Shown here: piece after piece, positions 1 to 64,000 of the stretch | Layout of the letters: the number at the start of each line of letters is the position of its first letter | Position numbering within the stretch: position 1 is the stretch's first letter | Assembly (NCBI GenBank): GCA_009773005.1 | Contig: WOUT01000013.1 | Location: 1-64,000, forward strand | Origin: Chloroflexota bacterium | GTDB lineage: Bacteria > Chloroflexota > Anaerolineae > Anaerolineales > Anaerolineaceae | Direction of reading: 5' to 3' | DNA length: 64,000 bases | Notes under the pieces: model-generated | Told to the model about the DNA's origin: nothing | The model's input: the letters and a program-made list of their open reading frames with translations, nothing else | Databases searched by the model: none | Made by a program: the position numbers and the translations under genes

Positions 1-371
1 TCGTTACGATGACTGTGGGTCACCGACCGGATGAGATCTCTCCTGTTTCATCGCCTGCTTTCACAACATCCCGCACTCCCTACACCGGAGAGTTCTTCTC
101 GGCTGCATTTTCAAGTTCTTTACCGATTCCATGGCCTTGACCTCGATGTAATAGGTTCGGCTCTCTCTTCTTCCCTTTACAGGGCGTGCATATCGGTGCT
201 GCAAGTTTCACTTAATGTTACGGGCTGCTGTTTTGCTTTCCTTTCTCAGGAAGTTACAACGCTTCAACATGGCCAGTCACCCAACCACATTGGTTGCCTG
301 CTACCTGGCGGCTTGACCCTTACCAGGACTGGACTTGCACCAGTGAGTAGACGATAACTTTCAGGACACAC
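1..371 (-). mobile_element. 5' portion of a bacterial group II intron (domain I region); the rest, including any RT/maturase, lies beyond the left window edge
   Basis: Reverse complement from 371 reads GTGTGTCCTGAAAGTTATCGTCTACTCACTGGTGCAAGTCCAGTCCTGG..., a GUGYG-type intron 5' end followed by non-coding sequence resembling bacterial group II intron domain I. It is directly fused to the transposase orfA. Confidence 0.65.
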
Positions 372-655
372 TACATCGTCAGCACTTTTTTTAGGATATC
401 TTTGTCCTGCCTTAGTAGTAAATTTTCCCGTTCCAACTGCCGAATACGGGCTTCTGTATCAGTCAGTCTCCCGTTTCCCGGAAAAGCCTCTTCCTTTTTG
501 GGCTGGCGATTCAGTTCAAGTCTCCATTTTCCCAGCAGTCCGTTGGTAATTCCCAATTCCCGCTCAATCTCTGATGCGGATCGTTCGCCATTCTCGTACA
601 TCCGAATGGCTTCTATCTTGAATTCCTTGCCGTACTTCTTGCGTTCTCTGGTCAT
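371..655 (-). pseudogene. IS3-family transposase OrfA (HTH_Tnp_1), interrupted at its 3' end; no OrfB in window
   Basis: MTRERKKYGKEFKIEAIRMYENGERSASEIERELGITNGLLGKWRLELNRQ...RENLLLRQDKDILKKVLTM is a typical IS3 OrfA. The stop codon TAG uses the first G of the putative intron. Confidence 0.8.
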
Positions 656-796
656 GGACTTCCTCCGTTTTGATTATATGACCTCCTTAACTTGCAGTCC
701 ATTTTTTCTGGGGAAGTTCATTTTAACCTATTAAGAAATATGATAAACTATTCAAGTTGAATGGTCCGAAACTTTCGTGATTCATTCAAGGAGCAT

Positions 797-1351
797 ATGA
801 TGGATAAAAGACAAACTTATGCAGTTGACATTGCGGGAGTGCATCGCGAATTAATCCTGTTTGAGATCAAACCCGGGTTACGAATCGCCATTTTGAACAT
901 TCTTGGAGATACAGAACTTGTACAAGCTTGTGCCAAGGCTCTAACTATGAAACTTAGCCAGACCAAGTGTGACGTTCTGGTTACCGCTGAAACCAAAAGT
1001 ATCCCTTTGGCTTATGCGTTGTCAGTTGAGATGAAAAAGCCATATGTCATTCTGCGAAAAAGCTACAAACCTTATATGGGAAACTCCTTGCATACTGAGA
1101 CCCTCTCCATCACTACAGGGGAACCGCAGTCGCTTTATCTGGACGAAAAAGATTTGGAATTTATCAAAGGAAAGAATGTAGTAATCGTTGATGACGTCAT
1201 CAGCACGGGATCCACATTGCAGGGGATGCGTCTGCTGACTCAAAAAGCTGGGGCAAATGTCACGGCTGAAGCCGCCATTTTCACTGAAGGGGAACGCGCC
1301 AAGTGGTCGGATGTCATCTCGTTAGGGCATTTACCCGTTTTTACTGACTAA
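797..1351 (+). CDS. phosphoribosyltransferase family protein (adenine/xanthine PRTase-like)
   Basis: PRPP-binding motif VVIVDDVISTGST. AAGGAG RBS just before ATG 797/800, so the track start at 761 is probably too long. Confidence 0.8.
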   Translation: MMDKRQTYAVDIAGVHRELILFEIKPGLRIAILNILGDTELVQACAKALTMKLSQTKCDVLVTAETKSIPLAYALSVEMKKPYVILRKSYKPYMGNSLHTETLSITTGEPQSLYLDEKDLEFIKGKNVVIVDDVISTGSTLQGMRLLTQKAGANVTAEAAIFTEGERAKWSDVISLGHLPVFTD

Positions 1352-1357
1352 ATAACT

Positions 1358-1384
1358 AAGAGCCGCTCAAATACGCGGCTCTTA
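1358..1384 (+). terminator. hairpin AAGAGCCGC-N8-GCGGCTCTT, probable terminator between convergent genes
   Basis: Perfect 9-bp inverted repeat directly after the PRTase stop. Confidence 0.6.
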
Positions 1385-1410
1385 TATTACAATTACTTTA
1401 ACTCCCTGAA

Positions 1411-2211
1411 CTACAAATTGTCCAACATCCCTGACTTCATGCTAGCTCGTTCGGTGAACCGGAAGGTCGCATAGCCGATGAGAATGTAAATCGCCCCGAT
1501 TAGTATTTCACCAAGCACAAGAGGAGCAATCTCAGACCAACCCGCACCAGCCAATGCCAGGCGCGCGGCTTGAATTCCGCGGGTCATTGGCAGAGAAGAG
1601 GAGAAGGCTCTTAGAACCGGGGGTAAAAGATCAACCGGAAAGTTCACCCCGATCACGACATAAAAAGCGATCTGCAATGTTGAGGTGATCATCCAGCCGT
1701 CGCGGCTCACCAGCGTGACCGTTCCCATGATGAAGCCCATACCCGTGGCGGTGACGGAGATTAGCAGAATGCAAAACCCGACCAGGAGAAAATTAGTCTG
1801 GCTCATATCCAGATGGAAGATCAAGATAGCCAACGGCAGGGCGACCAGGACGGTGATGAATCCGTCCAGAATATGAAAAAAAGCGCGGCCCATAAAGAGG
1901 GGCGCTCTGGGTGCCGGGCTGCCAAGTAGATAGGATAACGCCCCAAATTGTTTTTCGCCACCGATCGTCATGGACATGCCGCTTACTCCGTTAAGTGAAG
2001 GCAGTAAAAGAATATTTCCAATGACGATGTAAATAGGGTCGTTCAGGCCAACATACTTGCCCATAAAAATGAACATCAGCATCGAAAAAAATGGAAAGCC
2101 CATTTTGCTAGCGAAGTAATTAAAGGGGGTACTCCAGGCAAAAAGCGCCCGATATGAGAACCAGGCTTGAAAAAAGTATAACCTCACGATGCGAATGACC
2201 GACTTGATCAT
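1411..2211 (-). CDS. ABC-2 type transporter permease
   Basis: Hydrophobic 266-aa protein overlapping a second permease and an ABC ATPase. Confidence 0.8.
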   Translation of the reverse strand: MIKSVIRIVRLYFFQAWFSYRALFAWSTPFNYFASKMGFPFFSMLMFIFMGKYVGLNDPIYIVIGNILLLPSLNGVSGMSMTIGGEKQFGALSYLLGSPAPRAPLFMGRAFFHILDGFITVLVALPLAILIFHLDMSQTNFLLVGFCILLISVTATGMGFIMGTVTLVSRDGWMITSTLQIAFYVVIGVNFPVDLLPPVLRAFSSSLPMTRGIQAARLALAGAGWSEIAPLVLGEILIGAIYILIGYATFRFTERASMKSGMLDNL

Positions 2212-2999
2212 ATTGAACTCAGTTCGCCTGTCAACCGTATCATATTGTGAACTTTCCTATCCAGCCAAAGGGAGATCGACCAGAATACTAGTGAAATTGC
2301 GAGTGCCAGACCCCATTTTTGCCAAATTATTCCATTGATCTCGCTGCCTTGCAGTGATGCTTGCATGGCTTGCAGCGCCCAGCGGATCGGAAAGATCGCG
2401 GAGATGCCCTGCATCCAATTAGGCAGGATCTGAATCGGATACATGAACCCGCATAATACCGCTACAGGCAGTTCAAGAAAATCCACTAAAGAACCAGAGA
2501 GTCTTGACCATACCAAAAAATTTGCCAGAAAAACCCCCAAGCTCCACAAGCCGAATAACAATAGAATCAGGGAAATCAAAACTCCTGGCACATTGACTTG
2601 CTGCAAAGGATATTTGAAAATAAACACGGCTGCAAGAAAGGCTGCCAACAGACTCACAAGGCCTGCCATCACATTCGAAAAAGTGCGGATGGCTTCCACT
2701 TTTCGCAAGGAGGTCGGACTGCCGACGATTAATTCAAGGGTACCCTCGCGCCGGTCACTACGGATATCATAAGTGGAACTGAAAACCAACCCGCTCCACA
2801 TGCCCATGATGCCGCCGCCAATGACGGTGTAAACCAGATCCGGCGCCTGATTTCCTGCCGCGCGGGAAAGGATCATCCCGACGGCGCTGAATACTGCCGG
2901 CTGCAAAAAGAAGAGCGCGACGGTATACCAATTGAATGTCCGCATGCGCAGTTGGACGTTTACCTGTCTACTAACCAATCGCAACTGATCCAAAATCAT
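2208..2999 (-). CDS. ABC-2 type transporter permease
   Basis: Hydrophobic 263-aa protein, 4-nt overlaps with neighbours in a 3-gene ABC operon. Confidence 0.8.
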   Translation of the reverse strand: MILDQLRLVSRQVNVQLRMRTFNWYTVALFFLQPAVFSAVGMILSRAAGNQAPDLVYTVIGGGIMGMWSGLVFSSTYDIRSDRREGTLELIVGSPTSLRKVEAIRTFSNVMAGLVSLLAAFLAAVFIFKYPLQQVNVPGVLISLILLLFGLWSLGVFLANFLVWSRLSGSLVDFLELPVAVLCGFMYPIQILPNWMQGISAIFPIRWALQAMQASLQGSEINGIIWQKWGLALAISLVFWSISLWLDRKVHNMIRLTGELSSI

Positions 3000-3979
3000 T
3001 TCTTTTCTCCCTGGATGATAGCGACATAAACGTCTTCCATGGTTTGATTGCGAACTTCCAGACCTTGAATGGATTTTGCCTGTAAAAAAGGACCTAGCAA
3101 GCGTAAAATGTTTTCTGGTTCGGATGTGTGAATGGAAATGCGATTAATTAACTTTTCTGCGGAATATTCCACTTTCGAGAGATGGTCGAGCTTGACAAGT
3201 TGTATCTTCAATGACTCCAGATTTTGTTGATCGACATCCACTTCGATGACAGTCTCCCGGCCGATTCGTACTTTTAAAGAAGAAGGCGTATCCATTGCCA
3301 CGATATTGCCTTTGTTGACGATAGCAATGCGGTCGCAGAGCTCTTCTGCTTCAGCCATATAGTGGGTGGTCAGCAGGATGGTTTTACCGCGGGCGATCAG
3401 GGTTTTGATCGCGGCACGCAGTTCGCGTGCGCCAACCGGGTCAATCCCGACTGTCGGTTCATCCAGGAAGATCAATTCAGGATTGTGCAAGAGCGCTCGG
3501 GCAAGATGAAGGCGCTGCTGCATGCCGCTCGAAAAGGTCTCTACTCGGTCTTCCTCCCGTCCAGTTAACCCAACCATTTCCAGCAATTCCACAATTCGCT
3601 TGCGGGTGATCTCTGGCGCGAGTCCGTAAAGCTCCGCAAAATACCTGAGATTGTCTCTGGCGCTTAGACGACCGTAGAGACCTCGGGCTCCTCCGAAAGT
3701 AAAACCGATGCGTTTTCTAATTTCAAGGGTGTTTTTCAGAATGTCGAGCCCCAGTATTGAGATTGACCCCGAGGTTGGGAGGAGCAATGTGGATAGCATT
3801 TTTACCGTTGTGGTTTTTCCCGCTCCGTTGGGACCCAGGATGCCAAAAAGTTCACCTTGATTCACATTAAACGATATGTCCTCGACAGCCAGCGTGCTTT
3901 TGGTTTTCCTGCGCCAAAAACCCCGTTTGGTGACAAAGGTCTTGCTCAAAGATCTGGTTTCAATCGCAAAAGATCCCAT
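2996..3979 (-). CDS. ABC transporter ATP-binding protein (drug/daunorubicin-resistance type)
   Basis: Walker A GPNGAGKTT, signature FSSGMQQRLHLARAL, Walker B LIFLDEPTVGID. Confidence 0.93.
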   Translation of the reverse strand: MGSFAIETRSLSKTFVTKRGFWRRKTKSTLAVEDISFNVNQGELFGILGPNGAGKTTTVKMLSTLLLPTSGSISILGLDILKNTLEIRKRIGFTFGGARGLYGRLSARDNLRYFAELYGLAPEITRKRIVELLEMVGLTGREEDRVETFSSGMQQRLHLARALLHNPELIFLDEPTVGIDPVGARELRAAIKTLIARGKTILLTTHYMAEAEELCDRIAIVNKGNIVAMDTPSSLKVRIGRETVIEVDVDQQNLESLKIQLVKLDHLSKVEYSAEKLINRISIHTSEPENILRLLGPFLQAKSIQGLEVRNQTMEDVYVAIIQGEKK

Positions 3980-4031
3980 TTTTCTCCCTGATAAGACTTA
4001 AAATAAGAAATTCCCCAAATCTTCTATGAAT

Positions 4032-5168
4032 TTAATAAACGTGCGCGCCGCGGCTGGCATGGGTGATGAACACAGATGCTTTTCGCGATGTTTTTTGCTG
4101 ATATTTTTCATAAAGCATACCAACAAATTCGTCCGCTCTGGATTGCTCAACGAGGTTCACAGTGCATCCGCCAAAACCAGCGCCTGTCAGCCGGGCTCCG
4201 ATGCAACCCTTCAAACTCTCGGCAATGTCAACCAAAATATCCAACTCAGGACAGGATACCTCGTAAAGGTCCCGCAAAGAGACATGAGTCTCGTACATTA
4301 ATCGCCCAAATTGCTCAGACTCGCCCATTTCGAGGAAGCGAATCGCCTGGTTCACCCTTTCGATTTCTTCCACAACGTGCCTGGCATGTTTAAAAACACA
4401 CCCTGGCATTTTTTGGCGTATGGCAAGAAATTCTGGAATTGAGATGTCGCGTAATGATCGCACAGATGGGTAAGATTTCTTCAAAATGGCCACAGCGGAT
4501 TCACAATCCTGGCGGCGGTCGTTATAATCCGAATTTACGAGAGAGCGTCTGATCGATGAATCTGCAATGACAATGGCTGTGTTTTTTGGCAGGGGTAAAG
4601 GTTGATATTGCAAACTTCGAGTGTCTAATAGTACAGCATGACCATCAACACCGTTCGCGCAGGCGAATTGATCCATCAACCCGCAGTTTACACCGACATA
4701 TTCGGTCTCTGCTTTCTGGCAAAGCTGGGCAAGAGTCAATCGATCCATCGTCCAGCCCGCGATTGTTTGCCATAATACTGCGAAACCCACTTCAACCGCA
4801 GCAGAACTGCTTAACCCTGCACCGATAGGGATATTCGAAGAATACTCGCAATCAACTCCGAATACCTGATATCCACTCCGCATCAAACTCCAGGCTACTC
4901 CGGCAGGATAGAGAGCCCACGTTGGAAGTGGGGTTCCGGTAGTGTCTGTTTTGTTTTCAATGGATTTTTGATCGATTTGGACGTACTGATTCAGATCTAG
5001 AGCTTTGATTTGAATCACGCGATCGATTCTTGGCTGAGCATCTACTGTGACATACCGGTCAATGGCAACTGGCAATACCAATCCGTCATTATAATCAACG
5101 TGTTCACCAAGCAGATTCACCCTGCCTGGCGAGAGTATGCGTATTGATCGGTTTTTCTCCATCGCCAC
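4032..5168 (-). CDS. galK: galactokinase
   Basis: GHMP kinase; SPGRVNLLGEHVDYNDGLVLPVAID N-terminal signature and IGAGLSSSAAVEVG ATP-binding motif. Confidence 0.93.
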   Translation of the reverse strand: MAMEKNRSIRILSPGRVNLLGEHVDYNDGLVLPVAIDRYVTVDAQPRIDRVIQIKALDLNQYVQIDQKSIENKTDTTGTPLPTWALYPAGVAWSLMRSGYQVFGVDCEYSSNIPIGAGLSSSAAVEVGFAVLWQTIAGWTMDRLTLAQLCQKAETEYVGVNCGLMDQFACANGVDGHAVLLDTRSLQYQPLPLPKNTAIVIADSSIRRSLVNSDYNDRRQDCESAVAILKKSYPSVRSLRDISIPEFLAIRQKMPGCVFKHARHVVEEIERVNQAIRFLEMGESEQFGRLMYETHVSLRDLYEVSCPELDILVDIAESLKGCIGARLTGAGFGGCTVNLVEQSRADEFVGMLYEKYQQKTSRKASVFITHASRGAHVY

Positions 5169-5183
5169 CCGTAAAATTCAGGA

Positions 5184-5423
5184 TTACTTAACCAAATTAA
5201 ATTTTTGATCGTGATTCAGCCGTTTAATGGCTCTCTCTCTTTTCATGGCAGACGAACGGTCAGGTAATTCTTCAACATAGACTAGGTGAACTGGTCTATG
5301 CAAGCGAGTATATACCGCGCCGGCGCCTTGATTATGTTGTTTTTCTCTTCGCACCGGGTCAATCGTCCAACCTGTATAATAACTGCCATCCTGGCATTCC
5401 ACCATGTAGCAAAAGAAAGCCAT
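5184..5423 (-). CDS. GIY-YIG nuclease family protein
   Basis: FFCYMVECQDGSYYTGWTIDPVRREKQHNQGAGAVYTR. Confidence 0.9.
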   Translation of the reverse strand: MAFFCYMVECQDGSYYTGWTIDPVRREKQHNQGAGAVYTRLHRPVHLVYVEELPDRSSAMKRERAIKRLNHDQKFNLVK

Positions 5424-5424
5424 C

Positions 5425-6408
5425 TTATTTCTTGTTCTTTGCCTTCGTACCTACGCCAAAGAGCCTTCCGAAGATGCCTTTTGTGTAAGGTGGTTTTTCT
5501 CCAGGGGAACGTTCCCACTCAGAGGATTTTCGTTGTTCCGCCCATTCGGTTCTGCCGTCCGCGACACTTTTAAGGAGCCTTTCAAGTCTTTCCTGGTCTT
5601 TGGCTTCGATATAAGCCCGGAGTTCACCCAGAGAGGCGATCATGGTATCCAGCGCCTGAAGTGTATTGTCACGGTTCAAGATCGCTGATAAACCCAGATG
5701 GTCTTTCTCATCCAGCAATTCCACTGCTTCTGTCGACTTCTGGAATGATTTTGAAGTGAAGCGGCGAATGTCCTTCCAACCGGATTGCTTGAGGGTCGAT
5801 ATGAGAAGAGCGGACGAGACTAATTTAGGCAGCAATTCGACTTTTGCGCTGATGCCATCCGCTTCGAGCGGGTCTACAAAATAAGCTTTCGAGCCAACCA
5901 ACAGCGCCAGGTCCGCCGCTAGTTTTACCGCATCTGGGTGAGTGGAACTCTCTGTGGCAATTACCATTTCACCGTTAATAAAAAGATCAGCGTGCGGAGT
6001 AAGGTATTCTTCAGGTTTTTCGTCAAGATATATCGCATTGATTACAGGCATCATGGAGATGAAGTGCCTCTCGGCAGGCAGCAGTTTCACTGCCCAATCT
6101 ACGATCCCTGCTCGAACTGGAGAGGTATCAATCACGACCACGCCTGACTTGAGGTCTTCTGAAATGTACTTAAGCGTATCTTCGATCTGATCAACCGGCA
6201 ATGCCAGAATGACCACATCCGCTTTATGGATGGATTCCGGGAGGTTGTAAAAAAGTTTATCAAACACCCCTTCTTTTTCCAGTTTCCTCGTGCGGGCCGG
6301 TACAGGGTCGTACCCGCATCGGAATACGTTGTCTTTGTGCTCGGCCAGCGCAAGCCCAAAAGATGCGCCAATTTGCCCTAATCCGATAACGGTGATCTGA
6401 ACTGCCAT
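5425..6408 (-). CDS. prephenate/arogenate dehydrogenase family protein
   Basis: N-terminal Rossmann GLGQIGASFGLAL and PDH-like layout. Confidence 0.75.
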   Translation of the reverse strand: MAVQITVIGLGQIGASFGLALAEHKDNVFRCGYDPVPARTRKLEKEGVFDKLFYNLPESIHKADVVILALPVDQIEDTLKYISEDLKSGVVVIDTSPVRAGIVDWAVKLLPAERHFISMMPVINAIYLDEKPEEYLTPHADLFINGEMVIATESSTHPDAVKLAADLALLVGSKAYFVDPLEADGISAKVELLPKLVSSALLISTLKQSGWKDIRRFTSKSFQKSTEAVELLDEKDHLGLSAILNRDNTLQALDTMIASLGELRAYIEAKDQERLERLLKSVADGRTEWAEQRKSSEWERSPGEKPPYTKGIFGRLFGVGTKAKNKK

Positions 6409-6410
6409 TA

Positions 6411-7052
6411 TTAGACTCCTAGCAAGACTTGTTTGAACAGGTTGATAGCAGGGTTCATGATTGAACCGATTATATCTACTCCAAAACGGGGTGCAACAAA
6501 GATGATGAGCATCAAAAGGATAGGTCCGTAAGGTCGAAGCTGGGCATAGCGTTCAGCCCATTCCGTCGGGAGAAGGAATTCCAAGATCTTTTCGCCATCC
6601 AAAGGCGAGATCGGAATAAGGTTGAAGATCATCAGGATCAGATTGATCAAGAAAAAGGTAAACAGAAACTCAGCCGGTGAAGGAAGGAAGGTGTTTGAAG
6701 CCTCCCACGGAACGAGGTGTAAACGAAGGGGGATGGCAGCTACAATTGCCATCAGCAAGTTGGATCCGGGCCCTGCCAAAGAAACCCACATCATGGCTGA
6801 ACGGGAATGCCGTTTCAATGCAACGGGATTGACCGGAACCGGTTTTGCCCAACCAAAACCTGCCACGATCAACAATAAGCTGCCGATAACATCTAGGTGT
6901 TTTAAGGGGTTGAGGGTCAAACGACCCATCAAACGCGGTGTATCGTCACCAAAACGATCAGCCACGAAGGCGTGAGAAAATTCGTGAATGGTGAGGGCGA
7001 TCACAAGTGTCAAAATACGCGAAATAAGAAGTGCAGGAGCCAAATCAAACAT
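6411..7052 (-). CDS. site-2 protease family (M50) membrane metalloprotease
   Basis: HEFSH zinc motif in a TM segment; NLIPISPLDGEKI second motif. Confidence 0.88.
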   Translation of the reverse strand: MFDLAPALLISRILTLVIALTIHEFSHAFVADRFGDDTPRLMGRLTLNPLKHLDVIGSLLLIVAGFGWAKPVPVNPVALKRHSRSAMMWVSLAGPGSNLLMAIVAAIPLRLHLVPWEASNTFLPSPAEFLFTFFLINLILMIFNLIPISPLDGEKILEFLLPTEWAERYAQLRPYGPILLMLIIFVAPRFGVDIIGSIMNPAINLFKQVLLGV

Positions 7053-7130
7053 TGATAAACCCTCTTAAGTACCAAAGTAACCTTCATTGGAGATCACTTT
7101 TCCGATTATATCATGGGATATAATGGCCTT

Positions 7131-7361
7131 ATGCTTCTCGACCTGAACCTTGGCGATGTAGTCCGCATGCGCAAAGTGCACCCCTGCGGCGGTTTTGAGT
7201 GGAAAGTCGTGCGACTCGGGGCGGATATTGGATTGGTGTGCCTGACCTGCCAGCACCGTATTATGCTTTCTCGACGCGACCTGGAGCACAAGATGAAGGC
7301 ACTTGTGCCTAACAAACAAATGGAAAAACATCAGGATCAACTCAATAATGAGGGTGCATAA
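7131..7361 (+). CDS. DUF951 family protein
   Basis: [50 protein letters not shown]. Start moved from 7113 because TATAAT at 7119-7124 lies inside the longer ORF. Confidence 0.85.
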
Positions 7362-7406
7362 TCTTTACTTGTTGCGATAGCATGTGTGCCTTATAATTTC
7401 AGCATT

Positions 7407-7901
7407 ATGCCGATCTTAACTGCCAAAACTTTGGACTTCATCAGCCGCAGCCCGGACCAGACCAGGCGTCTGGGAATGCGCCTCGGAAGCCTGTTGCAGC
7501 CCGGCGATATCGTGGCGCTTTCGGGTGATCTTGGGGCAGGAAAGACCACTCTGGTGCAGGGGATCGCTCAAGGGTGGGGCTCAACGGACGCGGTTTCTAG
7601 CCCAACCTTTGTTCTAGTTAATGTTTATCGCAGGCCAGATAGCGGTTTGCTTCACCACATGGATGCCTACCGGATACAATCAGCGTTGGAAGCTGAGGAT
7701 CTTGATCTGGACGCGATGTACACCAGCGGGGCTTTGATCGTGGAATGGGCTGAACGCATTTCGGCTGCACTGCCCAAAGAGATACTGTGGGTAAACATGA
7801 ACTGGATCGCTGACGAGCAGCGCAACCTGGTTTTTCATCCGATCGGCAAACGAAATGAAGCTCTCGTCGCTGAGTTCAAGCGGCAGGCTTTTGGAGGTTG
7901 A
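7407..7901 (+). CDS. tsaE: tRNA threonylcarbamoyladenosine biosynthesis ATPase TsaE
   Basis: Walker A LSGDLGAGKTTLVQGIAQGWG; VSSPTFVLVNVY; adjacent to tsaB. Start moved from 7386 (TATAAT at 7392-7397). Confidence 0.93.
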   Translation: MPILTAKTLDFISRSPDQTRRLGMRLGSLLQPGDIVALSGDLGAGKTTLVQGIAQGWGSTDAVSSPTFVLVNVYRRPDSGLLHHMDAYRIQSALEAEDLDLDAMYTSGALIVEWAERISAALPKEILWVNMNWIADEQRNLVFHPIGKRNEALVAEFKRQAFGG

Positions 7902-7902
7902 T

Positions 7903-8571
7903 GTGCTTCTGGCTATAGATACATCGACACAGACGATAGGCGTTGCCATATATAACGACCCAGTGGTGGTGGGTGAATCCCAATGGAAATCCGGCAACCA
8001 TCACACGGTTGAGCTGACCTCAGCGGTCGAACAGTTGATGAAACGCTGCGCGGTAAAACCTGACGACCTGACTTTACTGGTTGTGGCGCTTGGTCCGGGA
8101 ACCTTTACCGGGCTGCGCGTCGGGCTGGCTTTTGCAAAAGGACTTGCTCTCTCTTTACGTCTTCCGATCATTGGGATCCCGACCTTTGATTACCTTGCAG
8201 CCTCACAACCTCTCTCTGAGCATCCCATGGTAGTGCTTCTACCTGCTGGTCGCACTCGACTGGCAGTCGGATGGTATGCCGTAACTGAATCCTGTTGGCA
8301 GCCGACAGCGCTGCCAGTGGTGATGACCCCGCATGAACTGTCAGACCATATCCAGGGTCCAACGATCCTGTGCGGTGAATTATCCGCGGAAGAACGTCAA
8401 ACCCTGGGCAGAAAGTGGAAAAACGCTATGCTGGTATCCCCGGCACAATCGGTTCGTCATCCGTCAATGCTGGCTGAAATCGGTTGGCAGCGTTGGCAAG
8501 CAGGGCAGCGCGATGACCCTGTGCTGCTTTCTCCGATCTACTTGCATATCGCTGAAGCCATCCCTGGGTGA
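7903..8571 (+). CDS. tsaB: tRNA threonylcarbamoyladenosine biosynthesis protein TsaB
   Basis: LLAIDTSTQTIGVA...ALGPGTFTGLRVGLAFAKGLA. Start likely GTG 7903 (track 7855). Confidence 0.92.
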   Translation: MLLAIDTSTQTIGVAIYNDPVVVGESQWKSGNHHTVELTSAVEQLMKRCAVKPDDLTLLVVALGPGTFTGLRVGLAFAKGLALSLRLPIIGIPTFDYLAASQPLSEHPMVVLLPAGRTRLAVGWYAVTESCWQPTALPVVMTPHELSDHIQGPTILCGELSAEERQTLGRKWKNAMLVSPAQSVRHPSMLAEIGWQRWQAGQRDDPVLLSPIYLHIAEAIPG

Positions 8572-9077
8572 TTGGGTTGAGTACCTTAATCCCAATTTTA
8601 ATTCGGCGTATGGAAATCACCGATTTGGAAGAAGTGAGCCAACTTGACCAACAGTCCTTTTCTTTGCCCTGGCCGGAGAGTTCATTCATATTCGAGATCG
8701 AGAAAAATGAAGTATCCAGATGTTGGGTGGCAGAAACCAGGGATGAGCGCGGAGATACACATCTGGTCGGGATGATCGTCGTTTGGTTTATCGTAGATGA
8801 GGTGCATATCGCCACCCTGGCTGTTCACCCGGATATGCGTAAACAAAAGGTCGCGCAACGTTTGCTTGCCCACACCTTGATGGATGCGTTCCATTCCGGC
8901 GCTAAAAAATCCTTTCTTGAAGTGCGCAAAGGCAACCTTGCAGCACGTTCGCTCTATCACAAATTCGGCTTCATTTATGTAGGCATCCGGAAGGCTTATT
9001 ATCAGAATAATGGAGAAGATGCCGTCATGATGAACCTGGAGAGATTTGAAATCGACAAGTTGGAATCATTTCTGTAA
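8568..9077 (+). CDS. rimI: ribosomal protein alanine N-acetyltransferase (GNAT), RimI-like
   Basis: GNAT fold motifs TLAVHPDMRKQKVAQRLL; follows tsaB. Confidence 0.85.
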   Translation: MIGLSTLIPILIRRMEITDLEEVSQLDQQSFSLPWPESSFIFEIEKNEVSRCWVAETRDERGDTHLVGMIVVWFIVDEVHIATLAVHPDMRKQKVAQRLLAHTLMDAFHSGAKKSFLEVRKGNLAARSLYHKFGFIYVGIRKAYYQNNGEDAVMMNLERFEIDKLESFL

Positions 9078-9100
9078 GGTAAAATTATACTGATTCATTA

Positions 9101-9778
9101 ATGAGCCATTTCTTCGGAGGACTTGCAGTGACCGCTGACGAAACTATGCGTGAGATCGCGAAACAGGTTACTATTTGCGAGAAATGTGAATTGCATTTTT
9201 CTCGCAAGAATGCTGTTCCGGGGGAGGGTCCTGTCAACGCGCAGATCCTGTTCATCGGCGAAGGTCCGGGTTTCCATGAAAACGAACAGGGTCGACCTTT
9301 TGTCGGGCAAGCCGGGAAATTCCTGGATGAACTGCTAACCCATGCCGGTTTGAAGAGAGAAGTAGTATTCATCACGAACGTGGTGAAATGCCGCCCGCCG
9401 AGCAACCGGGACCCATTGCCTGAAGAGTTGAACGCGTGTGGAAATTATCTTGACAAACAGATCGAGAGCATCGATCCTTGGGTGATCGTCACCTTGGGCA
9501 GATTCTCGATGGCAAAATACCTCCCGATGGCGCGCATCAGCGCGATCCACGGAAAACCCGCCTGGGTGGGCGACCGATTGATCCTTCCGATGTACCACCC
9601 CGCTGCGGCGCTGCACCAACCTAAACTCAAATCAGACATTATTGCGGATTTTGTTGGGCTTCCCAAGGCAATTGAACAAGCGCAAAAAGTTAGAAAAATT
9701 AATCTTGAACCAATCATTGCGGAAACTTACCAAACAAGTTCAGCAACAGAATCACCGGAACAATTAAGGCTTTTTTAA
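9101..9778 (+). CDS. uracil-DNA glycosylase, type 4/5-like (Fe-S)
   Basis: GEGPGFHENEQGRPFVGQAGKFLDELL; Cys residues CEKCELH and MYHPAA motif. An alternative start is GTG 9128 with GGAGG RBS. Confidence 0.9.
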   Translation: MSHFFGGLAVTADETMREIAKQVTICEKCELHFSRKNAVPGEGPVNAQILFIGEGPGFHENEQGRPFVGQAGKFLDELLTHAGLKREVVFITNVVKCRPPSNRDPLPEELNACGNYLDKQIESIDPWVIVTLGRFSMAKYLPMARISAIHGKPAWVGDRLILPMYHPAAALHQPKLKSDIIADFVGLPKAIEQAQKVRKINLEPIIAETYQTSSATESPEQLRLF

Positions 9779-9800
9779 AAAACCAATCATCAGGTGAATT

Positions 9801-11117
9801 ATGGATATTGCTAACCAATTAATTGACAAATTAAAGAATAAAACAGCCCGGGTGGCTGTGTTGGGAATGGGATATGTCGGACTGCCGTTTGCTGCAGTAT
9901 TTGCTGAAGCTGGTTTTGAAGTCACAGGGATTGACCCAATCGAAGAAAAAATGAACCTGCTCAACGATGGGGAAAGCTACATAATGGATGTCCCCACAGA
10001 GACTGTAAACCGGTTGGTCAAAGCCGGAAAACTAAAGGGAACTACAGATTACTCTGTCCTCAAGGACGTTGATGCGGTCGCGATTTGCGTTCCCACTCCT
10101 CTGCGCCAAACCGGAGATCCAGATCTCTCTTTCATCGTCAATGCTGCCGAAGGCCTTGCCCCTTATGTGCATGCCGGCATGGTGGTTGTGTTGGAATCAA
10201 GCACCTACCCTGGCACCACCCGCGAATTGGTGCTGCCAGCTCTGACTGAAAAAAGCGGTCTTGTTGCCGGTGAAAACCTGTTCATCGCCTTCTCACCTGA
10301 ACGGGTAGACCCGGGGCGTGAAGATTGGACGACCAAGAATACACCCAAAGTAATCGGCGGGATAACGGAAAAGTGCACCGAAGTGTCTGCCGTGTGGTAC
10401 AGCCAGGCGCTGGATAGAGTGGTTCCGGTCTCTTCGACTGAAGTGGCCGAGATGACGAAACTGCTCGAAAACACCTTTCGTATGATCAACATCGGTTTTG
10501 TCAACGAGTTGGCGCTGATGTGCGACCGACTGGGTGTGGATGTCTGGGAAGTGATCGATGCGGCTGCCACAAAGCCATTCGGGTTCATGAAATTCTCACC
10601 TGGACCTGGTTTGGGTGGTCATTGCATTCCGATCGACCCTCTTTATCTATCATGGAAGCTGCATTCTCTCAATTACACAGCCCGTTTTATCGAATTGGCT
10701 TCGGAGATCAACACTGGCATGCCGCGCTTTGTCATCACCAAGGTACAAGACGCTTTGAATGACCATCAGAAATCGCTCAAAGGCAGCGATGTGCTTGTTT
10801 TAGGCGCCGCATATAAACCGGATATCGATGACCTCAGAGAATCTCCCGCCATCGATGTCATCCGCCTGTTGCAGCAAAAAGGCGCCCGCGTCAGTTATCA
10901 CGACCCTTACATTCCAAAGATCACACACGAAGATTGGAAGATCGAATCTGTGCAGGATGTGATGAAAGCTGTCAGATCAGCTGATTGCGTTGTGATTGTC
11001 ACAAATCACAAAGTTTATGATTATCCCGCAATTCTGAAAGAATCCAATCTGATCGTCGATACTCGCAACGCGCTTGGTAAAGCCGGTACGAAGAATCAGA
11101 AGGTAGTGAGACTCTAA
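9801..11117 (+). CDS. nucleotide sugar dehydrogenase (UDP-GlcNAc/UDP-Glc 6-dehydrogenase family)
   Basis: VAVLGMGYVGLPFAAVFAEAG; GPGLGGHCIPIDPLYLSW catalytic Cys motif. Confidence 0.92.
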   Translation: MDIANQLIDKLKNKTARVAVLGMGYVGLPFAAVFAEAGFEVTGIDPIEEKMNLLNDGESYIMDVPTETVNRLVKAGKLKGTTDYSVLKDVDAVAICVPTPLRQTGDPDLSFIVNAAEGLAPYVHAGMVVVLESSTYPGTTRELVLPALTEKSGLVAGENLFIAFSPERVDPGREDWTTKNTPKVIGGITEKCTEVSAVWYSQALDRVVPVSSTEVAEMTKLLENTFRMINIGFVNELALMCDRLGVDVWEVIDAAATKPFGFMKFSPGPGLGGHCIPIDPLYLSWKLHSLNYTARFIELASEINTGMPRFVITKVQDALNDHQKSLKGSDVLVLGAAYKPDIDDLRESPAIDVIRLLQQKGARVSYHDPYIPKITHEDWKIESVQDVMKAVRSADCVVIVTNHKVYDYPAILKESNLIVDTRNALGKAGTKNQKVVRL

Positions 11118-12094
11118 TGGCAAAATATCTGGTCACCGGTGCCGCAGGCTTCATTGCTCGCAGGGTGATCGAAAAACTGACGAGCGAGGACCATCAGGTG
11201 GTCGGTATCGATAACCTGAATGATTCGTATGACGTGCGGTTAAAGGAATGGCGGTTAAACCAACTTCTCCCGCTTAAGAATTTTAGTTTTATCAAGGATG
11301 ATATCTGCCGAACAGGTGTGTTTAATGAATTGACTGCAAAGCATCCGGAATTCCATGCGGTCATTCATCTGGCTGCCCGGGCAGGAGTGCGGCAAGCAGG
11401 TGAGGTCCCTGAAGTCTATTTGCAGACCAATGCCGGGGGCACTCTCAATATCCTTGAATGGTGCCGGAAAAACGACGTCAATAAAATTGTTTTAGCTTCC
11501 ACTTCGTCGATCTATGGAGCGAATCCTCCACTGCCAACAACTGAGGATGCGGATTCGAGCCATCCGCTGCAAATTTACGCCGCCAGCAAAAAAGCCGCTG
11601 AAGTGATGGCTTACACATACCACCATCTTTTTGGTCTGGATGCCACCATTGTGCGCTTTTTCACGGTTTATGGCCCGGCAGGCCGCCCGGATATGGTAAT
11701 GTTCCGCTTCGCGCAGTGGGTTGCCGAGGGCAAGACCGTGCAAGTGACGGGTGATGGATCGCAGATGCGCGGGTTTACCTACCTCGATGACATCGCAAAT
11801 GGCGTTATTCTGGCGCTCAAGCCCCTTGGGTACGAGATTATCAACCTTGGCGGGCATGAAACCATCACCATCAATGAGATGTTGCATAAAATTGAAGAAC
11901 GTGTCGGAAAAAAAGCCAGGGTGGAGTATATTCCACGGCACCCAGCGGATGTGGATGCCAACTGGGCAGACGTTCAAAAGGCTCAAAGGCTGCTAGGCTG
12001 GCAACCACGCGTCACACTGGATGAAGGAATCACCCAATTGGTCAATTGGTATATGGAGCAGCGCGCCTGGGCGAGCCAGGTATTAACCCCATGA
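11117..12094 (+). CDS. NAD-dependent sugar epimerase/dehydratase (GalE/UDP-glucuronate 4-epimerase-like SDR)
   Basis: VTGAAGFIARRVIEKL; YAASKKAAE YxxxK. Confidence 0.9.
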   Translation: MAKYLVTGAAGFIARRVIEKLTSEDHQVVGIDNLNDSYDVRLKEWRLNQLLPLKNFSFIKDDICRTGVFNELTAKHPEFHAVIHLAARAGVRQAGEVPEVYLQTNAGGTLNILEWCRKNDVNKIVLASTSSIYGANPPLPTTEDADSSHPLQIYAASKKAAEVMAYTYHHLFGLDATIVRFFTVYGPAGRPDMVMFRFAQWVAEGKTVQVTGDGSQMRGFTYLDDIANGVILALKPLGYEIINLGGHETITINEMLHKIEERVGKKARVEYIPRHPADVDANWADVQKAQRLLGWQPRVTLDEGITQLVNWYMEQRAWASQVLTP

Positions 12095-13449
12095 GTTCTT
12101 TGCGTCAAAAAATCCTCACTCTGTGGAAGGAAGATCACCTTCTGCGACGGGTGCTTCAAAACACTGGCTATTTATTTACGTCCAGTACGATCAGTATGTT
12201 GTTTATTGCGGTCCAAAGCATATTGGTTGCCCGATTGCTTGGCGCTGAATCATTGGGCTTGATCACTATCGTGATGGCCTTTGTCACCAATGTCAATCAA
12301 TTGTTTTCTTTCCGCATGGGTGAGTTCGTCACCCGTTATTTTGGAAAGGCAATGACAGAGGAGAATATTCCCCATGCCGGGGCAGTGATAAAGGCGTCAG
12401 CTCTCATAGAAGGTTTTACATCCGTATTTGCGTTTGGTTTTCTCTTTCTGGTTGCCCCGCTTGGGGCGAAATACCTGGTTAAAGATATTCAATCGTTGTT
12501 TTTATTCCAGATCTTTGGGATTGCCATTCTTGCGAACCTTACCACCGAGACTGCCAATGGTGTTCTACGGGTACTGAACCGATTTAAGACTCAGGCCTTG
12601 ATCACTCTGATCCAATCCATTCTCACCTTTACAATGATTACGCTGGCTTTTATTTTTCAAGGGGATGCTCTCACGATCCTGTGGGCATATCTGATCGGGA
12701 AAATATTCCTTGGGGTTTGTCCAATCCTGGTGGCAATCGTAACCCTGAATCGTGAACTTGGACGAGAGTGGTGGCGTTCCCGAATTTCCATCTTACCTTC
12801 GATAAAAGAGATGGCTCATTTTGCTATCAGCACAAATCTAAGCGGCACTATTAAACTTTTAGTCAGCGAGAGCGAACCCTTGTGGGTGGGGTTCTTCCTG
12901 GATACAAAAGCAGTCGGTCTGTATAAAAACGCCCTGGCAATTGTTAACTTGCTGATGGTGCCTATCACACCATTCATCGGCACAACCTTCCCTGAAATCA
13001 CCCGCAGTGTGGTGGCGAAAAAGTGGCAGCAGTTGCGACAACTTCTCCTCCGCGTTACGGTTATATCAGCCATTTGGACAATCTTTTTTGCTTTAGTAAT
13101 GGCATTTTTTGGAAAATGGATCATTGGTCTGACTTATGGTGAAGGATTTGTCCCGGCTTACCCGGTGTTGATGATCTTAATGATCGGGTTTGGCATTTCC
13201 AATATTTTTTTCTGGAACCGCACCCTGCTTTTGTCCTTTGGCAAAGCGAACATTCCGCTATATGTTCTATTTGGGGCAGCTATCCTCAAAATTATTTTGG
13301 CGTTTTATTTCGTTCCGCGTTATGGAATCAATGCCGAAGCGGCATTGCTTTCTGGTAATTTCATCTTGTCGGTAGGAATATTGGCAGCGGTTGGTTTATG
13401 GACGGTGAGAAAATCAGAGCGGACAGATTCTGAAAGAGTTACTGCATGA
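12091..13449 (+). CDS. oligosaccharide flippase family protein (Wzx/MATE-like)
   Basis: Multi-TM protein with polysaccharide biosynthesis-like features; 4-nt ATGA overlap supports start 12091 rather than 12046. Confidence 0.82.
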   Translation: MSSLRQKILTLWKEDHLLRRVLQNTGYLFTSSTISMLFIAVQSILVARLLGAESLGLITIVMAFVTNVNQLFSFRMGEFVTRYFGKAMTEENIPHAGAVIKASALIEGFTSVFAFGFLFLVAPLGAKYLVKDIQSLFLFQIFGIAILANLTTETANGVLRVLNRFKTQALITLIQSILTFTMITLAFIFQGDALTILWAYLIGKIFLGVCPILVAIVTLNRELGREWWRSRISILPSIKEMAHFAISTNLSGTIKLLVSESEPLWVGFFLDTKAVGLYKNALAIVNLLMVPITPFIGTTFPEITRSVVAKKWQQLRQLLLRVTVISAIWTIFFALVMAFFGKWIIGLTYGEGFVPAYPVLMILMIGFGISNIFFWNRTLLLSFGKANIPLYVLFGAAILKIILAFYFVPRYGINAEAALLSGNFILSVGILAAVGLWTVRKSERTDSERVTA

Positions 13450-14579
13450 AAATCGCTTATATTGCCGCCTCCACGATCCCTTCTTCCACCGCGAACAGCA
13501 TTCAGGTCATGAAGGTCTGCCAGGCATTGACGCAAAATGGTGAAAAAGTTCATTTGTTCATTCCTGGCAGCGGAATTATCCAATGGGAGGAACTTGCCGG
13601 GCATTACGGGCTGTCAGCTAGATTCCCGATCTCTCGTGTTCCTTCCTGGCGACCTCTCAAGAGGCTTGATTTTGTGTTTAGGTCTCTGCGGCACGCGAAA
13701 CAGGTCGAAGCGGACGTCATCTATACACGGATGTTGTGGGTTGCAGTTGGCGCTCTGATGATGCATTGGCCGGTAATTCTGGAGATGCACGACGTGCCAA
13801 TGGGGCGTTTTGGGCCTTGGCTGTTTAAGCGCTACTTGACTTCCAAAAGAAAGAAACTAACGGTTCTTATCACGCATGCTTTACGTAAGTTGATCGAAGC
13901 CAAATTCAAAACGAATTTCCCGGAAAAAGAAGTAATCATTTCTCCAGATGGAGTGGATGTGGAACGGTATCTTAACCTGCCTGATGCGGTTCAAGCTCGG
14001 CAGCAATTAGGTTTGAGAGAAATACCTACCGCGGTGTATACGGGTGGTTTTTACGAAGGGCGTGGTTTGGAAATACTGTTAGAGTTGGCAAAAGCGTTTT
14101 CTGGGGTCCAGTTTATTTGGGTTGGGGGAAAACCGGATGCGGTGTCAGACTGGAAAGCGAAAATCCAAAACCTTGGTCTTGAAAATATCGTAATTACTGG
14201 ATTTGTCGCCAATGAGCGATTGCCCCTTTACCAGTCAACGGCTGAAGTATTGCTAATGCCTTTCGGCAAGTCGATCTCGGGCAGTAGCGGAGGCAACACA
14301 GTGGATGTTTGCAGTCCAATGAAGATGTTTGAGTATATGGCTGCTGGAAGAGTTATACTCACCAGTGACCTTCCAGTGCTGCACGAGGTTTTAAATGATA
14401 GTAATGCTGCATTTTATACACCAGAGGACCTAACTGATTTTAAGGCCAAGTTTGGCTCCTTGATGGCTGATCGCGAACGACGAACTGTTCTCGCGATTCA
14501 GGCAAAAAAGGATGTCCTGGGTTATATTTGGCAAGAACGTATGCGGAAAATCATCTCCTTTATTGGAGCGGTTAAATGA
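13446..14579 (+). CDS. glycosyltransferase family 4
   Basis: GT-B layout, ISPDGVDVERY, MKMFEYMAAGRVILTSDLPVLHEVL. Confidence 0.87.
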   Translation: MKIAYIAASTIPSSTANSIQVMKVCQALTQNGEKVHLFIPGSGIIQWEELAGHYGLSARFPISRVPSWRPLKRLDFVFRSLRHAKQVEADVIYTRMLWVAVGALMMHWPVILEMHDVPMGRFGPWLFKRYLTSKRKKLTVLITHALRKLIEAKFKTNFPEKEVIISPDGVDVERYLNLPDAVQARQQLGLREIPTAVYTGGFYEGRGLEILLELAKAFSGVQFIWVGGKPDAVSDWKAKIQNLGLENIVITGFVANERLPLYQSTAEVLLMPFGKSISGSSGGNTVDVCSPMKMFEYMAAGRVILTSDLPVLHEVLNDSNAAFYTPEDLTDFKAKFGSLMADRERRTVLAIQAKKDVLGYIWQERMRKIISFIGAVK

Positions 14580-16114
14580 ATAAACTCCAATCAATAAAAC
14601 AGGATGCATTAATCGCTTTGGGCACAGGAGTGATTCTCGGTGCGATTTTGGCAGTGGTGAGTCCTGGCAATTTTTTGCTTGGCTGGCTTGGCGCCGGGAT
14701 CGTGAGCGTTTTGTCCGTCTTGGGGCTGTTGCGTGCGTGGCGGTTCATAGAGGGAGGAAAGGCGCTTGCGGTTTTAATGACTGTTGCTTTCCTGGCAAGG
14801 ATTGTACTCGGCATTTTCCTTTTCCTGGCACTCCCGGTGCTTGGATTTAATAACCCGGTTCAAAACTCAGGGTATGTATTCTCGGACGCTTATGAGAGAG
14901 ATCAAGCTGCTTTCCAAATGGCGTCCAGCAGTGAGTCATGGATAGGATTCTTGCAACAATCCCGCTCGTCTGACCAATACGGCGGATTGTTAATGTTGAG
15001 CGCGGTTATGTATCAGGTTTTCTCGCCAGATATTCATCGACCGCTTGTGGTGGTTATGTTTTCGGCTTTCATTATGACAATGGGGTTGCCTTTCCTTTTC
15101 GGAGCTGTAAAAAAACGTTGGGGAATAGAAACGGCGTTTTTTGCCGGCTGGGTGTACGCTCTTTATCCTGACGGTTTGCTTCTTGGCAGCTCCCAAATGC
15201 GAGAGCCATTTCTGATCGGGTTGGCGTGTATTGCTTTTTGGGCGAGTCTATTTTGGAAAGAAAAACCGGTTTACGCAGGATTAGTCTCGTTTTCAACCCT
15301 TGCAATTGCAAGTCTGTTCTCCATCCCTGCAGGGTTGGCGGTATTGGCTGTACTGGCAGGTGTTGTATTTCTGGATTGGATGTCTCAACAGAAGGATCGC
15401 AGAGCCAAGATTGTTGGACTAACCGGTTTCATCATCTTTATTGGAATCGTCAGTTTCGCTGGCTGGATGTGGTTAAAAAATACAATTTATTATGATGCCT
15501 ATCTAACCGAAGCCAGTTCCGGATGGATCACCGCCCTTCTTGATCAGATCGGCGAGAAATATCGCATCCCATTTATTACACTCTATGGATTCACTCAACC
15601 GGTGTTGCCTGCTGCGTTGGTTGATCCTTCATTACCAATTTGGATGGGCATCGCGATATTCCGCGCACTGGGCTGGTATATTGTCCTGCCGTTCATACTT
15701 TATGGCTTTTTTGCCTTATTAAATCCAGGGAAACTGGAACATAAAAACCTTTTGCTCTGGTTCTCGTTTGTTTTTGCAGCCTGGTTACTTGTGTCCTCGC
15801 TGCGGGCTGGCGGTGACCAGTGGGATAACCCCAGGTACCGAACCCTCTTTTTGCCCTGGATGGCGATTGTAGTAGGATGGGTATTGCAACGGATCCAGGA
15901 TAAGAAAAGCCCGTGGTTTTGGCGCTGGGTGGCCGTGGAAGTTGTTTTTGTGCTGTTCTTCCTGAATTGGTACATCAACCGGCATGTTCTGATCGGTACA
16001 CAAATACCGTTTTTCTTGATGATCGAGTTGATCTTGATCATCTCAGGGATTATCTTTATCGGGGGATTCGTGTGGGATAAAAAAAAGATCACCGAAAAAA
16101 ACTGCTGTCAGTGA
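14576..16114 (+). CDS. multi-TM glycosyltransferase-like (GT39/ArnT-like) membrane protein
   Basis: 512-aa polytopic protein in glycosyltransferase operon. Confidence 0.6.
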   Translation: MNKLQSIKQDALIALGTGVILGAILAVVSPGNFLLGWLGAGIVSVLSVLGLLRAWRFIEGGKALAVLMTVAFLARIVLGIFLFLALPVLGFNNPVQNSGYVFSDAYERDQAAFQMASSSESWIGFLQQSRSSDQYGGLLMLSAVMYQVFSPDIHRPLVVVMFSAFIMTMGLPFLFGAVKKRWGIETAFFAGWVYALYPDGLLLGSSQMREPFLIGLACIAFWASLFWKEKPVYAGLVSFSTLAIASLFSIPAGLAVLAVLAGVVFLDWMSQQKDRRAKIVGLTGFIIFIGIVSFAGWMWLKNTIYYDAYLTEASSGWITALLDQIGEKYRIPFITLYGFTQPVLPAALVDPSLPIWMGIAIFRALGWYIVLPFILYGFFALLNPGKLEHKNLLLWFSFVFAAWLLVSSLRAGGDQWDNPRYRTLFLPWMAIVVGWVLQRIQDKKSPWFWRWVAVEVVFVLFFLNWYINRHVLIGTQIPFFLMIELILIISGIIFIGGFVWDKKKITEKNCCQ

Positions 16115-16153
16115 TCTCAAAAATGAGTAGATAAATTTACCGCTGGTACCGGA

Positions 16154-16462
16154 TCACGGTTCCCAATGACCGATCTCCTGCCAGGCATACTCCAGGTGTG
16201 AGGCGGGAACTTTCCCCGCTTTTTTACGGACGCGTGAGTACACCCACCGCATCAGTTCGTTTCCGCCAATCTCATCGAGGCGTTTTCCGATAACGCGAGT
16301 GCGAATATGTCTGCATTGCGCGTTATAGCCGTTGCCAGGGAATTCAGACAAAAAATCCTCTTTGATCCCGATTCTGATTAATTCGTTCACCAGGTCACAA
16401 ACTTCATTTTCCGATTCCGGTGGATATAATTTTGACCCGAAAAGTGTGTTTAAGAAGCCCAT
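16154..16462 (-). CDS. hypothetical protein, 102 aa
   Basis: Soluble, well-formed ORF opposed to both flanks; no antisense CDS. Confidence 0.65.
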   Translation of the reverse strand: MGFLNTLFGSKLYPPESENEVCDLVNELIRIGIKEDFLSEFPGNGYNAQCRHIRTRVIGKRLDEIGGNELMRWVYSRVRKKAGKVPASHLEYAWQEIGHWEP

Positions 16463-16550
16463 ACTCCCGCTCCTTGCTCCCTTTTAAAGATGATCTTCTG
16501 CTAAATCATACTATAATCTAAAAAACGATCACAACATTTTGGGTGAAAAA

Positions 16551-17291
16551 ATGAATTTTATTTATCTGTCGCCCCATCTCGACGACGCAATATTTTCCTG
16601 TGGTGGGATCATGTGGGAACAAGTCCATCGTGGCGACCGGGTTGAAATTTGGACGCTGTTCTCAGGTGATTCGCCGTCTGAAAATTTGACGACTTATGCA
16701 GGAACGCTGCACACACGTTGGGGCGTGAATAAAAATCCTTATGCAGCTCGCCGTACTGAAGACATCGCAGCGTGTAAATTGCTTCTTGTATCTTATCGGC
16801 ATCTTAATTACCATGATTGTATTTATCGCCGTCTGCCGGAAACAGGCGAACCGTTGATCAAGGAAGATCCGGATCTGTTTTTTGAGATCCATCCAGGTGA
16901 AGAATACTTAGTGAAGAAAATCAAGCATGACCTGGCATCTCGGCTGGCTAAAGATGCAACTATTATCAGCCCGCTAGGGGTGGGTGGACATATGGATCAC
17001 CGAATTACTCGAGCGGTTGCTGAAGAACTGGAAATACAAATTTGGTATTATCCTGACTTCCCATACTCGGCTTTGCCGGAAAATCCGATTGAAGCTTTGC
17101 TTCCATTGTACGTTACTCCCGTGGCGATGAACGTTTCCCTGGCGGGGAAGGAGGCTTGGTGGGACGCCATTGCGTGCTACCGTTCACAGCTTAGCTCGTT
17201 CTGGCAATCTGTTGAAGAAATGAAGGAAAAAGTCCAGGCTTACGCGGATTCCCCGTTGGCTTGCACCCTTTGGCAGAAAACACAACCTTGA
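16551..17291 (+). CDS. PIG-L family deacetylase
   Basis: FIYLSPHLDDAIFSCGG (HPHxDD-like zinc motif) and GGHMDHR. Confidence 0.9.
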   Translation: MNFIYLSPHLDDAIFSCGGIMWEQVHRGDRVEIWTLFSGDSPSENLTTYAGTLHTRWGVNKNPYAARRTEDIAACKLLLVSYRHLNYHDCIYRRLPETGEPLIKEDPDLFFEIHPGEEYLVKKIKHDLASRLAKDATIISPLGVGGHMDHRITRAVAEELEIQIWYYPDFPYSALPENPIEALLPLYVTPVAMNVSLAGKEAWWDAIACYRSQLSSFWQSVEEMKEKVQAYADSPLACTLWQKTQP

Positions 17292-17369
17292 TAAGGATCG
17301 AACCCTTGAGGAATATAATCTTGGATAGGGTTAAATTATAAAAGCAAACATAGAGCTGGAGGAATCGAA

Positions 17370-18185
17370 ATGACAAAACACGGAATTTTGACTGAAGAAG
17401 AATTTAAGACATATAAACCTCCTGCACGAGCGGTTGCTTGTCTAAATGAGTTCATGACAGCTAAAGGCTGCCATGAATCGGAAATCAAAGTTCTGGATTG
17501 GGGATGTGGTAGGGGAAGGTTTGTGCTTTGGCTTCGCGAGAAAGGCTTTAATGCGTTCGGGGTGGATATCGATGCTGAACCAGTTGAGAATGGCCTGACA
17601 CTTTTTAAGGCAAAAGGGTATAAGGATACCCCGTTAACTTTGATTCCCACATCAGGGCGTACTGTTTACGCAGATGAATTTTTTGATTTTTTGATGTCTG
17701 ATAATGTATTGGAGCATGTGAGCAATATTCAGGTAGCAATGGATGAAATTGGCAGAGTCACTGCAGCCAACGGTAGCGGGTATCATATTTTTCCGGCACA
17801 ATGGCAAATAATTGAAGGGCACCTCTTCATGCCTTTTGTCCACTGGATCCCGCAAGGTCTTTTCCGAAAAGCAGTGATCAGTCTTTTTGTTAAGCTTGGA
17901 ATTGAACCAAAATGGAAGGAGCTAGAGGGTCGTAGTAATAATGAAAAAGTAGACACGTATTACAAATACAGCAAGGATAATATCTTTTACCGTCGCTTTT
18001 CCTTCGTTCAACAACAATTTGAGAAGCAAGGGTTTAAGGTTACTTTTCAAACGATCAACAACCCTGCGGTGAGCAGAAACAGGTTGCTGGGTCCTTTTGC
18101 AAGGAATCGAATCACAAAACCAATTTTCAACTGGATGTTATTAACTTTTAAACAGGTTGAAATGGTGATAAAAAAAGGATCGTAA
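17370..18185 (+). CDS. class I SAM-dependent methyltransferase
   Basis: VLDWGCGRGRFVLWL, FDFLMSDNVLEHV. Confidence 0.88.
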   Translation: MTKHGILTEEEFKTYKPPARAVACLNEFMTAKGCHESEIKVLDWGCGRGRFVLWLREKGFNAFGVDIDAEPVENGLTLFKAKGYKDTPLTLIPTSGRTVYADEFFDFLMSDNVLEHVSNIQVAMDEIGRVTAANGSGYHIFPAQWQIIEGHLFMPFVHWIPQGLFRKAVISLFVKLGIEPKWKELEGRSNNEKVDTYYKYSKDNIFYRRFSFVQQQFEKQGFKVTFQTINNPAVSRNRLLGPFARNRITKPIFNWMLLTFKQVEMVIKKGS

Positions 18186-18307
18186 AAAGTTTTGCAGATG
18201 AAGAACCATTAGTAAAGTTTTCAGTGGATCACAATTCCATAATTCTTTTCTGAGAAATTTCTTCGACAACCTCCTCAAAATCATTCTATGCTATACTCAT
18301 AAAAGCT

Positions 18308-18553
18308 ATGGATCAAACTCACTGGGAAATTTGGGCGCGAACCTTGCAACAAAAGCAGTTGACCGGGTTAGCTCTCACTCTTTTGGAGGGCGCAGGTCCA
18401 ATAAAACTGATCTTTTCACAGATCCTGTTGAGCTGCACTCCGTTTGTTGGTCAAAACCAGTCCGGTTCATGGCAGTCCTTCGCCCAAATGCTCGAAGATC
18501 AAGCGGAATGCCAGTCTTTTGCTTCTTTTTTGCGTGAGGAGAAAAACTTTTGA
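18308..18553 (+). CDS. hypothetical protein, 81 aa, first gene of unknown cluster
   Basis: Overlaps the next gene by 4 nt in an operonic arrangement. Confidence 0.6.
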   Translation: MDQTHWEIWARTLQQKQLTGLALTLLEGAGPIKLIFSQILLSCTPFVGQNQSGSWQSFAQMLEDQAECQSFASFLREEKNF

Positions 18554-19305
18554 GCGGATTTGAACCTCTGATCGGAATACTCTTAGTTATTTCTTTCTCT
18601 GCTTTGGTCATTCTTTTTTCATTAAAAAGGATAAGAACGAAGCATCCTCCGGTATTTCGGAAAATTATCGCCATACAGAAATTACGCCGCTCCATCGGAC
18701 TAGCCGTTGAAGATGGAACACGCATTCACGTCTCGCTCGGAAGCGCAAATTTGATTGACCCTTCAAATACATCTGCCTTGGTGGGTTTAAGCTCCCTCCA
18801 CCGCATTGGACAATTGACCTCAACGAGTGATCTGCCGCCTATTTCAACCAGCGGTAATGGCGGGTTATTAATTCTTGGCCAGGATGTACTAAGTCAAATC
18901 TCAGTGGAAACCAATACACGCGAACTATACGATCCGCAGCATGCCCAAATGACTGGAGTGACTCCGTTTTCATATGCAGTTGGAACGATGGAAGCGATGA
19001 GCGACTCAGGAATTAATGCCAATGTGTTCATCGGGAATTTTGGCCCTGAAGCCGGGTTGCTATGTGACGCATCGGAAGGGAAACAAGCCTTTACACTTGC
19101 CGCCAGCGATTCGGTTACATCACAATCCATTTTTTACGCGATGTCAGATGACACACTGATAGGGGAAGAGTTGTTTGCTTTACCTGCCTACCTGGCTTAT
19201 CATTCGACCCACCAAGCCAGTCTGCGGGTTCAGGATATCTTCAGAGTTCTGGTGGGAATCGTCTTGGTAACGGGATCAATTTTAAAAATCTTTGGGTTGA
19301 TATGA
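18550..19305 (+). CDS. membrane-anchored hypothetical protein (resembles DUF6754)
   Basis: TM at both termini, conserved-looking Gly/Ser-rich soluble core; 4-nt overlaps with flanks. Confidence 0.7.
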   Translation: MSGFEPLIGILLVISFSALVILFSLKRIRTKHPPVFRKIIAIQKLRRSIGLAVEDGTRIHVSLGSANLIDPSNTSALVGLSSLHRIGQLTSTSDLPPISTSGNGGLLILGQDVLSQISVETNTRELYDPQHAQMTGVTPFSYAVGTMEAMSDSGINANVFIGNFGPEAGLLCDASEGKQAFTLAASDSVTSQSIFYAMSDDTLIGEELFALPAYLAYHSTHQASLRVQDIFRVLVGIVLVTGSILKIFGLI

Positions 19306-19922
19306 AATCACCGCTTTCTTTGACCGTTGCGATTGTCGTTGGGATTGTAATCTTAATTGGATATTTTGTCCCTTCGCCCTCATTAGCCGCAATCCGAACG
19401 CCAATGCTGAATTGGGCTATGACGCTCGCCGGGATAGCCAGCCTTGTGGCGATTATCAACCTGATATTCGGTGTCCATTGGAAACGTTTACGAGAATCTG
19501 GCAGTAAACAATTCTTCAGCGCTGTAGTGATTCTTTCGTTTCTTGTTACATTGACCGCAGGTATCTTCTTTGGACCTTCGGATTCAAACTATCAAAAGGT
19601 CGTCACTGCAATTCAAGTACCTATCGAAACCAGTTTAATGGCAGTACTTGCGATCACTTTGGCGTATTCCAGTCTGCGGCTGCTTCAACGTCAACACAAC
19701 TGGATGGGTTTGTTATTTTTTCTTAGCGTAATTTTGTTTTTGGTAATCAATAGCGGAGTGATGGCTTTCGCTTCAGACATCCCAATCTTGCAGGTCTTGC
19801 TTTCCGGTTTTCACAATGTACCGGTGGCAGGCGCGAGGGGAATTTTGCTCGGAATTGCTCTTGGCAGTCTCGCGACCGGGATTCGCATTCTTATCGGCTC
19901 AGACAAACCTTATAGCGGTTAA
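19302..19922 (+). CDS. multi-TM hypothetical protein
   Basis: Several hydrophobic segments; translationally coupled to neighbours. Confidence 0.7.
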   Translation: MKSPLSLTVAIVVGIVILIGYFVPSPSLAAIRTPMLNWAMTLAGIASLVAIINLIFGVHWKRLRESGSKQFFSAVVILSFLVTLTAGIFFGPSDSNYQKVVTAIQVPIETSLMAVLAITLAYSSLRLLQRQHNWMGLLFFLSVILFLVINSGVMAFASDIPILQVLLSGFHNVPVAGARGILLGIALGSLATGIRILIGSDKPYSG

Positions 19923-22306
19923 TGATGGTGGATATCCTTTGCCCGATTTGTAAACGTATCAATGATTCCAACACTGAACGCTGTTGGTATTGTCAAGCCA
20001 TTCTCGGGCCTGATAGGCAGGCAGAGAAAAATCAAGATGCTGATTGGTTGTCTCCATTGAGGGATGATTCAAATCAAAAAAATGATGCGGGTCAAATTGA
20101 ATCGTCATCCGAAAATGGAGAAGTTGCATCCAACCAGGAAGAGGTTCCAGATTGGTTGGCGCGGATCCGTAATCGTGAGCAATTTGAACAGGAAGCTCAC
20201 GGGGGTGATAAAGTACAAGATTTACCAGCAGAGGCTGATTCTGAACTCCCTGATTGGTTGAGAGAGATAAAAGCTGGAAATTCAGATGAAAAAAAAGATT
20301 CACTCCCTGATGAAAGTTTAAGTCAACCTGTTTCTGATTCAAGCCTGTTTGAACCGAAGGAACAACACCTGACAGATAATACTAAAGCTAATAATGAGGA
20401 CGATACCGAAGAATGGCTGAATCAGCTGGCAGCCTGGAAACCTGCGGAATCAAAACAGAACGAAGACTCGGATAAAGGAATCAATGAATCGCTCACTGAG
20501 AAACCCTTTGAAGAATCCTTCGATGATGAAGACTTGGATAAAGGCATCATTGAATCTCCGCCGGAAACAACCTTTGAAGAATCCAGACCTACTCTTGAGA
20601 TAAATATCGAACCTTCGGAAAAACCGATTTTTGAAGACAACGCTGTGTTTTCAAAAAATGAGTACCTGGATGATGTGCAAGAATTAAAACCACAAAACAT
20701 GATCAATGAACTTCCGACCTCGGCAACTGAAGAACAGAAAACATTCGATCTGGACTCACTCTCTGGCAACGATCAACCCGATGAAGCCCAGGAGAGAACA
20801 GACTCCAAAACTAAAGAGATTCCGGAACAACCAAAATCCCCTGAACCTGCATTTGATTTTGATGTTTTACGAGTTGGGTTATTCACTGAAGTGTCGTCTC
20901 CTGATCTACTAAAGGATGACTCAAAGGGACTGGAGGAATCTTCTGAACTTGTTACACTTTCCAAAAAAGGAGGCGAAGAGGATTGGTTGACGGGATTCCA
21001 ACGCCTGGACGACGATAAGGATATTACCTCTCAGGTTTTGCCTGTTTCGCAAGATGAAACCTCAGGAAGCGCCCCATTTTTACCAAATGACCTGCCTGAC
21101 TGGTTAACATCAGAATCAAGGGAAAAACCGATTGCGAAACAGCATGATCAAATCTCTGAAGAAATAAAACCCGAGATTTTTGATGGAAGTCTGGAAAAAG
21201 CACAATTGCCCGCCTGGCTGCAAGCCATGCGTCCTGTAGAGTCAGTACCTCAAAGAGCGCCTTCTGAAAAAAAGCAAGAAGGTTCTGAAAAGGAAGGCCC
21301 CTTGGCAGGGATCGCGGGCACACTTCAGAGCGCTGTTCACGCGGGCAGTTTTCATAAGCCTGTAAGCTATGGTTCAGCGTTAAAAGTATCAGAGCGGCAA
21401 AAAACGAACGCGAATTTGATTGCAAGTTTGGTTGAGGAAACCATTAGCGACCAGGACGTTGCAGTGCCTGTGAATCAACAATTTAAACGGTTATCTCTCC
21501 GTTTCCTATTGGCTTTTCTCATGATAACTCTTGTGGTTCTGGCGAATATTTCCCTTCGAAACTTTGTCATTTTGCCAGTTTTATTTCCTGCAGAGCTTGT
21601 CAGCACGTTTGACGTTATTAATTCTTTACCTGTGGATAAACCAGTTTTATTGGCAGCAGATTTTGAAGCAGGTTTATCAGGTGAACTGAATTGGAGTTCG
21701 CAAACGCTTTTTGAACATTTCATGCGGCGGAACTTGACCGCGGCTGTCGTTTCCACTAATCCGGTAGGGTCTGCCATTTTGTCCGGGCAGTTAGAATCAG
21801 CAAATCACAATGTGGCTGCATATTCAGTTCAAAATAGCGTTGTCAACCTCGGCTACTTGGCAGGAGGCTCTACCGCCCTTCAATTCATGACCGAGGATCT
21901 GCGCTCTGCGATACCATATACGCAAGATCTGCTTCCGGCCTGGGTAAATCCGGTTTTACAAAACGTACACATTATTAAAGATTTTGGCGCGGTAGTCGTG
22001 ATCACTGACAAAGCAGAGAGCGCGCGGGTCTGGATCGAACAAGTGCAGCCTTCGCTTGGTTCTACTCCGCTACTATTCGTGGTAAGCGCGCAGGCAGCCC
22101 CCTTAGTACAACCTTACTATCAAAGCGGTCAGGTAGCAGGGTTTATATCTGGCTTCAATGGCAGTTTGGCTTATGAACAGATCATTCAACAGCCAGGAGT
22201 ATCGACGCTCCATTTGAGTTCTTATCAATTAGCAATATTGTTTGTTGTAATACTCCTTCTTATTGGCGGACTGATCAGTTGGATCCGCCCGGTTGCTTCT
22301 GTGTAA
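19922..22306 (+). CDS. zinc-ribbon, acidic repeat-containing membrane protein
   Basis: N-terminal CPICKRINDSNTERCWYC; long acidic region with repeated (D/E/P)xWL motifs; C-terminal TM domain. Confidence 0.75.
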   Translation: MMVDILCPICKRINDSNTERCWYCQAILGPDRQAEKNQDADWLSPLRDDSNQKNDAGQIESSSENGEVASNQEEVPDWLARIRNREQFEQEAHGGDKVQDLPAEADSELPDWLREIKAGNSDEKKDSLPDESLSQPVSDSSLFEPKEQHLTDNTKANNEDDTEEWLNQLAAWKPAESKQNEDSDKGINESLTEKPFEESFDDEDLDKGIIESPPETTFEESRPTLEINIEPSEKPIFEDNAVFSKNEYLDDVQELKPQNMINELPTSATEEQKTFDLDSLSGNDQPDEAQERTDSKTKEIPEQPKSPEPAFDFDVLRVGLFTEVSSPDLLKDDSKGLEESSELVTLSKKGGEEDWLTGFQRLDDDKDITSQVLPVSQDETSGSAPFLPNDLPDWLTSESREKPIAKQHDQISEEIKPEIFDGSLEKAQLPAWLQAMRPVESVPQRAPSEKKQEGSEKEGPLAGIAGTLQSAVHAGSFHKPVSYGSALKVSERQKTNANLIASLVEETISDQDVAVPVNQQFKRLSLRFLLAFLMITLVVLANISLRNFVILPVLFPAELVSTFDVINSLPVDKPVLLAADFEAGLSGELNWSSQTLFEHFMRRNLTAAVVSTNPVGSAILSGQLESANHNVAAYSVQNSVVNLGYLAGGSTALQFMTEDLRSAIPYTQDLLPAWVNPVLQNVHIIKDFGAVVVITDKAESARVWIEQVQPSLGSTPLLFVVSAQAAPLVQPYYQSGQVAGFISGFNGSLAYEQIIQQPGVSTLHLSSYQLAILFVVILLLIGGLISWIRPVASV

Positions 22307-22325
22307 AAAGGATAATTAACCGCAT

Positions 22326-22997
22326 ATGCAGTTCAACGCAGACCTAATTTGGACAATTACCAGTTTTATTCTGACCCTGTTGGTATTCACCTATCTCTTC
22401 GGCGAAAATCCTGTTTTTCGATTTGTATCAGCCTTGTTTATCGGTGTAGCGTCTGGTTACTTTGCCGTCATTATTATCTACCAGGTGGTATTGCCAAGGT
22501 TGGTCGTTCCTTTGCTCGAAGGTTCTCTGATAGCATTGATTCCATTAGTCTTGTCAGGAGTATTGTTGCTTAAACTTTCCCCGCGCCTTTCTCGATTTGG
22601 AAATGTCTCAATGGCATATCTGGTTGGGGCGGGTGCGGCGATTGCGATTGGTGGAGCGGTTTTGGGCACCTTGTTCGGACAGATTAAGGGGGCGATTGCC
22701 GCATTTGAACCACAAATCAACGCGGCGGGAATTTCTCCGGTTTTATTGATCCTGGAAGGTGGTTTCCTGTTGTTGGGAACATTGGCAACACTGACATATT
22801 TTAATTTCGGCGCAAAAAATACTGCGAATATGGGTCCCAGGCGCGGGTTAATTGCGGCAATATTTGCCTGGATAGGAAAATTTTTTATTGCCATCACACT
22901 GGGAGCTGTCTTTGCAGGGGTTTTAACCGCAGCGATCACAGCGCTTGTGGAGCGTTCGGATTTCATTTTGCAAACGATCAAAGGCTTTTTGCGCTAA
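22326..22997 (+). CDS. multi-TM hypothetical protein
   Basis: Hydrophobic 223-aa ORF within the same operon. Confidence 0.7.
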   Translation: MQFNADLIWTITSFILTLLVFTYLFGENPVFRFVSALFIGVASGYFAVIIIYQVVLPRLVVPLLEGSLIALIPLVLSGVLLLKLSPRLSRFGNVSMAYLVGAGAAIAIGGAVLGTLFGQIKGAIAAFEPQINAAGISPVLLILEGGFLLLGTLATLTYFNFGAKNTANMGPRRGLIAAIFAWIGKFFIAITLGAVFAGVLTAAITALVERSDFILQTIKGFLR

Positions 22998-23006
22998 CAG
23001 GATATT

Positions 23007-24731
23007 ATGACCACATTAATCACTGAAGCAAATTCGATTCTCGGAATTGAAATCGGTTCCATTCATACCAGGGCGATCCTGTTTGATGTTGTGGAAGAAA
23101 GTTACCATTTTATTGCTTCAGGTTCTGCCGGTTCAACCTACGGCGATCCCTTTTTTGATATTGGAGAAGGCGCTTTTGAAGCGATTGCTCGTTTGCAAGA
23201 GATTACTGGAAGAATTTTGCTTAACCATGACGGGAATTTGATCCTTCCGAGCCAGGCTGGCGCAGAAGGGGTTGACAGGTTAATTATCACGGTCTCTTGC
23301 GGGGCTGACCTTAACCTTGTTACATTTGGTCTCTTGAATGATGTTTCTTTGGAAACAGCGAACCGTCTTGCAAAGACTTCTTTTACAAATGTGATCGAAA
23401 GTTTTGGTATAAACGACCGCCGTCCAATTCATGTGCAAATGGATGCACTGCTTGCTGCCCGACCGGATATTTTAGTCGTGGCTGGTGGTACCGACCGGGG
23501 CGCGACCAGATCTGTCGCGCGCATGGTTAGTATGATCGCTACGGTATTGCAGATCATCCCCAAGGAAGAACGCCCAACCGTTTTATATTGCGGAAACCAG
23601 GCAATGGTCAAAAGGGTAAAAGAATTACTGGATAAGATAACTGAAATAAAAGTGACGAATAATATCCGCCCAACGATTGACTCTGAAGACCTTGAAAAAG
23701 CAACGGTTGACTTTGGAAAGTTAATGATGGATCATCGCATGCAAAACGTGGGCGGTCTCGATCGCATCTCACCACTTTGTAGTGATCAGCCGGTGTTATC
23801 GAGCGTTGGTTTCCAACGGGTGGTCCAATTTCTTGGAAAGCAATATGATCCAGCAAAAGGTGTTTTGGGCCTTGACTTGGGCTCAGCGCACACTATCGCG
23901 GCATATGCAAATAATAAGGAAAATTCTATAAATGTTTTCCCAAGCGGTATGGGTGTAGGCTTGGAATACGTTTTACAGAGAACTCAAATCGAAGAAATTG
24001 AAAAATGGCTGCCAGAATTGATCCCGCACGAAGAGATCCTGGCTTACCTTTGGCAAAAGACGCTATTTCCCGCAACGATTCCCGCGACATGTTCCAGTCT
24101 AGCCATCGAGCTCGCGGTTGCCCGGCATATTTTGCGCATGACGATGCGAGAATTATCTTTACGTGGAGCGTTTGTGTCGAGAACCTTTGAACCCATCATT
24201 GTTAGCGGTTCTGTGCTTACACACACAGCCACGCCGCAACAAGTTTTGCTTACATTGCTGGATGGCATTCAACCCCTCGGGATTACACCGCTGGTTCTGG
24301 ATAAACACGGTATCATCCCGCTATTAGGTGCGGCGGCAAAGATCAACCCCCTCTTGCCAGTACAGGTTCTTGAAAGCACAGCGTTTGTCAATTTGGCAAC
24401 GAGCGTTACAGCAGAGAGCAATGCTCGCTATGGAAATACGATCATGCAGGCCCGGTTGGTATATACTTCTGGTAATTACATTGATGCTGAAGTAAAACAG
24501 GGTTCACTTGTTGTGCTGCCATTAAAATCTGGTGAAACAGGACAACTCATTTTGAAAACGGTCAGACGCACACGGATCGAAGATGTTGAGATGACGAGCG
24601 AACCGATCAAGATCAAAGGGGGAGTCTGCGGCGTTGTGATCGATGCCCGCGGACGGCCACTGGAACTGCCAGCCGAAGATGCGCGGAGAAGAGAGTTATT
24701 AAAACGTTGGGCGTTCATGCTGGGCGGTTAA
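23007..24731 (+). CDS. MutL/GlmL-like protein (methylaspartate mutase accessory protein family, ASKHA fold)
   Basis: ILGIEIGSIHTRAILFDVVEE...SGSAGSTYGDPFFDIGEGAFEAI; a second GVLGLDLGSAHTIAAYANN phosphate loop. Confidence 0.8.
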   Translation: MTTLITEANSILGIEIGSIHTRAILFDVVEESYHFIASGSAGSTYGDPFFDIGEGAFEAIARLQEITGRILLNHDGNLILPSQAGAEGVDRLIITVSCGADLNLVTFGLLNDVSLETANRLAKTSFTNVIESFGINDRRPIHVQMDALLAARPDILVVAGGTDRGATRSVARMVSMIATVLQIIPKEERPTVLYCGNQAMVKRVKELLDKITEIKVTNNIRPTIDSEDLEKATVDFGKLMMDHRMQNVGGLDRISPLCSDQPVLSSVGFQRVVQFLGKQYDPAKGVLGLDLGSAHTIAAYANNKENSINVFPSGMGVGLEYVLQRTQIEEIEKWLPELIPHEEILAYLWQKTLFPATIPATCSSLAIELAVARHILRMTMRELSLRGAFVSRTFEPIIVSGSVLTHTATPQQVLLTLLDGIQPLGITPLVLDKHGIIPLLGAAAKINPLLPVQVLESTAFVNLATSVTAESNARYGNTIMQARLVYTSGNYIDAEVKQGSLVVLPLKSGETGQLILKTVRRTRIEDVEMTSEPIKIKGGVCGVVIDARGRPLELPAEDARRRELLKRWAFMLGG

Positions 24732-24771
24732 TTTTGGTATGTTTATTGCAACTAGATATTCAGGAGATATA

Positions 24772-25854
24772 ATGCACGCATTGGTTACCCAGATCCACCC
24801 GCTTGTTCAAATCCGCAGAAACCGGAGTCTCCCTGTTCCCGGTACTGTGCTGGTACGGGTGGGTCAGAAGGTCATTCCGACTGAGATCTTGGCTGAAACC
24901 AATGTTCCTTCTCAGCATTATTTAGTGGATGTGTTCCGTTCATTGGGAATGAAAAATACTACAGAAGCAGAAAAACTCGTCAACCGCAAGATCGGCGATC
25001 AATTGGATAAACAAGATATTATTGCTGAAACTGGGGGCTTTTTTTCACGGGTGATCCGCGCTCCAATGCCAGGAAAAATCGTTGCGATCAAAAATGGACA
25101 GGTGCTTCTGGAGACTGATTCTCACAAGATCACAGTTCAATCCGGGCTGACTGGTTCGGTTGTTGAAGTAATCAAAGACCGGGGAGCGGTTGTTGAAACC
25201 AACGGGATGTTGATCCAGGGAGTTTGGGGAAACGAGAGAATCGGTTTTGGGCCATTCCTGGTCGATGCGGATGCGATTGAAAAAGAATTGACACCCGCAT
25301 CACTCAGTATCACCTTGCGTGGAGCTGTTATTGCCGCTGCTTTTTGCACTCAAGAAGAAAGCCTCATAACAGCCGGCAGCCTGCCAGTGGGCGGGTTAAT
25401 TTTGGGGAGTATGAATCCAGAGCTAATTTCATGTGCAATGAAACAGAATTTTCCGATTGTCTTGTTAGAAGGATTTGGTCAAAACGGAATAAATGATCTT
25501 GCCAAAAACCTGCTGCTTTCCAACTCAAAGAGAGAAATATCCATTCATGCTGCAAAATGGGACCGATTTACTGGCAATCGCCCAGAAGTTGTGGTTTCGC
25601 TCCCAGCCGAAGGTGAATCCTATCGTGAAGTAGCAGAATTTGCGTCAGGTCAAGCTGTCAGAGTCCACGCCAATCCTTATTCTGGTCGGGTTGGATGGAT
25701 ACAAAACATCATTTCAGGTCTGGCGTCCCTGCCGAACGGATTGAGAACGACTGCCGCTGCGATTAAATTTCAAAACAATGAAAGTGCAATTATCCCATTA
25801 ATAAATCTGGATATTATTGATATAGAGAACAGATTCCTCGGTAAAACCGAATAA
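24772..25854 (+). CDS. hypothetical protein with barrel-sandwich-hybrid-like segment
   Basis: RAPMPGKIVAIKNGQVLLETDSHKITVQSGLTGSVVEVIKDRGAVVETNG. Start 24772 has upstream AGGAG (track start 24739). Confidence 0.7.
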   Translation: MHALVTQIHPLVQIRRNRSLPVPGTVLVRVGQKVIPTEILAETNVPSQHYLVDVFRSLGMKNTTEAEKLVNRKIGDQLDKQDIIAETGGFFSRVIRAPMPGKIVAIKNGQVLLETDSHKITVQSGLTGSVVEVIKDRGAVVETNGMLIQGVWGNERIGFGPFLVDADAIEKELTPASLSITLRGAVIAAAFCTQEESLITAGSLPVGGLILGSMNPELISCAMKQNFPIVLLEGFGQNGINDLAKNLLLSNSKREISIHAAKWDRFTGNRPEVVVSLPAEGESYREVAEFASGQAVRVHANPYSGRVGWIQNIISGLASLPNGLRTTAAAIKFQNNESAIIPLINLDIIDIENRFLGKTE

Positions 25855-25866
25855 GGAGGAAATGCC

Positions 25867-26457
25867 ATGGCACTGAATAATTTTGATGAGGATCGATTCG
25901 ACCAGGAGAGTTACGGAGGTGAGGATTTTACGCCTGAACCAGAAAAAAAACGCGGTAACCGCACCTTCCTCATTGCTATCGGGATCGTTGGAGTGATCTT
26001 TGTACTTTCTTTGATCCTGCTCTTGATCGTTGCCCCCGGGTTATTGGCAAACCAGCGGGCAGCCCAGCAGGAGCAAGCCGCGCAGATCAACGCGGCGAAT
26101 ACAGCAACCGCCATGGCAGCTACAGCAATTGCTCAACAGGCTACCCTGGCTGTGAAAACAACGGTTGCTCCCGCTGCTGGGGCTGGACCAACAAAAACAC
26201 CTGTGGTTGTAATTCTGGCGAATACGCCGGCTGCGGCATCAGGTTCTCAGCTTTCTGCTTCTGAACTCGCGACAGTCTCTGCGCTGCAGACACAAATGGC
26301 TGGCACAGGAGGAGGGGGAACCCCGGCGCCTGCCTCAACGGCTCTGCCCACCACCGGTTTTGCGGATGAAGTCGGACTGCCAATGATGGCTGGCCTCGCA
26401 GTGATCCTCGTGTTTGTGATCATTCTGAGCCGGAAGCTCAGACTAAGCGCTCGATAA
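25867..26457 (+). CDS. bitopic membrane protein with C-terminal LPxTG-like sorting signal
   Basis: N-terminal TM, Ala/Thr/Gln-rich linker, then LPTTG-FADEV...-hydrophobic-SRKLRLSAR. Confidence 0.72.
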   Translation: MALNNFDEDRFDQESYGGEDFTPEPEKKRGNRTFLIAIGIVGVIFVLSLILLLIVAPGLLANQRAAQQEQAAQINAANTATAMAATAIAQQATLAVKTTVAPAAGAGPTKTPVVVILANTPAAASGSQLSASELATVSALQTQMAGTGGGGTPAPASTALPTTGFADEVGLPMMAGLAVILVFVIILSRKLRLSAR

Positions 26458-26472
26458 CAAAGTATAAAAAGT

Positions 26473-26508
26473 AAATCCGGAGTTGAGAACCCTCATCCCC
26501 GGATTTTT
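26473..26508 (+). terminator. intrinsic terminator AAATCCGG...CCGGATTTTT
   Basis: Perfect 8-bp stem plus T run after the unknown cluster. Confidence 0.8.
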
Positions 26509-26521
26509 GTATTGTTAAGTC

Positions 26522-27982
26522 TTATGTTATGCTGGCTGCGATTTTCTCGCCAAATTTGAGCAATTCTTTCACCATAATATCGGAACGACCTTCCGCGTAA
26601 ACACGTAGAACAGGTTCCGTTCCGGACGGGCGAATGAGCAGCCAGGAATCATCCGCAAAAATATACTTCACGCCGTCAATTTGGGAGATCTCGGCGATGT
26701 GTTCCCCTCCAATTTGGGCGGGGGGTTCTTTTTTAAGTTTTTCAACCATCTTGTCTTTTTCTACCGGATGTTTGAGCCGCAAGTCTTTCCGTTCATAGAA
26801 GACAGGCCCGACTTCCTTTTGCAGGTCTTCCACCATCTCGTATAGAGAAGTCTTCGCGGCAGCCACCATTTCGATGATCAATAATCCCATCAATACCCCG
26901 TCACCTTCAGGGATGTGACCTTTGAAGGAGATCCCGCCTGATTCTTCTCCGCCGATCAACACGTTCTCTTTAATCATGTAGTCGGAGATATGGTTGAAAC
27001 CAACCGGCGTTTCGCGCAGCGGAAGGTTATATTTACTGGCGAGACGATCGATCATTCGGGTGGTTGAGACCGTGCGTACCACAGTCCCGGTCATGCCGCG
27101 TTTTTCCACCAGGTGGCGCAACGCGAGCGCCATGATCTTGTGCGGGTCAACAAAATTGCCGCGTTCATCCATTGCGCCGATACGGTCAGCGTCACCATCA
27201 GTGGCGATGCCGAAGAAGCCCATGCCTGCGCCAATGGCGCCCGCCAGTGGGGTGAGGTAACGGGCGATGGGTTCGGGGTGAACTCCGCCAAAACCCGGAT
27301 TCATCTCTCCGCGGATCTCGGTAATCTCGCAGCCGGAGCCTTGCAGAATACCTTTGATGACACCCCGACCGGAGCCGAACATAGAGTCAACCACGAACCG
27401 TTGCGGGTTTTCGGCGATCATATCAAAATCGATGAGTGTGCGCAGGTGGTCATAGTATGCCGGAATGGGATTGAATTTGTAGATCAGGTTTTGGGCTCTC
27501 GCCAGTTCGAAATCCATTAAATTGGGTCCACGACCCTGCTGCTCGTTGTCGTTAAGGTACACCTCAACCCGGCGGCATTGTTCTGGCAGCGCGGAACCGC
27601 CATGCGCAGATTTCAGTTTGACGCCATTGTAGCGCGGGGCGTTATGCGAGGCGGTAATCATGACCCCGCCGATCGCATTCAAGTTGCGCACGGCATGTGA
27701 GATCACCGGAGTTGGCGCGTCTGACTGCGCCAGATAGACAGTGAAACCATTGGCTGCCAGCACGCGGGCAACTTCCGCCGCGAAACGGTCAGAAAGAAAA
27801 CGAGTATCAAACCCCACCACCATCTTTTTTGGATCCGGCGAATGCTCGAAAACCGTGCCGTTCGTCCAGGTGTCTGAAGCAACTGCATCGGCGATGGCTT
27901 GAGATAACTGCCGCAGGTTATGAAATGTAAAGGTGTCCGAGATGACGGCTCTCCAGCCGTCGGTTCCAAAATGGATCGTCAT
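26522..27982 (-). CDS. phosphoglucomutase/phosphomannomutase family protein
   Basis: GVMITASHNAPRYNGVKLK; ATDGDADRIG; RPSGTEPVLRVYAEG. Confidence 0.95.
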   Translation of the reverse strand: MTIHFGTDGWRAVISDTFTFHNLRQLSQAIADAVASDTWTNGTVFEHSPDPKKMVVGFDTRFLSDRFAAEVARVLAANGFTVYLAQSDAPTPVISHAVRNLNAIGGVMITASHNAPRYNGVKLKSAHGGSALPEQCRRVEVYLNDNEQQGRGPNLMDFELARAQNLIYKFNPIPAYYDHLRTLIDFDMIAENPQRFVVDSMFGSGRGVIKGILQGSGCEITEIRGEMNPGFGGVHPEPIARYLTPLAGAIGAGMGFFGIATDGDADRIGAMDERGNFVDPHKIMALALRHLVEKRGMTGTVVRTVSTTRMIDRLASKYNLPLRETPVGFNHISDYMIKENVLIGGEESGGISFKGHIPEGDGVLMGLLIIEMVAAAKTSLYEMVEDLQKEVGPVFYERKDLRLKHPVEKDKMVEKLKKEPPAQIGGEHIAEISQIDGVKYIFADDSWLLIRPSGTEPVLRVYAEGRSDIMVKELLKFGEKIAASIT

Positions 27983-28030
27983 TGATTTTCTCCAAAAAGT
28001 GCTGTGATAGTAAACCGGAACTGATTCAAC

Positions 28031-29230
28031 TTACCAATTGGGCGCAGGAGTAGCCGTGAGAAGCAGACTTTGGACAATCCAACCTTCTTGTCCGTCTTCA
28101 AGGATCACGTGCGCCCAGGTTGCATTACCAACAATTTGAAAGTCTGGCAAAACCTGAACGAACTGACCGTTTAACAGGCTTGTAAGGTACTCTCCATCAA
28201 AACCGGGAGTTTTTCGGACCCTAACTCCATTAGACGTGGCGCTAAATATCTTTGCCCATACTGGGGTAGGTTTGGGAGTGATCGTAATGGTAGGCGTGCG
28301 GGTAGGCACCAGAGTATTGGTGGGTGTCGCATCTATTGTAATGATCGCAGTCGGTGGCGCCAGGGTTGAGGAGGGCGTGGGGGCCAAATTGAGGGTGGTT
28401 TGAATTGGCATTGTTGCTGTGGCAGGCGTGATCTGTTTCTGCAATGCCGAGCCGAGCGCGCTGGAAACTACCAGTGCGTAAACCGCTCCTCCCAACAGTA
28501 CGGCGGTGAGCAGATACCCGAAGAAGGTAAAAGGGCGCAGCCGCAAAAAGGCTAAAACGATTGAGCCGATCAGGATGACGAGCAGGATGTTCACGCCGAC
28601 AAATTTAAGCGCTTCCGAGAGTAACCCCTGGATTCCACTGGTCAAGCCGAACCCGGCAACGCCGATCGGCAGGTAGACCTCATAGGCCAGCGCCACACTG
28701 GCAACCAGTGAGCGCTGCTTGGGCACGCGCACGGTCAGGTAGATCGCCAGCGCCGCGCCAATAGTCAACAAGATCAAGTCAGGCACAGTGAAGGAGGTAT
28801 GATAGCGGGCCTGGGTTACCGGCAAATTCGTGAAAAGCTTCGAGAACCATCCGCTCAACGCGCCGCCCGCGAAGATGAAAGCAGACCCGATCAGCAGACT
28901 GCCCGCGGATTGCATGAAGAACCGGAATGAACCGACCGCGGTTGAAAAACCCAACCCGATCAAAGGCGCCATGAATGGCGCAAGCAGGGCAGCCAGGATA
29001 TAGATTGCTGGATGATCGAGTAAAATGGCGACTCCCAATACCAGACCACACAACATGGAGAACAGGTAAAAATCCAGACCTGGCACGAGGCGTTTGGCGA
29101 TCTCATTGACATAAAGGGAGCGTTCGGTTTTGCCTGAAGGGACGATCAAGCGGCGGGTACGGCGCCGGCGCGACTCATCAATGTGGCTGGGTTGATCTAT
29201 GGGTGTAAATTCTTCAGGGATTTGATTCAT
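28031..29230 (-). CDS. DUF389-type membrane protein fused to a C-terminal SH3b-like domain
   Basis: DUF389-like TM core; T/P-rich linker; NGVRVRKTPGFDGEYLTSLLNGQFVQVL...W. Confidence 0.8.
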   Translation of the reverse strand: MNQIPEEFTPIDQPSHIDESRRRRTRRLIVPSGKTERSLYVNEIAKRLVPGLDFYLFSMLCGLVLGVAILLDHPAIYILAALLAPFMAPLIGLGFSTAVGSFRFFMQSAGSLLIGSAFIFAGGALSGWFSKLFTNLPVTQARYHTSFTVPDLILLTIGAALAIYLTVRVPKQRSLVASVALAYEVYLPIGVAGFGLTSGIQGLLSEALKFVGVNILLVILIGSIVLAFLRLRPFTFFGYLLTAVLLGGAVYALVVSSALGSALQKQITPATATMPIQTTLNLAPTPSSTLAPPTAIITIDATPTNTLVPTRTPTITITPKPTPVWAKIFSATSNGVRVRKTPGFDGEYLTSLLNGQFVQVLPDFQIVGNATWAHVILEDGQEGWIVQSLLLTATPAPNW

Positions 29231-29398
29231 CGTCTCAAGGTCTCCGCCAATCGGTTAAAGATGCCGTTGCGGTACAAACCGCCTGGAGCAGGTATAACTG
29301 GCTTAGATGAAATTGACGAAAAACACGAATTTGAATCTCAATCATCTTCTTATTATAATACAGTCACAAAATGATATAAGCTAAGGTACAATACGCTC

Positions 29399-30394
29399 AT
29401 GCACAAGAACTCGCCTGTAAAAATCATTCTGTTTTTTGCACTCATTTCAATTCTTGTTGCAAGCATTTCAGGCTGCATCAATGTCGGCTCAAAAACGCCT
29501 GAAGCGACGCGAATTCCACCGGTCCCTGAAGCAACTTCAACCTCCACTGCAACACCCGCCAGGATCATTCTCTACGACCCTTCCGGTCTGGTAAGCGGGG
29601 AGGTCAAGGAGGTAATTACCGAATTTGCCTCCGCCAATTCACTGACCTATGAGCAAGCGGCGTCTTTTGACGATCTCAATGGCGTGAAAGTGATGGTCGT
29701 GTTCGGAACGCCTGATGCTCTGGCGGGGGCTGCCAGTTCAGCGCCTGAGACCCAATTCATCGCAGTGACCGACGGCGCTGCAACCGCGAGTGCAAATATC
29801 AGCGTCATCCAAATTAAAGCGGTGGACATGGCATTCATGGCAGGGTATATGAGCGCCTTGACTGCGGAAGACTGGCGCGCTGGGGGAATGGTTGTAGATG
29901 ACGGGAACACTGGCATTGCCAATGCTTTTGAGAACGGCGGCAAGTATTTGTGCGGTCGATGTACGCCTCTTTACCCGCCTTTCATCAGTTATCCGGCAGT
30001 CGAGACCCTCACAAGCCAGAGTGACGTCAATGCCTGGTCAACCCAGGCAGAAGCGTTGCTGCGTGATACGAAAGCCAACTCGGTTTTTATTGACCGGGCA
30101 GGCGACAGCGCGGATGTTCTCTCCCTGTTTGAGGGACAGATACTCTATTCCAATAATCCTGCTTCTGCTAATTTGGAGCGCTATGGAGCAATTCTGGGCG
30201 TAGACCTGTTGCAGGGATTGCAGCAGCTTCTGCCGGAAGCGCTGGCCGGGCGAGGCGGAAAAACCATCAATACCAAAGTGGCGCTGGTTGTACTCAATAA
30301 CCCGGATAAAATTTCTCCCGCGCGGCAGACGCTATTCGAAAAGGTGGCCCAAGACCTCGCGGACGGTTGGATCAACCCATTAAGTGTTCCCTAA
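29399..30394 (+). CDS. BMP/PnrA-like substrate-binding lipoprotein
   Basis: Lipobox-like SISGC; BMP-like domain VDMAFMAGYMSAL. Confidence 0.8.
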   Translation: MHKNSPVKIILFFALISILVASISGCINVGSKTPEATRIPPVPEATSTSTATPARIILYDPSGLVSGEVKEVITEFASANSLTYEQAASFDDLNGVKVMVVFGTPDALAGAASSAPETQFIAVTDGAATASANISVIQIKAVDMAFMAGYMSALTAEDWRAGGMVVDDGNTGIANAFENGGKYLCGRCTPLYPPFISYPAVETLTSQSDVNAWSTQAEALLRDTKANSVFIDRAGDSADVLSLFEGQILYSNNPASANLERYGAILGVDLLQGLQQLLPEALAGRGGKTINTKVALVVLNNPDKISPARQTLFEKVAQDLADGWINPLSVP

Positions 30395-30415
30395 AATAAT
30401 CGGGATGGCGCCTAA

Positions 30416-31069
30416 TTATTTTTTTCCTGTTTGATTGTTTTTTGTGAGAGTACCCATGAACTCCGGTGCGGTGGCGCTGCCGGGCGCGTTGATCGATTCG
30501 CGTTTAAACACCTTCCACACGGTTAAAAATAAGATCTTGATATCCAGCCAGAAAGACCAGTGATCCACGTACCACACGTCCAGTTTGAATTTGTCTTCCC
30601 ATGAGAGCGCGTTGCGCCCGTTAACCTGCGCCCATCCGGTGATGCCTGGCAGCACGTCATGGCGGCGTGCCTGTTCGGGTGAATAGCGGTCGAGGTAGGC
30701 GATCAGCAGCGGACGCGGACCTACCAGGCTCATTTCGCCTTTGAGCACATTGAAGAGCTCGGGCAGCTCGTCCAGGCTGGCGGAGCGCATGAACGTGCCC
30801 AGCCGGGTGAGGCGCACTTCGTCGGGCAGTGGAGAGCCATCTGTAGCGTGGGTGCTGCGCATGGTGCGGAATTTGTAGACGGTGAAGATCTTGCCGTACA
30901 GACCGGGGCGGCGCTGGGCGAAGATCACCGGGCCCCCCATGAAGACCCACACCAGGAGGACGAGAATCAGCAGCACCGGCGAGAGCAGGATGAGCAGCAG
31001 GACGCTGACCAGCAGGTCGAAGAGGCGTTTGAGAAGAGGCGGGATGCGTTTTCTTGATTTCAAATCCAT
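30416..31069 (-). CDS. bacterial sugar transferase (polyprenyl-phosphate sugar phosphotransferase)
   Basis: KRLFDLLVSVLLLI...KFRTM...TRLGTFMRSASLDELPELFNVLKGEMSLVGPRPLL. Confidence 0.95.
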   Translation of the reverse strand: MDLKSRKRIPPLLKRLFDLLVSVLLLILLSPVLLILVLLVWVFMGGPVIFAQRRPGLYGKIFTVYKFRTMRSTHATDGSPLPDEVRLTRLGTFMRSASLDELPELFNVLKGEMSLVGPRPLLIAYLDRYSPEQARRHDVLPGITGWAQVNGRNALSWEDKFKLDVWYVDHWSFWLDIKILFLTVWKVFKRESINAPGSATAPEFMGTLTKNNQTGKK

Positions 31070-31150
31070 ATACTGATTTTACCAAAAGAGTAAATTCGCG
31101 TCTTGTAAAAACAGACCTGTGGTAATAAGTTATAATCTAGCGAAGGCAAA

Positions 31151-31304
31151 ATGTTCACTGGAGAATCACTAATAATCATCACCATCGATGAGCATGGACT
31201 GACACTACACCAGGCCCGCTAGCGGTCTGGCAGCCGACCTATTGGAAAAGCATGAATCGGGTGAAGTGATACTGTTGGTGCGAAAGTTCATTGAGGAAGG
31301 CTAA
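31151..31304 (+). pseudogene. small frameshifted ORF (MFTGESLIIITIDEHGLTLHQAR* / GLAADLLEKHESGEVILLVRKFIEEG*)
   Basis: Two open segments in +1-shifted frames meeting around a TAG at 31220-31222, directly upstream of trpS. Confidence 0.35.
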
Positions 31305-31305
31305 T

Positions 31306-32292
31306 ATGGTAAAAAAAGGCAGGGTTTTTTCAGGCGCGCGTCCCACCGGGCGGCAGCATCTCGGCAATTATTTTGGCGCGATCAGCAACTATGTCGCGCT
31401 CCAGGAAGAGTATGATTGCGTGTACTGTATCGTGGACCTGCACGCCTTGACGACCCTGGAAAGCACTCGGGATTTGCGGAAAAACACGCTCGAGATGGCC
31501 TGGGACTGGCTGGCGGCTGGTATTGACCCCGTAAAATCCATTGTGTTTGTGCAATCGATGGTCAGGCAGATCACCGAACTGCATACCATTCTCTCGATGG
31601 TCACGCCGCTTGGAAAGCTCACCGACCTGCCCACTTTCAAGGAAAAGGTGCGCGAGAATCCGCACAATATCAACTATGGTCTGGTCGGCTACCCGGTGCT
31701 GATGAGCGCGGATATTGTGCTCTACAAATCGAATTTTGTGCCAGTAGGCATTGACCAATCCCCCCATATCGAATTCGCCCGTGAAACGGTACGCTCTTTC
31801 AACTTCAGGTACAACACCAATGCATTGATCGAACCCCAGGCGAAATTCACCTCGTTCCCCAAGATCATGGGCATCGACGGGGTAAACAAAATGAGCAAAA
31901 GCCTTAATAATGATATCGAGATCGCTGCCACGCCGGAAGAAACAACCAAACTGGTCATGCAAATGGTCACCGATCCACAGCGCCAGCGCCGTTCTGACCC
32001 GGGCAACCCGGATGTTTGTAATGTCTTTTCCTTGCACAAGATCTTCACCAGTCCGGAACAGGTGGCGAGCATCAACAGCGAGTGCCGCCGCGCCGGTATT
32101 GGCTGCGTGGACTGCAAAAAAATGCTGGCAGCCAACATGAACGATTATTTCACTCCTCTGCGCGCCCGCCGTATGGAATTCCAGAAAGACCCTGACGTCA
32201 CCTGGGATATGCTGCGGGATGGAGCGAAGCGCGCCAGCGTGATCGCAGAAACCACCATGGTGGAAGTTCGTAAAGCCATCGATTTACCCTGA
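31306..32292 (+). CDS. trpS: tryptophanyl-tRNA synthetase
   Basis: SGARPTGRQHLGNYFGA (HIGH-like) and KMSKS. Start ATG 31306 with AGGAAGG RBS (track 31291). Confidence 0.95.
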   Translation: MVKKGRVFSGARPTGRQHLGNYFGAISNYVALQEEYDCVYCIVDLHALTTLESTRDLRKNTLEMAWDWLAAGIDPVKSIVFVQSMVRQITELHTILSMVTPLGKLTDLPTFKEKVRENPHNINYGLVGYPVLMSADIVLYKSNFVPVGIDQSPHIEFARETVRSFNFRYNTNALIEPQAKFTSFPKIMGIDGVNKMSKSLNNDIEIAATPEETTKLVMQMVTDPQRQRRSDPGNPDVCNVFSLHKIFTSPEQVASINSECRRAGIGCVDCKKMLAANMNDYFTPLRARRMEFQKDPDVTWDMLRDGAKRASVIAETTMVEVRKAIDLP

Positions 32293-32336
32293 AAAAAGGG
32301 CGCTTGTAACTCAGGCGCTTTCAATACGAGGTCATC

Positions 32337-32774
32337 ATGAGAGCGATCATACAACGCGTCAGTTTTGGGCAAGTGATTATTGACGATAAACTGGTTGCGG
32401 ATATCAAAATGGGGTTGGTGATCCTTCTGGGCGTCGGTCGTGAGGATGACCAAAACAAAGCCAGCCTGCTTGCCAAAAAAATCGCTCAACTACGCATCTT
32501 CGAAGATGACCAGGGAAAAATGAATCTGTCTCTGGTGGATGTCAAGGGGTCAGCAATTGTGGTCTCACAATTCACGCTGTATGCAGACACTCGCAAGGGC
32601 AACCGGCCTTCGTTCATTAACGCGGCGCCGCCGGAGATAGCCAGCCCGCTGGTGGATTTCTTTACCGAGGAATTGCGAAAAGAAAGGATCCCGACCCAGA
32701 CCGGTGAATTCGGCGCGCATATGTTTGTGCACCTTCAGAATGATGGACCGGTGACGATCTCACTCGAAATATAG
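32337..32774 (+). CDS. dtd: D-aminoacyl-tRNA deacylase
   Basis: [46 protein letters not shown]. Confidence 0.95.
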
Positions 32775-32778
32775 CAGA

Positions 32779-33519
32779 TCAAAACCGCCAGCACAGCGCA
32801 TCCAGTTGGACTGCGCTTGCCCCCGCTGCAAGTGCGGCTTCCCCTTGTTCCAATGAGAATACCCCGCAACCTGCAATGATCAGAACCCCAAATCCTTTGA
32901 GGTCGCACAATGCGCGCATCAACTGCGGAAAGAGCGCCGGTCCATAAAGCCGGCCATTGATGTTTTTTCCGTTTTGCGTGATCATGCCGCGTGCAGCAGA
33001 GAGCACGATGCCTGCCACGCCTAGCGCAGGCAGTTGTTCCACCAGTCTGATCTCAAGTACATCCACCGGGATGCAAACGAACACCGGCAGTTCACCCGTA
33101 GCCGCCTGAATCAGGTCAACTTGATCCTTGTTGGTTAAGCCTGGCGGAAGACTTAATTCGATCGCCGTAACGTTTTCAACATCCTCAAGCACGCGCACCA
33201 TTTGCTGGCACTCGTAAGCGGTTTGCACCAATAAGTGAGACCAAACCGGCAGCGTCAAGTGTTCCCACTTTTGCTGGTAATTCTTCAAAATGCTTTTTAG
33301 ACCGGGGTTCGGATGCCCGGTGTGAAGGAGGAATCCGCCTGGGTATTGAACGACCGCCCGGTTTCGCGCCGGGTTGCGGGGCGTCAAACTGATGGGATTG
33401 GTCACGAAAGCGCCAAAAGGTAATGTTCCAATTGGAGAAGGCTGCGGAAGAAACCCCATAAAACCCGCTGAGTTCATCCACGGGGGCTGCAGACCGAGGA
33501 TCGCCCCATTTTTATCCAT
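32779..33519 (-). CDS. divergent dihydroorotate dehydrogenase-like TIM-barrel protein
   Basis: N-terminal NSAGFMGF and C-terminal IIAGCGVFSLEQGEAALAAGASAVQLDALCW; paired with a PyrK-like protein. Confidence 0.65.
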   Translation of the reverse strand: MDKNGAILGLQPPWMNSAGFMGFLPQPSPIGTLPFGAFVTNPISLTPRNPARNRAVVQYPGGFLLHTGHPNPGLKSILKNYQQKWEHLTLPVWSHLLVQTAYECQQMVRVLEDVENVTAIELSLPPGLTNKDQVDLIQAATGELPVFVCIPVDVLEIRLVEQLPALGVAGIVLSAARGMITQNGKNINGRLYGPALFPQLMRALCDLKGFGVLIIAGCGVFSLEQGEAALAAGASAVQLDALCWRF

Positions 33520-34216
33520 GCGGGTTTCCTTCTGCCACCAATTCGTCTAGTGAGAAAACAGGTCCATCTTTGCAGGCGTGCTTCCAGCCTTTCGTGGTCA
33601 ACACCGAACAAACCCCGCAGGCAATCGAATCGGCGCAGACCAGCGGCGTCTCCACCATGATCTCCGCTGTGAACGGAGCCGAATGACCGAAGCTCAACGA
33701 AAGTTCATTATTAAGTTTTTGAATTGCAGAAACCGGAAGAATTGCAGCGAAATAATCTCCCCAAGATTTGATCTCGCCTAACACGCTAATTGGCAGCACT
33801 TCGATCTCAGGGGCGAGCTGCGCGGTTGGCGCATCGGTCAGCAAAGTGACTTCTGCCCCCTTAACCAGTGCGAGTTCCGCAAGCATGAGCAGCCGGTTGA
33901 TGTTGGACAGATCTAAAGTTGTTAAAACTGTTTGTTTCGCAAGAGGAGGCAGATGAAAACCATTTCCAAAGGGTCCACGCAACGAAAGCAATATTCCAGG
34001 AATCCAGTCTTTGGGGATCTTCCCTGTGAAAATAATACCGTCCCGGTACTTCCAACACGGGAAAAGGACGGTTGGCAGCAATTCACTGGATTCTGCGGAA
34101 AAAGCCAGCAAATATTGACCCGGGAAGGCATGATTTAATGGTGGGCACTCAATCTGAATGCACACTTCTTCATTCATTACAACCAGACCAGCAAGCCTGC
34201 CTGTGTGCGTTTTCAT
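33512..34216 (-). CDS. PyrK-like dihydroorotate dehydrogenase electron-transfer subunit
   Basis: C-terminal CADSIACGVCSVLTTKGWKHACKDGPVF 2Fe-2S cluster motif. Start moved from 34282 to ATG 34216 (upstream TATAAT at 34224-34229). Confidence 0.8.
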   Translation of the reverse strand: MKTHTGRLAGLVVMNEEVCIQIECPPLNHAFPGQYLLAFSAESSELLPTVLFPCWKYRDGIIFTGKIPKDWIPGILLSLRGPFGNGFHLPPLAKQTVLTTLDLSNINRLLMLAELALVKGAEVTLLTDAPTAQLAPEIEVLPISVLGEIKSWGDYFAAILPVSAIQKLNNELSLSFGHSAPFTAEIMVETPLVCADSIACGVCSVLTTKGWKHACKDGPVFSLDELVAEGNPHG

Positions 34217-34327
34217 TGAATTAATTATAGCGATTCCTGCGCAAGAAACGAAATCTCTAATCAAAAACAAATAAAACCCCACTATAATCAGAACTGTTCA
34301 AAAAGTCATGTTCATGAGGAGAATCGA

Positions 34328-35362
34328 ATGAATATCGCCAGTTTATTGAAGAGTTTTGCAGTGGTTGTATGGATGGCATGGTTTGCCATCCTCGCGCTGG
34401 TCATGTTACGCGCTGCCCGTCAAAAACCGATGAAAAACGGGAGATCGTTAATCATAACCTTGTTGGTGGCAGCTGTTATCATAACGACTGTCAGTTCAGG
34501 GCTTGTTTTCATTAACCCTCAAGAACGCGGTGTTGTGATCTCAGCGGTAAATCCTGCAGGGTACCGTCAGGAAGCCCTTCAACCCGGGCTGAGCTGGATC
34601 ATTCCCTTTGCGGAAAACGTGGTGTTATATCCTGTTTCCCGCCAAACCTATACCATGTCGATTGCCCCCTCTGAAGGGGCTGTGCAGGGGGACGATTCGA
34701 TCGCAGCTCGAACGCTGGATGGGCAGGAGATCTATATAGATGCGTCGGTCATCTTTGCCATTGATCCCACCAAGGTCGTGCAGGTGCATATCCAATGGCA
34801 AGACCGTTATGTGGAATTGATCAGAGCTCAAGCGCGCGGTATCATCCGCGACGCGGTCTCTCAATACCGTGTCGAAGAGGTGGTCAGTACAAAACGGTTT
34901 GATCTTGTGCAAAGAATAGCCGATGCCTTGCGCGCGAAGGTGGAAGACAATGGATTAATCTTGAACGACTTCGTGCTGCGGAATATAGCGTTTTCCACAG
35001 AATATTCAGCTTCCATAGAGCAAAAACAAATCGCCGAGCAGCAGGCGCAGCAAGCCAAGTTAGTGGTTGAGCAGAAGAAACAGGAAGCCGAACAGGTGCG
35101 TGAAGTTGCCAAGGGCGCCGCGGATGCCGCAGTGACCCGCGCCCAGGGTGAAGCTGATGCGCGTATTATCCAGGCCGAGGCGGAAGCCAAAGCCATGAAT
35201 TTGATCGCAGAAGTGCTCAGAAATAACCCCAACTTGTTGAATTACCAATACATCACCAAACTTAGCTCTAATATTCAGGTGATGCTTGTTCCCAGTGGCT
35301 CACCCTTCATTCTGCCATTCCCGCAGACCGCCGGGTCTGGCGGCACCACAGTAATCCCGTAA
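34328..35362 (+). CDS. SPFH/prohibitin-family membrane protein
   Basis: TM followed by NPQERGVVISAVNPAGYRQEALQPGLSWIIPFAE, long coiled-coil. Confidence 0.9.
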   Translation: MNIASLLKSFAVVVWMAWFAILALVMLRAARQKPMKNGRSLIITLLVAAVIITTVSSGLVFINPQERGVVISAVNPAGYRQEALQPGLSWIIPFAENVVLYPVSRQTYTMSIAPSEGAVQGDDSIAARTLDGQEIYIDASVIFAIDPTKVVQVHIQWQDRYVELIRAQARGIIRDAVSQYRVEEVVSTKRFDLVQRIADALRAKVEDNGLILNDFVLRNIAFSTEYSASIEQKQIAEQQAQQAKLVVEQKKQEAEQVREVAKGAADAAVTRAQGEADARIIQAEAEAKAMNLIAEVLRNNPNLLNYQYITKLSSNIQVMLVPSGSPFILPFPQTAGSGGTTVIP

Positions 35363-35378
35363 ACCCACACCACTCAAG

Positions 35379-35418
35379 AAAAGCAGCGGACAGTGAAGTT
35401 AACCGTCAGCTGCTTTTT
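35379..35418 (+). terminator. intrinsic terminator AAAAGCAGC...GCTGCTTTTT
   Basis: Perfect 9-bp stem plus T run. Confidence 0.8.
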
Positions 35419-35445
35419 GTTTTAAGACTCGGATATAATTGAGAC

Positions 35446-36513
35446 ATGGATGAATTATCTGTAAAGCCGTCCGGAAAGCAGATCAGATTGACCAGTCTCT
35501 CGAACTGCGCGGGTTGAGCTTCAAAACTCAATGCTGAAATGCTGGCGCAGGTACTGCGCCCTGTTCAAGAGATTTTCAATCCTGCAGATTACCCCGACCT
35601 GTTGGTAGGTTTGCAGACGCCGGATGATGGGGCAGTCTGGAAGCTGGATGACCGGCGCGGTCTGGTATTAACAACCGATTTCTTCACTCCGGTTGTCGAT
35701 GATGCGCGTGACTACGGCAGGATCGCTGCGGCTAACAGTCTTTCGGATATCTACGCCATGGGAAGCACGCCTTTCCTGGCGCTTAATATTGCAGCGCTGC
35801 CGCCAGATCTTGACCCCTCAGTGAGCCAACAGATCCTGTTAGGCGGCGCGGAGATAGCTCGTGAGGCCGGCGTGGTGGTGGCAGGCGGGCATACCGTGCA
35901 GGATAAAGAACCCAAATTTGGCATGGTAGTAGCTGGTTTTGTTGATTTGGATAGCATGTTCACGAAAGCAGGCGCAAAAGTTGGCGAGCACTTATATTTG
36001 ACCAAACCGCTAGGATTTGGCGCTATTACCACCGCGCTAAAACAAGACAAAGTAAAAGCTGCTGATTTGGCTGTAGCGGTTGAGTGGATGACGCGATTGA
36101 ACAAGAATGCCAGCCTGGCAGCCCGTCAATCAGGTGTGCATGGTGCCACAGACATCACCGGGTATTCATTCCTGGGGCATGCCTCAGAAATGGCGCAGGC
36201 GAGCAGAGTGTGTATGCAAGTCATCTTTGACACGATTCCGCTGCTTGAAAATGCTTTGCCCTATGCAGAGCAATACATCTTTCCAGGCGGCGCTCATGAC
36301 AACCAGAGGTACTTTAGTCAAAAAGTTACATTTATCAAGGAACTCCCTGAGTATCTGAAATTGATGCTTTTTGACCCACAAACCAGCGGCGGGTTGCTGC
36401 TCTCGGTGCCCGAAAAGCAGTGTGAGAACTTTGAATCCACGATGAGGTCACTGGAGCAACCTTTTTGGAAGATCGGAGAGGTTGTGAATGGTCAGGGAAT
36501 TATAATTCTCTGA
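35446..36513 (+). CDS. selD: selenide, water dikinase with selenocysteine encoded by in-frame TGA at 35515-35517
   Basis: Extending track ORF 35539 upstream in frame: MDELSVKPSGKQIRLTSLSNCAG-U(TGA)-ASKLNAEMLAQVLRPVQ..., matching the SelD catalytic C/U-x-x-K site. Confidence 0.93.
35544..35560 (+). promoter_or_regulatory. candidate bacterial SECIS hairpin in selD
   Basis: GGCGCAG-GTA-CTGCGCC perfect 7-bp stem; loop begins 33 nt after the UGA and contains G in first position. Confidence 0.55.
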
Positions 36514-36604
36514 CAAGTCGATCTGAAAAGTAGATTATTCTGCCAGTTATTGCCAGATTAGCGGTACTGCTTGTTATATGAATTACCAGTGCTAAAATAA
36601 ATCC

Positions 36605-38467
36605 ATGATGGAAATCTCAGAGAATCTGCAAGGTGTGCTTGCCACGCTGCCTCAAAAACCGGGCTGCTATCTCATGCGTAATGCCGGCGGAGAAGTGATC
36701 TATGTCGGCAAGGCAATTAACCTGCGCAGCCGCGTGCGGTCTTACTTCCAGGAGCGTTCTGACCAAGACCGCAAGACCCGCAAACTCGTTTTACAAATCC
36801 AGGATTTGGAATGGATCGTAGTGGGGTCGGAACTTGAGGCATTAATCCTCGAGATGAACCTGATCAAGAAGCACCGTCCGCGCTTCAACGTGCGGCTCAA
36901 GGATGATAAACGCTACCCCTATATCAAAGTTCACCTTGCAAACCCGTATCCCAAAGTGACTATTACCCGCATGATGGTCAAGGATGGTTCGCGCTATTTT
37001 GGTCCATTTACCAGTGTGTGGGCGGTACATCAGACGCTTGATCTGCTGCGGCGGATTTTTCCGTATCTGACATGCGACCGCGAGATCACTGGCCAGGATG
37101 CGCGCGCGTGCCTCTACTATGACATCAAATTGTGCGCGGGTCCGTGCATCGGCGTCATCAACCAGGCTGCATACCAGCAATTGATTGCCGATCTTTGTTC
37201 CTTTTTGGACGGGCACACTGACCCGATCGTTGGACGGCTGCAGCGCGAGATGGACGAAGCATCAGAATCGCTCAATTTTGAACGCGCGGCAGTATTGCGT
37301 GACCAGCTCAATTCCATTGAAAAAGTGGTTGAAAAACAGAAAGTCATCACCAGCGATCAGAGTGACTCGGATGTGCTGGCGCTGGCTCGCTCAGATGGCG
37401 AAGCCTGCGTACAGATCTTTTTCATCCGCAACGGCAAGTTGATGGGGCGCGAATATTTCATCATGGAAGGGACTGAAGATATTCCGGATAATGAAGTGAT
37501 CGGCGAATTTATAAAACAATTCTATAGTGAAGCCGCATTGATCCCCGATAAGGTTTTGCTGCCAAACGAAGTGGAGGAAGCCCAAATTATCAGACAGTGG
37601 CTCAACACGAAACGCGGGGGAGAAAAAGTGCAGCTGTTGGTTCCAAAATCAGGAACCTCGCAAGAATTGGTGGCAATGGCGACTGAAAATGCGGTTGAAA
37701 CCCTGCAAGCTTTGCGCACCCAATGGGAAGCCGACAAGAATAAACAAACTCAGGCGCTCGCAGAATTACAGCAAGCGTTACAACTTGTAGAACCTCCCAA
37801 CCGAATTGAGTGCTACGATATCTCTAACACGCAGGGTACGGCATCCGTGGGCAGTATGGTGGTGTTCGAGCAGGGGACGCCGAGCCGAAAGATGTACCGG
37901 CATTTCAATATCAAAACGGTGATCGGACCGGATGATTTTTCCAGCATGGAAGAAGTTCTCTCGCGCCGTTTCAAACGCTGGCAGTCAGCGCAAGAAAAGC
38001 AGCAAGTTGGTGTGAAACCAGACGCATCATTTGCTGTGCTGCCAGATTTGTTGATGGTTGACGGCGGCAAAGGTCAGCTTGGACGTGCGGTGAAAGTGCT
38101 TGAAGCTTTTAGCCTTTCCGAAAGAGTCCCGGTCGTGGGGCTTGCCAAGCAGCAGGAGGAGCTCTTCCGCCCGCATATCGAGCGCTCGATCATCCTGCCG
38201 CGTCACTCACAGGGGTTGTATCTCATTCAGCGCATCCGCGACGAAGCCCACCGCTTCGCGATCACCGCTCACCGCAAGGCGCGCGGTAAGATCGGCATTG
38301 CTTCAAGGTTGGATGCCATTCCGGGAATCGGACCTAAACGGCGTAAAACACTTCTTGAGAAGTTTGGGGATATCGAGGGGATCCGGCAGGCTTCATTGGA
38401 AGAACTATTAAAACTCCCCGGCATCACCGAGGAGACCGCTTTAGCGTTGCAGTCCGGGTTGGATTAA
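36605..38467 (+). CDS. uvrC: excinuclease ABC subunit C
   Basis: GIY-YIG N-terminus LPQKPGCYLMRNAGGEVIYVGKAINL, UvrB-binding region, C-terminal HhH. Confidence 0.97.
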   Translation: MMEISENLQGVLATLPQKPGCYLMRNAGGEVIYVGKAINLRSRVRSYFQERSDQDRKTRKLVLQIQDLEWIVVGSELEALILEMNLIKKHRPRFNVRLKDDKRYPYIKVHLANPYPKVTITRMMVKDGSRYFGPFTSVWAVHQTLDLLRRIFPYLTCDREITGQDARACLYYDIKLCAGPCIGVINQAAYQQLIADLCSFLDGHTDPIVGRLQREMDEASESLNFERAAVLRDQLNSIEKVVEKQKVITSDQSDSDVLALARSDGEACVQIFFIRNGKLMGREYFIMEGTEDIPDNEVIGEFIKQFYSEAALIPDKVLLPNEVEEAQIIRQWLNTKRGGEKVQLLVPKSGTSQELVAMATENAVETLQALRTQWEADKNKQTQALAELQQALQLVEPPNRIECYDISNTQGTASVGSMVVFEQGTPSRKMYRHFNIKTVIGPDDFSSMEEVLSRRFKRWQSAQEKQQVGVKPDASFAVLPDLLMVDGGKGQLGRAVKVLEAFSLSERVPVVGLAKQQEELFRPHIERSIILPRHSQGLYLIQRIRDEAHRFAITAHRKARGKIGIASRLDAIPGIGPKRRKTLLEKFGDIEGIRQASLEELLKLPGITEETALALQSGLD

Positions 38468-38907
38468 GGTCCGGAAATGACCGGGAGTCCGATTGTGGTC
38501 CACTGGTTGATCCCGCCGGTGATGCTGGTGGTTCTCATTAGACCGGCTGCCCGCAGAATATCTCGCGCCTGACCGCTACGATTGCCGCTGCGGCAGATGA
38601 TTAAAACATCCTGGTTTGCAGGTATCTCCGCGATCCGGTTTGATAATTCTCCAAGAGGGATTAAAACCGCACCTTCCACATGCGCTTCATTCCATTCACT
38701 CTGTTCGCGCACATCCAGTAGATAAGCGCCATTTGCATACCTTTCTGAAGCATTTTCAACCGTGATCGCCGCGGGGAGTGAAAGGGTCTCATTATTTCCA
38801 TTTAATAATCCTGATGCGCCAATGACGCCGATAACCAGGAAACCAATTACGATCCATACCCATTTATTTTGTTTCTTGATTTGAGTTTTATGTGTGGTTT
38901 TCATCAT
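38464..38907 (-). CDS. membrane-anchored rhodanese-like domain protein
   Basis: N-terminal TM; LLDVREQSEWNEAHVEGAVLIPL; LIICRSGNRSGQA catalytic Cys. Confidence 0.9.
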   Translation of the reverse strand: MMKTTHKTQIKKQNKWVWIVIGFLVIGVIGASGLLNGNNETLSLPAAITVENASERYANGAYLLDVREQSEWNEAHVEGAVLIPLGELSNRIAEIPANQDVLIICRSGNRSGQARDILRAAGLMRTTSITGGINQWTTIGLPVISGP

Positions 38908-39314
38908 TACCTCTAAGTTTGTTTAATGATGCTAATTTTGCCAAAAAGTGACATATTTGTGTTTTATGGTTAACAACCACAGGCAGGTTTCTCAATTCCA
39001 GATGCGTGAGTCTTATCCTGGCATAACGAACACATTGGGTCATATAAAAGGAGGTCTCATCGTTTCTAATTCCCGACTTATCCTAATCAGGGTAAATTCG
39101 TGCACTGTGGCAACACCACCGCCCATTCATCAATTAAAGGTTAATACGGCGGTGGAGGTGTATTGCACACTCTTTCTTCTGTGGCTTATCTGAAACTTGT
39201 TATGTCTACCAGTAAAAAGTAACGTGATACAGATTGCTGTTTGACAACTAACAACCCAATGAATAAAATGGTATTATCAAATACAGTTGATTCCTTGCCA
39301 TATTTGGAGAAACA

Positions 39315-40457
39315 TTGAAGAAGTGGGCTGATAAGTATGTCATAGGTTTAACCGGTAACATAGGTACTGGTAAAAGCGTTGTGCGGAGGATGCTTGAACA
39401 CCTGGGCGCGTACGGGATTGACGCCGATGCGTTGGCACACCGCGCAATAGCTAAAGATGCACCCAGTTTTGATCTCATTGTCGAGACTTTTGGTAGTTAT
39501 TTGCTCGCGCCAGACGGTCAAATAGACCGGCATAAACTGGGCCAGATTGTTTTTAACGATCCTGAGGCATTGTCCAGGCTTGAATCGATCACCCACCCTT
39601 TGGTTGAACAGGCTGTAAATTTGATCGTCAGACGAGCAACCCAAAAGGTTATCGTTATTGAAGCAATCAAACTTTTAGAAAGCAAGCTTGTCGATCAGTG
39701 CGACGCCATTTGGGTGGTCTATGCTCCGCCAGAAATCCAGCTTTCACGATTGGTGCAAAATCGCCGGATGACCGAAAAAGATGCCCGCCAGCGAATTGCC
39801 TCTCAGATTCCGCAGGAAACACGGTTAGCCCGGGCTTCAGTGATCATAAAAAATGTTTCGACTTTTGAAGATACGTGGAGACAGGTAACAACAGCCTGGC
39901 AAAGACATATCCCTTCAAGTGACAGCCACCCCATCCCGTTGTCTCAACCCGTCAAGCTTTCGTTGGGAGAAGTAAATGTTCATCGGTGTGGTCCAAAACA
40001 GGTTAACGAGATCGTCGAAACATTAAACAGGTTGAATAAAGAGAAAAAACCATTAACCAATATTGAAGCCATGGCTGCATTTGGTGAAAAGGCATTCCTC
40101 TTGTTAAATGTCGAACAAAACCCGATGGGTGTGTTAGGATGGCAAGTTGAAAACCTTGTGGCGCGCACAACAGATATTGCGCTGGATTCAGCCTTGCCGC
40201 CTGCTCAATATTTGCCCATAATGATCCGGGAAATGGAAAGAGCTTCTTGCGATTTGCAATGTGAAGCGTCTCTTGTTTATGTACCTGTGAGTCTTGCACA
40301 CCATGATGTCTTATGGACCAGCCTTGGATATGAAAAGAGGACCCCTGCTTCTTTGGGAATTCTGGCGTGGCAGGAAGCAGCAGAAGAATCCATGCCTGAA
40401 GGCTCGGTTCTATTTTTTAAACAGCTCAGGCAAGATCGTGTGCTGCGTCCGATTTAG
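39315..40457 (+). CDS. coaE: dephospho-CoA kinase with extra C-terminal (GNAT-like) domain
   Basis: VIGLTGNIGTGKSVVRRML, YGIDADALAHRAI; about 170 extra C-terminal residues after residue about 210. Confidence 0.88.
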   Translation: MKKWADKYVIGLTGNIGTGKSVVRRMLEHLGAYGIDADALAHRAIAKDAPSFDLIVETFGSYLLAPDGQIDRHKLGQIVFNDPEALSRLESITHPLVEQAVNLIVRRATQKVIVIEAIKLLESKLVDQCDAIWVVYAPPEIQLSRLVQNRRMTEKDARQRIASQIPQETRLARASVIIKNVSTFEDTWRQVTTAWQRHIPSSDSHPIPLSQPVKLSLGEVNVHRCGPKQVNEIVETLNRLNKEKKPLTNIEAMAAFGEKAFLLLNVEQNPMGVLGWQVENLVARTTDIALDSALPPAQYLPIMIREMERASCDLQCEASLVYVPVSLAHHDVLWTSLGYEKRTPASLGILAWQEAAEESMPEGSVLFFKQLRQDRVLRPI

Positions 40458-40494
40458 AGTCCTGTTTTTGAAATAATAAGGTATAAAAAAATTA

Positions 40495-41376
40495 GTGACA
40501 GATTTGTTTAGTGATATCCTCTATTTATTTCAACGGTTGAATTGGCTCAGTATTTTAGACCTGTTCCTGGTTACCATTGTGCTTTATGCTTTTTTGTTGC
40601 TCCTGCGTGATACCCAGATCATGGTTTTACTACGGGGTGTCATTTTCACCATCCTGTTATTGGCATTGTTGACCACCTTGATCAATTTGCCGGCTTTTTC
40701 CTGGTTGGTTAAGACAATTGTGCCTGCATTATTATTTGCCATCCCTGTTATTTTTGCACCTGAAATCCGTCGAGGTCTGGAAAAGTTAGGGCGAGCCGGG
40801 ACAAGGCAGTTGCTTGTCAGGCAATCTGTTTCACAGACCCAATTATTGGAACGGACGATTCATTCCATTGTCACTGCTGCTGCCCGCCTTTCTGCCCGTG
40901 AACATGGCGCACTGATAGTAATACAGCGATTTGATAGTCTGGCAGACTATGCCAAAACCGGTGTCCGTTTGAATGCATCTGTTACTCCGGAGCTGCTTCT
41001 TCAAATTTTTTACCCCAACACACCCCTGCATGATGGCGCGGTGATCATTGCTGATAATCAAATCGTCGCCGGGGCTTGCGTGATGCCGCTTTCTGCCAGC
41101 GGCATTCTCACTCGATCTCCGGAAAGACAGATGGGATTAAGACATCGCGCGGCTTTGGGTACTTCTGAAGCAACTGACGCGATCACGGTCGTTGTTTCCG
41201 AGGAGACCGGTTCGATTTCAATTGCCCATAATGGACGCATGATCCGGCGTTTGGATAGCGAACGACTTGAAAATATCCTTCTGGCTTTCTATCGACCAGC
41301 AGAAATCAATGGCTCCCAATTGAAACTTATTGACTGGGTTCGGAACAAATTGGTTGGAAATCAAAGAGGAAAGTAA
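40495..41376 (+). CDS. cdaA: diadenylate cyclase CdaA (DAC domain)
   Basis: 3 N-terminal TMs; PLHDGAVII and GLRHRAALG catalytic motifs. Confidence 0.95.
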   Translation: MTDLFSDILYLFQRLNWLSILDLFLVTIVLYAFLLLLRDTQIMVLLRGVIFTILLLALLTTLINLPAFSWLVKTIVPALLFAIPVIFAPEIRRGLEKLGRAGTRQLLVRQSVSQTQLLERTIHSIVTAAARLSAREHGALIVIQRFDSLADYAKTGVRLNASVTPELLLQIFYPNTPLHDGAVIIADNQIVAGACVMPLSASGILTRSPERQMGLRHRAALGTSEATDAITVVVSEETGSISIAHNGRMIRRLDSERLENILLAFYRPAEINGSQLKLIDWVRNKLVGNQRGK

Positions 41377-42599
41377 TGCTTTCGACATTGCGTTCTATCA
41401 CAAAGACTTTCCCCTTGCTACTTATTGCTTCCCTGCTGGCAACTGCGGTTTGGATTATGGCGGTGACAGCCTCTGACCCATCGCTTGAAAAAGCTTATCC
41501 GAATCCGGTGCCGGTTGAGGTGATTGGGCAAGGTTCAAATATGGTCATTACAACTGAGCTGCCCGCTCAAATCTCCCTCACTCTTCGTGCACCATCGTCA
41601 ATTTGGAACAGCCTGCTATTAGAAAAAGTGCCGGTTCGGGCAATCCTTGACCTCTCTGGCCTTGGCGAGGGTCCTCATACTATCCCAATCCAAATCCAGA
41701 TTGGAATTAAGCCCGTTGAAGTTAGAAGTTTTAATCCACGCTCTGTAAACCTTGAACTGGAACCGTTAAAAACCAAACAGTTTGAAATTCGAGTAATAAA
41801 TCAAGGAATTCTGGCAGTTGGGTATCAATCAAATCCAGCCCATCTCTCTGAATCAACAGTGATTGTGAGCGGAGCGAAATCATTTGTGGAACGAGTCAAT
41901 GAAGTTCGTGCAGTTTTGAAACTCACAGATGTAAAAATGGATATCAATCAAACGATCTCCTTGCAGCCTGTGGATGCGAACGGGGTTACTGTAAAAGGAG
42001 TTAGCCTCTCACCCGATAAAATTACAATCACACAGGATATATTTGAACGCGGGGGATATCGAAACGTGGTCATCAAAGTTGTAACTATTGGTCTGATCGC
42101 TGATGGTTTTCGTCTTACCAACCTTTCCGTATATCCACCGACAGTCACCGTGTTTTCCACAGACCCGGCTTTAGTGGATGGGCTCCCTGGGTATGTTGAA
42201 ACGAAACCCATTGATCTTGGCAAAAAAGCGGATAATTTTGAGAGCTCGATCGAACTCAACCTCCCGACCGGGGTTCAAGTGATTGACGACGTTAACGTTA
42301 TTGTTAAAGTCGGAATTTCCCCGATTCAAAGCAGTTTGTCGCTCACCGACATTCTAGTTGAAGCAGATGGGCTTCCCGTACAATTTAAAGCCACGATTAT
42401 GCCTGAAAAAGTAAATCTCATCCTTTCTGGCCCACTATCCGCATTAGATTCGTTGAATATAAAGGATATTCGTGTGCTGCTTGACCTCACTGGTCTACTT
42501 CCGGGCAGTTACACTCTTGAGCCTAAAGTGTTTTTAAATATCCCGATTCTAAAAATCGAAAACATATCACCAACCACATTTGTGATTACAATTCAATAA
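41376..42599 (+). CDS. CdaR-like protein with YbbR repeats
   Basis: Single N-terminal TM plus repeated YbbR-like modules; overlaps cdaA stop. Confidence 0.88.
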   Translation: MLSTLRSITKTFPLLLIASLLATAVWIMAVTASDPSLEKAYPNPVPVEVIGQGSNMVITTELPAQISLTLRAPSSIWNSLLLEKVPVRAILDLSGLGEGPHTIPIQIQIGIKPVEVRSFNPRSVNLELEPLKTKQFEIRVINQGILAVGYQSNPAHLSESTVIVSGAKSFVERVNEVRAVLKLTDVKMDINQTISLQPVDANGVTVKGVSLSPDKITITQDIFERGGYRNVVIKVVTIGLIADGFRLTNLSVYPPTVTVFSTDPALVDGLPGYVETKPIDLGKKADNFESSIELNLPTGVQVIDDVNVIVKVGISPIQSSLSLTDILVEADGLPVQFKATIMPEKVNLILSGPLSALDSLNIKDIRVLLDLTGLLPGSYTLEPKVFLNIPILKIENISPTTFVITIQ

Positions 42600-42690
42600 T
42601 CGTTTCTCGCAGGCTTTCGTGACATTTCTATTCAACCCGATTTTATCCAATTTTCAGGGTAAAATTGACCAGAATGTGGAATGAGGAAAA

Positions 42691-44058
42691 ATGGTAAAAC
42701 CTGTTGTAGCATTGGTTGGCAGACCCAATGTTGGAAAAAGCACGTTGTTTAACCGTTTATGTGGCGAAATGACGGCGATCGTGGACGACACGCCCGGCAC
42801 TACCCGTGACCGGCTTTTTGCACAGGCGGAATGGAGCGGAGTGCAGTTTGACGTTGTGGATACCGGTGGTATCGACCCAACCTCAAACAGCAGAATATCT
42901 CCTTTATCGATTGGTTCTGCTGATTTTATTACCGAGATCCGTTCACAGGCTGTGCTTGCGATCAATGAAGCGGATGTAGTGCTGTTTCTCGTCGATGCTA
43001 TAAGCGGTGTTACCCCGGCCGATTTTGAAGTCGCTCAGATTCTGCGGCAGTCCCAGAAGGTTATTGATGGAACTGCTCACCCCCCTATCCTGTTGGTTGT
43101 AAATAAGGCGGATAGCGCCCGCCAACGCAGCACGGTCAATGAATTTTACGAATTAGGCTTGGGTGAACCTCATCCAATCTCTGCTGTGCATGGAACTGGA
43201 ACAGGGGACTTGCTAGATGTTCTGCTTTCTGAGTTCCCCGAACAAACCAAGGAATTGGACGATGATTCTGTAAAAATTGCGATTGTTGGCAAACCAAATG
43301 TTGGTAAATCAAGCCTGCTGAATAAACTGACAGGAGAGGAACGTTCTATTGTCAGCCCAATTGCCGGAACTACGCGCGATGCTGTCGACACCAAAATCGA
43401 GTTCGATGGCATCCCGGTCACCCTGATCGATACGGCTGGAATTCGAAGACGTGGAAAAGTTGACCCCGGCGTGGAAAAGTATAGTGTTGTCCGCTCCTTG
43501 CGTGCAATTGAGCGCTGCGATGTCGCTTTGTTGATGATCGATGCAGTTGAGGGAATTTCAGCGCAGGATGCGCACATTGCGGGATATGTGAAAGAGGCAT
43601 GGAAAAGCGCCGTGGTTGTCGTGAATAAATGGGATGCCATTGATAAAGATACTTACACGATGCAAAAGTATTCCGAGCGTATCCAGCAGGATCTTAATTT
43701 TATGGATTACGTACCAATTTTATTCATTTCTGCAAAATCCGGGCAGCGGGTTGATCAAGTCATGCCGCTGGCCTTAAAAGTTCAGGAAGAGCGCCTGGCT
43801 CATATTTCCACCGGCGCGCTTAACCGGATCCTGCAAAAAGCGCAGGATCTTCATGCGCCAACCTCAAAGACCGGGACATCCATAAAATTGTTTTATGGCA
43901 CGCAAGTTCGAACTGATCCACCGACCTTTATGATCTATTGCAACAACCCAAAACTGGCGCATTTCACATATATGCGTTTCCTGGAAAATCAGATCAGGTT
44001 GGAGTATCCGTTTACAGGCACACCCATTCGATTAATACTAAAACCACGGCATGAATAA
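42691..44058 (+). CDS. der: ribosome biogenesis GTPase Der
   Basis: Two G domains: GRPNVGKSTLFNRL and GKPNVGKSSLLNKL; KH-like C-terminus. Confidence 0.97.
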   Translation: MVKPVVALVGRPNVGKSTLFNRLCGEMTAIVDDTPGTTRDRLFAQAEWSGVQFDVVDTGGIDPTSNSRISPLSIGSADFITEIRSQAVLAINEADVVLFLVDAISGVTPADFEVAQILRQSQKVIDGTAHPPILLVVNKADSARQRSTVNEFYELGLGEPHPISAVHGTGTGDLLDVLLSEFPEQTKELDDDSVKIAIVGKPNVGKSSLLNKLTGEERSIVSPIAGTTRDAVDTKIEFDGIPVTLIDTAGIRRRGKVDPGVEKYSVVRSLRAIERCDVALLMIDAVEGISAQDAHIAGYVKEAWKSAVVVVNKWDAIDKDTYTMQKYSERIQQDLNFMDYVPILFISAKSGQRVDQVMPLALKVQEERLAHISTGALNRILQKAQDLHAPTSKTGTSIKLFYGTQVRTDPPTFMIYCNNPKLAHFTYMRFLENQIRLEYPFTGTPIRLILKPRHE

Positions 44059-44692
44059 TTTATTGCAAAGTAACCCCATGGATAATCCTTCAACTCCGAC
44101 CCAAATTGAACTGTCAGAATCAGAATTAACACCTGTTGAGCAAAAACCGGTCTGGCAGAGCGCTTTCTCGGAAATCATCCAGACCCTGCTATTGGCATTG
44201 CTCCTTTATTTTGCCATTGATGCAGTTTTTGCGCGGGTGCGGGTTGTGAATATTAGCATGCAGCCTACCTTGTACGAAGGAAATATCATCCTTGTTAACA
44301 AACTGGCTTATAAAATTGGAAAAATGGATACTGGGGACATTGTTATTTTTCATAATCCGAGTGATTTATCTGAAGATTATATTAAACGCCTGATCGGTTT
44401 GCCGGGTGATCTGGTGCAGGTGCATAGTGGAGTTGTCTTTGTGAATGGTAATCCGCTGGCCGAACCCTACATCGCTGCCTTACCTCAATATACTGGAGAG
44501 TGGTATGTGCCAGAAGATTCTGTTTTTGTCCTTGGTGATAATCGCAACCAATCCTCGGATTCACATAGTTGGGGATTCGTGCCGTTGGAAGATCTTGTTG
44601 GTAAGGCATTGGTAGTATATTGGCCCCTGGATTCTGCGAAAATCATCTCACATCCTGATTTGGTTCTGGCACGTGGAAATACATCACCATAA
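44051..44692 (+). CDS. lepB: signal peptidase I
   Basis: ISMQPTLYEGNIILVNKLAYK; GDIVIF; VLGDNRNQSSDSHSWGFV. Confidence 0.95.
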   Translation: MNNLLQSNPMDNPSTPTQIELSESELTPVEQKPVWQSAFSEIIQTLLLALLLYFAIDAVFARVRVVNISMQPTLYEGNIILVNKLAYKIGKMDTGDIVIFHNPSDLSEDYIKRLIGLPGDLVQVHSGVVFVNGNPLAEPYIAALPQYTGEWYVPEDSVFVLGDNRNQSSDSHSWGFVPLEDLVGKALVVYWPLDSAKIISHPDLVLARGNTSP

Positions 44693-44770
44693 TGGATTTC
44701 CAACTTTGCAAAAATGTGATAATCTTACATTAAAGTACAGAAATGTACTCTATAAAAGGCGTATTTTGAA

Positions 44771-45073
44771 ATGACTGACCCATCACAATTCTTACCTGAA
44801 CCTGTTTTCCCGTGCTCGGAGTGCCAGGCAGGGCATATGCATCGGGACTATGTGGCGTATTTTACTTATCTTGGCGACGAATTGATCTCAGTACCAGATT
44901 TTCCGGCATGGGTATGTGATATTTGCGGCCGCTGCGAATATGATGAAAATGCACTTACCCGGCTTACTCTGTTGTTAAGTCCAAATGCGGGTAAGACAAT
45001 TTCTACGGCGCGAATAATGTCAAGCCGGATGAGGCCAAAATCAAAATTACAGCGCCCGCCTTCGCCTGAATAA
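44771..45073 (+). CDS. YgiT-type zinc finger protein
   Basis: CSECQAG...WVCDICGR, two CxxC pairs. Confidence 0.75.
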   Translation: MTDPSQFLPEPVFPCSECQAGHMHRDYVAYFTYLGDELISVPDFPAWVCDICGRCEYDENALTRLTLLLSPNAGKTISTARIMSSRMRPKSKLQRPPSPE

Positions 45074-45077
45074 ACGA

Positions 45078-45104
45078 AACTCCCGGCAAAAACCGGGAGT
45101 TTTT
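45078..45104 (+). terminator. intrinsic terminator AACTCCCGG-CAAAAA-CCGGGAGTTTTT
   Basis: Perfect stem plus T run, between convergent genes. Confidence 0.9.
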
Positions 45105-45109
45105 GAATT

Positions 45110-47185
45110 TTATTGGATCTGAGCTGGCTGCCAGGCTGGGTCTTTATCCACGCTGGGTAAATTTGTGAGATTAGTGAGTTGATTGCCCGCCGCATCCATA
45201 ATGTAGATTTCTGAGTTGCCGTCTCTCTCTGAAGTAAAAAGGATCCATTTGGCATCTGGTGACCAGCAGGGCGCGTAGTCGGTGCCGCTGTCGGTAAGCC
45301 CTGTCACGGTGCGCCCACGGTCTTTGAAAATTGTCGAAAAAATATTTGTTTTGCCACCAAACAGGCGGGTGTAGACGATCATGCTTCCATCCAGACTCAC
45401 ACTGGGTTCTGCAACGTTTCCAAGTCGGCCTTCATTGGTAGTGCGGTCGAATTTTACGAATTCCTTAAACAGGCTGTAGCGATCGCGCATATGCAGCACA
45501 TTGAGTTCCCCGGTAGTTAAAACATAAAGAAGAAAATCGCCATTTGGCGTCCAACTCGAGTAGGATTCTGCGTAACCGAGACTCAGACGAATCTGATCGT
45601 TGCCGTCAGGCCGCATGGTGAATATTTGCGGCAGCTTGTCTTCTCGGTAGTAACTCGTGAAGGCGATGAGTTTACCGGTTGGTGACCAGGCGGCGTAACG
45701 GTCATCCCCTGCGCGGCGGCTGATATCAACCGGTTGCGGGTCGGCTTGGGTAATGTCTAGCATCCAAATATCATCAGCAAATGGAGAGCCGTTCGCTGAA
45801 AACTCAGTACTCAAACCTGAGAAAATCAGCCTGGTGCCATCCGGAGACCAGGAGGGTTTGGATTTATCACCCGGTGTAAAAGTGATTTGTAGAGGATTTA
45901 GTGCGACAGGACTGCCGTTACCGTTCAAACCGACCTCTACCAACCATATCTGGTTGTAACCATCAGCCTGACGGTTACTAACGAATGCGACATTACCGCC
46001 CTTGCCGATTGGCGTGAAAATCGGATTCTCAGTCGTTGGTGCCAACGTTTCAGTTGGGATGGAAGCCTGAGAAGGTTCAATCGGAATAACCTGAGATGTC
46101 TCGGTGACACGGGGAACGATAACTATCTCTGGAGTATTTGTCGGAGCTGCGGATAAGTTGACTGTACCGATAATTCCCATTGCCTTCAAAGCCAAATATC
46201 CACCGGAAATCACACCCAAAACAGCGCCAATCCCCAGAATTATCCAAATTGCTGACGTTTTTGTCTGCGGACGCGGCGAAATAATCGGGTCTCCTTGAGA
46301 AACTGGCGGCACAATTTGGGGAGGAATCTGGCGGGCAGCGCCGACCACTGTTTTTTGGGCTGAAGCCGGGTCAGGGATAGGTACGGGATGGGTTAATGCC
46401 TCGACAAAATCAGCAACGGTTGAAAAACGGGCTTCGGGTTTGATCGAGAGGGCTTTAATAATTGCAGCAGAAACATGAGCCGGAAGCGTTGGCTGCATAT
46501 CGATCAAGGGAACCAACTCTTCTTCGCCCATCATGCGACGGGCGCTGTCAGCAGGGGATTTTCCAGCAATCAGATAATAAAGTGTGGCGGCCAGGCTGAA
46601 TTGGTCAGAGTATGGACCGGTGCGCATCCCGCTCACTTGTTCGGGGGGGGCAAATCCCGGGGTGAATGCCCACGCGCCAGTTTGTGTCTCTTGAGATGGG
46701 TCACCCGTTTTTGCGATACCGAAATCGACCAGGATTACTTCTCCGTCTGGAGTTAACTTTATGTTTGCAGGTTTAATATCCCGGTGATAAATGGGTGGAT
46801 TTTGTGTGTGTAGATAATTTAAGGCGTTTCCGAGTTGGTTCGCCCATTTTATAACCAAAGGCAGGGAAATTTCATTATTACTTTCAACCAAAACTCTGAG
46901 ATTTTCCCCAGGGATAAAATCCATAACCAGGTATTGGCTGTCATTCTCAGTGAAATAATCGATTACCCGTGGAAGATTAGGGTGTTTTAAAGAGGCGAGC
47001 AGTCGGGCTTCCCGGATGAACTGCGCGGATGCATGTGCGCTGAGGTTGTGATTAGCTTTAACAGCCACCTTTGTATCCAGGGTTTCATCTGTAGCCAAAT
47101 AGACCTCACCCATGCCCCCTTGACCGAGTTGATCCATCACCTTGTAACGGGATTTTAAGAGAATTCCAGGTTCCATAATTGGCAT
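45110..47185 (-). CDS. Ser/Thr protein kinase with C-terminal TolB/PD40 beta-propeller
   Basis: LGQGGMGEVYLA, HRDIKPANIKL, DFGIAK; repeated PSWSPDGTRLIFS-type motifs. Confidence 0.94.
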   Translation of the reverse strand: MPIMEPGILLKSRYKVMDQLGQGGMGEVYLATDETLDTKVAVKANHNLSAHASAQFIREARLLASLKHPNLPRVIDYFTENDSQYLVMDFIPGENLRVLVESNNEISLPLVIKWANQLGNALNYLHTQNPPIYHRDIKPANIKLTPDGEVILVDFGIAKTGDPSQETQTGAWAFTPGFAPPEQVSGMRTGPYSDQFSLAATLYYLIAGKSPADSARRMMGEEELVPLIDMQPTLPAHVSAAIIKALSIKPEARFSTVADFVEALTHPVPIPDPASAQKTVVGAARQIPPQIVPPVSQGDPIISPRPQTKTSAIWIILGIGAVLGVISGGYLALKAMGIIGTVNLSAAPTNTPEIVIVPRVTETSQVIPIEPSQASIPTETLAPTTENPIFTPIGKGGNVAFVSNRQADGYNQIWLVEVGLNGNGSPVALNPLQITFTPGDKSKPSWSPDGTRLIFSGLSTEFSANGSPFADDIWMLDITQADPQPVDISRRAGDDRYAAWSPTGKLIAFTSYYREDKLPQIFTMRPDGNDQIRLSLGYAESYSSWTPNGDFLLYVLTTGELNVLHMRDRYSLFKEFVKFDRTTNEGRLGNVAEPSVSLDGSMIVYTRLFGGKTNIFSTIFKDRGRTVTGLTDSGTDYAPCWSPDAKWILFTSERDGNSEIYIMDAAGNQLTNLTNLPSVDKDPAWQPAQIQ

Positions 47186-47293
47186 AGATTCACCTTATAA
47201 TAAGATAACCCTAATAATACACTTATTATATTGAAAAAGCGCAATATTTTACACAAATACTTTGTACCTTCCACGTGAAAGCCGAATATATCA

Positions 47294-48937
47294 ATGACAG
47301 CAACTCAAAAAAGAACGCTTTTATGGCTTTGCATAATTGGACTTGTTTTTTTTGGAATTTTTATCATTCCAAACCTCGCCGGCGCCAAAGACCCAATTAT
47401 GTTGAGCGTCTTCGAACAAGATGAATTTGCTGAATATCCTTTTGTGTTGCGGATGCTTACTTCAGATCTGTCTTTCTATCAAACAATCCGTTATTTTGTG
47501 ATCTACCTGTTCTACTATTATGGATACCCGTTTTTCTTCTTTTCCGCCCTTGCAATCCTGCCGATTAAATGGATCGCAGGAATTGATTGGATGTCACAGA
47601 CGCAGTTGATCGTTTTGGTTCTGCGGCAAATGATCAATGTGCTGCCAGGAATCCTGTCGGTTGGGATACTTGTATACTTGCAGACCCGTTTTCGATCTCT
47701 TTTGAAAAGTGTACTGCTTTTCTTGTTCCTTTTGCTGTTACCACCCCTCGTTTTTAATAATATGTGGTGGCATCCTGACGGATTGCTGGTTTTTTATAGC
47801 GTACTGACCTTATTCTTTTTGGACAGGGATAATTTCAGGTTTGGAAGAAATTTTTTATTCGCAGCGGCATTCACTGGATTGGCAGCCTCAACAAAGATCA
47901 TCGGGTTGTTTTTCTTCTTAAGTGTTGGCGTTTATTTGATTTGGGGGACTGTTAACCGAAGAATTTCCTTTAAAAAAGCTGCTCTTGTCGGTATTTTATA
48001 TATTGTTGTCATGTTCGTAACCATCGTGATCTCAAACCCGGTTTTGTTATTATCCATCGAGCGGCAGGAAGTCTTCACTGCATATAAATCTGGTTTTTCG
48101 CAGCTTAGCCAGGGGTTTTACGAAAAATCGACCGGAGTAATCAGATGGACCGGTTTCTTGCCTGAAATCTGGCGATTTTACGGTAATTGGATATTTATCT
48201 TATTTGTCGTTCTGGTTGCGGTAGTTGGCGCGGTCAGGAACAAGAACCGGCTGATCAATGTGCTGATATTGTGCTGGGCACTCGTGCATATCGTATATTT
48301 TACTTTTTTCGCATCCGTGATGAAGAATTATTATTTTCTCCCGGCAGCGCTTCCGCTATTTTCGTGCCTGGGAACCTTGTTCGATTTGGTACCGGGTCGA
48401 GAACCCGCACAAATCGCGAACGGGGCGAAAAAGCGATGGCTGGTGAATGGTTTATTGATCGCCGCAAGCATATTGATTCTTTTTCAATCAAGTTCGTTCA
48501 TTCGAACGGACGTTGAACTGGTCATTTATCAAACCGATCGTGAAAAAACCTCAGCCAATATCCAGTTCTTCCGGAATTTGGACCGGAATTATTTAAGCCG
48601 GATCCCCGTAGCGGAAAAACTGCTGATCTACCGGGATTGGCGCGCGTATGTTCAACCCAGAGAGCATTGGATTGTTGAACATGACTGGAATTTTGCGAAT
48701 TATGCCTATATTGCGGATCTAAAACCGGATCTGATCATCATTGAGTTTGAAAACGCCAATTATTTCTCCAAAAGCGAACTGGTAGATAACGCTCTTGATT
48801 TTGAAAAAGCGCAAAAAAGATTCGTGTTTTATTCAGATGCTTATCACGAAGAAATTAATGGATATCGCTTGTTGCACAAAGATTCATTTGGATATGCATT
48901 TATTAGTGATGAGTTTTACGGAAAGTATTTCGAGTAG
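47294..48937 (+). CDS. polytopic glycosyltransferase-like (GT39-type) membrane protein
   Basis: N-terminal EQDEFAEYPFVLRML and many TM segments. Confidence 0.7.
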   Translation: MTATQKRTLLWLCIIGLVFFGIFIIPNLAGAKDPIMLSVFEQDEFAEYPFVLRMLTSDLSFYQTIRYFVIYLFYYYGYPFFFFSALAILPIKWIAGIDWMSQTQLIVLVLRQMINVLPGILSVGILVYLQTRFRSLLKSVLLFLFLLLLPPLVFNNMWWHPDGLLVFYSVLTLFFLDRDNFRFGRNFLFAAAFTGLAASTKIIGLFFFLSVGVYLIWGTVNRRISFKKAALVGILYIVVMFVTIVISNPVLLLSIERQEVFTAYKSGFSQLSQGFYEKSTGVIRWTGFLPEIWRFYGNWIFILFVVLVAVVGAVRNKNRLINVLILCWALVHIVYFTFFASVMKNYYFLPAALPLFSCLGTLFDLVPGREPAQIANGAKKRWLVNGLLIAASILILFQSSSFIRTDVELVIYQTDREKTSANIQFFRNLDRNYLSRIPVAEKLLIYRDWRAYVQPREHWIVEHDWNFANYAYIADLKPDLIIIEFENANYFSKSELVDNALDFEKAQKRFVFYSDAYHEEINGYRLLHKDSFGYAFISDEFYGKYFE

Positions 48938-48988
48938 AGTTATTGATCTTGGGGATCTTTATATAAAAAACCTTGCGGGATTTTTAAA

Positions 48989-49184
48989 GAGAGCGGGCGA
49001 TGGGATTCGAATGATATCCCCCTGTGGGGACGCAGGAATATATTAAACAAAAAACCCCTTGCGTGGATTTTTATAGAGAGCGGGCGATGGGATTCGAATG
49101 ATATCCCCCTGTGGGGACGCAGGAATATATTAAACAAAAACCCCTTGCGTGGATTTTTATAGAGAGCGGGCGATGGGATTCGAA
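48989..49184. repeat. tandem 87/86-bp repeats containing the tRNA-Gly 3' end (two full units plus the tRNA copy)
   Basis: GAGAGCGGGCGATGGGATTCGAA begins at 48989, 49076 and 49162; the first two units differ by one A in a homopolymer. Confidence 0.95.
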
Positions 49185-49236
49185 CCCACGAATATCAGCT
49201 TGGAAGGCTGACGCCTTACCACTTGGCGACGCCCGC
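49165..49236 (-). tRNA. tRNA-Gly(TCC)
   Basis: Reverse complement GCGGGCGTCGCCAAGTGGTAAGGCGTCAGCCTTCCAAGCTGATATTCGTGGGTTCGAATCCCATCGCCCGC folds as a cloverleaf, anticodon loop CTTCCAA. Confidence 0.95.
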
Positions 49237-49310
49237 ATCACGGAGAAAATTATAATTCAACCCACCAGATTGAGCAAGCAATTCCAAGATGACACAATTC
49301 CAAGATAAGA

Positions 49311-49336
49311 TGAACCCCTGACTGCTAAGGGGTTCA
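49311..49336 (-). terminator. hairpin TGAACCCCT-N8-AGGGGTTCA downstream of pepF-like gene
   Basis: Perfect 9-bp stem. Confidence 0.55.
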
Positions 49337-49350
49337 TCGCTTAAGTGTCG

Positions 49351-51156
49351 TTACTTGATCTGGCAGTATCTTTCGATACGCGCTTCGATTACTTTGAGGC
49401 TGTCCTGCCAAAACGCCTTCTTGCGGATGTCGATGCCAAATCGGGCTGCGAGCTCCGCAGCGGAGCCTTCACCGGTGCTGGCTAGCAGGTTCATATAGTC
49501 ACTGACGAAAGCAGAGCCGCGTTTCTGGTAAATGGCATACAGCCCGGTTGCGAAGAGTAACCCGAAGGCGTAGGGGTAATTATAGAAGGAAAGTCCAGCA
49601 TAATAATAATGTGGTTTCCATGTCCACATCCACTTCTGTAGATATTTTTCATCCAACCCGTCGCCAAACGTGGCTTTTTGAGCGTTTTCCATGATCTCGC
49701 ACAATTCGTCCGCGTTCAATTCGGATTTCACGCGCCGTTCAAAGACCTCTTTCTCGAACAGGTAGCGTGAATAGATATCAACGATCACTTGAGAATCACC
49801 CACCAATTGGGTCTCCAGAATCGCCAGTTCTTCCTGCGGGTTCTTAACAGTTTTTAGAGCAGCGGAGGAAACAATCGTCTCGCACATGATCGAGGCGGTC
49901 TCTGCCAATGTCATCGGGGTGATCTTTTGCAGTTCGGTCTTTCCAGCTTTGACCATGCAGTCGTTGTGGAACCCGTGCCCTAGTTCATGAGCGAGCGTGG
50001 ATACCTGGTCAAGGGATCCGTCAAAATTGCATAAAATGCGGCATTCGCCAACACCAGGCACATCCATGCAGAATGCGCCGCCGCGTTTGCCGTCACGTTG
50101 CTCGGCGTCAATCCAGTCGTGATCAAAGGCGCGCTGGGCAAAGTTCTTGAGTTCTGGCGAGAATTCTCCAAAATGGGTAAGAATGAAGGATTTGGCTTCA
50201 TCATATGTAAAACTCGTTTTAGTTTCTCCTGCAGGCGCAAATAAGTTCCACCATTGAAGCTTTTTGACGCCAAAGCGCTGTGCCTTGGCTTTGAAATACT
50301 TGCGAAAGATGGGAAAGGAGTCTTTCATGGCTTCTAGCATCGCTTCCAGGGTGGGTCGGTCAATGCGCGCCGCATCGATGGAGCTATGAACCGCGTCCGT
50401 GCGTCCGCGATGGCGGTTGAGGGTGGTGACTTCGCCCTTGACCCCGTTCATGGCGGCAGCCAAAGGTTCCTTGACAGTTTCCCATGCGGCATTTTCGGCT
50501 TCATAGCCACGCCGCCTGACGTTTTCATCTGGATGTGAGTGCAAATTGATCAACGCTGGCATGGGGAGTTTTTGCATCTTCCCATCCAGTTCGAAATCCA
50601 CACTAAGTTGAGAAGTGACCGTGCCTTGCAATTTGCCCCAGGCGTTGGCGCCGCTCAGGCTTAATTCAGCCGCCAGCGCTTCTTCAGGTGCAGACATAAG
50701 ATACTTGCTTTGTTCAGCAGCCTCTTTTAGATAGAAATCATGCGCGCTAACTGTTTTACTGAGCGGTAAAAAATCAGGCAGCCGCGAGGAAACTTTACCG
50801 ATCCAGGCGCGAGTTTGCACTTCAATTTTGTCCAGTTTGACGCCGACGAATTCATATTCCGACTGTTTTTTCAAGGCTGCTTTGTTATAGGAATCGGTGG
50901 ATATGAAAGATTCCAGATATGCTCGCAACGTTCCGGCGACAACCAGGATTTGATTGAAACGGTTGACCAAGGCAGCGGTAGTCTCTGCCAGTAAAGTGGG
51001 TTGAGCGCTAACGTCCAAATTTGCAACCTTCTCGGTTAAAAAAACTTCTTGCTCCCCAATCAATTTCTCCAATTTCTTAAAATCAGCAATATATTTGCGG
51101 GAAGAAAGTGAGGGGTATACATTGGTCAGATCCCAATGAGGTGGAATTTTAATGGA
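49351..51156 (-). CDS. M3 family oligoendopeptidase (PepF-like)
   Basis: HELGHGFHN zinc motif. Start 51156 has AGGAGCT RBS (track 51210). Confidence 0.93.
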   Translation of the reverse strand, partial: SIKIPPHWDLTNVYPSLSSRKYIADFKKLEKLIGEQEVFLTEKVANLDVSAQPTLLAETTAALVNRFNQILVVAGTLRAYLESFISTDSYNKAALKKQSEYEFVGVKLDKIEVQTRAWIGKVSSRLPDFLPLSKTVSAHDFYLKEAAEQSKYLMSAPEEALAAELSLSGANAWGKLQGTVTSQLSVDFELDGKMQKLPMPALINLHSHPDENVRRRGYEAENAAWETVKEPLAAAMNGVKGEVTTLNRHRGRTDAVHSSIDAARIDRPTLEAMLEAMKDSFPIFRKYFKAKAQRFGVKKLQWWNLFAPAGETKTSFTYDEAKSFILTHFGEFSPELKNFAQRAFDHDWIDAEQRDGKRGGAFCMDVPGVGECRILCNFDGSLDQVSTLAHELGHGFHNDCMVKAGKTELQKITPMTLAETASIMCETIVSSAALKTVKNPQEELAILETQLVGDSQVIVDIYSRYLFEKEVFERRVKSELNADELCEIMENAQKATFGDGLDEKYLQKWMWTWKPHYYYAGLSFYNYPYAFGLLFATGLYAIYQKRGSAFVSDYMNLLASTGEGSAAELAARFGIDIRKKAFWQDSLKVIEARIERYCQIK

Positions 51157-51210
51157 CATGTGAGCTCCTAAGGATGTTAGAGTTATCTTATGGTGATTAT
51201 AACAAAACAA

Positions 51211-51243
51211 AGAGACGCCTGTAGTTAATTCATAGGCGTCTCT
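51211..51243 (-). terminator. intrinsic terminator hairpin AGAGACGCCT...AGGCGTCTCT
   Basis: Perfect 10-bp inverted repeat followed on the minus strand by a T-rich stretch. Confidence 0.75.
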
Positions 51244-51261
51244 AGTGATTGTAGTTGTGTA

Positions 51262-52011
51262 TTATAATGTTGGAAGTTTGGGCGGTATACTTTGCAGTCG
51301 GTTTTGTTTTTCCTTGGCATTGGCGCGCGAAAAGAGAATTCGATAAACGATCATGTAAAGAAGAATGATACCTGTGGTCCAATAGATTGCTTGCGCCCAA
51401 ATGGTCGTTGTATCGCTGCCAGCGCTGATGCCGTGAAGCAGTGCAAACAAGTATGACGCAAAGCTCCCGAAGTGAATGACGCGCCAGGTTTTGCCGCCTA
51501 TCTTTTTCCGCACGTAAAAGCTGATTGTGATAATTGCCATTAAATAAAAGCCCAATTGTCCAATCCCCACAGCGACCGGTTTAAAATTCGTGGTCGAAAA
51601 TGGGACCATTATTTGGAAAAAACTAAAGTTGATAAAGTGATCGCCCAACAGGATCAAGCCGTGAAAAAGGCCAAAAGCAAGTCCGAGGATGCTCGTATAT
51701 TGATGAAGGTCTATTGTCGGGGGCAATCCAGGCCAGATCGCGGCCATTTTATTCGTAATTCCAACACCTAGAAGCATCGAGAACCAAAGTAGAAAATACG
51801 CAGAAAACGCGCTGCCGCGCGCAAGATACCAGAACGCTTTTGGGTCTGAACCCATCACGGACTGCGAGATTCCAGGTAACCAGTTTGGCAAGACACCAAC
51901 TGCAGTAACTGCACCTAGAAAAGCAGCGAGCATGATGAGTGAGAACCCACCCAGGCTGAAAGATGGTGTGATTTCATCTATATTGACAGGTTGTGAGTTA
52001 TTTGAGGACAT
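51262..52011 (-). CDS. ferric reductase-like transmembrane protein
   Basis: Six-TM-like, heme-type His positions (DLHQYTSILGLAFGLFHG; HFGSFASYLFALLHG). Confidence 0.82.
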   Translation of the reverse strand: MSSNNSQPVNIDEITPSFSLGGFSLIMLAAFLGAVTAVGVLPNWLPGISQSVMGSDPKAFWYLARGSAFSAYFLLWFSMLLGVGITNKMAAIWPGLPPTIDLHQYTSILGLAFGLFHGLILLGDHFINFSFFQIMVPFSTTNFKPVAVGIGQLGFYLMAIITISFYVRKKIGGKTWRVIHFGSFASYLFALLHGISAGSDTTTIWAQAIYWTTGIILLYMIVYRILFSRANAKEKQNRLQSIPPKLPTL

Positions 52012-52934
52012 AATTCATTCCATTGTTTTTTAATAAATCCAGGGCTCTTGATGATCGTTCCATTTTCAAGGACCAATAAAAATTGAGTGTTGGCTTGATC
52101 ATTAAGCCATTCTGCTCCTGCTTTGCTGCCAAGAATCAAGCCGACTTTTGCGTATACTTCGGCGTCCATTACATTATCCGCCAGAACTGTGGCGGTAAGG
52201 ACATCCGTATTTGCAGGCGAGCTGGTGCGTGGATCGATAATATGATGCTGCCAAGTATCATGCGCATACCAACGCCTATAGTCGCGCCCCGAGGTAGCAA
52301 CTCCGCCGCTTGATAGCATCAATAACTCAAGGTTGTTTTCCTTGTCAAACGGATTCGCCACGCCAACCGGCCAATCCGAGCCATCAGTCTGTGGACCGCT
52401 GATTGCGATATCTCCACCTGCATCAACCAGGACGGGAGCAAATTTGCCTAAACGAAGCATAGTTTGGTGAGCTGCCCAGCCTTTTGCTATTCCACCAAAA
52501 TCGATTTGAGTGCCGATGGACACGGTCACTGTCCGGTTGGTCTCGTCCAACACGATGGGTTGACCTTCCGGGTTTAGGTTAAATGGTTGACGCAAGACGG
52601 ATCCAACCTGATCAATCATGCTTTCGAAAGAGCCGTCATAACCAGCGGACTCCAGCGCTTTAAGGATCGATGGGGTGATCAATCCATTTGTACATTTCTC
52701 TGTGTGCAGAGCGAAGGTCATGACTTCAAAAAACGGATCGCTGACCTTCACAGCAAAACCAGGGCGACGATTTACCTTGCAGAGTTCGCTGGTCACGCGA
52801 AACCGGCTGAATGATTGTTCCCATTGCGCAAACCAGTCTTGGGCTTTGAGAGCCTTATCGATGATTTTGGATTCCTCCGTGTCGACCGCGATGAGGATTT
52901 TAGACCCCATCGCGTTAAAAGTGATTGTTTTCAT
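51978..52934 (-). CDS. apbE: FAD:protein FMN transferase (ApbE family)
   Basis: MGSKILIAVD; IDFGGIAKGWAAH; VDAGGDIAISG; GRDYRRWYAHDTWQHHIIDPRTSSPA. Confidence 0.93.
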   Translation of the reverse strand: MKTITFNAMGSKILIAVDTEESKIIDKALKAQDWFAQWEQSFSRFRVTSELCKVNRRPGFAVKVSDPFFEVMTFALHTEKCTNGLITPSILKALESAGYDGSFESMIDQVGSVLRQPFNLNPEGQPIVLDETNRTVTVSIGTQIDFGGIAKGWAAHQTMLRLGKFAPVLVDAGGDIAISGPQTDGSDWPVGVANPFDKENNLELLMLSSGGVATSGRDYRRWYAHDTWQHHIIDPRTSSPANTDVLTATVLADNVMDAEVYAKVGLILGSKAGAEWLNDQANTQFLLVLENGTIIKSPGFIKKQWNELCPQITHNLSI

Positions 52935-53353
52935 GGTTTAGGTTTAGAAGACTGAGTGGTTGTTATTGGCGCTGGTATTACTGCAGGCGAGGTTAGATTA
53001 TTGGAGACGACTGAAGAAGCGCTTTGGTTATTCGAAACAGTTACAGGTGGAGTAACGATCCTTAGCGCTGCAGCAGGAACCGTTGCCGGTTGGTTTGACG
53101 CCTGTTTGATGGATGTCAGGTCCACCGTAATCAAAGACACTAATGTTGGCAATGGCTCAAGATTTGGGTTTGCTGAAGGTTGACTGCCCTCTGTATTTTG
53201 GATGTTCGCCTGGATCACGTCTTTATTAGCCAGTAGATTCCATATTCCAAGCGTCCCAGCTAACGAGCTCACTGCCACGAGGAATTTAAATACATTCGGT
53301 ACAAATTGCTTTTTACGATGAGGGGTTGCTTTTTCCATTAATAGTTGATCCAT
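52931..53353 (-). CDS. hypothetical membrane-anchored protein, 140 aa, Ser/Thr/Pro-rich
   Basis: N-terminal TM, low-complexity extracytoplasmic tail; overlaps apbE. Confidence 0.6.
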   Translation of the reverse strand: MDQLLMEKATPHRKKQFVPNVFKFLVAVSSLAGTLGIWNLLANKDVIQANIQNTEGSQPSANPNLEPLPTLVSLITVDLTSIKQASNQPATVPAAALRIVTPPVTVSNNQSASSVVSNNLTSPAVIPAPITTTQSSKPKP

Positions 53354-53371
53354 AATCCAATTTTTTTTGTT

Positions 53372-54058
53372 CTAATCGTCATCACTCTCATGATCTTCAG
53401 GCTCTTCTGAGGAACTTGAACTTTGTGACGCCATTTGAACTGCTACAATTTTTCCGGTCAAATCGATATAGACACTCTGCCCATTAGAAAAAATTACAAC
53501 GTATACTTTGCTCCCATTAAAAGTTCCAAAATTTATTGCAGTCACCTGGTTATTGTTCAGGTAGGATTTCGCAATTTTGATTGCCTGTTCGCTTGTGATG
53601 TACGTTGATTTTTTCTCAAGTCCGTTGTACAGGACTGTTCCGGTATTGGCATCTATATAAATATTTCCATGCTTATAGATCACTTCAAATGCCGGCGAAC
53701 CATTAAAATTAACCACGATCGGAATGTCTTTTGGGGTAACTCCTGCGATCGACTGGGCAATTGCTGATGCTTGATCTGCTGTAAAGAGATAGAGTGAGGT
53801 TGTGTCTTGTGCAGACTCTTGTGTCACGCTACCCATAAGGGCTGTAATTTGTTGATTTGCCTGTTCTATTTTCTGATTGGCTTCGTTGATCATTTGCTGG
53901 TAAGCTTGCTCTCGTTGAATAAACGCCGTAACATCTACTGTAGGAGCAACGTTCGCTTGATTATTCTTAGCTATGACATTTGTAACCACACCAATTCCAA
54001 TTGTTAATAGAAAGACCGTTACAAAAGCCGATAGTACAAGAATCGATTTGTTTTTCAT
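53372..54058 (-). CDS. PepSY domain protein (two PepSY-like modules), membrane anchored
   Basis: TSLYLFTADQASAIAQSIAG...AFEVIYKHGNIYIDANTGTVLYN and ITSEQAIKIAKSYLNN...VYVVIFSNGQSVYIDLTGKIV. Confidence 0.85.
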   Translation of the reverse strand: MKNKSILVLSAFVTVFLLTIGIGVVTNVIAKNNQANVAPTVDVTAFIQREQAYQQMINEANQKIEQANQQITALMGSVTQESAQDTTSLYLFTADQASAIAQSIAGVTPKDIPIVVNFNGSPAFEVIYKHGNIYIDANTGTVLYNGLEKKSTYITSEQAIKIAKSYLNNNQVTAINFGTFNGSKVYVVIFSNGQSVYIDLTGKIVAVQMASQSSSSSEEPEDHESDDD

Positions 54059-54207
54059 AGTTCTCCTTCTTCAAAATTGAATTCAATATAAGGATAAGCT
54101 TGAATGATTGGAAGCAGGTGTAAAAAGTGAGCGAATTTTCCAATGAAATTCCAATCATTTTGGCATCAATCTGGAAATGGTCAGGCTGGTTGTATAATGG
54201 AAAAACC

Positions 54208-54891
54208 ATGAGAATATTATTGATTGAAGATGATAAGAGGTTGGCAAAGCTCATTCGAAATGTTTTGGAGGATGAGAAGTATTCACTGGATATTGAAAAT
54301 GACGGCGAATTGGGATTGGAAGTCGCACTACGGGGAACACATGATTTAATAATCATCGACTGGATGCTGCCTAGTAGGGACGGCCCTTCAATTTGTCGAA
54401 AAATCAGGTCTTCAAGGCTGGTTGTCCCGATTCTCATGCTTACGGCGAGGGGGCAAATCGAAGACAGAGTGTCAGGGTTGGAAAGCGGTGCGGATGACTA
54501 TCTCGTCAAACCTTTTAACTTCGAAGAACTGATTGCCCGCATCCGGGCGCTCAGTCGACGATATTCGCCTGGTTCACTTGATCCTTCAGAGCTCCGGCTT
54601 GGATCGATAGTGATGGATATCAAAGCACATTCTGTTCGCAGAGCGGAAACCACCATAGACTTGACCAAGAGAGAATGGGATCTTCTCGAATTTTTTCTAC
54701 GGCATCCGAATCAAACTCTTTCTCGAACCGAGATTATGGATTACGTTTGGTCATATGATGCCAGTGTTCAAGCGGAAATGGTGGATGTATATATTTCCTA
54801 CCTGCGTCAAAAACTAACCATTACTGGTAAAAAAGACCCTATCCAGACGATAAGGGGATTTGGTTATTTGCTGGAAGAAAAAAATGCTTAA
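54208..54891 (+). CDS. OmpR-family two-component response regulator
   Basis: RILLIEDDKRLAKLI, IIDWMLPSRDG, K in YLVKPF; wHTH C-terminus. Start 54208 rather than 54127. Confidence 0.95.
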   Translation: MRILLIEDDKRLAKLIRNVLEDEKYSLDIENDGELGLEVALRGTHDLIIIDWMLPSRDGPSICRKIRSSRLVVPILMLTARGQIEDRVSGLESGADDYLVKPFNFEELIARIRALSRRYSPGSLDPSELRLGSIVMDIKAHSVRRAETTIDLTKREWDLLEFFLRHPNQTLSRTEIMDYVWSYDASVQAEMVDVYISYLRQKLTITGKKDPIQTIRGFGYLLEEKNA

Positions 54892-56206
54892 GAAACTGAG
54901 ACTCAGAATAACGCTCCTATATTTGATCTTGGCCATTGTGCTGGCTTTGGTAGTTGGCGGTGGAACATATTCTCTAGTAAATTATTATTTTCGGGCTACG
55001 AATGATTACGCACTTAAAGTAAAAATGGGTCTGCAGTTTGCTTCCCTCGATATCCCGCTGCCATTAGATTTGTATGAAGCAGTTAGGCAAGCCGGCTTGG
55101 TGATAACAAAGGTTACGCCAACACCATCATTCACTCAATCTCAAACTGAAGAATCGAGTGATAAGAACAGGGCTCCTGGTGGCGAGGGGCATGAAGAAGG
55201 GTTGCAGGAAAGCGAACTAGCAGACATATACGTACTTCCATTGACACTTGAGGGCGGATTGGTATCAGGGCTCAATACTCAATTGACCATTGCTGATGTT
55301 AATTCTGAGGCGGTGGCTGCGGCTGTGCAAAATGGATATGATTTTCGCACTGTCAAAACGAACGATGGCGCTTCGGTTCGACTTTTTACTTACCTGGTAC
55401 CTGATGACGAACAAGTACAGGTTTTTCAAGTTGGCAGATATCTCTCTGCCCAGCAGCAAGTATTAAAACAATTACTGGACACAATGGTTTTACTTGGAGG
55501 TCTCATCACGATACTTTTTGGTGTCGCATCGTGGGTGTTAGCTGGGCGAACGATCAAACCGTCTCAACAAGCCTGGGATAAGCAGCAGGCATTTATTGCT
55601 AATGCCAGCCACGAATTACGCACACCCTTGACGCTCATCCATGCTGGACTTGAATTAAGCATGCGTAAAGTTGCATCAGAAGAACAACGAGAACTGTTAT
55701 CTGATGTGCTTTCAGACGCAAATTACATGAATAAGTTAATTGAAGATTTGCTTTTGCTTTCTCGATTAGATGCTCACTCTTTAAAAATGGATATCCAACC
55801 TGTAAAGATTTCAGATTTCATACCTGAAATTCTTCGTCAAGTCGAACGATTGACCGAAGCACAACAAATCAGTCTTGTTCAAAATATTGAGGATATAAAT
55901 ATATTGGCTGATCCGGTACGGTTAAAGCAGATATTACTTATTATTCTTGATAATGCAATCCGTAACAACCAGGCTGGTGGTTCAGTTAAAATTGAAATAG
56001 CCCTTAAAAATGAAAAGGAGAATATAGACAGAGTCTTTGATAGATTCTATAAAATAAACAACCAATCAACCACAGAATATGGAGGAAGTGGTTTGGGTCT
56101 TTCCATCGCCAAGGGATTAGTTGAAGCTCAAAATGGAAAGATTTCGTTGATCAGCATTGCTGGAGAAGGAACGCAAGTTAAACTCATTTTTCCCTCAAGC
56201 CCTTAA
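54884..56206 (+). CDS. sensor histidine kinase, apparently lacking the G1 box
   Basis: H-box FIANASHELRTPLTLIHAG; N-box-like IILDNAIRNN; G2 GGSGLGLSIAKG; no DxGxG between. Confidence 0.88.
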   Translation: MLKKLRLRITLLYLILAIVLALVVGGGTYSLVNYYFRATNDYALKVKMGLQFASLDIPLPLDLYEAVRQAGLVITKVTPTPSFTQSQTEESSDKNRAPGGEGHEEGLQESELADIYVLPLTLEGGLVSGLNTQLTIADVNSEAVAAAVQNGYDFRTVKTNDGASVRLFTYLVPDDEQVQVFQVGRYLSAQQQVLKQLLDTMVLLGGLITILFGVASWVLAGRTIKPSQQAWDKQQAFIANASHELRTPLTLIHAGLELSMRKVASEEQRELLSDVLSDANYMNKLIEDLLLLSRLDAHSLKMDIQPVKISDFIPEILRQVERLTEAQQISLVQNIEDINILADPVRLKQILLIILDNAIRNNQAGGSVKIEIALKNEKENIDRVFDRFYKINNQSTTEYGGSGLGLSIAKGLVEAQNGKISLISIAGEGTQVKLIFPSSP

Positions 56207-56275
56207 GAAAAATAAAGTGTTGTCCGGTTCGTTATGTATGGTCGTTGATGGATATGTAGATAGAGGAGAGGAATA

Positions 56276-56871
56276 ATGGAAAACCTAATTATTAATAAGG
56301 AAGTACGTTCAGTTTCTGGTTTCAATAGTGTGAAGTTCAAGGCTGTTGGAAAGCTAATAATTACTCAGGGAGCGCAGGAAAGTCTGACCATACAAGCGGA
56401 TCAAGAAATCCGCGCCCGTATTCATACGGATGTTATAGAAGGTGTTCTTATTATTAGTTATGATGCCGACTGGAAAGATTGGACTGGCTTCCGCTTGGTG
56501 GATAAGGGGCGGCGGAAATTACTTCAGATGCATTAACTTTGAATCTTGCGGGTCCTGGAGTGGTGACGATCGGGACACTCAAAGTAAATTCATTGATCGT
56601 CGATATGTCTGGTGTGGGGTCGATTGATGTGGCTGGAACATGCCTGGACCAAAATGTGGTTCTGAGCGGCGCCGGAAATTACAAATCTTCCCGGCTGGAA
56701 TCTGAACGAACTTCAGTGAAACTTTCAGGTGTTGGCAATGCCACGGTGTGGGCTAATCAATCTCTGGACGCACACATTTCCGGCGCCGGCGCCGTGGAAT
56801 ATTATGGCAATGCAAAAATCACCCAAAAGGTTTCAGGCATTGGTATGTTAAAATATCTAGGGAACCGGTAA
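56276..56871 (+). pseudogene. DUF2807-like (auto-transporter adhesin head GIN) gene split by frameshift/deletion
   Basis: 56276-56536 (SVSGFNSVKFKAVGKLIITQGAQESLTIQAD) and 56539-56871 (SVDMSGVGSIDVAG-like repeats) lie in different frames but look like halves of one protein. Confidence 0.7.
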
Positions 56872-56925
56872 GAATCATTTCCTACCTTGCCGGGTTAATA
56901 AAGATAAATCAAGAGACAGGAGTAA

Positions 56926-57486
56926 TTGATGGCACAAGATAGAACTCGGAAAATCGTGATCACTGGTGTTTTGGGAGCGATTGCTGTTCTTTTAGGACTA
57001 ACCCGTTGGGGTTTCATTCCCTGGTTTGGCGGGATTTCATTGACAATCATGCATGTACCGGTGATCATAGGCGCGATCCTTGAAGGCCCAATTGTGGGTT
57101 TGGGAATCGGATTGATCTTTGGGTTATTCTCGATGCTGCAGGCAGCCATCGCCCCAAATGGCCCGGCAGACGTATGGTTTACCAATCCTTTGCTTTCGAT
57201 CCTGCCGCGCTTGTTCATTGGCCCGGCGGCCTGGTTGGTATGGAAGGCATTGAAAAAAATGCCGGTTGCAGGATTGATCGTGAGTGGAATTGTTGGAAGC
57301 CTCACAAACACGGTACTGGTACTCGGAATGATCGGTGTGCTTGGTTATTTACCCATAGCAGTTTTGGGAGGAATTGTGGTTGCCAATGGATTGCCCGAAG
57401 CCGGGATTTCGGCAGTGATCACGCTGCTTGTGGTTGCAGCGCTGTGGCAGCTCAAGGTCGGAAAACGGAGCGGCTCTGATCTTTGA
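56926..57486 (+). CDS. ECF transporter S component
   Basis: 186-aa 5-6 TM protein of ECF substrate-binding type beside T and A components; start ATG near 56929. Confidence 0.82.
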   Translation: MMAQDRTRKIVITGVLGAIAVLLGLTRWGFIPWFGGISLTIMHVPVIIGAILEGPIVGLGIGLIFGLFSMLQAAIAPNGPADVWFTNPLLSILPRLFIGPAAWLVWKALKKMPVAGLIVSGIVGSLTNTVLVLGMIGVLGYLPIAVLGGIVVANGLPEAGISAVITLLVVAALWQLKVGKRSGSDL

Positions 57487-57504
57487 TCCTTTGATAGCTG
57501 TACA

Positions 57505-57542
57505 AACGGTCTCACACGTAGAGGATTATGAGTGAGACCGTT
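57505..57542. terminator. bidirectional hairpin AACGGTCTCAC...GTGAGACCGTT between convergent ECF genes
   Basis: Perfect 11-bp inverted repeat. Confidence 0.75.
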
Positions 57543-58333
57543 ATATTTAACAACAGGAAGAAAATATCTGCCCACCCAACCTTGAATTCATGCATGCTGG
57601 TTCTTTGCTCCAAATAACCATAAGCGCGAGCATCCATGGCAAGGGCAAGATTATCTGCTCTTCTCAAACTGATCAGGAATAACGGGAGGATCAATGGCAC
57701 TATCTGGCGCACCCGGCTCCACAGTCCGCGGGTTTTCACCCCCCATTCCGCTCCACGGGACGCCTGGGCTTTTGCAATCCTTTCGGCAGTTTGTGCCAGG
57801 AAGGGGATAAAACGCAGCATTACTTGAATGACCATCACCAGGTCCATGGTGTGGATCTTGATGCGGTTGAGTGGTTTAAACAGCAATTGGAGCCCTTGAA
57901 TCATTTCAGAGGTTGAGATGCAAAAAGATGCCAGGCTAAGGCACAAGATCAAGCTTGTAAAACGGATGAGCAACGTCAAACCAGCCCATAAGCCTGCCAT
58001 GGTGACTTTGACCGAACCAATCGATACCAGGATCGGTGATGATTCGACGCCTGCATTGAAAAAGACTTGCAGAGCCGCAATAATGAGTAAAAATGGCAGC
58101 GGTGGGATCAATCCTTTCAGAGCGTAAGTCAATTTCACTTTCGAGAAAACTATTCCGATCAATAGAACCAGTATGCCGATGCCTAACCCGATTTTGGAAG
58201 TCGTGAATGTCAAGACCATGAGCAAAAGTGTAAAACTAATGATCTTTATGCGGGGATCCAGTCTGTGCAAAATGGAACCTGTAGGCATATATTGCCCGAG
58301 AGTTACCCGAGAGAGGAAATCAAACTCACTCAT
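57512..58333 (-). CDS. ECF transporter T component
   Basis: HRLDPRIKIISFTLLL; QASRGAEW coupling motif. Confidence 0.92.
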   Translation of the reverse strand: MSEFDFLSRVTLGQYMPTGSILHRLDPRIKIISFTLLLMVLTFTTSKIGLGIGILVLLIGIVFSKVKLTYALKGLIPPLPFLLIIAALQVFFNAGVESSPILVSIGSVKVTMAGLWAGLTLLIRFTSLILCLSLASFCISTSEMIQGLQLLFKPLNRIKIHTMDLVMVIQVMLRFIPFLAQTAERIAKAQASRGAEWGVKTRGLWSRVRQIVPLILPLFLISLRRADNLALAMDARAYGYLEQRTSMHEFKVGWADIFFLLLNITVSLIILYV

Positions 58334-60065
58334 GCAGGCGCTCTCCAGCGAGCTTTTTCAGCACACTGATCAATTGGTTGGTCGCCACTGTGCTGATTGG
58401 AATGGGCCAACCTTTGGTTCGCAACGCGGAGGCGAACCGGACCACGGAAGGCTGTCCGAGTGAGGCGCTTGCGATTAATTCAGCATCATTGAATAAAGCG
58501 GCTGTGTTTCCGGTGCGCAGAGCTCGTCCTTCAGACATGATCGTCATGTTTTGGGTCAGTTCTGTGATATCACCCATGCTGTGCGAACTGAGGATCATTT
58601 CAATCCCATTGTTTTGGAATCCTTTGAGAGTTGTGTGCAGGTTTTTTCTTGAGGCGGGGTCAAGGCCGGCGGTCGGTTCATCAAGTATCAGAAGCTCGGG
58701 TTGAATTGCGAGGGTTGCTGCCAGCGCAACTTTTCTTTTTTCTCCACCGCTCAATGTGAAGGTTACCCGGTCTTTGAACTTTTCAAAATCAAGCCCAACC
58801 ACGGACATGGCATTCCGAACTCTTTCCCGCAGTCCTGATCTCCCGTAGAGCAACTTTGGACCGTAAGCGATTTCATCACCGACATATTGCTCAAAAAAAT
58901 AGATTTCCGGGTTTTGAAATACGAGCCCGGCAAATCGCCGTAACGCTTTAACATCCAAATTTTGATCAGAGAAAGAAAACGGTCCAACCTTGACCGACCC
59001 GGATTGAGGCCGATAGAGACCATTCATGTGCTGGAGAAGAGTGGACTTTCCTGAACCTGTGCCGCCCGCAAAACCATGCGCTTTGCCAGCACTCACCTGG
59101 AGAGAAACATCCCGAAGCGCAACATTTTCAAGTGGAGTGCCGGGCAGGTAAGTGTGGTTGAGATTTTCAATGGCGACAAGTGGTTCATCATGCAAGGATA
59201 AACATTCGGTTTGATCAGGAGAAAACACTCCCGTAAATTGAGGAATTTCCTTAAGAGCCAGTTCAAAATTGGGAGAAAGAATTGATAGCAGAGGGTGAGA
59301 AACCCGTACCTCATTCAGCAATTGAAGAGTCAAAGGTTGTTCGAGCCCACATTTTTTTAAAAGAGCGAGGTCGTTAAATAAATTCCCTGGTTTACCGTCA
59401 AACTCGAGAGATCCCTGATGGATCACCAAAGCGCGGTCAGCCCGTGCAGCCTCCTCCATAAAATGGGTGATGAAAATGACAGTGATACCCTCTTCATGTA
59501 GCTGCCGCATTTCTTCTAGCACGTCCTGCCGTCCGCGTGGATCAAGCATGGCAGTAGATTCATCAAAGATCACGCATTCGGGTAACATTGCCAGCACACC
59601 TGCAAGCGCCACCCGTTGCATTTGACCTGCAGAAAGCAAGTGCGGCGGGCGGTGTTTGTGCTTGGTCATCCCAACGGTATTAAGAGCGGCGGTAACCCGT
59701 TCGCGTATTTCAGACGAAGCGACGCCCAGGTTTTCTGGACCAAAGGCTGTATCTTCTTCGATGATCGTGGCGACGATCTGATCTTCAGGATTCTGAAAAA
59801 CCATTCCAACTTGAGAACGGATCTCAGGCAATAAAGATGACTGCCGGGTGTCTTTGCTTTTGACAAATACTTTACCTATTGTGGGCAGCAGGAGAGCATT
59901 GCAATGACGTGCGAAGGTGGTTTTCCCGGAACCATTCGCGCCGAGGATTGCCACCCACTCACCTTTTTCAATTGACAACGAGATATCGTTCAGCGCTGGC
60001 TGGGTTGTCTCAGAGGTTCCCGGGTGACGATATGTGACATGCTCGAATCGGATCAATGGTTCCAA
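58326..60065 (-). CDS. ECF transporter ATPase, two ABC domains fused in one polypeptide
   Basis: GANGSGKTTFARH / LSAGQMQRVALAG and GGTGSGKSTLLQH / LSGGEKRKVALAA. Confidence 0.94.
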   Translation of the reverse strand: MEPLIRFEHVTYRHPGTSETTQPALNDISLSIEKGEWVAILGANGSGKTTFARHCNALLLPTIGKVFVKSKDTRQSSLLPEIRSQVGMVFQNPEDQIVATIIEEDTAFGPENLGVASSEIRERVTAALNTVGMTKHKHRPPHLLSAGQMQRVALAGVLAMLPECVIFDESTAMLDPRGRQDVLEEMRQLHEEGITVIFITHFMEEAARADRALVIHQGSLEFDGKPGNLFNDLALLKKCGLEQPLTLQLLNEVRVSHPLLSILSPNFELALKEIPQFTGVFSPDQTECLSLHDEPLVAIENLNHTYLPGTPLENVALRDVSLQVSAGKAHGFAGGTGSGKSTLLQHMNGLYRPQSGSVKVGPFSFSDQNLDVKALRRFAGLVFQNPEIYFFEQYVGDEIAYGPKLLYGRSGLRERVRNAMSVVGLDFEKFKDRVTFTLSGGEKRKVALAATLAIQPELLILDEPTAGLDPASRKNLHTTLKGFQNNGIEMILSSHSMGDITELTQNMTIMSEGRALRTGNTAALFNDAELIASASLGQPSVVRFASALRTKGWPIPISTVATNQLISVLKKLAGERLHE

Positions 60066-60192
60066 AATTACTCCATAAGGGCGAGATGAAGAATTCCGTC
60101 GTATTATACTGGAGTATAAACCCGATGAAGCGCAAATAGATTTTTTCCTTGTTAGATATTATTTTTTTAGATATTTTTTAGATATTATTTTC

Positions 60193-60221
60193 TTGACTTT
60201 ATGAGGTTCTCGGTCTATACT
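60193..60221 (+). promoter_or_regulatory. sigma70-like promoter TTGACT-N17-TATACT
   Basis: Optimal spacing, about 20 nt upstream of the TPP aptamer. Confidence 0.75.
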
Positions 60222-60239
60222 CATTTTAGAGTATAGTAC

Positions 60240-60331
60240 TACGGGGAGCCTGGTGAACCAGGCTGAGAGGAGGGCTTGCAGCCCTTGACCCGCAAAACCT
60301 GATCCGGATAATGCCGGCGGAGGGATGCGAT
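60240..60331 (+). ncRNA. TPP riboswitch (THI element)
   Basis: GGGGAGCC...GGCTGAGAGGA...CCTTGACCCGCAAAACCTGATCCGGATAATGCCGGCGGAGGGA. Confidence 0.95.
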
Positions 60332-60343
60332 TTTATAATATCC

Positions 60344-60367
60344 AACCCTTCCTGGCGGAGGGTTTTT
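60344..60367 (+). terminator. riboswitch expression-platform hairpin AACCCT-N9-AGGGTTTTT
   Basis: Stem plus T5; the 3' arm overlaps the GGCGGAGG Shine-Dalgarno of thiN. Confidence 0.7.
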
Positions 60368-60369
60368 AT

Positions 60370-61032
60370 TTGCTAAAGAACAGAGCAGTGATATTTGCCA
60401 ACGGTGAAATCTCTGATTTTACGGTCATCGAAGAGCTACTTAAACCGGATGACGATTTGATCGCTGTTGATGGGGGGCTCAGACATATCTGCAAGCTTGA
60501 AAAGAATCCGCAGCTTTTGATCGGTGACTTTGATTCAATTGAATCGTCTGACGTTGAGCGACTGGAAAACCAGGGGGTTGAGATCAGGCGCTTCCCGATT
60601 GAAAAAGACGAAACAGATCTTGAGCTTGCTTTGCTCGCTGTTGCCAGAAAAGGATATCGGGAAGTATTATTGGTCGGTGCGCTCGGTGGGAGGTTGGATC
60701 ATACACTGGCGAATCTGTTCCTCCTGTTGCTTCCCGCTCTTTCCAGGATGAAAGTCACCATAGAAACCGGAACAGAAGAAATATTTCTCATTCGAAAAAC
60801 AACAGTAATTCGGGGTGACAAGGGTGATGTTGTGTCTTTAATCCCATTAAAAGGAAATATCGTAGGCGTGCAAACCAAGGGACTGAAGTACCACCTCGAA
60901 AATGAAACACTTTACATCGAAAAAAGCCGCGGTATCAGCAATGTGATGCTAGAGAAACAAGCCGAAGTTACACTGATTTCCGGCTGTCTGTTATGCATCC
61001 ATTCGCGCAAAAAGGTTTCGGAGGAAAAATGA
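60370..61032 (+). CDS. thiamine pyrophosphokinase
   Basis: NRAVIFANGEISDF, DDDLIAVDGGLRHI, LIGDFDSIE. Start TTG 60370 proposed (track 60325 is inside the aptamer). Confidence 0.9.
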   Translation: MLKNRAVIFANGEISDFTVIEELLKPDDDLIAVDGGLRHICKLEKNPQLLIGDFDSIESSDVERLENQGVEIRRFPIEKDETDLELALLAVARKGYREVLLVGALGGRLDHTLANLFLLLLPALSRMKVTIETGTEEIFLIRKTTVIRGDKGDVVSLIPLKGNIVGVQTKGLKYHLENETLYIEKSRGISNVMLEKQAEVTLISGCLLCIHSRKKVSEEK

Positions 61033-62096
61033 AAAAATTATTCTTGTTTGGTTTTTTTGTAACTGTCTTGTTGGCATTGACTTCTTGCGCGCCAAAAGTA
61101 ACAGGTCCGGTAAGGTTAACTGTGATGACCCACGACTCATTTGCGGTCTCGCAAGAGCTCGTTACCAAATTTGAAACAGAAAACAATGTCAAACTGATAT
61201 TTTTAAAGAGCGGCGATACGGGGTCAGCCTTGAATCGGGCGATCCTGACTAAAAACTCACCACAGGCAGATGTCTTTTATGGGGTTGACAATACCTTCCT
61301 TTCTCGCGCTATCGCTGAGGACTTATTTGAAGCGTATGATTCGCCCATGCTGAAGCAGATCCCGGATGAATTTAAACTTGCCGCCGGCAATGAAGCGCTT
61401 CCCGTAGATTACGGGGATGTGTGCATCAACTATGACAAAGCCTATTTTCTGAAAAATAATCTGGCAGTTCCGCAGACTCTTTCTGATCTATTGAAACCGG
61501 AGTATGGAAAGAAGAACGGAAAGGAGGGACTTTTAGTGGTTGAGAACCCGGCAACCTCTTCGCCTGGATTAGCATTCTTGCTGGCTACCATTGCGGAATT
61601 TGGTCCTGATCACTATCTGGAGTTTTGGCAGTCCTTGAAGGATAACGGAATTGTAGTTGTCAATGATTGGGGAACTGCCTATTATACGAATTTCAGCGCT
61701 TCATCTGGAAAAGGCGCCCAACCAATGGTGGTTTCTTATGCTTCTAGCCCGGTTGCCGAGGTGGTTTTCGCCGAATTACCACTCGCAGAAGCGCCAACCT
61801 CTTCGATCATTGGACCGAACACCTGTTTTCGGCAGATCGAGTTTGTGGGAATTTTAAAGGGAACAAAGAACAAGGCGTTGGCGCAAAAGTTCGTCGACTT
61901 CATGCTGAGCCAGGATTTTCAAGCAGACATGCCGCTGCAAATGTTTGTCTACCCGGTCAACCCGGCAGCCAGTTTGCCCCCTGAATTCGTGAAATTCAGC
62001 CAGTCGCCTGCCAAGCCGGCATCTATGGACCCGGAAACAATCGCTCAGAACCGTGATGCTTGGATCCAGGCATGGTCAGAAGTAGTTCTTCGTTGA
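61029..62096 (+). CDS. thiamine ABC transporter substrate-binding lipoprotein (TbpA/ThiB-like)
   Basis: Lipobox LALTSCA; LTVMTHDSFAVS; VDYGDVCINYDKAYF; downstream of TPP riboswitch. Confidence 0.9.
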   Translation: MKKLFLFGFFVTVLLALTSCAPKVTGPVRLTVMTHDSFAVSQELVTKFETENNVKLIFLKSGDTGSALNRAILTKNSPQADVFYGVDNTFLSRAIAEDLFEAYDSPMLKQIPDEFKLAAGNEALPVDYGDVCINYDKAYFLKNNLAVPQTLSDLLKPEYGKKNGKEGLLVVENPATSSPGLAFLLATIAEFGPDHYLEFWQSLKDNGIVVVNDWGTAYYTNFSASSGKGAQPMVVSYASSPVAEVVFAELPLAEAPTSSIIGPNTCFRQIEFVGILKGTKNKALAQKFVDFMLSQDFQADMPLQMFVYPVNPAASLPPEFVKFSQSPAKPASMDPETIAQNRDAWIQAWSEVVLR

Positions 62097-63775
62097 ATAT
62101 ATTGACAGGGATCAAACAGTTCGTGAAAAAAACCGGAGTATTGCTTTGGTTTTTACCACTGGCTTTTCTGGCAGTTTTCTTCTTAACCCCGCTTATTAAT
62201 ATCTTCGCAGTGATGTTCACCCACCCGGGAGTGATTAATGTCAGGGCGATCTTGCAACCGTTGTGGTTTACCATCTGGCAGGCGGTGATTTCCACGCTGT
62301 TGACGATGATGATCGGTTTGCCTGCTGCTTATGTTTTCTCTCGGTTTACATTTCCGGGTAAACTAATTTTTCGGTTATTGACAACACTTCCTTTTATTCT
62401 TCCAACTGTGGTTGTGGCAGCAGGATTCACCGCTCTGCTAGGTCCGCGAGGATTGTTGAACAGTGCGTTGATGCAGTCGTTGAACCTGGACAATCCGCCA
62501 TTCTTGTTTATGAATACTCTGGGGGCGATCCTCATTGCTCATGTTTTTTACAACACCTCGGTGGTGATCCGCGTGGTTGGCAGCGCACTGTCTCAGCTTG
62601 ACCCGCGTATTGAACAAGCTGGTCAGGTGTTAGGCGCGACACCTGTCAAAGTTTTTCGTGAAATCACAATCCCGTTATTGCGTCCGTCCATATGGGTCGC
62701 TGCATTGATGGTTTTCCTGTTTGATTTCACAAGTTTTGGAGTCATTTTATTGTTGGGTGGTCCAAAATTTTCCACATTGGAAGTGGCGATCTATACCCAA
62801 ACACTCTCCATGTTGAATCTTCCAATGGCTGGTTTACTTTCTCTTATCCAATTGTTTTGCACTTTTGGAGTTACGTTTCTTTATTCAAAGATCAATGGTA
62901 AAAGAACAATCCCACTTATGCCAAGGCTAAAAGGAGAGGGGATAAGAGTTCCTGTCCACATTCGCGAAAAAATCATTGTCCGATTTGTGATCATTTTTTT
63001 AGTGTTGTTGCTGATTCTTCCACTCGGCGCTCTAGCAGCCCGGTCTGTCACGCAAACCGATATCGGAACTGGAACCGGTAGTCGGTTCACGCTTGCTTAC
63101 TATCGCGAATTATTCATTAACCGTCAGGATGCCTTCTTTTATGTCCCTCCAGCCCAAGCTGCATTGAATTCGCTGATATATGCGAGCGTAACGGTGTTAA
63201 TATCTGTCACATTCGGGATATTAGTTGCCTACGCACAGGTACGAAAGCGTGCAGTGAGGCGTTGGTTGGACCCACTGATCATGCTGCCGCTTGGAACTTC
63301 TGCGGTGACGCTTGGATTAGGTTTCTTGATCACTTTTAATCGTCCTCCTCTGGACGTAAAGTCATTTCCACTCTTGATCCCTCTGGCGCACAGCCTGGTG
63401 GCACTACCCTTTGTGGTTCGCACCGTCCAGCCGACTCTCGCCTCCATTCCAGGTTCGCTCCGTGAAGCGGCAGCAGTTTTAGGGGCGTCTCCATGGCGGG
63501 TATGGCGCGAAGTAGAAGCGCCGATCATCGGACGGGCAGTCATAGTAGGAGCAATTTTCTCTTTCACCATTTCGTTAGGCGAGTTTGGCGCGACCAGCTT
63601 TCTAGCCAGACCGGAAACACCCACTCTGCCGCTGGCAATTTATCGGTTTCTTTCACAACCCGGCGCGTTAAATTATGGGCAAGCCATGGCTATGGCGACT
63701 TTGTTGATGTTGATGTGCGCAATCTCGATCGGGTTATTAGATAAGGTCCAACTTGTTGGGCAGAGTGAGATTTAG
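62072..63775 (+). CDS. ABC transporter permease (ThiP-like, two fused BPD modules)
   Basis: Two EAA-like loops: EQAGQVLGATPVKVFREITIPLLRP and REAAAVLGASPWRVWREVEAPIIGR. Confidence 0.9.
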   Translation: MVRSSSSLNILTGIKQFVKKTGVLLWFLPLAFLAVFFLTPLINIFAVMFTHPGVINVRAILQPLWFTIWQAVISTLLTMMIGLPAAYVFSRFTFPGKLIFRLLTTLPFILPTVVVAAGFTALLGPRGLLNSALMQSLNLDNPPFLFMNTLGAILIAHVFYNTSVVIRVVGSALSQLDPRIEQAGQVLGATPVKVFREITIPLLRPSIWVAALMVFLFDFTSFGVILLLGGPKFSTLEVAIYTQTLSMLNLPMAGLLSLIQLFCTFGVTFLYSKINGKRTIPLMPRLKGEGIRVPVHIREKIIVRFVIIFLVLLLILPLGALAARSVTQTDIGTGTGSRFTLAYYRELFINRQDAFFYVPPAQAALNSLIYASVTVLISVTFGILVAYAQVRKRAVRRWLDPLIMLPLGTSAVTLGLGFLITFNRPPLDVKSFPLLIPLAHSLVALPFVVRTVQPTLASIPGSLREAAAVLGASPWRVWREVEAPIIGRAVIVGAIFSFTISLGEFGATSFLARPETPTLPLAIYRFLSQPGALNYGQAMAMATLLMLMCAISIGLLDKVQLVGQSEI

Positions 63776-63789
63776 AGGCGGAGAAACCA

Positions 63790-64000
63790 TTGGACCGTTT
63801 GGAGATCATAAACGTTTTCAAGGACTATGAAGGTGAACCGCTATTGAAGGGCATCAACTTCAGCGTCAAGAGCGGCGAAACACTTTGCCTTTTAGGGCGG
63901 TCTGGAAGCGGAAAAAGCACCTTGCTGCGAATTATTGCTGGAATTGAAACAGCGGATTCCGGCGAGATTCTTTGGAATGGAAAAAGCTTGACGGGTATTC
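63790..64000 (+). CDS. ABC transporter ATP-binding protein (ThiQ-like), truncated by window edge
   Basis: TTG start; LDRLEIINVFKDYEGEPLLKGINFSVKSGETLCLLGRSGSGKSTLLRIIAGIE. Confidence 0.85.
   Translation, partial: MDRLEIINVFKDYEGEPLLKGINFSVKSGETLCLLGRSGSGKSTLLRIIAGIETADSGEILWNGKSLTGI

Follow-up and report, generated by a model that had tools for sequence, protein, structure and literature searches.

The window, that is, the whole stretch of 64,000 nucleotides that was analysed, corresponds to contig C33 of the 2.86-Mb genome of a Chloroflexota bacterium. Eight ORFs (g1 to g8) on its plus strand fill positions 18308-26457, and their successive junctions, from g1 to g8, measure -4, -4, -1, +19, +9, +7 and +12 nt. 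An earlier note on this DNA had read the region as an eight-gene co-oriented block with a terminator behind it, and we recovered both: all eight ORFs are present on this strand, and the block is closed by a terminator-like hairpin at about 26473-26508 (plus strand; -15.7 kcal/mol, z = -3.9 against shuffles) with UUUUUG directly after it. The hairpin was not listed by a simple terminator scan, probably because its stem is interrupted. Pfam matches were obtained for g2 (DUF6754), g6 (MutL) and part of g7 (RnfC_N), and g1, g3, g4, g5 and g8 gave none above the Pfam cut-offs. A known anti-phage defence system was rejected as a candidate, as seven of the proteins had no PADLOC family match at E <= 0.01. 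On the 5' side the block is flanked by a PIG-L-type deacetylase and a methyltransferase (16539-18185), which are retained in some relatives. Beyond the terminator (26522-29230) lie a phosphoglucomutase/phosphomannomutase-like gene, convergent with the block, and a gene for a membrane protein whose C-terminal region is SH3-like; these neighbours are kept in many relatives, but in only part of the order.

The small protein g1 and the membrane quartet

All features of the block given below lie on the plus strand. The first gene, g1 (18308-18553), encodes an 81-aa soluble protein, which has profile matches upstream of MutL in several phyla and whose motif 'lLE...P...Q...P...LEd' is conserved across phyla. 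It is followed by four genes for membrane proteins, the quartet g2 to g5, whose predicted topology was derived from hydropathy and charge. g2 (18550-19305, TTG start) is a DUF6754 protein (Pfam PF20539, 2e-26) made up of a transmembrane (TM) segment, an alpha/beta domain and a second TM segment, and its AlphaFold (AF2) model has the same TM-alpha/beta-TM arrangement with a pLDDT of 94.2. The basic residues after TM1 suggest that the alpha/beta domain is cytoplasmic. Homologues of g2 in other phyla have a signal-peptide-like and FN3-like N-terminal region, which fits an N-outside topology. Very long N-terminal regions before the DUF6754 domain were seen in the homologues of three loci (L160, L167, L169), which reach about 910-940 aa. 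Both g3 (19302-19922) and g5 (22326-22997) are polytopic, with about six TM segments each, and g3 has a conserved RGILLG..LG close to its C-terminus.

The earlier note had described g4 (19922-22306) as a zinc-ribbon/acidic protein. A zinc ribbon with cysteines C7, C10, C21 and C24 (19940-19993) and a long acidic linker are indeed there, but the product is really a membrane protein, and its conserved part is a C-terminal TM-alpha/beta-TM domain (21464-22303), seen both in cross-phylum homologues and in an AF2 model of residues 515-794 (pLDDT 94.8). In g4 homologues the ends are basic, which points to an extracytoplasmic position for this second alpha/beta domain. Homology was detectable neither between g2 and g4 nor between g3 and g5. 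Profile searches of the PDB gave no significant match for g3, g4 and g5 and no match whatever for g2, and Foldseek searches of the PDB with the g2 and g4 models returned nothing at E <= 0.001, only generic Rossmann-like similarities.

The linker of g4 carries an array of PxWL-type motifs (20039-21220), with W-L motifs at residues 40, 76, 110, 163, 353, 392 and 430. In 55 g4 linkers we counted 439 such motifs against 5.2 in composition shuffles, and their density was 13.7 per 1000 residues as compared with 0.04 in 901 other ORFs. Among the Chloroflexota loci that have MutL and g7 without the quartet, 7 of the 14 pairs are preceded by a separate PxWL-motif protein (L194, L197, L200, L201, L205, L206, L207), usually with a zinc ribbon and in some cases with one TM segment. 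In the window and the loci related to it, g4 carries the same PxWL/zinc-ribbon module fused to its N-terminal end, and the array is best read as a putative multivalent platform on which the MutL-g7 side docks.

MutL, its partner g7 and g8

The 574-aa product of g6 (23007-24731) is an ASKHA protein of the MutL/GlmL family, matched over the whole domain by Pfam PF13941 (3.6e-54), and it is the sole MutL in the window's genome. Its C-terminal part (24309-24728), about 140 residues with DARGRPL (24642-24662), is absent from mutase-linked MutL. The phosphate loops of g6, IEIGSIHTRA and GLDLGSAHTIA, differ from the canonical sequences DxGSTTTK and DxGGATTD. Such degenerate loops characterise the Chloroflexota MutL branch, which could therefore consist of pseudo-ATPases, and homologues in other phyla retain the canonical loops.

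For g7 (24739-25854), identified by profile and domain matches, the label 'sandwich-hybrid-like' had been proposed. The barrel-sandwich part was confirmed by an RnfC_N-like match (24964-25140, residues 76-134; Pfam, E 6e-6), but the label is incomplete, as a C-terminal KOW-like motif follows the middle region at about 25648-25713. In four loci (L178-L181) MutL and g7 form a single ORF of 902-1011 aa, and gene fusion is a classic sign of partner proteins. The fused proteins do not have the DARGRPL extension, and our tree places them with the mutase MutL clade; the genes around them gave no functional clue. All 14 Chloroflexota loci without the quartet keep MutL adjacent to g7. Since the pair occurs without the quartet, its basic job, to go by gene content, may not require it. 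In four Chloroflexia-like loci (L202, L203, L204, L208), g7 lies apart from the MutL block and adjoins response-regulator-like genes, one kind in the first three and a second kind in all four.

The last gene, g8 (25867-26457), encodes an acidic N-terminus, a TM segment, an Ala/Thr-rich stretch, LPTTGFADE, a second TM segment and a basic tail. The arrangement LPTTG-TM-RKLR is present and scores 14.2 bits with the LPXTG model, just under the cut-off of 15.9, and sortases were found in 60 of 61 relatives. The first TM segment comes after the acidic stretch, unlike a classical signal peptide. Apart from one other phylum-level locus (L072), all loci in which g8 was detected belong to the window's class, and by this distribution the gene is a lineage-specific extra that the wider system does not have.

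Conservation in Chloroflexota

A search with g6 was positive in 58 of the 61 genomes covered. We fetched 40 loci from relatives that represent many families across the order, and in every one the detected block genes lie on one strand in the order g1 to g8, with the block-type MutL inside the eight-gene block. The ORFs chosen from these 40 loci comprise g4 in 40, MutL in 40, g7 in 38 and g1 in 28, and the missing genes are partly explained by contig ends and overlapping ORFs. Another 20 loci from other families and classes of Chloroflexota have the order g1-g2-g3-g4-g5-MutL where the contig permits, with g7 next in several of them. At the level of the phylum, DUF6754 was found in at least 68 of 301 genomes, a lower bound because PF20539 misses G031, whose block is intact. 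Profile searches detected g7 in 180 and g3 in 69 of the 301 genomes; when these results are compared, 65 of the g3-positive genomes turn out to be g7-positive as well.

Occurrence in other phyla

The query used across phyla was a hand-written consensus of the g4 domain, and the 80 loci that it returned are real DNA. When these loci were searched with profiles derived solely from Chloroflexota relatives of the window, g2 to g5 were recognised, mostly at E about 1e-30 to 1e-55. The loci come from phyla that include WOR-3, Zixibacteria, Eisenbacteria, Stahlbacteria, Fermentibacteria, Coatesbacteria, Neomarinimicrobiota, Planctomycetota and CSSED10-310; in Planctomycetota, DUF6754 was present in 69 of 244 sampled genomes. 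Seven of the eight families recur outside Chloroflexota, with a gene set that in some genomes is rearranged, partly fused or dispersed. Loci of sufficient length often have the order g1-MutL-g7-g2-g3-g4-g5 (L122, L139, L146, L149, L156, L171), and the large planctomycete contigs L189 and L191 have this order too. The quartet itself is often found outside Chloroflexota in two or three tandem copies. We observed both MutL and g7 in 26 of 26 DUF6754-positive genomes outside Chloroflexota (g7 at E <= 1.7e-101; in G352 masked bases interrupt MutL), including those that have the genes far apart (G356, G360, G447, G591); as these genomes were chosen for having the quartet, the count means that the quartet implies MutL-g7, not the reverse.

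Several neighbourhoods outside Chloroflexota contain further genes. Six WOR-3-type loci (L109, L115, L124, L133, L148, L162) have a quartet without MutL; behind it come genes for a DUF4388 protein, two roadblock-like proteins and two small membrane proteins, to which a large receptor-like gene and TolQ/ExbD/TonB-like ones are often added. A membrane protein of 140-170 aa with a PH-like look precedes g1 in L122, L139, L146, L149 and L171. Just upstream of g1 in L156 and L170 (Scalindua) are a SpoIVB-type S55 peptidase-like gene and a propeller-like gene.

Discussion

Conserved linkage, co-occurrence, gene fusions, modularity and separation from the mutases are all documented by the genomes compared here. 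We consider the chances evenly divided that the block is one functional unit, in which MutL-g7 would act as a nucleotide switch on the membrane quartet, with g1 as a small accessory. The cytosolic pair of g6, the MutL-like ASKHA protein, and g7, a barrel-sandwich/KOW adaptor, would form the nucleotide-dependent switch. Its target would be a membrane assembly of g2 with its predicted cytoplasmic domain, g4 with its predicted extracytoplasmic domain and the polytopic g3 and g5. The zinc-ribbon/PxWL tail of Chloroflexota, which in the window sits on g4, probably docks many copies of the cytosolic pair or of another partner. Nucleotide binding by g6 would then cause the membrane part to be assembled, gated or remodelled, by analogy with the PilM/pilus platforms and with FtsA and the divisome. 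Complex formation, nucleotide switching and the direction of action are what we infer here. Against this reading stand the degenerate phosphate loops of the Chloroflexota MutL branch, the occurrence of MutL-g7 without the quartet, the position of g7 off the block in the four Chloroflexia-like loci and the siding of the fusions with the mutase clade.

The Pfam match of g6 would also be expected if it were an accessory of glutamate or ornithine mutase (GlmL or OR-4 type) that by chance shares an operon with membrane genes unrelated to it, and true mutase-linked MutLs do occur among the relatives. Five relatives have a second, shorter MutL of 447-480 aa (less in the L176 copy as read) next to mutase genes, of ornithine aminomutase type in L172, L173, L176 and L177 and of glutamate mutase in L175; these neighbours were named by sequence recognition, and GlmE was confirmed by Pfam in G031. 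The block-type MutL, in contrast, was not found beside mutase subunits in the 40 loci, a position on which the earlier note had proposed to judge its reading. g6 scores far under the NCBIfam cut-offs, with 69.4 of 475 bits for GlmL, 56.1 of 204 for the GlmL family and 46.5 of 600 for the OR-4 type. In the tree, which is unrooted and has some long branches, the mutase-linked MutLs form one clade (100/99) that excludes g6, and after the last shared motif they have 21-30 residues against about 140, with DARGRPL, in the MutLs of the blocks and pairs. GlmE, moreover, is above its cut-off in one of the 61 relatives, as against the 58 with this MutL. We therefore disfavour the mutase accessory as highly improbable.

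A transporter or export system, with the quartet as channel or flippase and MutL-g7 supplying or gating the energy, would accommodate two polytopic and two domain-bearing membrane proteins, and the tandem quartets could be read as copies for different substrates, all relying on a single MutL-g7. Nothing in the set matches a known transporter in Pfam or among PDB sequences, however, and we know of no ASKHA protein that acts as a transport motor. We regard this reading as unlikely. It is also conceivable, if quite unlikely, that the envelope is sensed by the extracytoplasmic domain of g4 and, in other phyla, by g2 with its FN3-like region, and that a signal passes from them to MutL-g7; the domains predicted on each side of the membrane, the DUF4388 and TolQ/ExbD/TonB-like genes that adjoin the WOR-3 quartets and the response-regulator-like genes beside g7 in Chloroflexia-like loci all point this way. 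The set nevertheless has no kinase, cyclase or DNA-binding domain, and MutL-g7 persists where the quartet is missing. Finally, MutL-g7 could be a chaperone or reactivase of some cofactor enzyme, with the quartet as its client or delivery apparatus. The ASKHA fold and the grouping of the fused proteins with mutase MutLs agree with such a role, and barrel-sandwich domains are common in cofactor-carrying proteins, but no common client enzyme was seen next to the pair in genomes without the quartet and no modified-lysine motif was made out in g7, and we consider this very unlikely.

A switch acting on a membrane assembly, the reading we prefer, has partial parallels among known systems. The GlmL/MutL accessories of mutases (PF13941; NF040745, NF040744, TIGR01319) have a homologous ASKHA domain, but g6 falls outside their clade, has the long DARGRPL extension and other gene partners, and occurs in genomes without GlmE. 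PilM and FtsA are likewise cytosolic actin-fold proteins whose genes accompany those of membrane partners with extracytoplasmic domains: PilM of the type IV pilus PilMNOP system works with inner-membrane partners, as seen in an integrated pilus structure (PMC3724824), and FtsA acts with FtsN (PMC7613929). This likeness is one of arrangement, as no match to PilM or FtsA was found for any of the eight proteins, the membrane proteins belong to unrelated families, and we saw neither a pilin nor a PilB-type ATPase nor a secretin among the genes of the block. Part of g7 resembles the N-terminal barrel-sandwich of RnfC/NqrA (PF13375, PF05896), but the match ends there, with a KOW motif instead and no redox subunits nearby, and g7 reaches only 19.1 of 246 bits with TIGR01945. 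DUF6754, to which g2 belongs, is a family without described function.

Searches for DUF6754, PF20539, PF13941 and Anaerolineae with glutamate mutase found no paper in a literature collection that is short on subscription journals and preprints. As far as could be tested, the folds of the components are partly known, and their combination and breadth are undescribed. The earlier view is supported in part. A conserved and undescribed set of genes with a link to the membrane, centred on a protein of MutL/GlmL fold that is not a mutase helper, is borne out, and the conservation of the neighbourhood, on which this view had been made to depend, extends to other classes and phyla. The complex proposed in the same note, in which an ATPase would link the cytoplasm to the cell surface, is a more tentative suggestion, and the LPxTG-like g8 is confined to the lineage. 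Whether this is a new class of membrane machine shared by several phyla, in which a MutL-type switch of actin/Hsp70 fold and its barrel-sandwich/KOW partner would drive a DUF6754 quartet, with multivalent PxWL scaffolding in Chloroflexota, is in our judgement an evenly balanced proposition. Near-universal presence in the order, occurrence in several phyla that are deeply separated and a quartet without a significant solved sequence relative make a basic envelope function likely. Since the complete block is present in large single-contig planctomycete genomes, cultured, genetically testable hosts probably exist. The family name MutL is misleading, as many of its members belong with this system and not with B12 mutases, and a widespread machine of the cell envelope may have been overlooked.
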